DNA from: an uncultured Thiohalocapsa sp.
GTDB lineage: Bacteria; Pseudomonadota; Gammaproteobacteria; Chromatiales; Chromatiaceae
Direction: 5' to 3'
DNA length: 47,125 bases
NCBI RefSeq assembly: GCF_913063425.1
Contig: NZ_CAJXYK010000049.1
Coordinates: 1-47,125, forward strand
Shown: one piece after another, positions 1 through 47,125 of the stretch
Position numbering within the stretch: the first letter of the stretch is position 1
Layout: every line of letters starts with the position of its first letter
Notes under the pieces: generated by a model
What the model saw: the letters and a program-made list of their open reading frames with translations, nothing else
Databases searched by the model: none
What the model was told of the DNA's origin: nothing
Program-made: the position numbers and the translations under genes

Positions 1-121
1 TTTTGCGACAACAACATTCCTCAACGCCCCGCCCGACGGCGCCGTTGCTGGGGAGGCTCGGTCATGCTTCAGGGCTGGCAACACCCTCGCAGCCGCCCAT
101 CCGCCGTGCGGTACCGCGCCC

Positions 122-1048
122 TCAGCCACGGGGATGGTGGCGCGCGTGCAGTTGCTTGAGCCGCTCCCGGGCCACGTGGGTGTAGATCTGGGTGGTGGAC
201 AGGTCGCTGTGCCCGAGCAGCATCTGCACCACCCGCAGGTCCGCGCCATGGTTCAGCAGATGCGTCGCGAAGGCGTGGCGCAGTGTATGCGGCGACAGCG
301 GCTTGACGATGCCGGCGGCGACGGCGTAGCGCTTGATCAACTGCCAGAAGGCCTGCCGGGTCATGCAGTCGCTGCGGGCGGTGGGGAACAGGTACTCACT
401 GCGTCGCCCGCCCAGGATGGCGGCCCGACTGCCGCGCGCATACTCGGCGAGCCAGGCAGTGGCCTCCTCCCCCAGCGGCACCAGCCGCTCCTTGTCGCCC
501 TTGCCGCTGATGCGCACCACGCCCTGGCTCAGATTCACCGCCTGCGGGCGCAGCTGAACCAGCTCGGTCACGCGCAGGCCCCCGGCGTAGAGCACCTCCA
601 GCATGGTGCGGTCACGGTGGCCGCGGGGGTCCTCGGTGTCCGGCGCCGCGAGCAGGCGCTCCACCTCTGCCTCCGTCAGGGTCTTGGGCAGCGGCCGGCC
701 GAGCCTGGGGGCGTCCACACGGGCGGACGGGTCCGCCTCGATGCGGCCCACCCGCAGCAGGTGGCCGTAGAACTGGCGCAGACAGGACAACAGCCGCGCC
801 GTGGACCTGGGCTTGCGGCCCTGCTGGGAGAGGCATGCCAGATAATCGAGCAGGTCCACGCGCTCGGCCTCGCAGGGGCTGCGCCCGCGCTCGGCGGCGA
901 GCCAGCGCAGGAAGGCGGTGAGGTCGGAGCGGTAGGCCGCCAGCGTGTTGTCGCTCAGGCCCCGCTCCAGCCACAGGGCGTCGGTGAAGCCCTCCACCAG
1001 CTCAAGCTCGATGGCGTCGCCCGCATTGTCGTGGCGCCTTGCGCTCAT
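122..1048 (-). CDS. xerD: Site-specific tyrosine recombinase XerD
   Basis: This cytoplasmic recombinase works with XerC at dif to resolve chromosome dimers during division. The protein has 308 residues, the usual XerD length. An N-terminal SAM-like DNA-binding domain spans about residues 12-100 and the catalytic domain follows. The full catalytic set is visible: R159 (GGLRVTEL), K183 (SGKGDKER), H254 and R257 (SPHTLRHAFATH), H280 (LLGHSDLSTT) and the nucleophile Y289 (QIYTH). The start codon overlaps the stop of ogt by 4 bp (ATGA), so the two are translationally coupled with ogt downstream. XerD rather than XerC is chosen from the C-terminal motif style; XerC cannot be fully excluded. Confidence 0.93.
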   Translation of the reverse strand: MSARRHDNAGDAIELELVEGFTDALWLERGLSDNTLAAYRSDLTAFLRWLAAERGRSPCEAERVDLLDYLACLSQQGRKPRSTARLLSCLRQFYGHLLRVGRIEADPSARVDAPRLGRPLPKTLTEAEVERLLAAPDTEDPRGHRDRTMLEVLYAGGLRVTELVQLRPQAVNLSQGVVRISGKGDKERLVPLGEEATAWLAEYARGSRAAILGGRRSEYLFPTARSDCMTRQAFWQLIKRYAVAAGIVKPLSPHTLRHAFATHLLNHGADLRVVQMLLGHSDLSTTQIYTHVARERLKQLHARHHPRG

Positions 1049-1572
1049 GGCGTGAGCCGCGGCCCCTGCCCTTCATGTGCCAGGAGCAGGCGCTTGATGG
1101 CGAGCAGGCGGCCGTCGAGATCGCCGGCGAAGCCGCCCAGCCCGTGCCGGGCCACCACCCGGTGGCAGGGCACCACCAACGGGCAGGGATTGGCGCGGCA
1201 GGCACCGCCCACGGCCCGGGCCGATGAGCCGAGCGCCGCGGCGAGCTCGCCGTAGGTGCGGGTGGCAGCGGGCGGGATGGCGGCGATGGCCTGCCACACC
1301 CGCTGCTGAAACGGCGTGCCCGCGAGCCGCACGGGCAGGTCGATGGCCTGGCCCGGATCCCGGAAATAGACAGCGAAGGCCGCCGCGAGCCACGGCGGCG
1401 CCATGGGGGCCTCCAGGTCGTCTGCGGCGAGCACGACGCGGGTCAGCGCGCCGGCGTCCCGGGCGCCGCGCCAGTGCAGCGCAAGGCGCCCGATGGGCGT
1501 ATCCAGTGCAGTGACGGACAGGGCGGCCGCAGCGTCCGGCAGGGCCTGCGCGGGGTCGGCATCCAGGGGCAT
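1045..1572 (-). CDS. ogt: Methylated-DNA--protein-cysteine S-methyltransferase
   Basis: This is a suicide repair enzyme that moves the alkyl group from O6-alkylguanine in DNA to its own cysteine. The active-site motif PCHRV is present with the acceptor C136. It is preceded by the helix-turn-helix region (RTYGELAAALG, around residues 105-115) that binds the minor groove. The 175 residues match the short Ogt/MGMT family, which lacks the Ada regulatory domain. The start at 1572 is preferred because GGAGGT lies 4 bases upstream; an in-frame ATG at 1584 would place that motif inside the gene. It lies immediately upstream of xerD, with a 4-bp overlap. Confidence 0.9.
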   Translation of the reverse strand: MPLDADPAQALPDAAAALSVTALDTPIGRLALHWRGARDAGALTRVVLAADDLEAPMAPPWLAAAFAVYFRDPGQAIDLPVRLAGTPFQQRVWQAIAAIPPAATRTYGELAAALGSSARAVGGACRANPCPLVVPCHRVVARHGLGGFAGDLDGRLLAIKRLLLAHEGQGPRLTP

Positions 1573-1666
1573 GGTGACCTCCATCGGCGGTGAGCGCAGC
1601 GCCCCGTTATACTGGCCCCGAGCCCGATGCGCCATACGCCGCCGCTGCGACACGCGAGACCCGCCG

Positions 1667-2155
1667 ATGACTCGACCAACAGCAGACGCGACGCCCGCCC
1701 CAGCGGCCGCCGACACCCCGGACAGGGCGCCTTTCTGGAAGACCACGGCGCTTGCCGACATGTCCGCGGCGCAATGGGAGTCCCTGTGTGACGGCTGCGG
1801 CAAGTGTTGCCTGGAGAAGTACGAGGACGCGGACACGGGCGCCATCCACTACACCAATGTCGCCTGCCGGCTGCTGGACTGCCACGCCTGCCGTTGCACC
1901 GACTATGCGCACCGCGCCGCCCGGGTGTCGGACTGCATCACGCTGACGCCCGCGCACCTGCAAGACCCCGGCTGGCTGCCGGAGACCTGTGCCTACCGCC
2001 GCCTGGCCGAGGGCCGCCCGCTGCCCGCCTGGCACCACCTGCGCTCGGGCGACCCCGAGGCCGTGCACCGCGCCGGCGCCAGCGCCCGGGGCTGGATCGT
2101 CCCCGAGCACGAGGTCACGGACCCGCTGCTGCACCTCATCGACGGCGTGCGCTGA
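1667..2155 (+). CDS. YcgN/UPF0260 family cysteine-cluster protein
   Basis: This 162-residue protein belongs to the UPF0260 (YcgN) family, which carries a CxxxCxxCC-type putative zinc- or iron-binding cluster. The signature CDGCGKCC lies near residue 42, followed by more conserved cysteines (CRLLDCHACRCTDY) and SDCITLTP. The molecular function of the family is not established. About 30 Ala/Pro/Thr-rich residues precede the conserved core, so the true start could be slightly later, although no better start with a ribosome site is evident. It is divergent from ogt and lies 36 bp upstream of maf, so the two may be cotranscribed. Confidence 0.85.
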   Translation: MTRPTADATPAPAAADTPDRAPFWKTTALADMSAAQWESLCDGCGKCCLEKYEDADTGAIHYTNVACRLLDCHACRCTDYAHRAARVSDCITLTPAHLQDPGWLPETCAYRRLAEGRPLPAWHHLRSGDPEAVHRAGASARGWIVPEHEVTDPLLHLIDGVR

Positions 2156-2191
2156 GCGCCGCCGCCCGAGCCCCCACCTGCACACCTGACC

Positions 2192-2809
2192 ATGATCACG
2201 CCACAGCTCGTCCTTGCCTCCACCTCCCCCTTCCGCCGTGAGCTCCTGGCGCGGCTCGGGCTGCCGTTCGAGGCCGCCGCACCGGACGTGGACGAAACCC
2301 CGTTGCCCGGCGAGGACGCGGAGCGCCTCGTGGTGCGCCTGGCCGAGGCCAAGGCACGGGCCGTCGCCGCGCAGTATCCGCACGCGCTCATCATCGGCTC
2401 CGATCAGGTGGCGGGGCTCGACGGCGCGCCGGCGGATGAGATTCTGGGCAAGCCCGGCAGCCGTGCCCGGGCCATCGAGCAGCTCACCCGCGCCAGCGGG
2501 CGCAGGGTGGTGTTCCGCACCGGGCTCTGTCTGCTGCGGGCCGAAGACGGCATGACGCAGACCGCCTGTGAGCTGTTCCAGGTGCACTTCCGCCGCCTCA
2601 CCGCCGCGCAGATCGCCGCCTATGTGGACCGCGAGCAGCCCTTCGGCTGCGCCGGCAGCTTCAAGTCCGAGGGGCTCGGCATCACGCTCTTCGAGCGTCT
2701 GACGGGCGCCGATCCCAACGCGCTCGTCGGCCTGCCGCTCATCCGGCTGGTGGACATGCTGGCGGCGGCGGGCGTGGACGTGCTGACCGCACCGCGTCAC
2801 CTAGGCTGA
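2192..2809 (+). CDS. maf: Maf-like nucleotide pyrophosphatase (YceF type)
   Basis: Maf proteins hydrolyse modified or non-canonical nucleoside triphosphates; the YceF branch prefers 7-methyl-GTP. The N-terminal LVLASTSPFRREL supplies the conserved SxxRR motif (S12, R15-R16), and IIGSDQV (S70-D71-Q72) is the second signature. The 205-residue length is normal. The gene runs convergently into sppA, as in the Pseudomonas maf-sppA-phosphatase-rluC neighbourhood. The YceF assignment rests on SDQV, where the YhdE type usually has ADTVV. Confidence 0.92.
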   Translation: MITPQLVLASTSPFRRELLARLGLPFEAAAPDVDETPLPGEDAERLVVRLAEAKARAVAAQYPHALIIGSDQVAGLDGAPADEILGKPGSRARAIEQLTRASGRRVVFRTGLCLLRAEDGMTQTACELFQVHFRRLTAAQIAAYVDREQPFGCAGSFKSEGLGITLFERLTGADPNALVGLPLIRLVDMLAAAGVDVLTAPRHLG

Positions 2810-2978
2810 TTCAGAGCGCCCAGCTGCACTCCGCCCCGGAGCCCCAAGCTTCGCTCGGCCCCCTGGGGACGCCGAGTTCCACTCGGCGAGCGACGAACGC
2901 AGCCCCAGCCTGACTCACTCCCGGCCGTACGCCCAGCGCAGCGGTCCGACCAGCAAACCGCCCCGCATCGCCGCCCCG

Positions 2979-3989
2979 TCAGCGCAGCATCGGCAGCTGC
3001 TGCCATGCGCCGATCTCCACCAGGCCCCGCGCCAGCGACGCGCCGAAGCGCTCGGTGAGGCGCTCCAGCAGGGTGCGCTCGGTGCTGTACTTGACGATCT
3101 CCTCGACGCCGACCAGCTCCCGGGCGACATAGCTGCTGGAGCCGATGCCGTCGCTGAGGCCCAGCGCCACGCTCTCCTGCCCGGTCCAGAAGAGCCCGCT
3201 GAAGAGCTCGTCGCCACCCGTGAGGCGATCGCCGCGGCCCGTCTTCACGGCGTCGATGAACTGGACATGGATGTTGTCGAGCAGCCCCTGCAGGAAGGCC
3301 CGGTCCCGCTCCGGGAGCGGCGAGAAGGGATCGAGCATGGCCTTGCGGTCGCCGGCGGTGAGGAGCCGCCGCTGGATGCCCAGCTCCTCCATGGCCTGCT
3401 GGAAGCCGAAGCCGTCCAGGCGCACGCCAATGGAGCCCACCAGGGTCGCCTCGTCCACATAGATCTCGTCGGCGGCGGCGGCGATGTAGTAGGCGCCCGA
3501 GGCGCAGGCGTCCACGCCCACGGCGTAGACCTTCTTGTCCGGGTATTCCTCGCGCAGCCGGCGGATCTCGTCGAAGACATAGCCCGCCTGCACCGGGCTG
3601 CCGCCCGGGCTGTTGATGCGCAGGATCACCGCCTTGGCGTGGTCCGCCTCGAAGGCCTTGCGCAGCGCGGTGATGATGCGATCCGCGCTGGCGTCGGTCT
3701 CGGGCGCGATGAGGCCGTTCACCTCGATCAGCGCCGTGTGCTCCAAGCCGGCGCTCAGGGACTCGCCGAGGCCGTCGGCATAATAGGTGGCCACCAGCAG
3801 CAGCAGATAGGCCAGGATGCCCATGCGGAAGATCACGCCCCAGCGCCGGGTGCGGCGCTGCTCGCGCAGGAACTCCGCGGCCATGCGGTTGATGAGTGCC
3901 CGCTCCCACTCGGGATCATCCGGTGACGGCATATGCTCGTCCCGGCTCGGGTCGCGCGGTTTCCAGAACTTGAGAAAGTCGAGCTTCAT
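2979..3989 (-). CDS. sppA: Signal peptide peptidase SppA, short 36K type
   Basis: This is an inner-membrane serine peptidase of family S49 that degrades cleaved signal peptides. One transmembrane segment lies at about residues 52-70, followed by the ClpP-like peptidase domain. The nucleophile S164 sits in ACASGAYYIA and the general base K216 in GDRKAM. The 52-residue spacing equals that of the single-domain SppA enzymes. NSPGGSP (126-132) is the oxyanion/strand motif. The usual CASGGYY reads CASGAYY, a mild change. The 336 residues fit the short form, not the two-domain E. coli enzyme. It overlaps the upstream HAD gene by 4 bp, so the operon order is rluC - HAD phosphatase - sppA. Confidence 0.92.
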   Translation of the reverse strand: MKLDFLKFWKPRDPSRDEHMPSPDDPEWERALINRMAAEFLREQRRTRRWGVIFRMGILAYLLLLVATYYADGLGESLSAGLEHTALIEVNGLIAPETDASADRIITALRKAFEADHAKAVILRINSPGGSPVQAGYVFDEIRRLREEYPDKKVYAVGVDACASGAYYIAAAADEIYVDEATLVGSIGVRLDGFGFQQAMEELGIQRRLLTAGDRKAMLDPFSPLPERDRAFLQGLLDNIHVQFIDAVKTGRGDRLTGGDELFSGLFWTGQESVALGLSDGIGSSSYVARELVGVEEIVKYSTERTLLERLTERFGASLARGLVEIGAWQQLPMLR

Positions 3990-4663
3990 GGGGTGTCGTC
4001 GTCTTGTGTGGCGGCGGCCGCGGCGAGCCAGCCGGGCAGTGCGTCGATGGCGGAGAGGCAGGCGAGCGGTGCGAGCGCCAGCAGCCGCTCCGGGGCATGG
4101 GCGCCGTAACAGACGGCGAGCGCCTCCACGCCCGCGTTCTTCGCGGTGAGCAGATCGTACTCGGTGTCGCCGATCATCAGCGCCCGGGAGGCATGGACGC
4201 CAAGCTCGTCCAGCAGTTCCAGCAGCATTTGCGGATGCGGCTTGGAGAAGGTCTCATCCGCCGAGCGGGTGGCGTGGAAGTGCGGCTCGAGGCCGCTCTC
4301 TGCCAGGGCCCGGTTGAGCCCGATGCGGCTCTTACCCGTGGCCACGGCCAGCAGATAGCCCGCCGACCGCAGCTCCGCCACCACCTCGGCGGCACCGGCG
4401 AAGAGCGGCGTGGGCGTATCGTCCAGCTCCAGGTAGTGCGCCCGGTAGTGCTCGATGAGCCGGGCGCGCAGGGCCTCGTCGGCATCCGGCGCCAGCTCCG
4501 CCACCGCGTGCGAGAGACCAAGGCCGATGACATTGCGCGCGGCGGCCGCGGGCGGCGGCACCAGGCCGAGCTCGCGAAAGGCTGCCTGCATGCTGGCGAC
4601 GATGCGCGCCGCCGAGTCCATCAGGGTCCCGTCCCAGTCGAACACCAAGAGCTCATAACGCAC
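3986..4663 (-). CDS. HAD-family phosphatase, phosphoglycolate-phosphatase-like
   Basis: This is a cytoplasmic haloacid-dehalogenase-superfamily phosphatase. Motif I is FDWDGTLMD (nucleophile D9, acid D11), motif II ATGKSR, motif III around FSKPHP, and motif IV MIGDTEYD. The cap domain inserted after motif I is all-helical (subclass I), as in Gph/PGP enzymes. It sits between rluC and sppA, as its Pseudomonas counterpart does. A GTG start at 4663 preceded by AGGAG at 7 bases is preferred; another GTG at 4681 is possible. The start lies within the end of rluC, so translation is coupled. The substrate cannot be read from sequence. Confidence 0.88.
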   Translation of the reverse strand: MRYELLVFDWDGTLMDSAARIVASMQAAFRELGLVPPPAAAARNVIGLGLSHAVAELAPDADEALRARLIEHYRAHYLELDDTPTPLFAGAAEVVAELRSAGYLLAVATGKSRIGLNRALAESGLEPHFHATRSADETFSKPHPQMLLELLDELGVHASRALMIGDTEYDLLTAKNAGVEALAVCYGAHAPERLLALAPLACLSAIDALPGWLAAAAATQDDDTP

Positions 4664-5648
4664 GGCTCTGCTCCTCTGCACGTTGCATCACCGCGGCCAG
4701 GGCCTCCGGCAGCGGTGCGGTGACGGTGATGGGGGCCGCGTCCTCCCGCGCGCGGAAGCCGAGCTCCGCGGCGTGCAGGAACAGGCGCTCCAGGCCCAGC
4801 GCCCGCGCTTGTGCCCGATGCTCCGGGCGACCGTACTTGTCGTCGCCCGCCACGGGTGCACCGATGGCGGCGGCATGCACGCGGATCTGGTGCGTGCGCC
4901 CGGTGTGCAGGTCCACGTCCACCAGCGTCATGCCGCCGTAGGCTGCCACCCGGCGGAACACCGTGAGCGCCGGCTTGCCCGTGGCCGCGTCCACCCGGAC
5001 CATGCGCTCTCCGCCCTGGAGCTGGTTCTTGGCGAGCGGCAGGTCCACCCGCTGCAGCGGACCCGCAAGCGGCCCCAGCAGCAGGGCCCGATAGCGCTTG
5101 GCGACGGCCCCCGCGCGCAGCTGTGCATGCAGGAAGCGCAGCGCGCTGCGCCGCTTGGCGACCATGAGACAACCGGAGGTCTCCCGGTCGAGCCGATGCA
5201 CCAGCTCCAGCGTCAGCTCCGGGCGCCCCGCCCGCAGCGCCTCGATGACGCCGTGCGCCACACCGCTGCCGCCGTGCACGGCGACGCCGGCGGGCTTGTC
5301 CAGCACCAGCAGCCGCGAATCCTCGTACAGGATGCGCTCCGCCAGGGCTGCGGTGAGCCCGGCCGGCACTGGACGCTCGGCGTCTCGGGTGGGCGTGCGC
5401 ACCGGCGGGATGCGCACGTCGTCACCCGCCTGAAGTCGCTGCTGCGGCTTCACGCGCCCCTTGTTGACGCGCACTTCGCCGCGGCGCAGCAGGCGGTAGA
5501 CCAGCGCCCGCGGCACGCCCCTGAGCTCCGCCAGCAGGAAGTTGTCGACGCGCTGGCCCGCCGCCTCCGCCGAGACGCGCACATGACGGACGCCCTGTGC
5601 GCGCTCCTGTGGCTGTCGCTGCGCACGCCGGGCGCTCGGATCGGTCAA
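4653..5648 (-). CDS. rluC: 23S rRNA pseudouridine synthase RluC
   Basis: RluC converts specific uridines of 23S rRNA (955, 2504 and 2580 in E. coli numbering) to pseudouridine. An S4 RNA-binding domain covers about residues 32-80 and the RluA-type catalytic domain follows. The catalytic aspartate D154 lies in HRLDRETSG. The C-terminal GRTHQIRVH motif is intact. The length of 331 residues is usual. The start appears to be TTG at 5648, behind GAGGG; no better start lies before the S4 domain. The divergent position next to rne is a widely conserved arrangement and supports RluC over RluD or RluA. Confidence 0.92.
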   Translation of the reverse strand: MTDPSARRAQRQPQERAQGVRHVRVSAEAAGQRVDNFLLAELRGVPRALVYRLLRRGEVRVNKGRVKPQQRLQAGDDVRIPPVRTPTRDAERPVPAGLTAALAERILYEDSRLLVLDKPAGVAVHGGSGVAHGVIEALRAGRPELTLELVHRLDRETSGCLMVAKRRSALRFLHAQLRAGAVAKRYRALLLGPLAGPLQRVDLPLAKNQLQGGERMVRVDAATGKPALTVFRRVAAYGGMTLVDVDLHTGRTHQIRVHAAAIGAPVAGDDKYGRPEHRAQARALGLERLFLHAAELGFRAREDAAPITVTAPLPEALAAVMQRAEEQSRAL

Positions 5649-5869
5649 TTGCTGACCCTCTGAAACCTTGCTAACCTTAGGAACTTATGCCAGCCCGTCC
5701 GGGGTGGGCAGTGTGGCCGCTTGTCGGCGCGCCTGAGCGATATTTCGATCCGATGCTGAGGCCTGCTACGTCGGCTCGATGCTTCGACCCGGCAGCCAGG
5801 GCCATGCGGCGGGTCCGTATGTGTGGCCCATGCCGGCACCGGACCCCGAGTACGAGGGCTCTCCTGAGG

Positions 5870-5935
5870 CTGCACCGGGCCTGAACCGGGCCTGAACCGG
5901 GCCTGAACCGGGCCTGAACCGGGACTGAACCGGGG
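5870..5935. repeat. Six tandem 11-bp repeats in the rluC-rne intergenic region
   Basis: Five consecutive copies of the unit ctgaaccgggc (the last base varies in the final two) run from 5881 to 5935. They are preceded by one imperfect copy, ctgcaccgggc, at 5870. The array lies in the 707-bp gap between rluC and rne, which contains no convincing gene. The period of 11 bp is close to one DNA helical turn, so the copies face the same side of the helix. Whether the array lies within the rne leader or upstream of its promoter cannot be told. Confidence 0.9.
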
Positions 5936-5982
5936 ACAGCATAGGGGAAGGCGGCCAACAGACGGCGCCCTTTCGGACCATC

Positions 5983-6131
5983 GGGCCGCCCATGGTACAT
6001 CGGCGGCCCATTGCGGCCCACCTTGTGTTGCCTTGTGGGGCGCAGCTGTGGACGCCGGGCGCCGCCCGCGCTGCCGGCGAGCGGGCTGTAACGAACAACG
6101 ATTTGCCGGGCACCGACGCCGTCGGTGCCCG
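5983..6131 (+). promoter_or_regulatory. Structured rne leader with two strong hairpins
   Basis: Two perfect inverted repeats lie ahead of rne. The first pairs gggccgcc (5983-5990) with ggcggccc (6002-6009) around an 11-base loop. The second pairs cgggcaccgac (6107-6117) with gtcggtgcccg (6121-6131) around a 3-base loop. In E. coli a long structured rne 5' untranslated region mediates RNase E autoregulation. By analogy these hairpins may do the same; that is inference. The rest of the gap shows no gene. Confidence 0.5.
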
Positions 6132-6355
6132 AACCTGCGACCCGGCCCCTCCCAGCCGGGCGCACATTGAACACAGGCGCGTGCCCGACGCTTGCCTGCC
6201 GCCGACCACCGACGCACTGCGCGCTGCGGCGGCTGCATACTTCGGGCCCGTCGGCATGGGGAGCCGACTGCGAGCGGGTCACCGGCAGCCGGCCGTCGAG
6301 GCCGGCCCGGCCTACGGCATCACGCCGCGCGCCACGGCCAGAGTGCGCAGACAAC

Positions 6356-9300
6356 ATGAAGAGAATGCTGATCAACGCAACGCAGCCGGAAGAGCTGCGC
6401 GTTGCGATCGTGGACGGGCAGAAGCTATTCAACCTCGACATCGAAAGCCCCGGACGGGAACAGAAAAAAGCCAACATCTACAAGGGCACCATCACCCGCG
6501 TCGAGCCGAGTCTGGAGGCGGCCTTCGTCGACTACGGCTCGGAGCGCCACGGCTTCCTGCCGCTGAAGGAAATCTCCCGGGCCTACTTCGAGCAGGAGCT
6601 GAAGCCCGGCAGCAAGGCCAGCATCAAGGAGCTCATCAAAGAGGGCCGTGAGGTCGTCGTCCAGATCGACAAGGAGGAGCGCGGCAACAAGGGCGCCGCA
6701 CTCACCACCTTCGTCTCGCTCGCCGGGCGCTACCTGGTGCTGATGCCGAACAACCCCCGCGCCGGCGGCGTCTCCCGGCGCATCGACGGCGCCGACCGCT
6801 CGGAGCTGCGCGAGGCCCTGAGCCAGCTCGAAATCCCCGAGGACATGGGGCTCATCGTGCGCACCGCGGGGGTCGGCAAGAACGCCGAAGAGCTGCAGTG
6901 GGATCTCGACTATCTGCTGCAGCTCTGGGACGCCATCAAGACCTCCAGCGAGAGTCGCAAGGCGCCCTTCCTGATCTATCAGGAAAGCGACATCATCATC
7001 CGCAGCATCCGCGACCACCTGCGCGCGGATATCGGCGAGATCGTCATCGACAGCCAGGCGATGTACCGCCGCGCGGAAGAGTTCATCCAGCAGGTGATGC
7101 CGCACAACGAAAAGAAGCTGCGCCTGTACCAGGACGAGGTGCCGCTGTTCACCCGCTACCAGATCGAGAGCCAGATCGAGTCCGCCTTCCAGCGCGAGGT
7201 GCGCCTGCCCTCCGGCGGTGCCCTGGTGATCGACCACACGGAGGCGCTGACCTCCATCGATATCAACTCGGCCCGCGCCACCAAGGGCGCCGACATCGAA
7301 GAGACGGCGCTCAACACCAACCTGGAGGCCGCCGACGAGATCGCCCGGCAGCTGCGCCTGCGCGACCTGGGCGGGCTCTTCGTCATCGACTTCATCGACA
7401 TGACGCCCGCCAAGCACCAGCGCGAGGTGGAGAATCGCCTGCGCGAGGCGCTGAAGCAGGACCGCGCCCGGGTGCAGGTGGCGCGCATCTCCCGCTTCGG
7501 GCTGCTGGAGATGTCGCGCCAGCGCCTGCGGCCGTCGCTGGGCGAGTCGAGCCAGCACGTCTGCCCGCGCTGTAAGGGCCAAGGCACCATCCGCGGCGTC
7601 GAGTCCCTGGCCCTGTCGGTGCTGCGCATCATCGAAGAAGAGGCGATGAAGGACAGCACGGCGCGCATCCTCGCCCAGCTGCCGGTGGACGTCGCCGCCT
7701 TCCTGCTGAACGAGAAGCGGCGCAAGATCCTTGAGATCGAGCAACGCCATGACGTCGGCGTGGTCCTGATCCCGAACAAGCACCTGGACACGCCGGATTA
7801 TTCCATCGAGCGCGTCCGCGTCCAGGACGCCGAGCGCCGCAGCGAGGACGAGCCCAGCTACACCCTGGCCAACGTCCCCGAGCAGGCGCTGCCGGCGTTC
7901 GCCGCCGTCCGTGGGGACGTGAAGCCGGAGGAGCCTGCGGTGAAGGGCGTCAAGCCGACGGCGCCGGTGCCGCAGCGCCCGCGCGCCGCGCAGCCGCCCG
8001 TACCTGAGCGCGCGGACGACCTGGAGGCGCAGCACCAGGAGAGCATGCTGAAGAAGATCTGGGGCATGCTCTTCGCGCCCCCCGGTGACGACGATGCGCG
8101 GGAGCCTCAAGCGGCGGCCGACACGGCGGCAGCGCCGGCGCCGCATGCAGCCCAAGCAGACGACAGGCGCGCGGAGCGCACGCAACGCCCGGGCGACGAC
8201 GCCAGCGACGGCAAGCCGCCGCAGCGCAAGCCCCGCGGCCAGCGCCGCGACGACACCGGCCAGCAGCGCCGCAGCAAGCCGAAGGCGGATGCAAAGCCGG
8301 ACGCCAGAGCCGATGTGGGGGCCACGGACCAGGGGGCGGAGGAGCCCGATCAGCAGCGCCAAAACCGCACCCGCCGCAGCCAGGGCGGAGCCCGCAGCGA
8401 CGACGGCGAGCGTCAGCGCAGCTCGCGGCGCAGCAGCCGCGGCGGTCGCTCGCGCCGCGGTGGCGGCCAGCGCGAGCAAGGCGACGGCGCCAAGGCCGAG
8501 GCGCGGGACGACCAGTCGGCGGCGACTCCGGACGCCACCACAGATGCGGCGCCGGACACGGCTCAGGCCAAGCCACCAAGGCACGAGCAAGCGCAGCCGG
8601 ACAAGCCACAGGCGCCCGGGCGACAGCTCATGACCCGCACCGATACCCTGCCCATGGCCATGCCGCAGCAGTCGGGGACCACCTCCGATGCCGACGGCGA
8701 CGCCGATGCCGGGGGCCGAACGGACGCCGACGCTGTCAGCAGCCCGGACACCGGCACCACGGAGGCCGGCAAGAACGGGGAGGATGAGCAGACCGGCAGC
8801 CGCAGCCGCTCCAGCAGGCGGCGGCGCGGCGGGCGGCGCCGGCGCAGCAGCAGCGCCCGCGAGGGCGAGGCGGCAGCGGACGGCAGCGGCCAGCAGAGCG
8901 GCGCCGAGGCCGCCGACCAGGTGCCACCCGCCCAGGCGCCCGCCACGCCGCCAGCCCCGGCGGGCGACGCCGCGACCACGGGCAACGGCGGGGTGAGCGC
9001 CCACGGCGCAGTCGACCAGCCCCGGCACGACACCACCTCGCGTGCCGCTGAGCCCACAGCATCCGGGAGCGCGCAGGCTGCGAACAACGCCGCGGACGCG
9101 CCGCCACCCCGGGCGCAGGCGACAGCCCCCTTGGCAGCACCGAAACCCGAGCCGGCGGCGGAAGCTCCGGTCGCCGCAGGCCCCGCGGTTGACGGCGGCA
9201 AGAGCACGCCGGCAGCCCACGCATCGAGCGACTTGCCACCCGCCGCGGATGCCGCCCCACCGCAGCGCCCGCGCAAGGGCAACGGCGCGACGGCACCGGA

Positions 9301-9583
9301 TGCTGCCCAAGCGCCGCCGGGTGGCTCGGCGCCGCCCCCTGCCGCCGGGGCGCCGGCGGCGGCAGCAGGCGGCGACGCGGTGGCTGACGGCAGCAGCCGC
9401 CCGAAGCCCAATGGCAGCACCCAGCCCACACCGCCATCGGCCGGGGCCCCCACCGGGTCTGCGGAGGCGGCCACGCAGGACAGCGGACCCACCACCCCGC
9501 CGCCGGCCGAGTCGCCAGCCCGCGAGGAGCCCGCGCCAGCCACCGGCGCGGCAGCCGAGGGTAAGCAGCCCGGGCCCGGCTGA
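6356..9583 (+). CDS. rne: Ribonuclease E
   Basis: RNase E is the main single-strand-specific endoribonuclease for mRNA decay and for rRNA and tRNA processing, and the scaffold of the degradosome. The 1075-residue protein has an N-terminal S1 domain (about residues 38-120), the 5'-sensor/RNase H region, and DNase I-like catalytic aspartates D302 (SIDINSA) and D345 (LFVIDFIDM). The Zn-link is C403-PRC406. The C-terminal half is low-complexity, with two Arg-rich RNA-binding patches (about 682-706 and 815-837) and a Pro/Ala/Gly-rich tail. No clear Shine-Dalgarno sequence precedes the ATG; the start is fixed by the conserved [13 protein letters not shown]. Pro/Ala expansion of the tail makes scaffold microdomains unrecognisable. 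Confidence 0.97.
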
Positions 9584-9591
9584 CCCCTCCA

Positions 9592-9625
9592 CGTGCGGCG
9601 CCGATGGCGTGCCCGGCGCCGCACG
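9592..9625 (+). terminator. Stem-loop just after rne
   Basis: A perfect 11-bp stem (cgtgcggcgcc with ggcgccgcacg) around a 12-base loop begins 9 bases past the rne stop. It has no uridine tract, so it is either a 3'-end-protecting hairpin or a weak terminator. It separates rne from the sulfotransferase operon. Confidence 0.5.
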
Positions 9626-9819
9626 GGCCATAACGACCAGCCGACGGCGGGACGACCCCGAGCAATTTCGGTTTGGACTGCGGCTGCGGTACCATGGCGG
9701 GCCGACGTGGGGGCGCCCGGCGCGCCGGCTGCTGTCAGCATCGCAAAGCCATCCCACAGGCCGGTTCCACCAGCCTACCGAAGCCCACCAGACAGGCCCG
9801 CCAAACGCGTAACCAGCAG

Positions 9820-11118
9820 ATGCTCCGTCTGTTCCTCATCAGCACCCTGCGCTTCGCCGGCATCGCCGGCGGCGCGCTGTTGCGCTCGCCGGACGGCCTG
9901 AGCCCCGTGCGTCCGCGGCGGGTACTGGTGATGCTCGGCTTCCTGCCCGTCTTCGCCGTGGCGCAGGCCATTCACTGGCTCGGCTTTCTACTGGACGAGA
10001 TCTTTTTCCGCGGCTATCGCCGGGTGGCCATCCGCGAGCCCCTGTTCGTGCTGGGCGTCCCGCGCAGCGGCACCACCAACCTGCACGCGGTGCTTGCGCA
10101 GGACCCGCAGCTCACCACCTTTTCCACTTGGGAGTGCCTGTTCGCCCCGTCGGTAACACAGCGCGTTTTCTGGCGGGCCCTCGGGCGGCTGGATGCCCGG
10201 CTCGGCGGCCCCCTGCGCCGCCTGCTGAGCCTGGTGGAGCGGCGCTTCTTCGCCGCCCTGGACGATGTCCACGCCATGAGCCTGGACACGCCGGAGGAGG
10301 ACTACTTCGCGCTGCTGCCGGTGCTGAGCTGTTTCATCCTCGCCCTGCCGTTCCCGCACGCGGCGCACCTCTGGCGCATGGGCACCTTCGATCGCGACAT
10401 GCCGGCGGCGGAGCGCGAGCGACTCCTCGCCTTCTACGCCGATGCACTGCGCCGCCACCTCTATGTGCACGGGCCGGACAAGCGCCTGCTCTCCAAGAAC
10501 GCCGCCTTCGCGTCCCTGGCCGGCAGCCTGGCGGCGCAGTTCCCGGATGCCCGGTTCCTGGTCTGTCTGCGCGACCCGGTGCAGACGGTGCCCTCACAGC
10601 TGAGCTCCATCCGCGCCGGCCTCGCCTTCTTCGGCGTGCCCGAGGACAGTGCGCCCATCCGCGAGCGCTTCGTCGACCAGCTGGCCTTCTACTACGAAAA
10701 CCTGAACGCGCTGGCCAGAACCGGCGCACCGACACGCACCGTCGTCAAAACGCTGCCGCAGCTGAAGCACGACCTGGCCGGCGCCGTACGCGACGCCTAC
10801 AGCCGCCTCGGTCTGCCGCTGACGCCGGACTTCGCCACCGCCCTGGAGGCGGCCGCCGCACCCGCACGCGCCTACCGCAGCGGTCATCGCTATGCGCTTG
10901 CCGACTTCGGCCTGGACGCTGACAGCATCGTCCAGCGCTTCGCCGGCGCCTACACCGAGGCGGGTTCCGGCGACACCACGGCCGTCGCAGCACGGAACAG
11001 CCCCGGGCCCGGCGATGCGCAGACGGCATCGCCAGAGCCGGCCGGGGCGCCAGCCGGGGCCGCGGCATCCACGACCATGCACCTGCGCGGGCAGGCAGCC
11101 GGAGCCTCGCGATGCTGA
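9820..11118 (+). CDS. Sulfotransferase-family protein with N-terminal membrane segment
   Basis: It probably transfers sulfate from PAPS to a carbohydrate or lipid acceptor. FVLGVPRSGTT (residues 77-86) matches the 5'-phosphosulfate-binding loop of sulfotransferases, and FLVCLRDPVQTVPSQ matches the 3'-phosphate-binding region. A hydrophobic segment at about residues 35-58 suggests membrane association. The last 50 residues are Ala/Gly/Pro-rich. The start at 9820 begins MLRLFLI; upstream in-frame codons encode unconserved-looking sequence. Its last 7 bp overlap the glycosyltransferase gene, so it heads a three-gene operon. The acceptor is unknown, probably a surface glycan or glycolipid made by the two following enzymes. 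Confidence 0.82.
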   Translation: MLRLFLISTLRFAGIAGGALLRSPDGLSPVRPRRVLVMLGFLPVFAVAQAIHWLGFLLDEIFFRGYRRVAIREPLFVLGVPRSGTTNLHAVLAQDPQLTTFSTWECLFAPSVTQRVFWRALGRLDARLGGPLRRLLSLVERRFFAALDDVHAMSLDTPEEDYFALLPVLSCFILALPFPHAAHLWRMGTFDRDMPAAERERLLAFYADALRRHLYVHGPDKRLLSKNAAFASLAGSLAAQFPDARFLVCLRDPVQTVPSQLSSIRAGLAFFGVPEDSAPIRERFVDQLAFYYENLNALARTGAPTRTVVKTLPQLKHDLAGAVRDAYSRLGLPLTPDFATALEAAAAPARAYRSGHRYALADFGLDADSIVQRFAGAYTEAGSGDTTAVAARNSPGPGDAQTASPEPAGAPAGAAASTTMHLRGQAAGASRC

Positions 11119-12293
11119 ACCCCTCGCCGGACAGCGACGCCGTCAAGTCCGCGGCCGATGCGAGCGCCGCCGGGCTGGACGGCAGCGGGCTGCGCATCGC
11201 CATCGTCTCGGACGCGGCCCCTGAGCGCAACGGCGTCGGCGCCTATTACCGGGACCTCGCCGAGCACCTGAAGGCGGTCGGCGCGCGGGTGGACCTGATC
11301 TCTCCGCGCTTCCGCGCCGGCCACTGGTACGGCGGCCTGCCGCTGCCCCTGCCGGGCGATCCCACCCAGCGCTTCGTGCTGCCGTCCGTGCCGCTGGTGA
11401 TGCGGCGCATGGGCCGGCTGCGCCCGGATGTGGTGATCGTGCCCACGCCCGGGCCCTTCGGCATGCTCGGTCTGGTGCTGGCCAAACGCTGGCACGCGCG
11501 GCTGGTGGTGGGCTTCCACACCCATTTCGAGCGCCTGGCGGAGCTGAACGATGACTGGGTACTGCGCGGCAAGGTGGCACAGGCCTATCTGAACACCTGC
11601 AACCGTGCCCTGTTCCACGAGGGCTCGCTGGTGCTCGCCAACTCCGACGAGATGCTGGACATCGCCCGCGGCATCGGCGCCAAGCGTGTCGGACTCATGG
11701 GCACCCCTATTCCCAAGGCCTTCCTGGACACGCCGCCGCAGCCGCTGGGCGCCGGCGTACGCCGCGTGCTCTTCGCCGGCCGTCTCGCACCAGAGAAGAA
11801 TCTCGGCGCCGTGGTGGACGCCGCCGCCGCGCTGCCGGACATGCAGTTCCAGGTCGCCGGCGACGGCCCGCTGCGGCAATGGCTGCTGGAGCAGGCGGAA
11901 GACCTGCCGAACCTGCACTACGTGGGCTGGGTGAAGCGCCAGCAGATCATGCCCCTCATCGACGGTGCCGATGCCCTGGTGCTGCCGTCCACGGTGGAGT
12001 CCTTCGGCACCATCGCCCTGGAGGCCATGGCGCGGGCGCGGCTGGTGGTGGTGTCCTCGCAGTGCGGCATCCTGAGCTGGGAGACGCTGAAGCGCGGACT
12101 CTTTCAGATCCACGCCAACGAGACCCTGGGCGACACCCTGGCACGGGTGCGGGCCCTGGACCACGCCATCCTGGAGCGCAAGGCGGACATCGCCCGCGAG
12201 GCCGCCCGCGAGCTGAACGACCGCAACCTGCGCCACTGGCTGCACGTCCTGCGCGACCCAGACCCCGCCGGCACGGACGATGTCTCCGTCTGA
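11112..12293 (+). CDS. GT4-family glycosyltransferase
   Basis: This is a retaining GT-B glycosyltransferase. The N-terminal Rossmann half starts at LRIAIVSDAAPERNGVGAYY, the donor half at RRVLFAGRLAPEKNL (around residue 217). The GT4 EX7E signature appears as ESFGTIALE near residue 297. Length (393 residues) is typical. The family transfers sugars from nucleotide donors to lipids or glycans at the cytoplasmic membrane face; the closest style is diacylglycerol or phosphatidylinositol glycosyltransferases. It overlaps the sulfotransferase upstream and the deacetylase downstream (14 bp), so the three are almost certainly one transcript. Confidence 0.88.
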   Translation: MLNPSPDSDAVKSAADASAAGLDGSGLRIAIVSDAAPERNGVGAYYRDLAEHLKAVGARVDLISPRFRAGHWYGGLPLPLPGDPTQRFVLPSVPLVMRRMGRLRPDVVIVPTPGPFGMLGLVLAKRWHARLVVGFHTHFERLAELNDDWVLRGKVAQAYLNTCNRALFHEGSLVLANSDEMLDIARGIGAKRVGLMGTPIPKAFLDTPPQPLGAGVRRVLFAGRLAPEKNLGAVVDAAAALPDMQFQVAGDGPLRQWLLEQAEDLPNLHYVGWVKRQQIMPLIDGADALVLPSTVESFGTIALEAMARARLVVVSSQCGILSWETLKRGLFQIHANETLGDTLARVRALDHAILERKADIAREAARELNDRNLRHWLHVLRDPDPAGTDDVSV

Positions 12294-13080
12294 GCCCCTG
12301 CACAGGCACGCGGCGACCATGGCGCTGGTGTCGCTGCACGATCTGATGCCCGCCACCATGCCGGCGGTGCGCCGCACCCTGGACCTGCTGGAGCGCCACC
12401 AGGTGCACCCCGTGACCCTGCTGGTGGTCCCTGGCACTGGATGGGACGCCTCCGGGATCGAGGAGCTGCGGGCATTTCAGCGCGCGGGCCATGTGCTGGC
12501 GGGCCACGGCTGGCGGCACCAGGCAGAGCACATCCGCGGTCTCCGTCACCGCCTGCACAGCCTGTTCCTGTCGCGCAACGTGGCGGAGCATCTGGCGCTG
12601 GACGCGGATGGCATCCTGGCGCTCATGCATCGCTGCCGGGACTGGTTCGAGGCGCATGACCTGGCACCACCCAACCTCTATGTGCCGCCGGCCTGGGCGC
12701 TCGGCCCCATCAGCACGGCGGCCCTGCAGCACGCCCGGCTGTTCCGACAGGTGGAGGTCTTCTCGGGCGTGCTCGACACGGCAAGCGGACGGCTCGCCAA
12801 GGCACCGGTGCTGGGCTACGAGGCGGACGCGGCCCTGCGGGTCCCCGTGCTGCGCCTCTGGAATGCCCTGGGGCGACGGCGGGCGACGGCCGCGGGTGCC
12901 CTGCGCATCGGCATTCATCCCGGCGACATCGACCACCCACTGGGCGCGGACTTGGTTGCCGATCTCAAGCGCTATCGCCGCTTTGCGGACTACAGCGCGC
13001 TGCGGGACAGCAGCGCGGGCGGGTCGGAGGCAGCGCGCATCACCCCCTCAGCCGAGCACACACCCGAGCACACACCCTGA
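12280..13080 (+). CDS. DUF2334 polysaccharide-deacetylase-like protein
   Basis: This 266-residue protein resembles the DUF2334 branch of the NodB/polysaccharide deacetylase superfamily. VSLHDLMPAT near residue 17 gives the metal-binding His-Asp pair, GHVLAGHGWRHQ near residue 72 the second histidine cluster, and GIHPGDIDHP the C-terminal motif. The likely reaction is removal of an acetyl group from a glycan or glycolipid intermediate. The gene begins inside the glycosyltransferase gene, so it is translationally coupled. The C-terminal tail (SAEHTPEHTP) is degenerate. It converges on ptpA, 70 bp away. Confidence 0.8.
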   Translation: MSPSEPLHRHAATMALVSLHDLMPATMPAVRRTLDLLERHQVHPVTLLVVPGTGWDASGIEELRAFQRAGHVLAGHGWRHQAEHIRGLRHRLHSLFLSRNVAEHLALDADGILALMHRCRDWFEAHDLAPPNLYVPPAWALGPISTAALQHARLFRQVEVFSGVLDTASGRLAKAPVLGYEADAALRVPVLRLWNALGRRRATAAGALRIGIHPGDIDHPLGADLVADLKRYRRFADYSALRDSSAGGSEAARITPSAEHTPEHTP

Positions 13081-13149
13081 AGCCCGCCAGTGCACAGCCA
13101 CACCGGCGCTGCATGCCACCCCCGCGGGCGCCCCAGTCAGAGATGGCGG

Positions 13150-13644
13150 TCAGAGATGGCGGCGGCGGATCGCGTCCAGCAGACCGGCGGCCGCCTCCTC
13201 CACCATATCGAACACCGCCTCGAAGCCGCCGGTGGCGCCGTAGTACGGGTCCGGCACCTCGCGCATGCGCGCCTGCGGGGCATAGTCCATCAACAAGGCC
13301 AGGCGCTTCTCCAGGCCCCGGCCAGGCGGACAGATGGCGGACAGCGCATGGTAGTTGTCCTGATCCATGGCGAGCACGTAGTCGTACAGCTCGAAGTCCT
13401 CAGCGGTGGCGCGCCGTGCACGCAGATCCGCAAGGTCGATGCCGCGGCGCAGGGCCGTCTCCCGCGCCCGCGCATCCGGCGGCTCGCCGACGTGGTAGGC
13501 GTGGGTGCCCGCGGAGTCGATCTCGATGTACTCCACCAGACCCGCCTCCTCCACCAACTTGCGGAATACCCCCTGGGCCGTCGGCGATCGGCAGATATTG
13601 CCCATGCAAACAAATAGCACTTTCACACGTTTCTGATCGTTCAT
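13150..13644 (-). CDS. ptpA: Low-molecular-weight protein tyrosine phosphatase, 5' end replaced by the integrated element
   Basis: This is a cytoplasmic LMW-PTP, the family of Wzb, which dephosphorylates tyrosine kinases controlling exopolysaccharide export. The P-loop VCMGNICRSP holds the nucleophile C13 and R19. The general acid D132 lies in VPDPYYG. Its 164 residues are complete. The codons before and including C13 lie at or beyond the attachment core and come from the mobile element; the displaced original start is at 21615-21680. Both versions encode the same VKVLFVCMGNI core and the reading frame is preserved. Transcription must now start from element DNA. In Pseudomonas this gene follows kdsB, as it did here before insertion. 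Confidence 0.93.
   Translation of the reverse strand: MNDQKRVKVLFVCMGNICRSPTAQGVFRKLVEEAGLVEYIEIDSAGTHAYHVGEPPDARARETALRRGIDLADLRARRATAEDFELYDYVLAMDQDNYHALSAICPPGRGLEKRLALLMDYAPQARMREVPDPYYGATGGFEAVFDMVEEAAAGLLDAIRRRHL
13595..13608. other. attL core, 14 bp, inside ptpA
   Basis: The sequence atattgcccatgca is identical to 21631-21644 in the same orientation. On the minus strand it encodes C-M-G-N-I of the phosphatase P-loop, including the catalytic Cys13 codon. Flanking similarity continues imperfectly on both sides. Confidence 0.88.
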
Positions 13645-13747
13645 AACTGTCTGTTCTGTATCGGTTTGCTGTGCATCCCTGTTCGCCTGTGTTTGTGTGT
13701 GTATACTCTAGTGAGGCACACAAAGACACACACAAACAGGGGCACAC
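13645..13747. promoter_or_regulatory. Divergent ptpA/int control region with inverted repeat and integrase arm sites
   Basis: This 103-bp gap separates the divergent ptpA and integrase genes. A TATACT box lies at 13702-13707 for the rightward (int) direction, and its complement gives TATACA leftward. It is flanked by an imperfect inverted repeat: 13686-13702 (tgtttgtgtgtgt type) and 13726-13740 (acacacacaaacagg). Two GGCACACA motifs occur at 13715-13722 and 13741-13748, and the same octamer occurs four times at the other end. These look like arm-type integrase sites, so integrase binding could repress both genes. That regulatory step is inference. Confidence 0.6.
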
Positions 13748-14779
13748 ATGAACGAATCGGATGCTAGGGCGTTGCGGTGGGACGGTAAAGACCGGATGGT
13801 GTCTGCCGGCGACGGGCTGTTCCTCAACGTGCGCCGCCGGTCCAAGACTTGGATCACCCGGCGCCGCATCGGCGGCAAGATGCGGGTTCGGACCTTGGGC
13901 ACCTACCCCGCCATGAAGGCCAAGGAAGCGCGCGCGCTGGCGTTGCAGGAAGCGGTACAGGCCGCCCCGAGCAACCGCACGGTGCGAGACCTCGCCGAAG
14001 ATTGGTTCTCGCAGGTTGTCGCGGTGGAGCATAAGCGCCCCGAGCTTGCCCGCGGGTATCTCGACCGGGCCATTCTCCCGGACCTTGGCGCCCGTCGGGT
14101 TGCAGAGCTGACGCCCGCCGACATCGCCGCGAGCATCGGCGGATACCGGGCCAGAGGCCCGCGCTCGGCTGATTCCCTGCGATCCGTTTATGTCGGGCTC
14201 CTGACATATGCCGTCGAGACCGGCGTTCGCGCCGACAACCCCGCCAAGGCCCTGACGCGTCGTGTTGCAGGCTACCGCCCCGCCGCCCGCGAGCGCGTGT
14301 TGACCGATGACGAGCTGCGCCGCGCCTGGCACTGCGGCCACCACAACGCGCGCATGCTGCGGTTCCTGCTGTTGACCGGGTTGCGCATCAGCGAGGCGCA
14401 GAAAGGCCACCAGGACGGGCGCCGCTGGCACGTGCCCGCGCAGTTCTCCAAGAACGGCAAGCCGCATTGGGTCCACCTGTCCGACAGCGCCCTTGCACAA
14501 CTGCCGCTGCCCGTCTCGACACCGACCAACATTCAAGCCTGGCTTCGGCGCTGGTGCGCTCGCGAGGGGATCGCGCCGCCCTTCACGCCCCACGACTGCC
14601 GCCGCACGGCCGCAACCAGGATGGCCGGCGCTGGCGTTGACCCGTTCATTGTCGAGCGCACCCTGAACCACACCCTGCAAGGCGTGATGGCCGTTTACAA
14701 CCGCAACGAGTATGAAGCCGAGCGGATCGCGGCGGCTGATGCCTTGGAGCGGGCTTTGCTTTCGGTAAAGGAGGACTGA
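13748..14779 (+). CDS. int: Tyrosine-recombinase integrase
   Basis: It catalyses integration and excision of the element. The N-terminus (about residues 5-75) resembles the DUF4102 arm-binding domain of P4-type integrases, with GDGLFLNVRR and VRTLGTYPAMKAKEAR. A core-binding SAM-like domain follows (about 77-170). The catalytic residues are R213 (GLRISEA), H282 and R285 (HDCRRTAAT), H308 (LNH) and Y317 (AVYNRNEY). Length is 343 residues. The gene lies directly next to attL and reads inward. The start codon overlaps an arm-type GGCACACA motif, suggesting autoregulation. Confidence 0.92.
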   Translation: MNESDARALRWDGKDRMVSAGDGLFLNVRRRSKTWITRRRIGGKMRVRTLGTYPAMKAKEARALALQEAVQAAPSNRTVRDLAEDWFSQVVAVEHKRPELARGYLDRAILPDLGARRVAELTPADIAASIGGYRARGPRSADSLRSVYVGLLTYAVETGVRADNPAKALTRRVAGYRPAARERVLTDDELRRAWHCGHHNARMLRFLLLTGLRISEAQKGHQDGRRWHVPAQFSKNGKPHWVHLSDSALAQLPLPVSTPTNIQAWLRRWCAREGIAPPFTPHDCRRTAATRMAGAGVDPFIVERTLNHTLQGVMAVYNRNEYEAERIAAADALERALLSVKED

Positions 14780-14782
14780 CGA

Positions 14783-15304
14783 ATGACTGGCCTTCCTGAA
14801 CTTCCTCCCGGAATGCGTTGGGACGTGGTTTTGCATGATGACGACGGTAACTTTCCCGATCCTGATCTGAAACAGTACATGACGAGTCTCATTGATCGGT
14901 ATCGCAACGGTGATAACTTTGCCCTCTTACAGGCTATCAGCCTGGCCTTGTCAAGGAACGCGGGATGCCTGCTCCCCGATGACATGCTCGGACAGTTTCG
15001 CTCGGGACTCGCCATGTACGACTGCGGGAACGCGCGAACGCTGGATGAAGCTTTCAACGTGGCTCGCCCGAAAGGATGGCATCAACAGACACACAAAGAT
15101 TGGCAGCGGAGCCAACAGGTTTTCATTTGGGTACAACAAGCACGATTGGGCTCTAAGAGCATCAATGAAGCAATCTTGAAGGTTGCAAAGAGAATAGGGT
15201 TCTGCAAAACCAAGACAGAGGAGATGTACTACTCCTGGAAGAAGGTCGTCGATGCTGCTCGCCGTTCCCGGAAAAAAACAAAAATTACGGGAATACAGGA
15301 TTAA
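14783..15304 (+). CDS. Unknown protein with lower-GC codon use
   Basis: This 173-residue protein was not recognised. It starts 3 bp after the int stop, with AAAGGAGG upstream, so it is cotranscribed with the integrase. It is acidic at the N-terminus (HDDDGNFPDPD) and ends in a basic tail (ARRSRKKTKITG). The middle is mostly helical, with a possible helix-turn-helix around SKSINEAILKVAKRIGFCKTKTEEMYYSWKK. Its composition is clearly poorer in G+C than its neighbours, which suggests a separate, more recent origin. A regulator or a defence/immunity cargo gene are both possible; neither is shown. Confidence 0.7.
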   Translation: MTGLPELPPGMRWDVVLHDDDGNFPDPDLKQYMTSLIDRYRNGDNFALLQAISLALSRNAGCLLPDDMLGQFRSGLAMYDCGNARTLDEAFNVARPKGWHQQTHKDWQRSQQVFIWVQQARLGSKSINEAILKVAKRIGFCKTKTEEMYYSWKKVVDAARRSRKKTKITGIQD

Positions 15305-15318
15305 GCGACCAAGCTAAT

Positions 15319-15350
15319 CTGTAACCGTCGTTCACAACTGTCGGTTACAG
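15319..15350. promoter_or_regulatory. Operator-like palindrome before the HTH gene
   Basis: A perfect 9-bp inverted repeat, ctgtaaccg (15319-15327) and cggttacag (15342-15350), is spaced by 14 bases. It ends 3 bases before the HTH gene start, covering where a ribosome would bind. It fits an operator for the HTH protein or an integrase/excisionase site. No uridine tract follows, so it is not a terminator. Confidence 0.55.
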
Positions 15351-15353
15351 CAG

Positions 15354-15632
15354 ATGCCATCCAAACCCGCGACCCCCGAAACCGCCAACGCCCCCGACAC
15401 GAGCGCGCCCGGCGGGATCGACCATCCCCCGGCTGAATTCCCCGCCCGCAAGGCATACCCCGTCGAGGAAGCCCGCGGGCTTCTCGGCGGCATCTCCCGG
15501 AAATCCATCTATGACCTGATCAATGCTGGTGAGCTGCGCTCGGTACTGATCGCAGGCCGCCGGTTGATCCCGGCAGACGCCATCGATGAGCTTATCCGTT
15601 CCGCTGGGCAACAGCCCCCGCGTGCGGCATAG
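15354..15632 (+). CDS. Helix-turn-helix protein of the excisionase/AlpA type
   Basis: This 92-residue protein has a disordered N-terminal third and then a winged-helix motif: AYPVEEARGLLGGISRKSIYDLINAGELRSVLIAGRRLIPADAIDELI. That matches HTH_17/excisionase-family proteins that bend attachment-site DNA or, as AlpA in satellites, activate excision. A 9-bp inverted repeat sits directly upstream and could be its own operator. Whether it acts as excisionase, regulator or both is unresolved. Confidence 0.78.
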   Translation: MPSKPATPETANAPDTSAPGGIDHPPAEFPARKAYPVEEARGLLGGISRKSIYDLINAGELRSVLIAGRRLIPADAIDELIRSAGQQPPRAA

Positions 15633-15644
15633 GGAGGCGCACCG

Positions 15645-15866
15645 ATGAACGACCTAGACCGCATCGACACCCTGCGCACCGTCGCCGACGAGGTGCGAGC
15701 CCTGGCTATGCTGCTGAGCAACAGCGGCACCCAAACACCATTGCCCCGGGGGCTCAGCAGCCTGTTGGACCGCATCGCCGACACCTGCGACGCCGCCGCC
15801 GAATCCGGGCCGCAGATCGAGCTTCGAGACGACACCGACCAGGCCGTCACCAGGACCGGCCCGTGA
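15645..15866 (+). CDS. Small unknown protein
   Basis: This 73-residue protein is acidic and mostly helical (LDRIDTLRTVADEVRALAMLLSNSG), with no recognised family. GGGAGGC lies about 6 bases before the ATG, and the stop overlaps the start of the ATPase gene by 4 bp, so it is part of the replication-region transcript. The helical, Leu-rich character would fit a small partner or accessory of the ATPase, but nothing in the sequence proves it. Confidence 0.65.
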   Translation: MNDLDRIDTLRTVADEVRALAMLLSNSGTQTPLPRGLSSLLDRIADTCDAAAESGPQIELRDDTDQAVTRTGP

Positions 15867-17473
15867 CGGAACCGACACCGCTGCCGCCCGGCCCGAGCCG
15901 CATCGCGAAGCAGGCCGCCGCCCGCGATGCAGCCGAGCCGCCACCGGGGACCATCGTATGCACCCCGGGATACCTGGACGATGCAGTGCAGGCCGTCGGC
16001 CGTGCGCTCGCCGCGTCAGCGTCCGCGCTGGGTCTGTATCAGCATGGCGATACCCTGACCCGCGTTGCCGAAGCCGACGACACCGAGCGCCCCGGCATCA
16101 GTCGTGCGCCCGGTTCGCCCGTGCTGCGCCCCGTGGACAACGCATGCCTCGCCGTCTACATCAGCCGAGTGTGCGAGCTGGTGCGATGGGACGGGCGCAA
16201 GAACGATTACAGCGCGATCGACCCGCCCCGGCGCGTGGTGGATGGAGTCGCGTCCATCGCAGACCGCTTCGGGTTCCCCGACCTCCGGGGATTCATTTCC
16301 GCGCCCATCGTCACGCCTGACGGCCGCGTCATCGCCGCGCCTGGATACGATGAGGCGACCGGGCTCTATCTCGCCGCCGCGCTGCCGCTGCCGCCGACCC
16401 CCGACAGCCCCACGAAGTTGGACGCTTCGGCCGCGCTGGACTATCTCGCCGCCGACATACTCGGCACCTTCGCGCAGACATGGGCCACGCCCGCCGACGA
16501 GTCGGCCGCCGTCGCCGCCATCCTGACGGTGCTGTTGCGGCGCATCCTGCCGACCGCGCCCATCGTCGCTATCGACGCGACCACGCCCGGGAGCGGAAAG
16601 ACGTTGCTGGCAGAAGTGTTCGCCACCATCGCCACGAACCGCCCGCCCGCGCTGGTGAGCTTGACCCGCGACGCCGCAGAAACCGAGAAGCGCATTGGCG
16701 CGGTGCTGATGGCCGGCGATGCCGTCATCAATCACGACAACCTGTCGTTTCCGCTGCGCTCAGACATCCATTGCCAGATGGCGACCGCCCCCGAGGTTGC
16801 GCTTCGCGTGCTGGGCGCATCGCGCGTGACGCGGGTCCCGACCAATGTCGCCACCCTGATCACCGGCAACAACCTGACGCTGCTCGGCGACCTCCCCCGG
16901 CGCGTGCTGCGCATCGGGCTTGATCCGCGGTGCGAGCATCCGGAGCGCCGCAGGTTCGACCGTGACGCGGTTGCGCACGCCCGGGCGCATCGCGCCGCAG
17001 CCGTCGCCGCCGCCCTGACCTTGGTCCGTGCATACCTGATCGCAGGCGCCCCCGACGTTGGCGTGACGCCCTACGGCAGTTTCGAGCTGTGGGACCGCAT
17101 GGTCCGCCGCCCCGTTGTCTGGGCTGGATTCCCCGACCCCCTGGACGCGGCGGCTGACCTGTCGTCACAGGATCACGAGTTGACCGCCGTCGCTGACCTG
17201 TTGGCGGCATGGCATGACCAGTATGGGGACCGGCCGATGACTGCGCCGGAAGTCATCCGCGATGCCGAGGCGCAGTTGATGACGGGGCAGACGCGACACC
17301 AGGCCCTCGCAGATGCCATCCAAGAGGCCACCGGGCACCGACAGACCGACGCCCGCGCGCTCGGCAACCTGCTCCGAGGCTATGCCGGTCGCTGGCTGGA
17401 CGGCCGCCGCGTCGTCAAGGGCAAGAAGTCAAGAGCCGGCATGAGCTGGGCCGTCGAAGTGAACCGAGTGTGA
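15863..17473 (+). CDS. P-loop ATPase, probable replication protein of the element
   Basis: The Walker A motif TPGSGKT lies at residues 241-247, a Walker-B-like VINHDNL at 288-294, a sensor-like LITGNNLTL at 332-340 and an arginine-finger candidate LPRRVLR at 344-350. This layout resembles AAA+/SF3-like helicase domains of replication proteins in phages and integrative elements. The N-terminal 200 residues carry no recognised primase motif. The 536-residue gene starts with GTG (4-bp overlap with the upstream small gene). An origin-like inverted repeat overlaps its 3' end. Specific helicase function is inference. Confidence 0.72.
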   Translation: MTEPTPLPPGPSRIAKQAAARDAAEPPPGTIVCTPGYLDDAVQAVGRALAASASALGLYQHGDTLTRVAEADDTERPGISRAPGSPVLRPVDNACLAVYISRVCELVRWDGRKNDYSAIDPPRRVVDGVASIADRFGFPDLRGFISAPIVTPDGRVIAAPGYDEATGLYLAAALPLPPTPDSPTKLDASAALDYLAADILGTFAQTWATPADESAAVAAILTVLLRRILPTAPIVAIDATTPGSGKTLLAEVFATIATNRPPALVSLTRDAAETEKRIGAVLMAGDAVINHDNLSFPLRSDIHCQMATAPEVALRVLGASRVTRVPTNVATLITGNNLTLLGDLPRRVLRIGLDPRCEHPERRRFDRDAVAHARAHRAAAVAAALTLVRAYLIAGAPDVGVTPYGSFELWDRMVRRPVVWAGFPDPLDAAADLSSQDHELTAVADLLAAWHDQYGDRPMTAPEVIRDAEAQLMTGQTRHQALADAIQEATGHRQTDARALGNLLRGYAGRWLDGRRVVKGKKSRAGMSWAVEVNRV

Positions 17474-17577
17474 CTGTGTGACTCTAGCGAACGTATTTCT
17501 CCCTACGCATAGAAAGTGTCAATGCAAAAAAATATAGGTAGTGGGGAACCGACTCGCGAGAGTCTACACAGTCACAC
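17468..17577. repeat. Long-range inverted repeat around an AT-rich spacer, origin candidate
   Basis: The left arm gtgtgactgtgtgactct (17468-17485) and the right arm at 17559-17577 are complementary except for one inserted T. The 73-bp spacer contains a run of A and TATA-like bases (17526-17537), unusual in this GC-rich window. It lies directly after the replication-type ATPase, inside a 221-bp gap before the small terminase gene. A replication origin is the favoured reading; a packaging or regulatory site is also possible. Confidence 0.6.
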
Positions 17578-17694
17578 GCCGCCGTGACTGCGGGTCCTTC
17601 CGACCCACCGACCATGCGATGCACCGAGTCGCGATTGTTTCCTAGCGTGAAACTGAATCTGAAACGTTAAGGCGAAAGAAAACGGGTCGCAGTC

Positions 17695-18282
17695 GTGACA
17701 GATACCGAGAACTATTCGCAACAAGAGCTGTTGCCCGATCCGGCCCGGAAGATCGGCACCAAGGCCGAGTACGCCCGGCACCGCGGCTGCGCCCCGTCGG
17801 CAGTGACCCGCGCGCTGAAGGAAGGACGTATCTCCACCGTCATCATCAACGGCCGCGAGATGGTGGACTTCGAGGCCAGCGACCGCCGATGGGCCACCCT
17901 GACCAGGCCCAAGGCCGACGCGCCGACCGGGCCGCAGCAGCGCCCCGACCGCAGCGAAGAAGAACCCGAAGGGGACAAGTACAAGGCCGCCAAGACGCGC
18001 GAGGCCGAAGCGTCGGCTGCGCTGCGGGAGCTGGAGCTTCAGCGCCGCCGTGGTGAGCTGGTGCCCCTGGCAGACGTGGTGCAGGACCTGACGACCGCCG
18101 TCGGCATCATCCTCAACGCCTGGCACGGACTGCCGGCTCGCATGGCCCCGGTTCTGGCGGATCAACCGCAGGACCGCATACATGCACTGCTCGCCGAAGC
18201 CGTCACCGACATTCAGGCCGCGACGCATGCCGCGCTGGAGAAGGCCGTTCGCGAGTCTCAGGCAGAGCCCCAAGCCGAATGA
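17695..18282 (+). CDS. Small terminase subunit-like protein (Nu1/DUF1441 style)
   Basis: Small terminases recognise packaging sites on phage DNA and recruit the large subunit. This 195-residue protein has an N-terminal helix-turn-helix (about residues 20-45, IGTKAEYARHRGCAPSAV) and a long charged helix (KYKAAKTREAEASAALREL), the typical organisation of Nu1-like packaging proteins. The start is GTG at 17695, the only good start before the HTH. Its stop overlaps the next gene by 4 bp. No large terminase follows, so it may redirect the terminase of a helper phage, as small terminases do in known phage satellites. That role is inferred. Confidence 0.72.
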   Translation: MTDTENYSQQELLPDPARKIGTKAEYARHRGCAPSAVTRALKEGRISTVIINGREMVDFEASDRRWATLTRPKADAPTGPQQRPDRSEEEPEGDKYKAAKTREAEASAALRELELQRRRGELVPLADVVQDLTTAVGIILNAWHGLPARMAPVLADQPQDRIHALLAEAVTDIQAATHAALEKAVRESQAEPQAE

Positions 18283-18551
18283 CCGCGCGGCAGTGCACGC
18301 CCGATACCGAGCGCACCGCCCGGGAGCTTACCCAGGCAGTGCGGCAGGCGTTGGGGCTGCACCGCGAGCTCGCCGTGCTGGTGTCCATCGAGCTGTGGCG
18401 GACGATGGCAGGCCGGACAGTGCCACCGTTCGACCAGGCCGCCGCGATCCGGGCTGCGCTCGCCGCAGATGTGACGCCCGAGCGCGCCGCCGAACACTTC
18501 GGGCTGCCGGTCCCGGTATTGATGGCCATCGCGAAGCGCGCGCGCCAATGA
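18279..18551 (+). CDS. Small unknown protein with possible helix-turn-helix
   Basis: This 90-residue protein was not recognised. The C-terminal half (DVTPERAAEHFGLPVPVLMAIAKR) has the spacing of a helix-turn-helix, suggesting DNA binding. The start overlaps the terminase-like gene by 4 bp (ATGA), and its stop overlaps the next gene in the same way, so the three are translated as a chain. A role in packaging or late-gene control is possible but not shown. Confidence 0.65.
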   Translation: MTARQCTPDTERTARELTQAVRQALGLHRELAVLVSIELWRTMAGRTVPPFDQAAAIRAALAADVTPERAAEHFGLPVPVLMAIAKRARQ

Positions 18552-18961
18552 GCCTCGAGCGCATCCACCAAGCCGCAGAGGCCCTCGCAGGCTCCGAGCT
18601 TGGCGAGTATCTCGCCGACGTTGCCGCGCGCCTGGACGCGGGCTTGGACCCCGCCATCGCCTTGGAGCTGAAAGGCCCTGCCGCCATGCGCCGCCGGGAC
18701 CGGCTGTTGTCTCAAGCCGCGCACCTGGCAGCGCCGGATGAATCCCTGTGGCAGCGAGCCGCCGCCTTGGCCGCGTTGATCCGCCGCCGCGAGCGCCGCA
18801 CAAGCCGGCCGCTGTCGGGCGCCGAGCGATTGATCGAGGCCGCCGCGCGATCCGGCACGCTGCCGCGGTCCCGCCGCCGCCTGTATGACCTGCTGTGTGC
18901 GCAGCACCAGGAAGCGCCCGCTGAAATCGAGCCTGCTGCGGTTGCAGCGCACGCCGCCTAG
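18548..18961 (+). CDS. Unknown helical protein
   Basis: This 137-residue, Ala/Arg-rich protein is predicted by eye to be almost entirely helical, and no family was recognised. It begins at the ATGA overlap with the preceding gene. The basic patch LIRRRERRTSRPLSGAERLIEAAARSG suggests contact with nucleic acid or a capsid. Position between small terminase and capsid is where many phages encode portal or head-completion proteins, but it is far too short for a portal. Confidence 0.65.
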   Translation: MSLERIHQAAEALAGSELGEYLADVAARLDAGLDPAIALELKGPAAMRRRDRLLSQAAHLAAPDESLWQRAAALAALIRRRERRTSRPLSGAERLIEAAARSGTLPRSRRRLYDLLCAQHQEAPAEIEPAAVAAHAA

Positions 18962-18998
18962 AGTACTCGCCACGATCAACCCACACAGCGCAGGACCC

Positions 18999-19247
18999 AT
19001 GTCCACCATCGTTCCCGCCCCCGCCGACGCGTTGTCAGGCTGGATTCTCACGCCCGGCCGCGCCCCGGTCCCGACCGTTGCGGTTGCCTTCGAGATCGAC
19101 GGCGGCAACGCGACCCCGATCTATTACCCGCCGCTGCCACGCGGCGCCAAGTTCGCGCGCGCCCTCCCCAATGGTGGCGTGGAGCTGGACGGGCAGACCT
19201 TCGTCAACATCGAAAGCTGCGCTGCTGCACAGCGGGAGGCCGCGTGA
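18999..19247 (+). CDS. Small unknown protein before the capsid gene
   Basis: This 82-residue protein has no recognised family. It is rich in beta-type sequence (PTVAVAFEIDGGNATPIYYPPLPRGAKFARALPNGGVELDG) and shows no membrane segment. Its stop overlaps the start of the capsid-like gene by 4 bp. The position and beta-rich composition would fit a head decoration or structural protein, but this is a guess from context only. Confidence 0.6.
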   Translation: MSTIVPAPADALSGWILTPGRAPVPTVAVAFEIDGGNATPIYYPPLPRGAKFARALPNGGVELDGQTFVNIESCAAAQREAA

Positions 19248-20407
19248 TGTACCAAATCAACCGCCCTGCCCCCGGCGACGCGCCGCGCGCCCGCGATGTG
19301 CGAGACAGCATGGACGCCATGCGCCTTCCCGAGCCCGACCGACGCGAGATCGCGCGCGATGCCATCGTTGCAGGCGCAACGGGCCGCACCGCCGGGGCGC
19401 ATCCCTTCGCGCAAGCGTTCAGCGACGCGGGCGCCGCGCGCCTGCTGGCCCTGCTGGAAGGCGTAGACCTGTCCCTCGCCGACGAGCCGACGCGCCGCGT
19501 CGAGGACCTGCCCGCACACGTTCGCAGCGACGCTGCCCCGCTGGTGGCAGAACTGAACCGCGCGCGCGATTCGGCGGTGAGCGTGAAGCGCCGCGCCTTC
19601 GGTTCCGCGCAGTTGATCGACGTGGTACAGGCCGCCGCACAGGCCATCGCGCAGGCCGACAACGCCCCGACCGGCGAACATGACGCATTCATGCGGACCT
19701 TCGAGCTTGCGGACTTCCGAGCCTCACGCGCGCCGCGGATCGAGCCCGGCGACCTCGCCGACGTGACCGGCTCCATGCGCGCAGTCCCGCAGTGGGAATT
19801 CGAGCTGGCCGGGGAAATGGTGTCGTTGCAGACCAGCGGCGCCACTGCCGCGTTCACCCGACAGGCCATCGTCAACGGCCAGTGGTTTGAGCTGGCCGCC
19901 ATCGTCCGCGAGCTGGCCGCCGCTGCGCAACGCGCCGAGCGGGAGGGATTCATCCGGTTGCTGAACGACAACCCGCAACTGTTCGATGGGGCGCCGATGT
20001 TCGACGCGAGCCGCAACAACGTCGTCACCGCTGGTGCGAGCTTCGCCGCAACCCTGCAGGCTGCCGCACAGGCCCTGCGGGACCTCAAGAGCGCAGTCGG
20101 CGCCGCGCTGCAACCGGCACCGCGCGCCCTCGCACTGCCCGCGACCCATGAGCTTGACGGCAGCGTCCGCGAGATCGCAGACCGCGCCAAGCTGGCCTTG
20201 CTGTTCGACTCACGGTTGACCGCCGGGTATCTGTTCCCCGACCCCGAGCGCCGGCCCGTTGTCGGGCTCGGACTGCTTGACGGCGAGCGCCGGTATGAAG
20301 TGCGCATCAAGCCCGACTTTCACGCCGACGCCTGGCAGACGCGCATCCTCCACCACCACAAGGTTTGCCCGCTGTCGCCGCACGCGGTGCGCTTCGAGCT
20401 GCCGTGA
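19244..20407 (+). CDS. Diverged phage major-capsid-like protein
   Basis: The middle of this 387-residue protein resembles the capsid half of prohead-protease/major-capsid fusions from Mu-like and related phages. The marks are AAFTRQAIVNGQWF (residues 202-215), NDNPQLFDGAPMFDASRNN (241-259) and a C-terminal VRIKPDFHADAWQTRILH. No ClpP-like protease active site is seen in the N-terminal region, which is replaced by about 120 unrelated residues. Expected partners (portal, protease, large terminase) are absent. It either builds a satellite-specific small capsid or alters that of a helper. Similarity was judged by eye and needs a profile search. Confidence 0.68.
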   Translation: MMYQINRPAPGDAPRARDVRDSMDAMRLPEPDRREIARDAIVAGATGRTAGAHPFAQAFSDAGAARLLALLEGVDLSLADEPTRRVEDLPAHVRSDAAPLVAELNRARDSAVSVKRRAFGSAQLIDVVQAAAQAIAQADNAPTGEHDAFMRTFELADFRASRAPRIEPGDLADVTGSMRAVPQWEFELAGEMVSLQTSGATAAFTRQAIVNGQWFELAAIVRELAAAAQRAEREGFIRLLNDNPQLFDGAPMFDASRNNVVTAGASFAATLQAAAQALRDLKSAVGAALQPAPRALALPATHELDGSVREIADRAKLALLFDSRLTAGYLFPDPERRPVVGLGLLDGERRYEVRIKPDFHADAWQTRILHHHKVCPLSPHAVRFELP

Positions 20408-20520
20408 TGCTTCCCGCGGTCATGTCGGCATGGACCGCCGGCATGCGTGATGCCGGCGCCCCACGGTCCGCAACGGGGCTTGCCCGCGCTGGCTTCGGCT
20501 GCCGCGGGCTTTCTGATTGA
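20407..20520 (+). CDS. Tiny reading frame after the capsid gene
   Basis: This 37-codon frame starts on the last base of the capsid-like stop (TGATG) and ends with a TGA that overlaps the next ATG, so it sits in a chain of overlapping frames. The composition is Ala/Gly/Arg-rich and no homologue is known to me. The overlap pattern is the only argument for it being real. Confidence 0.3.
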   Translation: MLPAVMSAWTAGMRDAGAPRSATGLARAGFGCRGLSD

Positions 20521-20699
20521 TGGAGCCCCCCATGCTAGCCGCCCGGCAATCTCTGAACCTGCTTGCCCGCGCCAACCTTCGCGCCAAGCGCGCCGCCGCC
20601 ATCGGCGCCCACCAGGCGAGACGCTACCGCCGCCGACTGCCGCCGCCGGAAGGCCCGCGACCCGCAGACGAAGCAGGCCCGCCCGCCCGGCACAACTGA
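20520..20699 (+). CDS. Small basic unknown protein
   Basis: This 59-residue frame follows the tiny upstream frame by a TGATG overlap. An internal ATG at 20532 is an alternative start. The protein is strongly basic in its N-terminal 40 residues (LARANLRAKRAAAIGAHQARRYRRR), like small DNA- or RNA-binding proteins of phages. Its end runs to the edge of the long repeat array. No family was recognised. Confidence 0.4.
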   Translation: MEPPMLAARQSLNLLARANLRAKRAAAIGAHQARRYRRRLPPPEGPRPADEAGPPARHN

Positions 20700-21514
20700 G
20701 CGCCGCGCGCGCCGCCGTCCGGCGCTGCCCTCCCGATGGAGTTTCCCCGCTGGCCAGCGCCCCAGGGAGCGCCCCGAGCGCCGACACCGGCCCGGAGCTG
20801 GTGCACCGGCTCGGCACCGCCCCGAGCGGCACCCCGTCGGCACCGTCGAGGCCCTCGCCATGCGCCCCCGCGCCCGGGAGCCGGTACCAGGCCCGGGCAC
20901 CGTGCCCCAGGGCACCCGGCACCACCTGAGCGAGCCGCACGCGCCGCCGCCCGGCGCTGCCCTCGCGATGGACCTTCCCCGCTGGCCAGCGCCCCAGGGA
21001 GCGCCCCGAGCGCCGACACCGGCCCGGGGCTGGTGCGCCGGCTCGGCACCGGCGAGCCGGCGACCTCGCACCCGGTCGGGAAGGTCCCGAGGGGCACCCG
21101 GTCGGCACCGTCGAGGCCCTCGCCATGCGCCGCGGCGCCCGGGAGCCGGCACCAGGCCCGGGCACCGTGCCCCAGGGCACCCGGCGCCGCCTGAGCGAGC
21201 CGCACGCGCCGCCGCCCGGCGCTGCCCTCCCGATGGACCTTCCCCGCTGGCCAGCGCCCCAGGGAGCGCCCCGAGCGCCGACACCGGCCCGGAGCTGGCG
21301 CACCGGCTCCGCACCGGCTCGGCATCAGCGAGCGGGCGCCCTCGCACCCGGTCGGCACCGCCCCGAGCGGCACCCCGTCGGCAAGGTGGCGACCGGCACC
21401 CCGTCGGCACCGTCGAGGCCCTCGCCACGCGCCGCAGCGCCCGGGAGTCGGCACTAGGCCCGGGCACTGTGCCCAGGGCATCCGGTACCGTCTGAGCGGG
21501 CCGCACGCGCCGCC
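20698..21514. repeat. Three long GC-rich direct repeats plus a partial fourth, at the right end of the element
   Basis: Copies of about 231, 262 and 302 bp lie at 20698-20928, 20929-21190 and 21191-21492, and a fourth starts at 21493. Two conserved blocks (about 85 and 115 bp) flank a middle part that lengthens by shorter sub-repeats of the ccccgagcggcacc type. Each copy carries a GCCCGGG/CCCGGGC inverted repeat (20872, 21137, 21439) and a GTGCCC/GGGCAC palindrome (20902, 21167, 21469). No credible gene lies inside. The function is unknown; packaging site, replication iteron or structured RNA are candidates. Confidence 0.85.
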
Positions 21515-21522
21515 GATGGTGC

Positions 21523-21584
21523 TGTGTGCCTGTCTGTGTGCCTGCGGTTATGCCGAATCTATGCGGCACACAGAACGGCACACA
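21523..21584. promoter_or_regulatory. Right-end cluster of integrase arm-type sites
   Basis: Four copies of an octamer occur: TGTGTGCC at 21523-21530 and 21535-21542, and the reverse GGCACACA at 21565-21572 and 21577-21584. Spacing is 12 bp within each pair and the two pairs face each other. The same octamer appears twice at the integrase end. This paired layout next to attR is typical of arm-type recombinase sites. Confidence 0.65.
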
Positions 21585-21614
21585 AGGCAAATAAAACGCT
21601 TTACAATCAGTGCC

Positions 21615-21680
21615 TTATGACGATTCGGCAATATTGCCCATGCAGACGAACAGGACTTTGACCTTGGCGGTTTGCGTCAT
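21615..21680 (-). pseudogene. Displaced original 5' end of ptpA (attR side)
   Basis: The minus strand from 21680 encodes MTQTAKVKVLFVCMGNI, then AESS and a stop. The first 17 residues match the N-terminus of the complete phosphatase at 13150-13644, and the reading switches to unrelated sequence at the 14-bp att core (21631-21644). This is the native start of ptpA cut off by integration. Its promoter presumably still lies just upstream (above 21680), now driving only this 21-residue stub. Confidence 0.9.
21631..21644. other. attR core, 14 bp
   Basis: This is the second copy of atattgcccatgca, identical to the attL core and in the same orientation, 8,036 bp away. It marks the right boundary of the element inside the stranded ptpA 5' fragment. 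Confidence 0.88.
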
Positions 21681-21773
21681 GCCTACTCTCTTCGTCGATA
21701 CCGGATGGCAGCCTTCCGCGAATTTTAGCACCGGGCCGGACCTGCCACCCTCAATGGCGGCGTGGCCGGGCCC

Positions 21774-22253
21774 TCAGGGCTCGCGCAGCCGCCCGAAGGG
21801 CTGGCGCTCCTGGCGCATGCGCCGTTGCAGGCGCTGGCGCTCCAGCGCCCGGTGACTCGGCATACCGGCCTCGCGCCGCGGCATGGTCGGCGGCCGTGTG
21901 ACGCCCGGGTGGTCCGCTGCCGGGTCGAGGCCCCGCTCCCGGTGCTCGTCCAGGCGCCGGTCCAGGCGCTGGGCACGATCCAGGCGCTGATCCAGCACAC
22001 GCAGGTCGTTGCGCTGGCGCCGCTCCACGGCAGAGAGCTCACGGGATTCGCGCAGGTCGAGGGGGCCGGCCCGCTCGCGGTAGGTCCGCTGGTCCCGCTC
22101 CAGCTGGAGCCAGCCCGCGGCGCCGGTGCGCTCGTCGGCCACCGCCGCCCTGGGCAGAGCCGCTGCCAGGCAAAGCGCCAGGCCACAGCTGAGCCCGAGC
22201 ACCAGGCGCAAATCGCCTCCCTGCGCGGACCATCGGCGCCGGGGCGCACCCAT
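21774..22253 (-). CDS. Putative secreted, highly charged unknown protein
   Basis: This 159-residue protein starts with a plausible signal peptide: basic residues, a hydrophobic stretch (LVLGLSCGLALCLAAALP, about residues 16-33) and an AVA-DE cleavage site near residue 39. The mature part is very rich in Arg, Glu, Asp and Leu with heptad-like spacing (LERDQRTYRER, LDQRLDRAQRLDRRLDEH), suggesting a periplasmic coiled coil. No family was recognised. It lies upstream of the original ptpA start on the same strand. Confidence is limited because GC-rich DNA gives many long frames, but the signal peptide argues for a real gene. Confidence 0.5.
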   Translation of the reverse strand: MGAPRRRWSAQGGDLRLVLGLSCGLALCLAAALPRAAVADERTGAAGWLQLERDQRTYRERAGPLDLRESRELSAVERRQRNDLRVLDQRLDRAQRLDRRLDEHRERGLDPAADHPGVTRPPTMPRREAGMPSHRALERQRLQRRMRQERQPFGRLREP

Positions 22254-22377
22254 TCGGTGCAAAACCGAGCCCGCAGGGTAAGTATTCGACCATCCGGGCC
22301 CGGCCCGGGCCGCCGTCAACCGCGCCATCAGCGCATCATCGAGTGCTGATACGTGCAGCGGCGCGGTTTTGCAAAAG

Positions 22378-22395
22378 TTGGCATCACACATGCTT
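22378..22395 (+). promoter_or_regulatory. Sigma-54-type (-24/-12) promoter candidate
   Basis: TTGGCATCACACATGCTT contains GG (22380-22381) and GC (22392-22393) separated by exactly 10 bases, the hallmark of RpoN promoters. The consensus is TGGCACR-N4-TTGC. The -24 half matches TGGCA and the -12 half reads ATGC instead of TTGC. Transcription would start near 22403-22406, just at the first hairpin of the small-RNA candidate. Confidence 0.5.
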
Positions 22396-22404
22396 GTTAA
22401 GGGC

Positions 22405-22491
22405 CAGAGGCGGAAATTCCCTCTCTGCCGTTTCCGTCCTCTGACCTCCTCAGTGGTGAATTGGCCCCGCGACCCCGCGGGGCTTTTTTTT
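22405..22491 (+). ncRNA. Small RNA candidate with two hairpins
   Basis: The first hairpin pairs cagaggcggaaa (22405-22416) with tttccg (22431-22436) and cctctg (22438-22443). That makes 12 base pairs with one bulged U and a 14-base pyrimidine-rich loop containing CCCUCUCU. A single-stranded linker leads to an intrinsic terminator (22464-22491). No protein gene overlaps. A sigma-54-like promoter ends just upstream, giving a transcript of about 88 nucleotides. The loop could pair with Shine-Dalgarno sequences, as in other trans-acting RNAs; target pairing is speculative. No known RNA family was recognised. Confidence 0.6.
22464..22491 (+). terminator. Intrinsic terminator
   Basis: A perfect 8-bp GC stem (gccccgcg with cgcggggc) around the loop ACCC is followed by eight T. 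This is the strongest rho-independent terminator in the window. It has no protein gene upstream on its strand, which is what points to the small RNA. Confidence 0.92.
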
Positions 22492-22531
22492 GGCAAGTCG
22501 TCCACTGCGCACGCGGCCGACCCACCCAGGC

Positions 22532-22747
22532 TCAGTTCCTGCCGGTGGCAGCCACCTCTAAGCCCGGCGCCGCCCCAAGTTGGCGCTTGACCGCGCAGAG
22601 CGCCATGGCCCGGACGATGCCGTCGCGATATTGCTCGGGGAAACCGTCCGGCAGGCGCAGCTGCAGCCTTGCCATCGAGCGCTCCGGGGGCTTGCCGTCG
22701 CCGTCCCACTCCATGGACAGCCCGAGCCCGGTGGTATCGATGTTCCG
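22532..22747 (-). pseudogene. 3' remnant of an OsmC-family gene
   Basis: The last 71 codons of this frame read like the C-terminal half of OsmC/YhfA-type proteins: IDTTGLGLSMEWDG, then RLPDGFPEQYRDGIVRAM and LCAVKRQLGAAPG. OsmC-family members are about 140 residues, with a catalytic Cys in each half; here only the second (LCAVKRQ) remains. The sequence upstream of the fragment shows no OsmC similarity. The gene has therefore lost its 5' half, probably by deletion or rearrangement next to the small-RNA locus. Confidence 0.6.
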
Positions 22748-22882
22748 GAACTGGCAAAAGTTCAACGCAAACGCAGGAGACAGGGCATCCGGCCGGCGTG
22801 CTGCGACAGGGTGCCAAAGGCGGCGAGCCGCCCTCATCTTGTGGTCACTGCAACAGACTTGGCCCAACCATGCAAACCAGCC

Positions 22883-23158
22883 ATGCAAACCAGCCATGAG
22901 CTCCTGACCCAACTGCGCACCCATCTGGGGCGTCGCTGCCTGCACGCGGGCCGTCACTGGCGGCTCGTGGAGGTCTTGGCGGCGGACGGCCGCCTGGTGC
23001 TGGAAAGCCAAGAGGCGGAGCCGCCCATTCAGCCGGATCAGTACGGCAACGCCGCCTTTCGAGCCCCGGAGCACATCGAGCTGCCGCTGTTCACGGCAGA
23101 GGGCGAGCCGACCACGGAGCTCACAGGTCTGCTCCGGAGCCTGGACGGCGGCGGCTGA
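22883..23158 (+). CDS. Small unknown protein, start in a 13-bp tandem duplication
   Basis: This 91-residue protein is soluble-looking, with an alternating pattern (HWRLVEVLAADGRLVLES, then IQPDQYGNAAFRAPEHIELPLF) suggesting a small beta-rich fold. No named family was recognised. The start codon lies in the second of two tandem copies of atgcaaaccagcc (22870-22895). The first copy opens a 9-codon overlapping frame that ends at 22899. No good Shine-Dalgarno sequence is visible. It converges on kdsB. Confidence 0.55.
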   Translation: MQTSHELLTQLRTHLGRRCLHAGRHWRLVEVLAADGRLVLESQEAEPPIQPDQYGNAAFRAPEHIELPLFTAEGEPTTELTGLLRSLDGGG

Positions 23159-23216
23159 AGCCGATCTCATCCGCAGCTCACTCGACGCGGCAACGGGCAG
23201 GTCCGCGCACAAACGC

Positions 23217-23990
23217 TCAGCCGGCCGCAGCCCCGAGCCAACGCAGCGCAGCCTGCACGTCATCGGCCGTGTCCACGCCCGGGCCCGGCACGGTGCGCGC
23301 CTCCACCACCTGCACGCGCTCGCCGTGCCAGAGCACGCGCAACTGCTCCAGGGACTCGGCGATCTCCAGCGGCGACGGCGCCCAGCCCACGATGCGCCCG
23401 AGGAAGGCGGCGCGGTAGGCATAGAGGCCGATGTGACGCAGGAAGGTCGTATGCCTGGGCAGATGCGCCCGAGTGCCCAGGAACTCGTCCCGATGCCAGG
23501 GCACCGGCGCCCGGGAGAAGTAGAGCGCAGCCCCATCGGCGGCGGTGACCACCTTCACCACGTGCGGGTCGAACAGCTCCGCCGCCTCGGTGATGGGGGT
23601 CGCCAGGGTTGCCATCGGCACGTCTCCAGCCGCGGCCAAGGCCGCCGCCACCTGGTCGATGTCCTCGGGCGGCATGCAGGGCTCGTCGCCCTGGAGGTTG
23701 ACGACGATGCTGTCCGCCGCCCAGCCGCGGGTGGCGACGACCTCTGCGATGCGCTCCGTGCCGCTCTGGTGGGCGCCCGCCGTGAGCTCGGCGTCGGCGC
23801 CGATCTCGCGACAGTGTGCGAGCACCCGCTCGTCGTCGGTGGCGACGACGACCTCGGTGGCGGCGCTGGCCCGGGCCTGCTCCCAGACGCGGGCCAGCAG
23901 GGTCTTGCCACCGATGTCCAGGAGCGGCTTGCCCGGCAGGCGACGGGCGCCGTAGCGGGCGGGAATAACGACGCGAAAGCTGTTCTGCAT
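23217..23990 (-). CDS. kdsB: 3-deoxy-manno-octulosonate cytidylyltransferase
   Basis: KdsB activates KDO as CMP-KDO for the inner core of lipopolysaccharide in the cytoplasm. The N-terminal nucleotide-binding signature VVIPARYGARRLPGKPL and the following VVATDDERV and LQGDEP motifs are clear. The length of 257 residues is standard. The start at 23990 (MQNSFRVVIP) matches the family; an upstream in-frame start only adds unconserved residues. It follows lpxK on the same strand; the small ycaR/Trm112 gene often found between them is absent here. Confidence 0.95.
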   Translation of the reverse strand: MQNSFRVVIPARYGARRLPGKPLLDIGGKTLLARVWEQARASAATEVVVATDDERVLAHCREIGADAELTAGAHQSGTERIAEVVATRGWAADSIVVNLQGDEPCMPPEDIDQVAAALAAAGDVPMATLATPITEAAELFDPHVVKVVTAADGAALYFSRAPVPWHRDEFLGTRAHLPRHTTFLRHIGLYAYRAAFLGRIVGWAPSPLEIAESLEQLRVLWHGERVQVVEARTVPGPGVDTADDVQAALRWLGAAAG

Positions 23991-24074
23991 GGCATTGGCT
24001 CCGTGGCAGATGTCTGCCCTGGGTTGTGTTCGCACGCCCGCCGGGCGCTGGTGCGGCCCGCTTGCGGGCAGGTT

Positions 24075-25115
24075 TCAGGCTGGTGCGGCCAGGATGCCGC
24101 GCGCCGCGAGCAGGCGGTCCAGGTCGGCGACGAAGACCGGCGCCGGGATGGCCGACACCGGCACCGCCCAGAGCTCGGGCCGACGGGCGCCGCCCGAGAC
24201 GGACAGCCGGCGGCACTTCACCGCATCCTTCTCGGTCATCAGCACCGGACCCAAGCCCCAGTCCGCGACGTCGGCCGGCGTGAACCGATGGTGGTCCGGA
24301 TAGGGCCGGGCGTCCACCGAGAGTCCCACGGCTTCGAGCATCCGGAAGAACCGCCCGGGGTTACCGATGCCGGCCACGGCCACCAGCCGCGCCCCGGCGA
24401 AGGCGGCCAGGGGACGCGTGCGGGCCGGCTGCGTCAGGCTCACGGCAGCGGCGGGTGCGAGCGTCAGGGCCGCAACCCCGGGCCGTCCGCCGCCGGTGGC
24501 GATGGCGAGGTCCGTGCGCGCGGCACGGCGTACCGGCTCGCGCAGGGGCCCGGCCGGCAGGCAGCGGCGGTTGCCGTGACCGCGCTCGCCGTCCACCACC
24601 AGGATCTCGCAGCACCGGCGCAGGCGATAGTGCTGCAGCCCGTCGTCGGTGATCACCAGGTCGCAGCCGTGCTGCACCAGCGCGCGGCATGCAGCCACCC
24701 GGTCGCGGCCTACGACCACCGGGACCCGGGCGTCCGCGGCGAGCAGCACCGGCTCATCGCCGTAGACGGCCGGATCCGCATCCGGGGGAACGAGATGTGC
24801 CGGCCCGGACCGCGCAGATACATCGGCGCCGTAGCCGCGGGCGGCGATGCCGGGGCGCAGCCCGCGCTCGAGCAGATGACCCGCCAGCCAGCGCACCAGC
24901 GGCGTCTTGCCGGTGCCACCAACGCTCAGATTGCCGACGACGATCACCGGCACGCCGGCGTCGAAGCTCGCGAGCCAGCCGCGCGCATAGGCCGCCGCGC
25001 GCAGCTCGGACACGGCGCAGTAGAGCCAGCCGAGCGGCGCCAGGAGCGCCGACAGGCCGCGGGCGGCAGGCCCGCGGCCGTACCAGATGGCGGTGGGGCT
25101 CAGACTTTGACTCAA
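24075..25115 (-). CDS. lpxK: Tetraacyldisaccharide 4'-kinase
   Basis: LpxK phosphorylates the 4' position of the lipid A disaccharide at the inner membrane. The P-loop VVGNLSVGGTGKTPLV (residues 59-74) and the following GIAARGYG and VITDDGLQHYRL motifs are diagnostic. A hydrophobic N-terminal helix (about 20-42) anchors it. Its 346 residues are normal. It lies 23 bp downstream of msbA and upstream of kdsB, the classical msbA-lpxK-kdsB lipid A/KDO cluster. Confidence 0.95.
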   Translation of the reverse strand: MSQSLSPTAIWYGRGPAARGLSALLAPLGWLYCAVSELRAAAYARGWLASFDAGVPVIVVGNLSVGGTGKTPLVRWLAGHLLERGLRPGIAARGYGADVSARSGPAHLVPPDADPAVYGDEPVLLAADARVPVVVGRDRVAACRALVQHGCDLVITDDGLQHYRLRRCCEILVVDGERGHGNRRCLPAGPLREPVRRAARTDLAIATGGGRPGVAALTLAPAAAVSLTQPARTRPLAAFAGARLVAVAGIGNPGRFFRMLEAVGLSVDARPYPDHHRFTPADVADWGLGPVLMTEKDAVKCRRLSVSGGARRPELWAVPVSAIPAPVFVADLDRLLAARGILAAPA

Positions 25116-25138
25116 GGGCTGCGGGGGCGCCGGCCCGC

Positions 25139-26956
25139 TCAGGCGCCGGGCCCTTCAGCGGCGGGCGCGTCAGCGACGGACGCATCGGTTGGCGCTGCGT
25201 GCAGCTGAGCCCGCTGGAGGCGCGCGTAATGCCCACCGGCCGCGAGCAGCTGCCGATGACTGCCCTGCTCCAGGATGCGCCCCTGCTCCAGCACCACCAC
25301 CCGGTCCACGTGCTCGATGGTGGACAGGCGATGGGCGATCACCAGCGTGGTGCGGTTCGCCATCAGCGCCGCCAGGGCCTGCTGAATGTGGCGCTCCGCC
25401 TCGGTGTCCAGGGCCGAGGTGGCCTCGTCGAGGATCAGGATGGGCGCGTCCTTGAGCATGGCCCGGGCGATGGCCAGGCGCTGGCGCTGGCCGCCCGAGA
25501 GCAGCACGCCGCGGTCCCCCACCAGGGTGTCGAAGCCCTCGGGCAGCGCCCGAATGAACTCGAGCGCATGGGCGGCCTCGGCGGCGCGCTCGATGTGCGC
25601 CCGGCCGGCACCGGCGGTGGTGCCGTAGGCGATGTTGTCGGCGATGCTTGCGTTGAAGAGCACGATGTCCTGGGTCACCAGTGAGATCTGCGCCCGCAGG
25701 CTCGCCAGAGTCACGGCGCGGTGGTCGATGCCATCCACCAGGATCTGCCCTTCGCTGGGGTCGTAGAAGCGCGGCAGCAGGCTCACCAGCGTGGACTTGC
25801 CGCTGCCGGAGCGGCCCACCAGGGCCACGCTCTCGCCGGCGGCGATGTGCAGATCGAGGCCGTGCAGCACCGGGCCCTTGGTGGCGTCATACACATGGGT
25901 CACGCCGCGGAACGCGATCTCGCCCCGCACCCGGTCCAGCACCTGCTTGCCGGTGTCGTGCTCGGTCTCGCTGTCGAGCAGCTCGAACAGGCTGTCGGCG
26001 GCGACGATGCCGCGCTGGAGCTGGGAGTTCACCGCGGTGAGGCGCTTCACGGGCGGCAGCATCAGCCCCATGGCCACCACGAAGGACATGAAGGTGCCCA
26101 CGGTGATGTCCTCGCGCAGGCCCTGCAGCGTGGACAGGTAGACGATGACGCCGATGGCCACCGCGGAGAGCAGCTGCACCACGGGCACGCTGACGGACTC
26201 CACGGCGATGATCTTCATCTGCAGGGAGCGGGTCTTCTCGTTGATGGCGGAGAAGGTCTCGGACTCCCGCCGCTCGCCGCCGAAGGCCTTCACCACCCGG
26301 TGCCCGTCGATGGCCTCCTGCGCCACGTGCGTGAGCGAGCCCACCCGGTCCTGGATGCGCGAGCCGTACTGACGAAAGCGCCGGGTGGCGTACTTCATGG
26401 AGAAGGCCATCACCGGCCCGATGAGCAGGAAGATGGCGGACAGCGCCGCATCCAGGTAGAGCATGTAGGCCAGGAGCGCCAGCGCCGTGAAGCCGTCCCG
26501 CACCAGCGTGGTGATGGCGGAGGTCGCCGCGGTGGCGACGTTTTCCACGTTGTAGGTAAGCTTGGCCAGCAGCTGGCCCGTGCCGTGGGCGTCGTAATAG
26601 CGCGTCGGTGCCCGCAGCAGGTGGTCAAACATCTCCTGGCGCAGGTCCGCCACCACCCGCCGGCCCACCCACTTGAGGCAATAATTGTTGACGAAGCCCG
26701 CGATGCCGCGCACCAGGAACACGGCCACCAGCAGGATGGGCATGAGCCGCACCACGTTCGGGTCCCGCTCCACGAAGCTGCCGTCCAGCAGCGGCTTGAT
26801 CATGGCCGCGAACACGGGCTCCGTCGCCGCGAACACCAGCATGCCGGCGATGGAGAGCACGAACATGCGCCAATAGGGCTTCACATAGCCCAGCAGACGC
26901 TGGTAGACGGCCCGCCCCGAGCCCGTGCCCTCGGCGAGGCTGCCGGCGTCGCTCAC
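25139..26956 (-). CDS. msbA: Lipid A export ATP-binding/permease protein
   Basis: MsbA flips core-lipid A across the inner membrane. The N-terminal half has six membrane helices (first at about residues 30-50). The ATPase half has Walker A LVGRSGSGKST, the signature LLSGGQRQRLAIARA, Walker B ILILDEATSALD and the H-loop VIAHRLST. The 605 residues and position upstream of lpxK identify MsbA over other half-transporters. It starts within the last codons of exbD (4-bp overlap), so expression is coupled. Confidence 0.95.
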   Translation of the reverse strand: MSDAGSLAEGTGSGRAVYQRLLGYVKPYWRMFVLSIAGMLVFAATEPVFAAMIKPLLDGSFVERDPNVVRLMPILLVAVFLVRGIAGFVNNYCLKWVGRRVVADLRQEMFDHLLRAPTRYYDAHGTGQLLAKLTYNVENVATAATSAITTLVRDGFTALALLAYMLYLDAALSAIFLLIGPVMAFSMKYATRRFRQYGSRIQDRVGSLTHVAQEAIDGHRVVKAFGGERRESETFSAINEKTRSLQMKIIAVESVSVPVVQLLSAVAIGVIVYLSTLQGLREDITVGTFMSFVVAMGLMLPPVKRLTAVNSQLQRGIVAADSLFELLDSETEHDTGKQVLDRVRGEIAFRGVTHVYDATKGPVLHGLDLHIAAGESVALVGRSGSGKSTLVSLLPRFYDPSEGQILVDGIDHRAVTLASLRAQISLVTQDIVLFNASIADNIAYGTTAGAGRAHIERAAEAAHALEFIRALPEGFDTLVGDRGVLLSGGQRQRLAIARAMLKDAPILILDEATSALDTEAERHIQQALAALMANRTTLVIAHRLSTIEHVDRVVVLEQGRILEQGSHRQLLAAGGHYARLQRAQLHAAPTDASVADAPAAEGPGA

Positions 26957-27441
26957 GGCCCCGTGTCCGGGCGGCTCGCTGCAAAGGCCACCCGGTGCAT
27001 CCCGAGCTGCCCCAGGGCGTCCAGCGCCGTCATGACGGCCTGGTGGGGCGTGTTGGCATCGGCCCGAATGAGCACGGGCCTGAGCCCTGGCTGGGCCTCG
27101 GATCCGGCCCCATCACCCGCCTCGCCGTCCTCCTCCGCACGCTCCGCCGTGGCCTCCGCCGTCGCCTCCACAAGCGCCCGGCGCAGCGTCTCGGCATCGG
27201 TGCCGAGCACCTCCCGCCCGTCCACGTAGAAGCGCCCGGACACATCCACCACCAACTCCAGCAGGTCGATCTCCGCCGCCTGCACCGGCTCACCGTCGGC
27301 CTGCGGCAATGTCAGGCGCAGCCGGGCGTCGTCGTTGAAGGTGGTGGACACCATGAAGAAGATGAGCAGCAGAAAGACGACGTCGATGAGCGGCGTCAGG
27401 TTGATGTCCGGGGGCTCCCGGCGCCTGGGCCTCAGGTTCAC
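26953..27441 (-). CDS. exbD: ExbD/TolR-family biopolymer transport protein
   Basis: ExbD forms, with ExbB, a proton-driven motor that energises outer-membrane processes. The N-terminus MNLRPRRREPPDINLTPLIDVVFLLLIFFMVS has the cytoplasmic segment, the single transmembrane helix and its conserved proton-carrying aspartate (LTPLIDV). The periplasmic domain follows. Length (162 residues) is slightly longer than usual, owing to an Ala/Glu-rich insert (ATAEATAERAEEDGEAG) around residues 93-109. It overlaps exbB by 4 bp. Both TolR and ExbD are possible; the kdsB-lpxK neighbourhood favours the ExbBD-like pair as in Pseudomonas. Confidence 0.88.
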   Translation of the reverse strand: MNLRPRRREPPDINLTPLIDVVFLLLIFFMVSTTFNDDARLRLTLPQADGEPVQAAEIDLLELVVDVSGRFYVDGREVLGTDAETLRRALVEATAEATAERAEEDGEAGDGAGSEAQPGLRPVLIRADANTPHQAVMTALDALGQLGMHRVAFAASRPDTGP

Positions 27442-28088
27442 GGCTCACCCCCGTCGCCGGCGGCCTCGCGGGCGCCCTGCATGACCTCGATGAGCCGCAG
27501 CGCCTGCTCTTCCATGGCGACGATGAGCTTGTCGACCCGGTTGTCGAAATAGCGGTAGAACATGAGCGTGGGAATCGCCACGGACAGGCCCGAAGCCGTG
27601 GTGATGAGCGCCTGGGAGATGCCACCGGCGAGCACGCCCGGATTGCCGACACCCGCCTCCATGATGACGCCGAAGACCTCGATCATGCCGAGCACGGTGC
27701 CGAGCAGGCCCAACAACGGCGTCACCGCGGCGATGGTGCCCAGGGTATTGAGATAGCGCTCCAGATCGGCCACCACCTGGCGGCCCGTGTCCTGGATGGC
27801 CTCCTTCATGACCTCCCGGGAGTGGAAGCGGTTGACCAGCCCGGCGGCGAGCATCCGCCCCAGCGCCGAGCCCTCGCGGATCTCGGCGATGCGGTCGTCG
27901 TTCAGCAGCTGCCGGCGGTGCAGCTGCCAGATGCGGCTCACCAGATCGTCCGGCATGATGGCCGTGCGGCGCAGAGCCCAGAAGCGCTCCAGGACGATGG
28001 CCATCGCGACAATGGAGCAGAGCAGGATCGGCCACATCAGCCAACCGCCCGCCTCCAGCAGCTCGAAGACCTGCACACTCAGTTCCAC
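27438..28088 (-). CDS. exbB: ExbB/TolQ/MotA-family proton channel protein
   Basis: This is the integral-membrane partner of ExbD. Three membrane helices are visible: WPILLCSIVAMAIVLERFW near the N-terminus, and two in LGTIAAVTPLLGLLGTVLGMIEVF and ISQALITTASGLSVAIPTLMFY, with the family motif TPLLGLLGTV. The start at GTG 28088 (VELSVQVFELLEAGGW) agrees with homologues; an ATG at 28118 would add ten residues. The protein has 216 residues. It is the first gene of the exbB-exbD-msbA-lpxK-kdsB run on the minus strand. Confidence 0.9.
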   Translation of the reverse strand: MELSVQVFELLEAGGWLMWPILLCSIVAMAIVLERFWALRRTAIMPDDLVSRIWQLHRRQLLNDDRIAEIREGSALGRMLAAGLVNRFHSREVMKEAIQDTGRQVVADLERYLNTLGTIAAVTPLLGLLGTVLGMIEVFGVIMEAGVGNPGVLAGGISQALITTASGLSVAIPTLMFYRYFDNRVDKLIVAMEEQALRLIEVMQGAREAAGDGGEP

Positions 28089-28154
28089 GTTCTCGCACCG
28101 CCCCTGCGCCGGCCCCAAAACCCCGGAATCATAGCAGTTCCTCCCAACGCCGGC

Positions 28155-30560
28155 TCAGGGCGGCAGCGACGTTGGGCGGTGTCGCCAGAGCCGAGGCTCC
28201 ACCTGGCGGGCACGGCTCGGAGACAGAGGGCCCGGCGTCACCGGCAGCCGCAGCGTGACGGCGCCGTCCACGGCGGTGTCGGCGGTAGCGGCGCCGAGGG
28301 TGCGCACGCGCGCCACGACCGCCTCTTTCGGAAAGCCCCAGCGGTTGCCCCAGCCCGCGGAGAACCAGACCCAGCGCGGGGCCACCGCCCGCAGAAACGG
28401 CATGGTGCTGGAGCTGTCGCTGCCGTGATGAGCGGCCACCAGCACGTCCGCCCGCAGGCGCTCACCGAGGGTCGCCACCAGCCCGGCCTCGACGCCGGCC
28501 TCGATGTCGCCCGTGAGCAGCACGCCGGCACCGCCGGTGGCCACATACAGCACGCAGGACGCATCATTGCCCGACTCGCCCGGACCCGGCGGGTGCAGGA
28601 TGCGGAAGGTCACCCCGTCCCAGTGCCACTCATCACCGGCGCGGCACGGCTCGGCGCTGACGCCGTTGGGAAGACTGAGCTCCGAAGGCTCACCGCTCAG
28701 CACACGGGTCACGTCCAGGTCTGCCAACAGCCCGGCGAGCCCGCCGGCGTGGTCCTGATCGGCATGGCTTACCACCAGCGTGTCGACGCCGCTGATGCCC
28801 CGGTGGCGCAGATAGGGCGCCACCACCGCGGACCCGGTGTTGAACCCGCTCGGCCAGCCGGCCCCCAGATCGTAGACCAGCGTCCGCCCAGCGGTGCGCA
28901 CCACCACGGCGAGCCCCTGCCCCACGTCCAGCATGGTCAGCTCGGCCTCACCCGGCGCCGGTGCCGGCGGCCGTGCCGCCACCAGCGGCACACAGAACAC
29001 CATACCGAGCCAGCGGGCCGGAATGCCGCGTGGGGCCAGCAGCAGCAGCACGCCGGCAGCGGCGGCGAGCCAGACCCAGGCCGCGCGCCCGCCGAGGGTC
29101 ATGCCGGCGAGGTCCCAGCCGGCGATCAGGGCCAGCAGCGCATAGCCCGCATCCAGCATTGCGGCAATGGGCCACAGCGCCCAAGCCCAGCCCCCCACAA
29201 GGGCCACCACGACAGACACCAGCACCGCCGGCAGCACCAGCCCGAACAGGGGCACCAGCACCAGGTTCACCGGCGGCGCCACCAGCGACGCACGACCGAA
29301 GAAGAACAGCAGCAGCGGCAGGAGACCCAGGGCCACCGCCCATTGCGCCCGCCCCCAGCGCACCACCACAAAGGGCGGCGCCAGGCGCTGGCCCAATGCG
29401 TACAGCAGCATGGCCACGGCGCCGAAGGACAGCCAGAAGCCGTAGGACAGCACGCTGGAGGGGTCCAGCAGCACAACCGCCAGCAGCGCCACCGCAAGCC
29501 CGGAGAGCGGTCGCAGGGTACGCCCCGCCATGGTGGCCACCAGCACCACGGCGAGCATCGCCAGCGCGCGCTGGGTCGATATGGAGAAGCCGGCCAGCGC
29601 CGCATAGCCCGCGGCGGCCGCCAGCGCAGCACCGGCCGCCGCCCGCGGCGCCGCGAGCCGCCGGGCGAGGCCCGGCGTCCACGCCCACACCCAGCGTACG
29701 CCGAGAAAAACGACGCCGGCCACCAGCCCCACGTGCAGGCCGGAGATGGCGATGAGATGGCTGGTGCCGGTGCGCGAGAAGACCTCCCACTGCGCCGGCG
29801 TGAGCCCGCCGCGGTCCCCGAGCACCAGCGCCGGCACCAGGGCCGCCGCGGGGCCGTCCGGCAGCAGGGCCGCCAGCCGGTCGCGCAGCCATTGACGACC
29901 GCGCGCGAGTCGGTAGCCGCCCGCGCCGGCGTCAAGCCGGACGGCGGCCGCCGGATCGCGCACATGCCCCGTGGCGCTGATGCCGCGCTGGAAAAGCCAG
30001 CGCTCGTAGTCGAACCCACCGGCGTTCACGAAGCCGTGGGGCGGCTTCAGGCGCACCACCAAGCGCCAGCGCTCGCCCGCCGGAAGCGCCGGGCGCTCGT
30101 CGTACCAGGAGAGCCGCACCAAGCCGCGGAAGCCTGCCGGCTCGCCGTCGTGGCGCAGGTGCTCGATGCGAAACAGAAAGCGGTGGGCGTAGCCGCGGTC
30201 CTCCGGCAGGGAGGCGATGCGGCCCTCGGCCACCAGGGTCTGGCCGGCCAGCCGCTCCGGGAAGGGTGCACAGAGCAGACGGCAGGCATCCGCATAGGCC
30301 CAGAGTGCCCCGGCTGCGGTGACTGCCAGCAGCACCAGGGCAGCGCGCAGCCGCGGGCCGCTCGGCACCGCCGCCACCAGGGAGACCAGAGCAGCCGCCG
30401 CCAGCAGCCAGGGAAGCCACGCTTCCGGCATACGCGGCAGGAGAAAGAAGCCGCCGCAACCGGCGGCGAATGCGACGGCCATGCGGCTCGGCGTGAGCCT
30501 GCGATCAAGGGCCGGCGCAGCGCCTCGTACCTGCTCCAGCATGCCGCCCGCGCCGCGCAT
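28155..30560 (-). CDS. comEC: DNA internalisation competence protein ComEC/Rec2
   Basis: ComEC forms the inner-membrane channel through which transforming single-stranded DNA enters the cell. The 801-residue protein has an N-terminal membrane pair, a soluble DUF4131-like domain, the multi-helix Competence domain (about residues 220-500, beginning near RTGTSHLIAISGLH), and a C-terminal metallo-beta-lactamase domain (LVVSHADQDHAGGL, AAHHGSDSS). All three parts are intact, so natural competence is possible. The exact start is unclear: ATGs at 30560, 30542 and 30482 are all possible and none has a clear ribosome site. Confidence 0.9.
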   Translation of the reverse strand: MRGAGGMLEQVRGAAPALDRRLTPSRMAVAFAAGCGGFFLLPRMPEAWLPWLLAAAALVSLVAAVPSGPRLRAALVLLAVTAAGALWAYADACRLLCAPFPERLAGQTLVAEGRIASLPEDRGYAHRFLFRIEHLRHDGEPAGFRGLVRLSWYDERPALPAGERWRLVVRLKPPHGFVNAGGFDYERWLFQRGISATGHVRDPAAAVRLDAGAGGYRLARGRQWLRDRLAALLPDGPAAALVPALVLGDRGGLTPAQWEVFSRTGTSHLIAISGLHVGLVAGVVFLGVRWVWAWTPGLARRLAAPRAAAGAALAAAAGYAALAGFSISTQRALAMLAVVLVATMAGRTLRPLSGLAVALLAVVLLDPSSVLSYGFWLSFGAVAMLLYALGQRLAPPFVVVRWGRAQWAVALGLLPLLLFFFGRASLVAPPVNLVLVPLFGLVLPAVLVSVVVALVGGWAWALWPIAAMLDAGYALLALIAGWDLAGMTLGGRAAWVWLAAAAGVLLLLAPRGIPARWLGMVFCVPLVAARPPAPAPGEAELTMLDVGQGLAVVVRTAGRTLVYDLGAGWPSGFNTGSAVVAPYLRHRGISGVDTLVVSHADQDHAGGLAGLLADLDVTRVLSGEPSELSLPNGVSAEPCRAGDEWHWDGVTFRILHPPGPGESGNDASCVLYVATGGAGVLLTGDIEAGVEAGLVATLGERLRADVLVAAHHGSDSSSTMPFLRAVAPRWVWFSAGWGNRWGFPKEAVVARVRTLGAATADTAVDGAVTLRLPVTPGPLSPSRARQVEPRLWRHRPTSLPP

Positions 30561-30669
30561 GGTGCTGTCTCAGCCCTTGCGGGCGGGCGCGGGCGGGACC
30601 AAGTTCAACAGAGCGGTCGGGGCGACGGCGGGGTCTGATCCCGACAGCCGGCAGACGCCGGCCGCCTGC

Positions 30670-30697
30670 TTCCGGCGCGCCGGCGCTGGCGTATACT
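30670..30697 (+). promoter_or_regulatory. Sigma-70-like promoter for the DUF2062 gene
   Basis: A TATACT -10 box lies at 30692-30697, preceded by a weaker TTCCGG (30670-30675) with 16-bp spacing. It lies about 40 bp before the GTG start in the divergent comEC gap. Only the -10 box is convincing. Confidence 0.4.
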
Positions 30698-31235
30698 CCC
30701 CGCGGCGCCGCCCATACACAGGCCCCCGACCCGACACCGTGAGACGCTGGCTCAAGGGTATCCTGCCAGACCCGCACGTGATCCTGGAAAGCCGCTGGAT
30801 CCGTGTGTTCGGCAGCCTGCTGCAGGACCCGAATCTGTGGCACCTGAATCGCCGCTCGGCCTCCGGGGCGGTGGCCGTCGGCCTGTTCATGATGTACATG
30901 CCGCCCTTCGGGCAGGTGTTCATGGCCGCGGCGGCCGCCATCAAGCTGCGCGTCAACCTGCCCATTGCGGCATCCCTGGTGTGGCTCAGCAATCCGCTGA
31001 CCATCCCCCCCATGTTCTATCTGGCCTATGTCATCGGCGCCCTGCTCACGGGCCAGCCGGTGCGCACCTTCGAGCCGGAATTCTGGCTCGACTGGCACAA
31101 CTGGCTCGGCGTGCTCGGGCCGCTGATGCTCGGCTGCATCATCTGCGCCTGCTGCGTGGCCGCCATCGGCTATTTCACGGTGCAGTGGCTCTGGCGGCGG
31201 AGCCTGCTGCGCGAGATCCGGCGCCGCCGGGAGCG

Positions 31236-31965
<730 letters not shown>

Positions 31966-31973
<8 letters not shown>

Positions 31974-33261
31974 ACCGCAGCGCCTCCGCCGGGTCCGTGC
32001 GTGCGGCGCGCCAGGCCGGATACAGGGTGGCGAGCACCGACATCAGGAAGGCACCGCCGCCGACGCGCAGCACGTCGCCGGCCCGCACGTCCGAGGGCAG
32101 CGCGCTGATGTAGTAGATGCTCGGGTCGAGAAAGTGCACGCCGAAGGCGCGCTCGATGCTCGCGACGATGGGCTCCACGTTCCAACCGAGCAGCACGCCG
32201 CCGACGACGCCCAACAGGGTGCCGGCGACGCCGATGGTGGTGCCCTGCACCATGAAGATGGCCATCACCCGCCCCGGCGAGGCGCCCAGGGTGCGCAGCA
32301 CGGCGATGTCCGCGCGCTTGTCCGTCACCACCATCACCAGGGTGGAGACGATGTTGAAGGCCGCCACGGCGACGATGAGGAACAGGATGATGGTCATCAT
32401 GCGCTTCTCGGTGCGCAGCGCCGCGAAGAAGTTGCGGTGCACCTGGGTCCAGTCCGTGACGCGATAGGCGACGGCGGCGCCCGGCTCGCCGGACTCGGTC
32501 TGCCCGGCGGTTGCCTGGGCATTCAGCGCGTAGGCGACCTCGCGGGACACCAGCGGCGCATCGAACATGTCCGCGAGCTTGAGCCGCACGCCCTCGGCGG
32601 CCTCCCCGAGCCGCATCAGGAGCGCGGCATCGGCCATATGCATGAAGCCGGCACCGCGGTCGTAATCGGACATGCCCACCTCGAACAGCCCCACCACGCT
32701 GAACGCCTTGAGCCTGGGCATGACGCCGACGGGGGTCGCGTTCAGCTGCGGTGTCACCACCGTCACCTTGTCGCCGACGCCGACCCCCAGGACCGCCGCC
32801 AGCTCGACACCGAGCACGATGTTGAAGCCGCCGGGCACCAGGTCGTCCACGCTGCCGATGACCATGTCGCGGCGCAGATCGGAGACCGCGTCCTCGCGGT
32901 CCGGCACGATGCCCCGCAGCAGCGCCGCATTGGTCCGGCCGGCGTGCATGAGCATGGATTCCAGCTCCACATAGGGCGCCGCGCCCACCACGTCCGGATA
33001 CGCCTGCACCCGCGCCACCAGCGCCTCCCAGTCTGTGATACCACCGTCCGGGACGCTCAGCGTCGCATGGGAGGCCATGCCGAGGATGCGCTCCTGGATC
33101 TCTTTGTGGAAGCCGTTCATCACCGACAACACCACGATGAGCGCCACGATACCGAGCGTGATGCCCAGCATGGAGATGAGGGAGATGAAAGAAATAAAGT
33201 GGTTGCGCCGCTTTGCCCGCGTGTAGCGCAGGCCGACGAACAGGGGCAGGGGTCGGAACAT
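31966..33261 (-). CDS. lolC: Lipoprotein-releasing ABC transporter permease (LolC/E family)
   Basis: This is the membrane subunit that binds lipoproteins and hands them to LolA. It has one N-terminal helix (about residues 24-50, [21 protein letters not shown]), a large periplasmic domain, and three C-terminal helices (about 273-420). Its 431 residues are standard. Only one LolC/E-type gene is present next to lolD, while many relatives have two (lolC and lolE). It could be the single-permease (LolF-like) form or the partner may lie elsewhere. The start codon lies inside an inverted repeat that may switch translation. Confidence 0.9.
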
Positions 33262-33298
33262 GGGCGGGGATTACAGCATGTTCCGCGCACACGGAACA
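33254..33298 (-). promoter_or_regulatory. Possible translational switch over the lolC start codon
   Basis: In the lolC mRNA three related segments occur in order: TGTTCCG (33298-33292), CGGAACATG (33285-33277) and CATGTTCCG (33262-33254). The middle can pair with the first (7 bp, leaving the start free) or with the third (9 bp, burying the ATG at 33261-33259). The two structures exclude each other. This is the layout of an attenuator or riboswitch-like element. No ligand or protein is suggested by the sequence. Confidence 0.5.
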
Positions 33299-33484
33299 GA
33301 GACGGCGACACCGCGCCGGGAAGGTGTGTAGGCGGATGCCGGTTGCGGACGGCGCCCGAGCCCGGTCTCGATGGACCAACAGCCCGCGGCGGCTCACGCC
33401 GCCGCCGCGGGCGGATCATCGGCGAATCACCGGCGCCGCTGCGCCGGTTCCGCCTTCAGACTCAGGATCTACTGAGCCTCAGGC

Positions 33485-34588
33485 CTACTGGCCCGCAGCG
33501 GGCGGCGCCGGCACCCGGCCCGGCGCATAACCCGGGTACATGGGCATGGGCGGCGCCCCCCTGGGCATGGGCGGGCGATTGTTGTAGTACTGCTGCCAGC
33601 GCTTCTGCGCCTCCTCCATGGCCTGCTTGCGCATGGCATCGTACTGCTCCAGCAGCTCCGCCCGCCGCGCCTGGGCGGCCTGAGCGGCTGCCGCCGCCGA
33701 CTGGCGAGCCGGCGGCGTCGGCCGCTGCGGCATGGCCATCGCCGGCGGGGTCGTGCCGCGGGACGGGGCGGACCCCGCCGGTGCTGGCGCAGGCGCCTGG
33801 GGTGCGGCAGGCTGGGCCTGGGGCTGGGGCTGTGCTGGGCTCGCAATCGTTGGGCTGCTGGGCGCCGGGCTGGTGGGCGCCGGGCTGGTGGGCGCCGGGC
33901 TGATGGGCGCCGGGCTGATTGGCTGGGGGGTCGGCGCTGCAGCCTGCTGCTTCTGGGCCGGCTGCTTCGGGGCGGATTGGGCCGGTGCCGCGGCGGGCTC
34001 GGTCGCGGCTGTGGACTCGGCCTCGCCCTCCGGGCTTCTCGACTCCTCGCGCATGACCGCCTGGGCGAAGGCCTCGGCCTCGGCCTTGCTCACCTTCTCC
34101 GCCTCTGCGTCGCCCTCGGGGGCCGACGCCGTGGCTTCAGCGGGCTCTGGTGCCGCCGCCGTCTCAGGCGCGGCCGGCTCGGGTGCCGGGGGCTGGGCAG
34201 GCGTCGGCTCGGGTTGGGGTCTGCTGGGTTGGGAGGGCTGGTGGGAGGGCTGGGCTGCAACCGCCTGCGGCTCCTCCGGCGCGGCCTTCGGCTCGGCGGG
34301 CGCCGCCGGTGCAGGCTTGGGCGTCGACGCGGCCGCTGGCGCGCTGTCGGCGGGCGCCTGCGCGGCACTGGCCGCCGTTGCGGTCTCGGTGCCGGCGGCG
34401 TCGGATGCCGCGGCCGGCTCCGCCGCCTCTTCCGCCGGCGCCGCAGCCATCGGCGCCTGCGTCATCTGCTCGCTGCGCTCGACGGCGCCGAGGTAGAGGT
34501 AGCCGAACAGCAGCACCAAGCCCCAGAGCAGGAGCTTGGGCAGGAAACTGAGCCGGCTGTTGGAAGCTTGTTCGCCTGATTCGGCCAT
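33485..34588 (-). CDS. Pro/Ala-rich protein with an N-terminal membrane anchor
   Basis: This 367-residue protein was not assigned to a family. A single membrane helix lies at about residues 17-37 (LPKLLLWGLVLLFGYLYLGAV). The long disordered middle is Ala/Pro/Gln/Glu-rich, with tandem SPAP units (ISPAPISPAPTSPAPTSP) near residue 220. A charged helix follows (ARRAELLEQYDAMRKQAMEEAQKRWQQYY) and then a Pro/Met-rich tail (RPPMPRGAPPMPMYPGY). The start at 34588 follows GAGGTG. It could span the periplasm, as TonB-like linkers do, but no TonB C-terminal domain is seen. The repeats are prone to length change. Confidence 0.75.
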   Translation of the reverse strand: MAESGEQASNSRLSFLPKLLLWGLVLLFGYLYLGAVERSEQMTQAPMAAAPAEEAAEPAAASDAAGTETATAASAAQAPADSAPAAASTPKPAPAAPAEPKAAPEEPQAVAAQPSHQPSQPSRPQPEPTPAQPPAPEPAAPETAAAPEPAEATASAPEGDAEAEKVSKAEAEAFAQAVMREESRSPEGEAESTAATEPAAAPAQSAPKQPAQKQQAAAPTPQPISPAPISPAPTSPAPTSPAPSSPTIASPAQPQPQAQPAAPQAPAPAPAGSAPSRGTTPPAMAMPQRPTPPARQSAAAAAQAAQARRAELLEQYDAMRKQAMEEAQKRWQQYYNNRPPMPRGAPPMPMYPGYAPGRVPAPPAAGQ

Positions 34589-34764
34589 GTCGATCACCTC
34601 GTGCTTCGAAATTCAGACGCCCATAATAACCCTTGGCGGACCATGGCGCCCGCCCGGCTCAGAAGGGCGTGCCGCCCGCGGCCGGTCGCGTAGGTGCCCG
34701 CGGCGGGGCGCAGCGTCACGGCACCCCGGCGCCCGGGAGCGCTGCCGGGGTCAGGCGACGGTCA

Positions 34765-35505
34765 TCAGCCATCCGTCGCAACCGCCAGCAGGAGCCGCCG
34801 GACGGCGTCGCCGCAACGGGCCAGGTTCGACTCGATCTCGGCCATGCCCACCTCGCCGGCCGCCTTGCCCGCGGCCCAGTTGACCACGAAGGCCAGCAGC
34901 GCATAATCGAGCCCGCGCTCGCGCGCCAGGGCGGCCTCGGGCATGGCCGTCATGCCCACCAGATCGCAGCCGTCGCGCTCCAGACGGCGAATCTCCGCCG
35001 CGGTCTCCAGCCGGGGCCCCTGGGTGACGCCGTAGGTACCACCCGCGCGCAGGTCCAGCGCGAGGTGAGCGCCCGCTGACAACAGGGTCTCCCGCAGCGC
35101 TGGCGTAAAGGGCGCCGTGAAGTCCACGTGCACCACGTCGCCGTCGGTGCCGTCGTGGAAGGTACCGAGCCGGCCCCAGGTGTAGTCGATGAGCTGATCC
35201 GGCACACAGAGCCGCAGCGGACCGCAATCCGGCGCAATGCCGCCGACGGCGCCCAGGGCGATGAGCCGGGTGACGCCGCGGTCGGCGAGGGCCTGGATGT
35301 TGGCCCGGTAGTTGATGGCATGCGGCGGGATGCTGTGGCCGGCACCATGGCGCGGCAGGAAGCAGAACTGCCGGCCCTGGTGTGACAGCGTGAGCAGCTC
35401 CGCCGACGGGGCACCGTAGGCCGTCTGCACCCATTCGCGGTGGATGACCTCCACCTCCGGCAGGGTGCTGAAGCCGGATCCGCCGATGATGCCGAGCAGG
35501 CCCAT
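34765..35505 (-). CDS. S-methyl-5'-thioinosine phosphorylase
   Basis: This is a phosphorylase of the MTAP/PNP family acting in methylthioadenosine salvage in the cytoplasm. GIIGGSGF opens the protein; the phosphate motif PRHGAGHSIPPH is at residues 51-62 and MTAMPEAALARE at 185-196. At the purine-selecting position, where MTA phosphorylases have Asp, this enzyme has N209 (VVNWAAG), as in the Pseudomonas methylthioinosine enzyme. That predicts 6-oxopurine (methylthioinosine) specificity, so MTA would first be deaminated. Hypoxanthine produced could be reused by the nearby hpt gene. The start at 35505 fits MGLLGIIGGSG. Its 246 residues are typical. Confidence 0.85.
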   Translation of the reverse strand: MGLLGIIGGSGFSTLPEVEVIHREWVQTAYGAPSAELLTLSHQGRQFCFLPRHGAGHSIPPHAINYRANIQALADRGVTRLIALGAVGGIAPDCGPLRLCVPDQLIDYTWGRLGTFHDGTDGDVVHVDFTAPFTPALRETLLSAGAHLALDLRAGGTYGVTQGPRLETAAEIRRLERDGCDLVGMTAMPEAALARERGLDYALLAFVVNWAAGKAAGEVGMAEIESNLARCGDAVRRLLLAVATDG

Positions 35506-35651
35506 GCAGGTGCTCCGTGGGCGTTTGGACGCTCGCCTGCGGTGCGTTGCAGCCGGCGCCCGGGTCGTGGGCGACAAAACGCGCGCAGTCTACGCGCCGG
35601 CGGCGACTGCGGCAAACCGGCGGGGATTTTCGCCTACGCAGAACATGACAA

Positions 35652-35675
35652 GGCCGGTGCCCGAGGGCACCGGCC
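35652..35675 (-). terminator. Strong hairpin downstream of the hemerythrin gene
   Basis: A perfect 11-bp inverted repeat (ggccggtgccc with gggcaccggcc) forms a stem with a CTCG-type loop on the minus strand, followed by TTGTCAT. It ends the hemerythrin transcript, about 110 bp after its stop. The T-tract is short, so termination may be partial. Confidence 0.55.
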
Positions 35676-35783
35676 GTGGCGGTGGCAGTCTGCGCCGGCG
35701 TGTCGGCGCGGCTTTGGGATTGGAGACCAGAGCGCGGCCGCCGTGCCCTGCGCGGCGCCCCGTCCGAGGCGCTGAGGACGACC

Positions 35784-36236
35784 TCAGGCGCGCTGCTCGG
35801 CGTAGGACGCGAACATGCCGATCTCCACCAGCTTGGGGAACAGCACCTGCTCCTCGCGATCGATGCGGTAAGTCAGCATGTCGAAGATTTCATGGGACTC
35901 TTCGAGGAATTCCTCCGTGAAATTGAAATCGCAGTCCTTGAGCCATTTCTTGTAGTACTCGTCGAAGGTGCGCCGCAGCGGCTTCTCACCGCTGATGAAG
36001 CCCCAGGCGATGGACTTGACCTTCGGATCTTCGTGGATCAGCAGATTGGGGTACAACTGCCGGTCTTCTTCGGCGAGGTGCGCCTTGACCTTTTTGGCCA
36101 GGTCGCACATGAGCTCGTAAGCGGTCTTGGCGTTTGGCCGGATCTTGAGCTGGTCGACGCTCATGATGGAGCGCAGATCGTCGATCATCTGGCGCAGCTC
36201 GGCGTGGCTATTGCGATAGCCATCGAGTGATTGCAT
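35784..36236 (-). CDS. Hemerythrin-domain (HHE) protein
   Basis: This 150-residue all-helical protein carries hemerythrin-like di-iron ligand motifs: NSHAELRQMIDD (H11), KAHLAEEDRQLYP (H53, E57), LEESHEIFDML and REEQVLFPKL. Such proteins bind oxygen or nitric oxide, or sense redox state. The start at 36236 follows GAGGAGG at a normal distance. A palindromic promoter region lies about 200 bp upstream. Bacterial relatives include stress-linked HHE proteins; the specific role is unknown. Confidence 0.82.
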   Translation of the reverse strand: MQSLDGYRNSHAELRQMIDDLRSIMSVDQLKIRPNAKTAYELMCDLAKKVKAHLAEEDRQLYPNLLIHEDPKVKSIAWGFISGEKPLRRTFDEYYKKWLKDCDFNFTEEFLEESHEIFDMLTYRIDREEQVLFPKLVEIGMFASYAEQRA

Positions 36237-36430
36237 GACCCATCCTCCTCGTTCGCTGCGGTGAGCCGTCGATGTTGTCACCGCCCGGGGCACCTGGACT
36301 TGCGGCACCCGGCGGGCCGGTGTTGCGGTGAAGGCACCGGCAAGACGGCTGCATCGGCCCCGGCGGGTGCCCCGGTGTCGGCCCAGTGTGTCGCGCACCG
36401 GAATACCCCCGCATGCGAGCCGTATGTCTG

Positions 36431-36462
36431 CCATGGTTTAACCCATGGCGTCTGCAATGTCA
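36431..36462 (-). promoter_or_regulatory. Promoter with overlapping palindrome for the hemerythrin gene
   Basis: On the minus strand TTGACA is followed, after 16 bases, by TTAAAC, giving a promoter aimed at the hemerythrin gene. The -10 part lies in a near-perfect 18-bp palindrome, ccatggtttaacccatgg (36431-36448, one mismatch). A repressor bound there would block the promoter. The leader would be about 190 bases. Confidence 0.45.
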
Positions 36463-36517
36463 AAAAGCCCTTCATTATATTAGCGTTTTGCCGAGTGATG
36501 GGCCTCTGCTCGGGGCG

Positions 36518-37078
36518 TCAGATATCTTCATCCGCCGCGGCGTAAATACCCGGCAGATTGCGGAAATAGCGCTTGTAGTCGAGCCCATAGCCCATGACGT
36601 AGCGGTTCGGCAGTCGCAGCCCGATGACATCGGGCCGATAAGTGGTCTCTGCCGCGCCTTCCTTCAGCGCGAGCACGGCCGTGGTGACGCTCCGCGCCCC
36701 ATCCTCGCGGCAGGCAGCGGCAATGGCCTCCATGGTGTGGCCCTGGTCGAATATGTCATCCACCACCAGCACGTGCTCATCGCGCACCGCTTCCACCGGC
36801 CGGTGCTGCCAGTGCAGGTCAGCGCCACTGAGTGCCCCGCGGTAACGCGTGGCGTGCGCATAGTCGAGCCGCAGCGGGAACTGCAGGCGCGGCAGCAGCA
36901 GACCTGCGACGACGATGCCGCCGGTGACCACTGACAGCACCAGCGGGTCCTTGTCGCCGAGGCGTGCGGCAATGTCCGCGGCCATGGCATCCAGCGCGGC
37001 ATCGACGCCGGATTGGTCCACCAGGCATTCGGCGCGCGAGAGCACGGCGGCGTAATGATCCGCGGACATCTTCGGCAT
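36518..37078 (-). CDS. hpt: Hypoxanthine phosphoribosyltransferase
   Basis: Hpt joins hypoxanthine or guanine to PRPP in purine salvage. The PRPP-binding motif HVLVVDDIFDQGHT is at residues 102-115, and the N-terminal LVLSVVTGGIVVAG and the C-terminal YVMGYGLDYKRYFRNLP are typical. An AGGAG site lies 7 bases before the ATG. Length is 186 residues. It is near the methylthioinosine phosphorylase, which releases its substrate hypoxanthine, so the two support one salvage route. Hpt-type enzymes of Pseudomonas and relatives look the same. Confidence 0.9.
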   Translation of the reverse strand: MPKMSADHYAAVLSRAECLVDQSGVDAALDAMAADIAARLGDKDPLVLSVVTGGIVVAGLLLPRLQFPLRLDYAHATRYRGALSGADLHWQHRPVEAVRDEHVLVVDDIFDQGHTMEAIAAACREDGARSVTTAVLALKEGAAETTYRPDVIGLRLPNRYVMGYGLDYKRYFRNLPGIYAAADEDI

Positions 37079-37177
37079 GGGACGACTCCTAGGGTGTTAG
37101 GACGAGCGGGGAGAATGAGCGGGCAGGACGGGCGGCAGGCCCGGGCGCAACTGACAGGGCGGGCTGCGCCGGTAAGT

Positions 37178-37216
37178 CGGCTCCGGCAGCGGGCTCCGGC
37201 AGCGGGCTCCGGCAAC
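37178..37216. repeat. Three short tandem repeats upstream of hpt
   Basis: Three near-identical 13-bp units of the cgggctccggcag type lie in the 158-bp gap between the dppC-like permease gene and hpt. The unit is not a multiple of three and no gene overlaps. No function is evident. Confidence 0.6.
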
Positions 37217-37236
37217 GCGCGCAATGCCGGCAGTGC

Positions 37237-38118
37237 TCAGCGCGAGCGGACATCCAGGCGATCGCGCAGTCGGTCGCCGAGCAGATTGACCGCCAGCACC
37301 ACGAGCATCAGCGCGGCACCGGGCGCCGCCACCAGGTGCGGCGCCGTCAGCATGTGCGAGACTCCATCGCGAATCATGCTGCCCCAGGACGCGGCCGGCG
37401 GCTGCACACCGAGCCCCAGGAAGGATAACCCAGCCTCGGCGACCACGGCACCGGCGATGCCGAAAGTCGCCTCGACGATCAGCGGGGCCGCGGCGAGCGG
37501 CAGCAGGTGCCGCAGCAGGATTCGCCCCGGGCCGGCACCCAGGGCACGCGCGGCGAGCACATGGTCGCGACTGCGCAGCGAAAGCACCTGCGCACGCGCC
37601 AGGCGCGCGTACCCCACCCAGCTCACCACGGCGAGGGCCATCACCACGTTGCCGAGCCCGGGGCCGAGGATACCCGCCAGCGCAATGGCCAGCAGGATGC
37701 CCGGGAAGGCCAGAAAGATGTCGATGATGCGCACCACCACCAAGTCCAGCCAGCCGCCGACGAACCCCGCAACGCCACCCACCAGGGCGCCGACGCCGGC
37801 GGAGAGCAGGACGACGCCGAAGCCCACCGCCATGGACGTCCCCGCCCCCGCCGCGAGCCGCGCCAGCACCGGCCGGCCCAGGTCGTCCGCGCCAAGCGCG
37901 AGCCCCGGTGCCGGCGGCGCCAGAATCCGCGGCAGATCCACGGTGTTCGCCGCCGTGCCCAGGAACGGACCCGCCAGCGCGGCGATCAGCCACGCCAGCA
38001 GCACCAGCCACGGGAACATCCACAGGAGCCGGCGCAGCGGTGCCCGGGCCACGGGCAATCCGGCCCTGGGCTGAGCGGGCGGCTCAGGCGGTGCCGATGC
38101 GCGGATCGATCCAGGCAT
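37237..38118 (-). CDS. Peptide/nickel-type ABC transporter permease, DppC family
   Basis: This 293-residue inner-membrane protein has an N-terminal helix (WMFPWLVLLAWLIAALAG), the OppC_N-like segment, and five further helices. The permease coupling motif appears as ARALGAGPGRILLRHLLPLAAAPL near residue 190. It pairs with a DppB-type permease, overlapping it by 35 bp. No ATPases or substrate-binding protein lie nearby, so the transporter must use partners elsewhere or is incomplete. Substrate (peptide, nickel or other) is unknown. The start at 38118 may be a little early because the first 30 residues are Pro/Ala-rich. Confidence 0.85.
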   Translation of the reverse strand: MPGSIRASAPPEPPAQPRAGLPVARAPLRRLLWMFPWLVLLAWLIAALAGPFLGTAANTVDLPRILAPPAPGLALGADDLGRPVLARLAAGAGTSMAVGFGVVLLSAGVGALVGGVAGFVGGWLDLVVVRIIDIFLAFPGILLAIALAGILGPGLGNVVMALAVVSWVGYARLARAQVLSLRSRDHVLAARALGAGPGRILLRHLLPLAAAPLIVEATFGIAGAVVAEAGLSFLGLGVQPPAASWGSMIRDGVSHMLTAPHLVAAPGAALMLVVLAVNLLGDRLRDRLDVRSR

Positions 38119-39004
38119 AGGCCAGGTCCGTCAAGGTGTTGACCAGCACGTAGGCGAGGCTGATCAGCAGCACGCAGCCCTGCACCACCGGAAAGTCGCG
38201 GGCCTTGATGGCGTCCACCAACAGGCTGCCGATGCCGGGCCAGGCGAACACGGTCTCGGTGATCACGGCGCCGGCGAGCAGTCCGCCGAGCTGCAGGCCG
38301 ATGACGGTCAGCACGGGCAGCCAGGCATTGCGCAGGGCGTGCCGCCAGAGCACCGCCGTCTCACCGAGGCCCTTGGCCCGGGCGGTGCGCACATAGTCCT
38401 CGCCGAGCACCTCCAGCATACTCGCCCGCACCATGCGCGCGAGGATGGCAGCGAGTGCGGTGCCCAGGGTGATCGCCGGCAGCACGATGGACGTCGGGGC
38501 CTCGTCACCGCTCACCGGTGTCCAGCCGAGCCACAGCGAGAACACCAGGATCAGCAGCGGGCCGAGCCAGAAGTTCGGCACCGAGATGCCCACCAGCGAC
38601 AGCGACATGGCCGCCGAGTCCACCGCCGTGCCGCGCCAGCGCGCCGCCAGCACCCCGAGCGGCAACGCGATGACGACGGCGATACCCAGCGCCGCCAGCG
38701 CAAGGCGCAGAGTCGCCGGCAGGCGCTCGCCGAGGATGGTCACTACCGGCCGCTGATCCAGGAACGACACACCGAGGTCCAGATGCAGGAGCCCCACGAG
38801 ATAGCGTTGGTACTGCTCCCACAGGGGCAGATCCAGGCCCAGCGCGGCGCGCAGCGCAGCCCGGTCCGCCGCCTGGGCGCGCTCCCCGAGCATGGCCTCC
38901 ACCGGGTCCCCGGGCACCAGATGGATCAGCAGGAACACCAAGGTGCAGACGCCCAGCACCACCACGAGGGCGCTCGCGAGACGGGTCAGGATCGCCGCAG
39001 GCAC
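38084..39004 (-). CDS. Peptide/nickel-type ABC transporter permease, DppB family
   Basis: The N-terminal helix LASALVVVLGVCTLVFLLIHLVPGDP is the hallmark of DppB/OppB permeases. The coupling loop RTARAKGLGETAVLWRHALRNAWLP lies near residue 210, and the C-terminus (FPVVQGCVLLISLAYVLVNTLTDLAYAWIDPR) is typical. The start is GTG. Length is 306 residues. It is translated before the DppC-type gene and coupled to it. No solute-binding protein or ATPase gene accompanies the pair. Confidence 0.87.
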   Translation of the reverse strand: MPAAILTRLASALVVVLGVCTLVFLLIHLVPGDPVEAMLGERAQAADRAALRAALGLDLPLWEQYQRYLVGLLHLDLGVSFLDQRPVVTILGERLPATLRLALAALGIAVVIALPLGVLAARWRGTAVDSAAMSLSLVGISVPNFWLGPLLILVFSLWLGWTPVSGDEAPTSIVLPAITLGTALAAILARMVRASMLEVLGEDYVRTARAKGLGETAVLWRHALRNAWLPVLTVIGLQLGGLLAGAVITETVFAWPGIGSLLVDAIKARDFPVVQGCVLLISLAYVLVNTLTDLAYAWIDPRIGTA

Positions 39005-39035
39005 GCTGTCCGCAACCGGGCCCCGCGCACCCGTA

Positions 39036-39524
39036 TCAGCCGATGTCCACCGCCGTCCCCACCGGGACGGCGTCGAACAGCTCGGTGAGGTCGACGTCGC
39101 GCATGCGGATACAGCCGTGGGAGCGCGGCACGCCCATGGGCTCGGTGGGCGGACAGCCGTGGATGTAGATGAAGCGCCGCAGGCTGTCGACGCTGCCGCC
39201 TCGGTTGCGCCCGGATTCGGTGCCCGTGAGCCAGAGGATGCGGGTCAGGATCCAATCCCGACCGGGCTGTCGGGCGGCCAGCGCGGGGCTGAACACCTCG
39301 CCGGTCCAGCGCCGGCCGCGGAACACGGCGCCCACCGGGCAACCGGCCCCGATCTTGAGCCGTACCCGATGCCGTCCCCGCGGCGTGCAGCCGCTTCCCT
39401 GCGCCTCACCCGGGCCGTTGGCGCCCGTGGAGATGGGGTAGACGCGCACACCGTCAGGGCCGAGCAGGGTCAGCCGTTGTCGCCCGAGGTCGATGCGGAT
39501 CTCCGGCTGCATTTGCTGGGGCAT
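39036..39524 (-). CDS. L,D-transpeptidase (YkuD/ErfK family)
   Basis: L,D-transpeptidases link diaminopimelate residues of peptidoglycan or attach lipoproteins to it. The active-site motif IHGCPPTEPMGVPRSHGCIRM (about residues 126-146) holds the nucleophilic Cys of SHGCIRM and the catalytic His. With the start at 39524 the protein has 162 residues and no signal peptide, so it may be cytoplasmic or begin further upstream; no convincing export signal is seen upstream. Similar short members are known in proteobacteria. Confidence 0.82.
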   Translation of the reverse strand: MPQQMQPEIRIDLGRQRLTLLGPDGVRVYPISTGANGPGEAQGSGCTPRGRHRVRLKIGAGCPVGAVFRGRRWTGEVFSPALAARQPGRDWILTRILWLTGTESGRNRGGSVDSLRRFIYIHGCPPTEPMGVPRSHGCIRMRDVDLTELFDAVPVGTAVDIG

Positions 39525-39642
39525 AGGCTGTGGGGCGCGCGCCATGCACCTGTGCAGTACGCCCGCGGCAGCAGCCCGACCCAGGGCAACACGCGGTCGA
39601 GCGCCGGTGGGATGCCTGGGTGCGGCTGCGCGGCGGGTCGTG

Positions 39643-40059
39643 TCAGGCAGACTCCCGGCACGCTTTGCAGACACCGTAGATAATGAGTGAGTGATCCTCG
39701 ATCTCGAAGCCGTGCTCGGCGGCGATGGCACGCTGGCGCTCTTCGATGATCTCCGAGACGAACTCCACCACCTTGCCGCACTTGACGCAGACCAGGTGGT
39801 CGTGGTGGCCGCCGCGATTGAGCTCGAACACCGACTGGCCGCCCTCGAAGTGGTGGCGGCAGACCAGGCCCGCCCCCTCGAACTGGGTCAGCACACGGTA
39901 GATGGTGGCTAGGCCGATCTCCTCGCCGGCGGCGAGGAGCTCCTTGTAGACATCCTCAGCGCTCAGGTGGCGCAGCTCGCTCGTCTCGAGAACATTCAGG
40001 ATCTTGACCCTGGGCAGGGTCACCTTGAGCCCCGCCTGCTTGATCTGTTGGTTCTCCAT
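39643..40059 (-). CDS. fur: Ferric uptake regulator
   Basis: Fur represses iron-uptake genes when loaded with Fe(II). The N-terminal winged helix (residues 1-80, with ATIYRVLTQFEGAGLV) and the C-terminal dimerisation domain are complete. The metal motifs HHDH (85-88), C91-x2-C94 and C131-x2-C134 are present. Its 138 residues are typical. Two adjacent ATGs (40062 and 40059) are possible. It is divergent from bamE, the fur/omlA arrangement of Pseudomonas, where the two promoters share one region. Confidence 0.95.
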   Translation of the reverse strand: MENQQIKQAGLKVTLPRVKILNVLETSELRHLSAEDVYKELLAAGEEIGLATIYRVLTQFEGAGLVCRHHFEGGQSVFELNRGGHHDHLVCVKCGKVVEFVSEIIEERQRAIAAEHGFEIEDHSLIIYGVCKACRESA

Positions 40060-40310
40060 CATCGCCTCATCCCCCGAGCCGCAAGCACCTCGAACCGCAA
40101 GCATGGGCGCCGCCCCGCACCGGCGAATGATGCATCGCGCCGGCTGGGTTAGACTTGGCCCCCATCCGCACGCCGGCTGCGCACCGGCAGCGCCCTGAGG
40201 CGCCCGAGGGGCCTGATGGGCCTGATGGGCTGGCGCGGCGATTCCGCGACGCGCCTGCGCGCCACCATGACCCGGTAGCCGCGGCCGCCGCAACAGATGC
40301 AGTGGACCCG
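40060..40310. promoter_or_regulatory. Divergent fur/bamE intergenic region
   Basis: This 251-bp gap drives fur to the left and bamE to the right. A short tandem repeat (ggcctgatg units near 40209-40228) and a TTAGACT box near 40148 are the only notable elements. No clear Fur box was recognised by eye. In Pseudomonas the two genes share overlapping promoters, so the same is plausible here. Confidence 0.4.
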
Positions 40311-40799
40311 ATGCGAAAGATTGTCATTCTCCTGATCATCCTGACTATTGCCGCACAATTCGGATGTGCGCGCAACAAGAAGCCCGATGAGTATCACGAG
40401 GACGCCATGCTCTCCAGGCTGCCCTTCGTGTACAAGATGCCGGTGCAGCAGGGCAACATTGTCAGCAAGGACATGCTCGATCAGCTGCAGCTCGGCATGA
40501 ACCGGGCGCAGGTGCGCTATCTGCTCGGCACCCCGCTGCTGACGGACATGTTCCACAGCAACCGCTGGGACTATACGTACACCATGCAGCGCGGCCACCA
40601 GCCCATGGAGAAGAAGCCCCTGACGCTATTCTTCGAGGACGATGCGCTGGTGCGCATTGAGGGGTTCGTCCCGCCGGACCCGGACCAGGGCATTCCGGGT
40701 GAGGACAACCCGGAGATCATCGTCAAGGTGCCGGACTACGAGGACCGCCCCGGCATCATCGGCCGTACCCTGGACGCGGTTGGGCTGGACCGCGACTAG
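40311..40799 (+). CDS. bamE: Outer membrane protein assembly factor BamE
   Basis: BamE is an outer-membrane lipoprotein of the BAM complex that helps fold beta-barrel proteins. The signal peptide MRKIVILLIILTIAAQFGC ends in a lipobox-like cysteine (C19), although the -3 residue Q is unusual. The SmpA/OmlA fold follows: QGNIVSKDMLDQLQLGMNRAQVRYLLGTPLL and FHSNRWDYTYTMQRG. Length is 162 residues, longer than E. coli BamE because of an acidic C-terminal tail. It pairs with fur in a widely conserved divergent arrangement. Confidence 0.92.
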   Translation: MRKIVILLIILTIAAQFGCARNKKPDEYHEDAMLSRLPFVYKMPVQQGNIVSKDMLDQLQLGMNRAQVRYLLGTPLLTDMFHSNRWDYTYTMQRGHQPMEKKPLTLFFEDDALVRIEGFVPPDPDQGIPGEDNPEIIVKVPDYEDRPGIIGRTLDAVGLDRD

Positions 40800-40979
40800 C
40801 GACCCCGCCATCCCTCCTGCCCGCGCGGCGCCGGGCGGTCGGGCGGCTTGCCTGCGAGTCTGAGCCGAGGCCGCCCGCTGCACAACGGTCAGGTCTGCGC
40901 CCGCAGCGCAAGGCGATGCCGCGTGAGCAGCCCGCCTGGCCCGTGAGCTCCTGCCGGCATCGGGACCAAGCTCTTGGGC

Positions 40980-41294
40980 TCAGTCCGCCTTCGCGCCCGC
41001 CGGCGTGCTCGCCGTCTCCGCAGCCCGCGCCTTGCGCGCCTGCTTGGGATCGGCGATGAGCGGCGGGTAGATCTCCACCCGGTCGCCGTCGGCAAGGGCC
41101 GTGTCGAGCTTGGCCACCTTGCCGAAGACGCCCACCTTGTTGGCGGCCAGATCGATCTCCGGGAAGCGCTGCAGGATGCCCGAGCGCTCGATGGCCTCGG
41201 CGATGGTCAGTCCCCGGGGCCCCTGCACCGGCAGCAGGGCCTGCGCCTGCTCGCGGGCATAGGCCACCTCCACGCGAATGGTCTCGTCAGTCAC
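40980..41294 (-). CDS. rnfH: RnfH family protein
   Basis: This 104-residue protein of the RnfH/UPF0125 family has a ubiquitin-like fold: IRVEVAYAREQAQALLPVQGPRGLTIAEAIERSGIL and DRVEIYPPLIADPKQARKARA. The start is GTG at 41294, overlapping the stop of ratA by 8 bp. In E. coli the ratA-rnfH pair has been described as a toxin-antitoxin-like unit (RatA/RatB), but RatA homologues are now also linked to ubiquinone-binding. The Ala/Lys-rich tail is variable. Confidence 0.88.
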   Translation of the reverse strand: MTDETIRVEVAYAREQAQALLPVQGPRGLTIAEAIERSGILQRFPEIDLAANKVGVFGKVAKLDTALADGDRVEIYPPLIADPKQARKARAAETASTPAGAKAD

Positions 41295-41721
41295 CGTATA
41301 CCTCGTCGGCGCGTTTGCAGAAGGCATCCACCAGGGAGTTGGCGATGGTGCCGAAGACCCCGCCGAAGGCCTTGTCGATGAGGCGGCCGGAGAACTCGAA
41401 GTCCAGCTCCAGCTCCACCTTGCAGGCATCCTCCCGCAGGCGCCTGAAGGTCCAAAGCCCCGTCAGCTTGCGGAAGGGACCGTCGATGAGATCGATGTAC
41501 ATGCGCTCCGGCGGCTCGATGCGGTTACAGGTGGAAAAGGTCTGCCGCACGCCCATGCGCGCCACCTCGATGCGCCCGCAGATCTCCTCGTCCGTGGCCG
41601 ACAGCAGCTTGGCGGAATTGCACCAGGGCAGGAACTGAGGGTAGCCCTCCACGTCGGCGACGAGCTTGAACATCTGCTCCGCCGAATGCCGCACCAGTGC
41701 GCTCTTCTTGATGACAGGCAC
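41287..41721 (-). CDS. ratA: RatA-type START/polyketide-cyclase domain protein
   Basis: This 144-residue START-fold protein matches RatA/Coq10-type members: KSALVRHSAEQMFKLVADVEGYPQFLPWCNSAKLL and the C-terminal FGTIANSLVDAFCKRADEVYG. RatA was described as a ribosome-association inhibitor, while Coq10-family relatives bind ubiquinone; which applies here is unknown. The GTG start at 41721 fits the family N-terminus (VPVIKKSALV). It lies just after the stop of the symporter gene and overlaps rnfH. Confidence 0.88.
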   Translation of the reverse strand: MPVIKKSALVRHSAEQMFKLVADVEGYPQFLPWCNSAKLLSATDEEICGRIEVARMGVRQTFSTCNRIEPPERMYIDLIDGPFRKLTGLWTFRRLREDACKVELELDFEFSGRLIDKAFGGVFGTIANSLVDAFCKRADEVYGD

Positions 41722-41722
41722 G

Positions 41723-43093
41723 TCAGAACAGCCCGATGGCATGCAGGAAGACCAGCACCACGCAGACCGGCGCCACGAAGCGCACCAGCAGCCACCAGGC
41801 GCGGTAGGCGAAGCCGTCGCCGTGCAGGCCGAGCTCGTCCTCAGTGGACGCCCGGCGCATAATCCAGCCGGCGAAGATTGCAATGAAGACGCCGCCCAAG
41901 GGCAACAGGACGTTGGCGGTGATGTAGTCGAAGAGATCCAGGAAGCCCTTGCCGAACAGCGTGACCTCGGACCAGATGTTCAGCGACAGCAGGCAGGCGA
42001 TGCCGAGCAGCCAGACGACGGTGCCGCCGAGCGCCGCCGCACGCGCCCGGCTGAAGCCCCGATTCTCCACCAGCCAGGCGGTCATGGGCTCGAGCAGCGA
42101 GATGGCGGAGGTCCAGGCCGCGAACACCAGCAGCACGAAGAATACGGTGCCGAACAGCACACCGCCCGGCATCTGGCCAAAGGCGATGGGCAGCGTCTGG
42201 AAGATCAGCCCGGGTCCGCTGCCCGGCTCCAGGCCGTTGGACAGCACAATGGGGAAGATGGCCATGCCCGCCAGCAGCGCCACCAAGGTGTCCATCGCGG
42301 CAATGATGATGGCGTTCTGGCCGATGGAGGCGCGGCTGTTGAGGTAGGAACCGTAGATCATGATCGCACCCATGCCGAGGCTCAGCGAAAAAAAGGCCTG
42401 CCCCATGGCGCTCAGTATGGCTTCGCCCGGGTGGGCGCCCAGCTCCGCGAAGTCCGGATAGAACATGTACTCGAGCCCGGCGGCGAAGTCTCCGGCCTGT
42501 GCCGCATAGAACACCATCACCACCAGGAGCAGGAAGAGCGCGGGCATGAGCCAGCGCACGGCCCGCTCCAGGCCGCTCGCGACACCGCGTGCCACCACCA
42601 GCACGGTCATGACCATGAAGATGGTATGCCAGGCGAGGAGCCGCTCCGGGTCCGCCACCAGGGCGGCGAACATGGCCTCGGCGGCGGCCGCATCCGCCCC
42701 GCCGAAACTGCCGCTGCCGGCGCGGAACACATAGGCCAGCGTCCAGCCGGCGATGACGCTGTAGAAGGACAGGATCAGAAAGCCCGCGAGAATCCCCATC
42801 CAGCCCAGCAGCTGCCAGAGCGGACTCACGCCCTCCTCCCGGGCCAGCGCCCGCATGGTGTTGATGGGGCTTTGCCGGCCGCGGCGGCCGAGCATGATCT
42901 CCGCCATCATGATGGGGAGGCCGATGGCGGCGACGCACAACAGGTAGACGAGCACGAAGGCGCCGCCACCGTACTCGCCGGCGGTGTAGGGGAAGCGCCA
43001 GATGTTGCCGAGCCCCACGGCCGAGCCCGTGGCGGCCAGGATGAACGCCAGCCGCGAGGACCACATGCCATGGATGGAGGTCGTCGATGACAT
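41723..43093 (-). CDS. Sodium:neurotransmitter symporter family (NSS/SNF) transporter
   Basis: This inner-membrane protein co-transports sodium with an amino acid or related solute. The diagnostic first helix SRLAFILAATGSAVGLGNIWRFPY (about residues 13-36) contains the sodium- and substrate-binding residues. About 11-12 helices follow, fitting the LeuT fold, with SLLEPMTAWLVENRG further on. Its 456 residues are typical. The start at 43093 has AGGAG at a good distance. Substrate cannot be read from sequence. It lies where smpB flanks ratA in many relatives, a difference from the common order. Confidence 0.88.
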   Translation of the reverse strand: MSSTTSIHGMWSSRLAFILAATGSAVGLGNIWRFPYTAGEYGGGAFVLVYLLCVAAIGLPIMMAEIMLGRRGRQSPINTMRALAREEGVSPLWQLLGWMGILAGFLILSFYSVIAGWTLAYVFRAGSGSFGGADAAAAEAMFAALVADPERLLAWHTIFMVMTVLVVARGVASGLERAVRWLMPALFLLLVVMVFYAAQAGDFAAGLEYMFYPDFAELGAHPGEAILSAMGQAFFSLSLGMGAIMIYGSYLNSRASIGQNAIIIAAMDTLVALLAGMAIFPIVLSNGLEPGSGPGLIFQTLPIAFGQMPGGVLFGTVFFVLLVFAAWTSAISLLEPMTAWLVENRGFSRARAAALGGTVVWLLGIACLLSLNIWSEVTLFGKGFLDLFDYITANVLLPLGGVFIAIFAGWIMRRASTEDELGLHGDGFAYRAWWLLVRFVAPVCVVLVFLHAIGLF

Positions 43094-43215
43094 GGAATGC
43101 TCCTGTTCGGAAAGACTCCGCGCCCTCGCCGCAGCGCTCGCACCGGCACGGACGCACTGCACCGGCGCTGCATTGTGCTCAAGATGCCCGCGGCGGGGCG
43201 ACTCCGCGGCAACGC

Positions 43216-44556
43216 TCAGGCGCCGATCTCTGCACGCACCGTCTCTGCCAGCTGCTCCGCGATGCCCTGCACCTGCTGCGGGTCCATGCCCTCCACCATC
43301 ACGCGCACGACGGGCTCGGTGCCGGACGGGCGCAGCAGTACCCGCCCCTGCCCCGCCAGCTCCGCCTCCGCCCCCTGCACCGCCGCCTGTACGGCGGGCA
43401 GCGTCGTCGGGTCCATGCGGCGCTCAAGGCGCACGTTCACCAGCACCTGCGGGTAGTGCTCCACCTCTGCGGCGGCCTCGGCGAGCGTACAGCCCTGCTC
43501 GGTGAGTGCTGCCAGGACCTGCAGCGCGGCGACGATGCCGTCGCCGGTGGAGGTACGGTCGCGGCAGATGATGTGTCCGGACGGCTCGCCGCCGAGCACG
43601 CCGTCGCTGACCTTGAGGTGCTCCATGATGTAGCGGTCGCCGACGTTGGTCCGGTCGAAGGCCACGTCAAGGCGGCGCAGCGCCAGCTCCAGGCCCAGGT
43701 TGCTCATCAGGGTACCGACCACGGGGCCGTGCAGGCAGCCGGCGGCCAGCCGCGACTTGGCGATGATGTAGATCAGCGCATCGCCGTCGATGACGGCGCC
43801 GCCGGCATCCACCATCATCAGCCGGTCGCCGTCGCCGTCGAAGGCGATGCCCAGCGCCGCCTGCTCCTCCAGGACCCGGGCCGCCAGCGTCTCCGGCTTG
43901 GTGGAGCCCACCTCACGGTTGATGTTGAGCCCGTCCGGCGCCGCGCCGATGGTGACCACCTGCGCGCCCAGCTCCTCGAACACATAGGGGGCGATGTTGT
44001 ACGTAGCGCCGTGGGCACAGTCGATGACGATCTTGAGCCCCTTGAGCGAGAGCGCCTGCGGGAAGCTGCTCTTGCAGAACTCGATGTAGCGACCCGCGGC
44101 ATCGTCCACCCGCTTGACCTTACCCAGCTCGGCGGCGGGGACGGTCACCAGCGGACGATCGATCTCCGCCTCGACGGCGAACTCCACGGCGTCCGGCAGT
44201 TTGTCCCCCGCAGCGGAGAAGAACTTGATGCCGTTGTCGTCGTAGGGGTTGTGAGACGCGGTGATGACGATGCCGGCGGCGGCCCGGAAGGTGCGGGTAA
44301 GGTAGGCCACGCCGGGGGTGGGCATCGGGCCCAGCAGGCGGATATCGACCCCGGCCGCCACCAGCCCGGCCTCAAGCGCAGACTCAAACATGTAGCCCGA
44401 GATGCGCGTGTCCTTGCCGATGAGCACCGTCCCCGCGCCCGTGCCGCCCAAGACGCGACCGGCGGCCCAGCCGAGCTTGACGACGAAATCAGGACTGATG
44501 GTGGGCTCGCCGACGCGCCCGCGGATGCCATCGGTGCCGAAGTACTTTCGCTTCAA
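43216..44556 (-). CDS. glmM: Phosphoglucosamine mutase
   Basis: GlmM interconverts glucosamine-6-phosphate and glucosamine-1-phosphate for peptidoglycan and LPS precursor synthesis. The N-terminal [16 protein letters not shown], the phosphorylated serine loop [15 protein letters not shown] (S101), the metal-binding DGDGDR (around residue 242) and the C-terminal [15 protein letters not shown] are all intact. The 446 residues are normal. It overlaps folP by 4 bp, continuing the conserved ftsH-folP-glmM operon. Confidence 0.96.
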
Positions 44557-45482
44557 CCAGGTTCCCCTTGCTCGGCAGGAGCTTGTGCCGTGGCAGCGGC
44601 AACCGCCGCCACCACCTTGAGCGCATCCACGGTCGGGGCGACATCGTGCACCCGCAGGATGCGCGCGCCGCTCCGGGCGGCAAGCACGGCTGCCGCCAGC
44701 CCGGCGGGCAAGCGCTCCGCCACCGGCCGGCCCGTGATGGCCCCGAGCATGGACTTGCGTGAGATGCCCACCAGCAAGGGCGGTCCGATCTCTGCCAGCT
44801 CCGGGAGCCGCGCCAAAAGTGCGAGATTATGCGCCAAGCGCTTGCCGAAGCCAAAGCCCGGATCGAGCAGCAGACGCTCCCCTGGCAGACCAGCGGCGAG
44901 GCAGGCGGCGATGCGGGCTTTGAGGAAGTTCCCCACCTCGGCCACGACATCGCCATAGGTGGGGCTTTCCTGCATGGTGCGAGGCTCCCCCTGCATGTGC
45001 ATCAGGCAGACCGGCAGGCCCAGGGAGACCGCCGCCGCGAGGGCGCCCGGCGCACGCAGCGCTCGCACGTCGTTGATGAGACTCGCCCCGGCGTCGGCCG
45101 CCGCCCGCATCACCTCGGGCTTGGAGGTATCCACGGACACAGGCACGGGAAGACGCCGCGCCAACGCTTCGATTACCGGCACGACGCGGCGACGCTCATC
45201 CTGCATGGACACGGCGTCGGCCCCCGGGCGGGTGGACTCGCCGCCCACGTCGATGATGTCAGCCCCCTCGGCGACCATCTGCTCGGCGCGGCGAAGAGCC
45301 GTATCGCGCGCAAAAAAATCACCCCCGTCCGAGAAGGAATCGGGGGTGACGTTGAGCACCCCCATGACGCGGGGGGTGCTCAGGTCTACGCGGCGATCAC
45401 CGCAGTGGAGAACAGGGCCTTTCAGGTCAGGAGCCGACGGCCGATCCGACGCCGGGCCGCCGGCTGCATCGCTGTCGATCAA
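44553..45482 (-). CDS. folP: Dihydropteroate synthase
   Basis: FolP condenses p-aminobenzoate with dihydropterin pyrophosphate in folate synthesis and is the sulfonamide target. The pterin-binding motif [16 protein letters not shown] and SLINDVRAL are clear; the DPGFGFGK motif follows. Length is 309 residues. The start is probably TTG at 45482, overlapping the ftsH stop; no ATG or GTG start fits before the conserved core. The first 25 residues are Ala/Pro/Asp-rich and unconserved. Confidence 0.92.
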
Positions 45483-47125
45483 TGCTCACCCGCAGGGCCA
45501 CCGATGGGGCCGCCCGAGGGACGCGGGTCGGTGTCCGGCTTGCCGCCGGGCTGGGCCGAAGCCGGCGCATCGGCGCTGCCGCTCGGGGGCTGCGAGGCAT
45601 CATCGGACCACTGCTTGGGCGGACGCGGCACCCGACCTTCCATGATGTCGGTGATCTGGTCGGCGTCGATGGTCTCGTACTTGATCAGCGCCTGAGCCAT
45701 CGTATGGAGCTTCTCCATGTTCTCTTCCAGCAGCGACTTCGCCCGCTCGTAGTTGCGGTCGATGAAGTTGCGGATCTCCTTGTCGATCAGGTGCGAGGTC
45801 TCGTCGGAGACGTTCTTGTGCTGCGTCACCGAGTGGCCGAGGAAGACCTCCTGCTCATCCTCGCTGTAGGTGAGCGGGCCGAGCTTATCCGACAGTCCCC
45901 ACTTGGTGACCATGTTGCGGGCAAGCTCCGTGGCGCGCTGGATGTCGTTGGAGGCACCCGTGGTGACCATCTCCGGGCCGAAGATCAGCTCCTCCGCCAG
46001 GCGCCCGCCGAACAGCGAGGAGATCTGGCTCTCCAGCCGCTGCTTGCTGTAGCTGAAGCGGTCGTCCTCCGGCAGGAAGAGCGTGACGCCGAGCGCCCGG
46101 CCGCGCGGGATGATGCTGACCTTGTGCACCGGATCATGCTCCGGCACCAGGCGGCCGACGATGGCATGACCGGACTCGTGGTAGGCCGTGAGCTTTTTCT
46201 CGTCGTCCGACATGACCATGGACCGGCGCTCGGCGCCCATCATGATCTTGTCCTTCGCCTTTTCCATGTCCTCCATGTCCACGAGGCGCTTGTTGGCGCG
46301 GGCGGCGAACAGCGCGGCCTCGTTGACCAGGTTCGCAAGGTCTGCACCCGAGAACCCGGGCGTGCCCCGCGCGATCACGGACGGCACCACGTCGTCTGCG
46401 CTCGGCACCTTGCGCATGTGCACCTTAAGGATCTGCTCGCGACCGCGCACATCCGGCAGCGGCACCACCACCTGGCGGTCGAAGCGCCCGGGGCGCAGCA
46501 GCGCCGGGTCGAGCACGTCGGGCCGGTTGGTGGCGGCGATGACGATGACGCCCTCGTTGCCCTCGAAGCCGTCCATCTCCACCAGCAGCTGGTTCAGCGT
46601 CTGCTCGCGCTCGTCGTGGCCGCCGCCAAGGCCGGCACCGCGGTGGCGGCCGACGGCGTCAATCTCATCGATGAAGATGATGCAGGGGGCGTGCTTCTTC
46701 GCCTGCTCGAACATGTCGCGCACGCGGGAGGCGCCGACGCCGACGAACATCTCCACGAAGTCGGAGCCGGAGATGGTGAAGAAGGGCACCTTGGCCTCTC
46801 CGGCGATGGCACGGGCGAGCAGCGTCTTACCGGTGCCCGGCGGGCCCACCATGAGCACGCCCTTCGGGATCTTGCCGCCGAGCTTCTGGAACTTGGACGG
46901 GTCCTTCAGGAAGTCCACGACCTCGACGACCTCTTCCTTAGCCTCCTCGGCGCCGGCCATGTCGGCGAAGGTGACCTTGACCTGGTCCTCGCTCAGCATG
47001 CGCGCCTTGCTCTTGGCGAAGGACATGGCACCGCGGCCGCCGGCGCCACCCTGCATCTGCCGCATGAAGAAGATCCACAGGCCGATCAGGATGAACAGCG
47101 GGAACCAGTTGATCAGGATCTGCAT
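45479..47125 (-). CDS. ftsH: ATP-dependent zinc metalloprotease FtsH, partial
   Basis: FtsH is a membrane-bound AAA+ protease that degrades, for example, LpxC, sigma-32 and misfolded membrane proteins. The window ends inside the gene: the first visible residues [24 protein letters not shown] are the second membrane helix, so about 95 N-terminal residues are missing. Walker A GPPGTGKT (94-101), Walker B IIFIDEID, the second region of homology and the zinc-binding YHESGH (HEXXH type) are present. The C-terminus carries a Pro/Ser/Gly-rich tail. It overlaps folP by 4 bp. Confidence 0.97.

Follow-up and report, generated by a model that had tools for sequence, protein, structure and literature searches.

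In an uncultured Thiohalocapsa sp., the gene for an LMW protein tyrosine phosphatase (LMWPTP) is occupied by a short DNA element that carries a major capsid protein (MCP) gene. This raised the question of what kind of element it is, and what the capsid gene does for it. The element is at 13595-21644 of the window, the whole stretch of 47,125 nucleotides that was analysed. It is discrete, with 8,036 bp between its att cores and ten intact genes on the forward strand, none of which contains an internal stop.

The left att site (attL, 13595-13626, exact core 13595-13608) lies within the LMWPTP gene (13150-13644, reverse strand; PF01451, 4.7e-40), at its 5' end. This 5' end is now supplied by the element. 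The site forms a direct repeat with attR, annotated at 21631-21662 together with the displaced native 5' end, which lies to the right of attR. The repeat is 84% identical over 32 nt, and its exact core is just 14 nt long. In two sister genomes (G081 and G157) the same site is empty. Candidate arm-type sites were present at both ends: two copies of GGCACACA and one variant at 13715-13748, and two copies each of CGGCACACA and CTGTGTGCCTG, matching the left-end sites, at 21522-21584. A GC-rich repeat in three copies (20571-21515) is probably non-coding; no second place was reported for it in the host genome, with 40 of 207 candidates scored. A tRNA-Ile that ARAGORN placed at 21273-21358, inside this repeat, was taken as a probable false call.

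The ten ORFs were searched against Pfam and PHROGs. The NCBIfam search covered nine sequences, i.e. eight of the ten ORFs and orf82 from its own start. The results agreed with the integrase, HTH, replication ATPase, TerS and MCP calls of a first-pass annotation. The first gene (13748-14779) encodes a tyrosine integrase of 343 aa (PF00589 Phage_integrase, 1.2e-13; phrog_1, 4.6e-52), which is 42-46% identical to the integrases of four related loci (L037, L096, L097 and L098). The next product, of 173 aa (14783-15304), gave nothing above the cut-offs of Pfam, PHROGs, NCBIfam and PADLOC; a weak relative follows the integrase gene in L072 (27% over 97 aa, 1.9e-5). An AlpA/excisionase-type HTH protein of 92 aa (15354-15632) matched HTH_17 (5.8e-8) and, below the cut-off of that model, TIGR01764 excise (8.6e-5). 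An intact ORF of 73 aa (15645-15866) comes before the gene for a replication ATPase of the primase/helicase C-terminal type (15863-17473, 536 aa; phrog_29234, 5.7e-94; phrog_19930 polymerase/primase, 1.3e-27). Relatives of this ATPase at 41% identity were found in L071, L096 and L098.

Adjoining the ATPase gene is an origin-like inverted repeat with an AT-rich centre (17468-17577). The feature had been noted in the first-pass annotation and was borne out: its 12-nt arms (17468-17479 and 17566-17577) are perfect, and the DNA fold had a z of -5.66, with none of 200 shuffles equally good.

The late genes begin with the terminase small subunit (TerS, 17695-18282), called from phrog_57 (1.6e-26) and unsupported by Pfam and NCBIfam. 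A 90-aa product (18279-18551), overlapping both neighbours, had no significant match in Pfam, PHROGs, NCBIfam or PADLOC. The following gene, orf137 (18548-18961), encodes a conserved late-module protein (profile A5) with homologues in similar elements, predicted with low confidence to be helical. Its AlphaFold model from a three-row alignment was poor (pLDDT 55.6), and its PDB profile matches, of which designed helical proteins were the best (0.008), were judged to be due to chance. The conserved orf82 (18999-19247), with homologues in L013, L014 and L016, precedes the MCP gene.

The MCP (19244-20407, 387 aa) is of mature length. It matched positions 25-244 of the 262 of PF25209 (4e-12), which is most of the capsid domain, and a profile search of the PDB gave a Mu gpT-type capsid (5e-8). 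Matches to phrog_133 'head maturation protease' and, below the cut-off, to the NCBIfam 'protease/MCP fusion' involved the C-terminal capsid half only. Alignment to protease-MCP fusions showed neither protease nor linker in the window protein. The AlphaFold model, again from a three-row alignment, was poor (pLDDT 37.3). A scan of the genome contigs with the single MCP sequence gave no match, and one with a three-row MCP profile gave two. In the MCP tree the branches were long and the inner nodes weakly supported; no order of protease loss was drawn from it.

Apart from these capsid-half matches, Pfam, PHROGs and NCBIfam revealed no large terminase (TerL), portal, protease domain, or gene for tail or lysis in the element, as had been stated at first. 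Over the whole draft host assembly there was also no match to PF05876 (GpA terminase) or PF05136 (portal_2) at E <= 0.01. Among the terminase and portal types queried, the draft host assembly has no resident helper of the GpA/portal_2 type.

A larger prophage decaying at the LMWPTP site, with MCP and TerS as its leftovers, would fit the phage type of every recognised gene and the gene-poor, repetitive 3' end of the element. A true remnant, of an integrase 87% identical to that of the window, does occupy this site in G169. On the other hand, the ORFs of the window element are all open, its att sites are retained and empty sites are known. Independent elements elsewhere keep the same gene order, relatives are under purifying selection, and some are found as circle and tandem-repeat contigs. 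On these grounds we rejected a decayed prophage, which we consider very unlikely. The element is very probably a phage satellite, known here from its sequence, as the first-pass annotation had it.

The relatives gave more details. Gene calls in them came from a scripted self-trained caller, which missed one orf137-like frame (L015) that a later search recovered. Exact att repeats of 25-90 nt were present at 10 of the 17 relative loci tested, delimiting elements of 7.6-15.0 kb, and nine of these ten carried MCP and/or orf137. Two other purple sulfur bacteria, Thiohalocapsa sp. (L013) and Allochromatium palmeri (L014), carry the cassette TerS-orf137-orf82-MCP in the same order, with a tentative TerS in one of the two and replication genes that in both differ from those of the window. 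The element of A. palmeri DSM 15591 extends past a contig end. L098, with the core at both ends, has the order int-AlpA-ATPase (41%)-TerS-orf137-protease/MCP. L097 is a circle-type contig of 9,896 bp once its 99-nt identical ends are trimmed, with a single core and an attP structure. In the G182 contig, a 9.4-kb unit with TerS, orf137, orf82 and MCP is present in 1.6 tandem copies. Among fusion-type relatives, omega was 0.10-0.27 for orf137 (three pairs) and 0.09-0.16 for protease-MCP (two pairs), which indicated purifying selection.

As queries against IMG/VR, the window MCP, the three-row MCP and orf137 profiles and the ATPase all came back without a match. Distant relatives were reached by the integrase and A10 scans alone, and only two of five close integrase relatives had orf137. 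Four weak integrase matches (L101-L104) gave no match to orf137 or to four TerL/portal queries. INPHARED gave no tblastn match for two MCPs or for two orf137 members, and none of the four orf137 members scanned matched PHROGs.

orf137 was found near MCPs of three families, and a large terminase was present in three of 23 orf137 loci (L066, L070 and L074). orf137 was absent from a prophage (L017) and from L100, a cfPICI-like element. Of 14 new orf137 places, all but G161:C364 and G168:C575 were examined. Because orf137 accompanies three capsid families, our guess is that its target is packaging or the helper and not a single shell protein. We tentatively suggest that it may mark a large undescribed group of Gammaproteobacteria satellites of roughly 8-15 kb, which mix and match single head and tail genes, among them TerS, a prohead protease, a tape measure protein and MCPs from three Pfam families. 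In such a group orf137 might be a general packaging or takeover factor, and the carriers of a tape measure protein might reset the tail length of the helper.

We think it likely that the window element is a PICI-like satellite that uses its TerS and MCP to redirect helper packaging and head assembly, as the Ccm of SaPIbov5 does. The integrase and AlpA-type HTH protein would excise it at the LMWPTP core, as the one relative found as a circle with a rebuilt attP suggests, and the ATPase would replicate it from the adjacent inverted repeat. By analogy with SaPIbov5 and PmCI172, TerS would steer the helper large terminase onto satellite DNA, and MCP would join or replace the helper shell to give a head fit for about 8 kb. 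TerL, portal, tail and lysis functions, and a prohead protease if needed, would come from the helper; orf137 and orf82 may be late accessories in assembly or packaging.

We lean towards a function of TerS and MCP in packaging and head assembly. The odds for MCP were lowered by EcCICFT073, in which, according to PMC6092414, transfer and interference were the same after deletion of the MCP gene or of the decoration gene. The packaged DNA was all phage-sized. Interference with the helper is a PICI trait in the same source, and both observations would suit an MCP that is idle, or that with TerS merely disturbs helper assembly, with transfer in full-size helper heads. This is improbable to us: protease-MCP is under the selection described above in relatives, MCP recurs together with TerS, and PADLOC was blank for six window proteins (a set outside MCP and TerS). 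That MCP alone builds the whole head, with neck, terminase and tail borrowed, is consistent with the extent of its capsid domain and with L100, an element with portal, protease and TerL whose integrase is 37% related to that of the window. We regard it as rather unlikely; the portal, protease, connectors and TerL of cfPICIs (PMC10690885) were not found, and Ccm is described as unable to form heads by itself (PMC8569155). The first-pass annotation had proposed an own or reshaped capsid with borrowed parts. The MCP and TerS, without TerL, portal, protease or tail, are as it described, but an own capsid cannot be told from mixing of MCP as with Ccm, or from an MCP without a part in transfer as in EcCICFT073.

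Known satellites have no capsid genes, or one that remodels the helper head, or those for a whole head. The window element and its relatives stand between these types, with TerS and MCP, MCP and tape measure protein, or protease and MCP. One small unstudied gene, orf137, is often common to them across capsid families, and offers a handle for finding such satellites. The set poses the question of which few head parts suffice for the takeover of a helper, or indeed whether MCP matters at all.

P4 has marker genes such as Sid and Psu, and none of them was among the Pfam, PHROGs and NCBIfam matches of these general scans. PICMIs resemble the element in small size and an int-AlpA-replication core but are described as lacking capsid remodelling genes and sitting beside fis (PMC10803314). 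The LMWPTP site and the MCP thus agree with the earlier exclusion of a PICMI. cfPICIs likewise have head genes, but their set comprises protease, portal, connectors and TerL as well as MCP and TerS (PMC10690885), and only the last two were found here.

The gene order of PICIs, as given in PMC6092414 (int, a regulator that is AlpA in Gram-negatives, primase/rep, ori and an optional TerS), was also that of the window element, its origin being origin-like only. PICIs are around 15 kb, versus 8.0 kb here and 7.6-15.0 kb in the relatives. Their att sites are described as never used by prophages; the loci at which the LMWPTP core was seen are the window, L037 and L096-L099, and among these there was no whole prophage. 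PICIs also have genes unique to them, for which orf137 would be the candidate here. Of the PICI traits of helper-induced excision, packaging and helper interference, the sequences offer the circle and tandem contigs of relatives. The element departed from the letter of one published PICI criterion, because it has an MCP; PICIs with an MCP homologue have nevertheless been published (PMC8569155 and PMC6092414). In SaPIbov5 this homologue, Ccm, is mixed into the helper capsid, and the remaining head parts come from the helper. SaPIbov5 differs in being Gram-positive and in the N-terminal delta domain of Ccm, which is removed by cleavage (PMC8569155), whereas the window MCP has no counterpart to the protease and linker that its fusion relatives carry.

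The statement that the element matched no Gram-negative PICI was not supported. The annotation of EcCICFT073 lists int, HTH, primase, SSB and MCP genes together with genes for head decoration; int, HTH, primase and then MCP are shared with the window element, and TerL, portal and tail are unannotated there too. An MCP homologue is also known from PmCI172, whose heads are small (PMC6092414). Unlike these two, the window element has a PF25209 MCP, a phrog_57-type TerS, orf137 and orf82, the LMWPTP site and a size of 8 kb. EcCICFT073 gave no match to the orf137 or MCP profiles, and its MCP is the one dispensable for transfer; at L067, orf137 occurs with an MCP 26% identical to it over 325 aa. The literature search brought no group of satellites like the window element to notice, and no paper on phage satellites of Chromatiaceae. 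The pairing of int-AlpA-primase with an MCP gene is already known from Gram-negative PICIs such as EcCICFT073. What is new here is orf137, which occurs in the neighbourhood of MCPs from three families, and the choice of only some of the head genes.

Ten open genes lay on the + strand of the element (13595-21644), spanning 13748-20407. They encoded, in order, an integrase, a 173-aa hypothetical protein, an AlpA-type HTH protein, a 73-aa hypothetical protein, a replication ATPase, a small terminase (TerS), a 90-aa hypothetical protein, orf137 (18548-18961), orf82 (18999-19247) and the major capsid protein (MCP). All ten were searched against Pfam and PHROGs, and nine against NCBIfam. These profile searches bore out the integrase, HTH, replication ATPase, TerS and MCP named in the first-pass annotation. 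As it had also claimed, no large terminase, portal, tail or lysis family matched the element's genes in the three collections. Protease-named families matched the MCP with their capsid half only. The host, presumably a purple sulfur bacterium, gave in its assembly (5.9 Mb, 117 contigs) one match to the window MCP and one to PF25209, both at this element, and none anywhere to PF05876 or PF05136.

The 3' end of the element (20571-21515) consisted of three copies of a GC-rich repeat of about 265/302 nt. No second place for it in the host genome was found among 40 scored of 207 candidates. A tRNA-Ile read by ARAGORN inside this repeat is probably false.

The element sat in the 5' end of an LMWPTP (low-molecular-weight protein tyrosine phosphatase) gene (PF01451), between attL (13595-13626) and attR (21631-21662), and the displaced native start was found to the right of attR. 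The element supplies a new start and N-terminus, and the gene therefore stays open. In two genomes of the host genus, G081 and G157, the site was empty, the attR-side flank joining an unbroken LMWPTP gene. LMWPTP was matched in nine of ten genus genomes, and no element was found there in the remaining eight with a match. G169 (L084, about 1061-1360) retained at this site a 39-residue remnant of an 87%-identical integrase, and in G108 the 5' end of the gene was of the element type, possibly as a scar. The GGCACACA-type repeats near both element ends look like candidate integrase arm sites.

Relatives were sought through the MCP. The counts are lower bounds, many genomes having only part of their candidates scored: at least 7 of 194 family genomes (E <= 1e-3, own genome counted) matched, and a three-row profile matched at least 7 of the 210 order genomes (E <= 1e-10) and at least 5 of the 369 class genomes (E <= 1e-12). 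One match, in G099 (L017), was an ordinary prophage. G143, of the host's genus, and G154 (Allochromatium palmeri) contained a TerS or TerS-like gene, orf137, orf82 and an MCP (39-43% identical) in the window's order. The G154 TerS was called from its position and an HTH common to other TerS-like genes; Pfam did not recognise it as a TerS, and BLAST showed no match to the window TerS. The replication genes of both were of DUF3987 type, without a BLAST match to the window ATPase. G143 also encoded a tape measure protein (phrog_28, 1.3e-101). In G438, of another family, the LMWPTP site was likewise occupied by an element, which encoded a 43%-identical integrase, an MCP and a tape-measure-like protein.

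Tape measure or tape-measure-like proteins, with no full tail gene set recognised, were seen in the satellite-like elements L013 (7265-9607), L015 (6423-8645), L037 (11131-13554) and L097 (8266-9995). Such proteins could possibly reset the tail length of the helper.

An eight-row orf137 profile (A5) at E <= 5e-4 matched 9 of 369 class genomes and 12 of 194 family genomes, four in each set being A5 members themselves. Twenty-three orf137 loci were compared: eight from A5, 12 of 14 new places and three IMG/VR contigs. A PF25209-type MCP or protease-MCP fusion adjoined orf137 or lay one gene off in 13 of the 23, a count biased by the eight loci found through MCP. Pfam backed this type in seven (window, L013, L014, L037, L038, L071 and L098); the other calls came from BLAST or our own profile, L039 and L072 having no Pfam match. 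A PF05065 MCP was present in L063, and a PF03864 MCP in L067 and L073 (all by Pfam). These MCP families are distinct, yet share one common fold. Seven loci, several of them short contigs, had no recognised MCP; three of these (L066, L070 and L074) contained a large terminase, and L064 a prohead protease and a tape-measure-like protein.

In a further test of 14 loci, two MCP elements also showed an orf137-like frame, L015 (6e-13) and, as a weak match, L018 (6e-4); the control L098 matched. None was found in prophage L017, cfPICI-like L100 (cfPICI, capsid-forming PICI), the ATPase loci L019-L021, or in L096, L099 and L101-L104. Two portal queries against 32 sequences matched only their own sources. 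PHROG, Pfam and NCBIfam gave no family for the orf137 members scanned. Because orf137 accompanies MCPs of three families, our guess is a packaging or takeover role rather than that of partner to one shell protein.

In 10 of 17 loci tested, nine at tRNA genes and one at LMWPTP, elements of 7.6-15.0 kb were bounded by direct repeats identical over 25-90 nt. One of the ten, L019, showed neither MCP nor orf137. The exact repeat was 14 nt in the window, and weak repeats occurred in L067 and L068 (14 and 16 nt). None was found in L063, L066, L014 or L020; L014 is cut off by the end of its contig, and the L066 stretch ended within the integrase. L019 (444-8150), 7.6 kb long and located at tRNA-Lys, encodes a related replication ATPase and has an att repeat of 90 nt; BLAST showed no capsid gene in it.

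Integrase scans of IMG/VR yielded five relatives (37-44% identity) on contigs 8.8-11.1 kb long; four further, weak matches lay on contigs of 34-67 kb. L098 was closest in gene content, with integrase, AlpA-type HTH, ATPase (41%), Nu1-type TerS, orf137, a ClpP-MCP fusion and the att core at both ends. In L099 the MCP was of HK97 type and TerS matched weakly. The cfPICI-like L100 (1-9960) encoded portal, protease, MCP and large terminase, and its integrase shared 37% identity with that of the window. L096 had TerS and two tail-type genes, with no MCP seen. The tail-type genes of this LMWPTP-site element (8146-10157) encoded a Mu gpP fourth-domain protein and minor tail protein Z.

L097 carried integrase, HTH, orf137, ClpP-MCP and a tape measure protein. 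Its 99-nt identical ends gave a 9,896-bp circle, in which a single core between a right-end-like and a left-end-like half formed attP. The G182 contig L016 (G182:C1, 1-15163; 15,163 bp) consisted of a 9.4-kb unit repeated 1.6 times in tandem, the copies about 99% alike apart from numerous small indels. It carried TerS-like genes, orf137, orf82, an MCP gene and a tandem repeat of 99 nt, and no integrase was recognised anywhere on the contig. Both contigs are compatible with excised or replicating DNA, which is no proof of particles. Substitution was conservative: omega was 0.10, 0.13 and 0.27 for orf137, 0.09 and 0.16 for the capsid fusion and 0.11 for the integrase, in pairs of fusion-type relatives rather than the window type, most of them close to saturation at synonymous sites.

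In an alignment with fusion relatives, the window MCP corresponded to the mature capsid domain, without the ClpP protease and linker, and therefore may need no cleavage. By analogy with SaPIbov5 and PmCI172, the window TerS and MCP would bring the packaging and head assembly of a helper into the service of the satellite. The SaPIbov5 homologue Ccm is reported to fill pentamers of helper-built small heads and to be unable to make heads alone (PMC8569155), and PmCI172 to have an MCP homologue and small heads (PMC6092414). The strongest counter-evidence to this role came from EcCICFT073, for which PMC6092414 reports phage-sized packaged DNA, and interference and transfer unchanged by loss of the MCP or decoration gene.

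The least known part of the element is orf137, with the group that it marks. The element falls outside the definition of cfPICI and also that of PICMI, as had been claimed for the latter. On the other hand, the claim that it matched no satellite type that could be named, Gram-negative PICIs included, was not supported: its plan is that of the Gram-negative PICI EcCICFT073. L067 bridges the two, combining orf137 with a relative of the EcCICFT073 MCP (26% identity over 325 aa, 1e-31).
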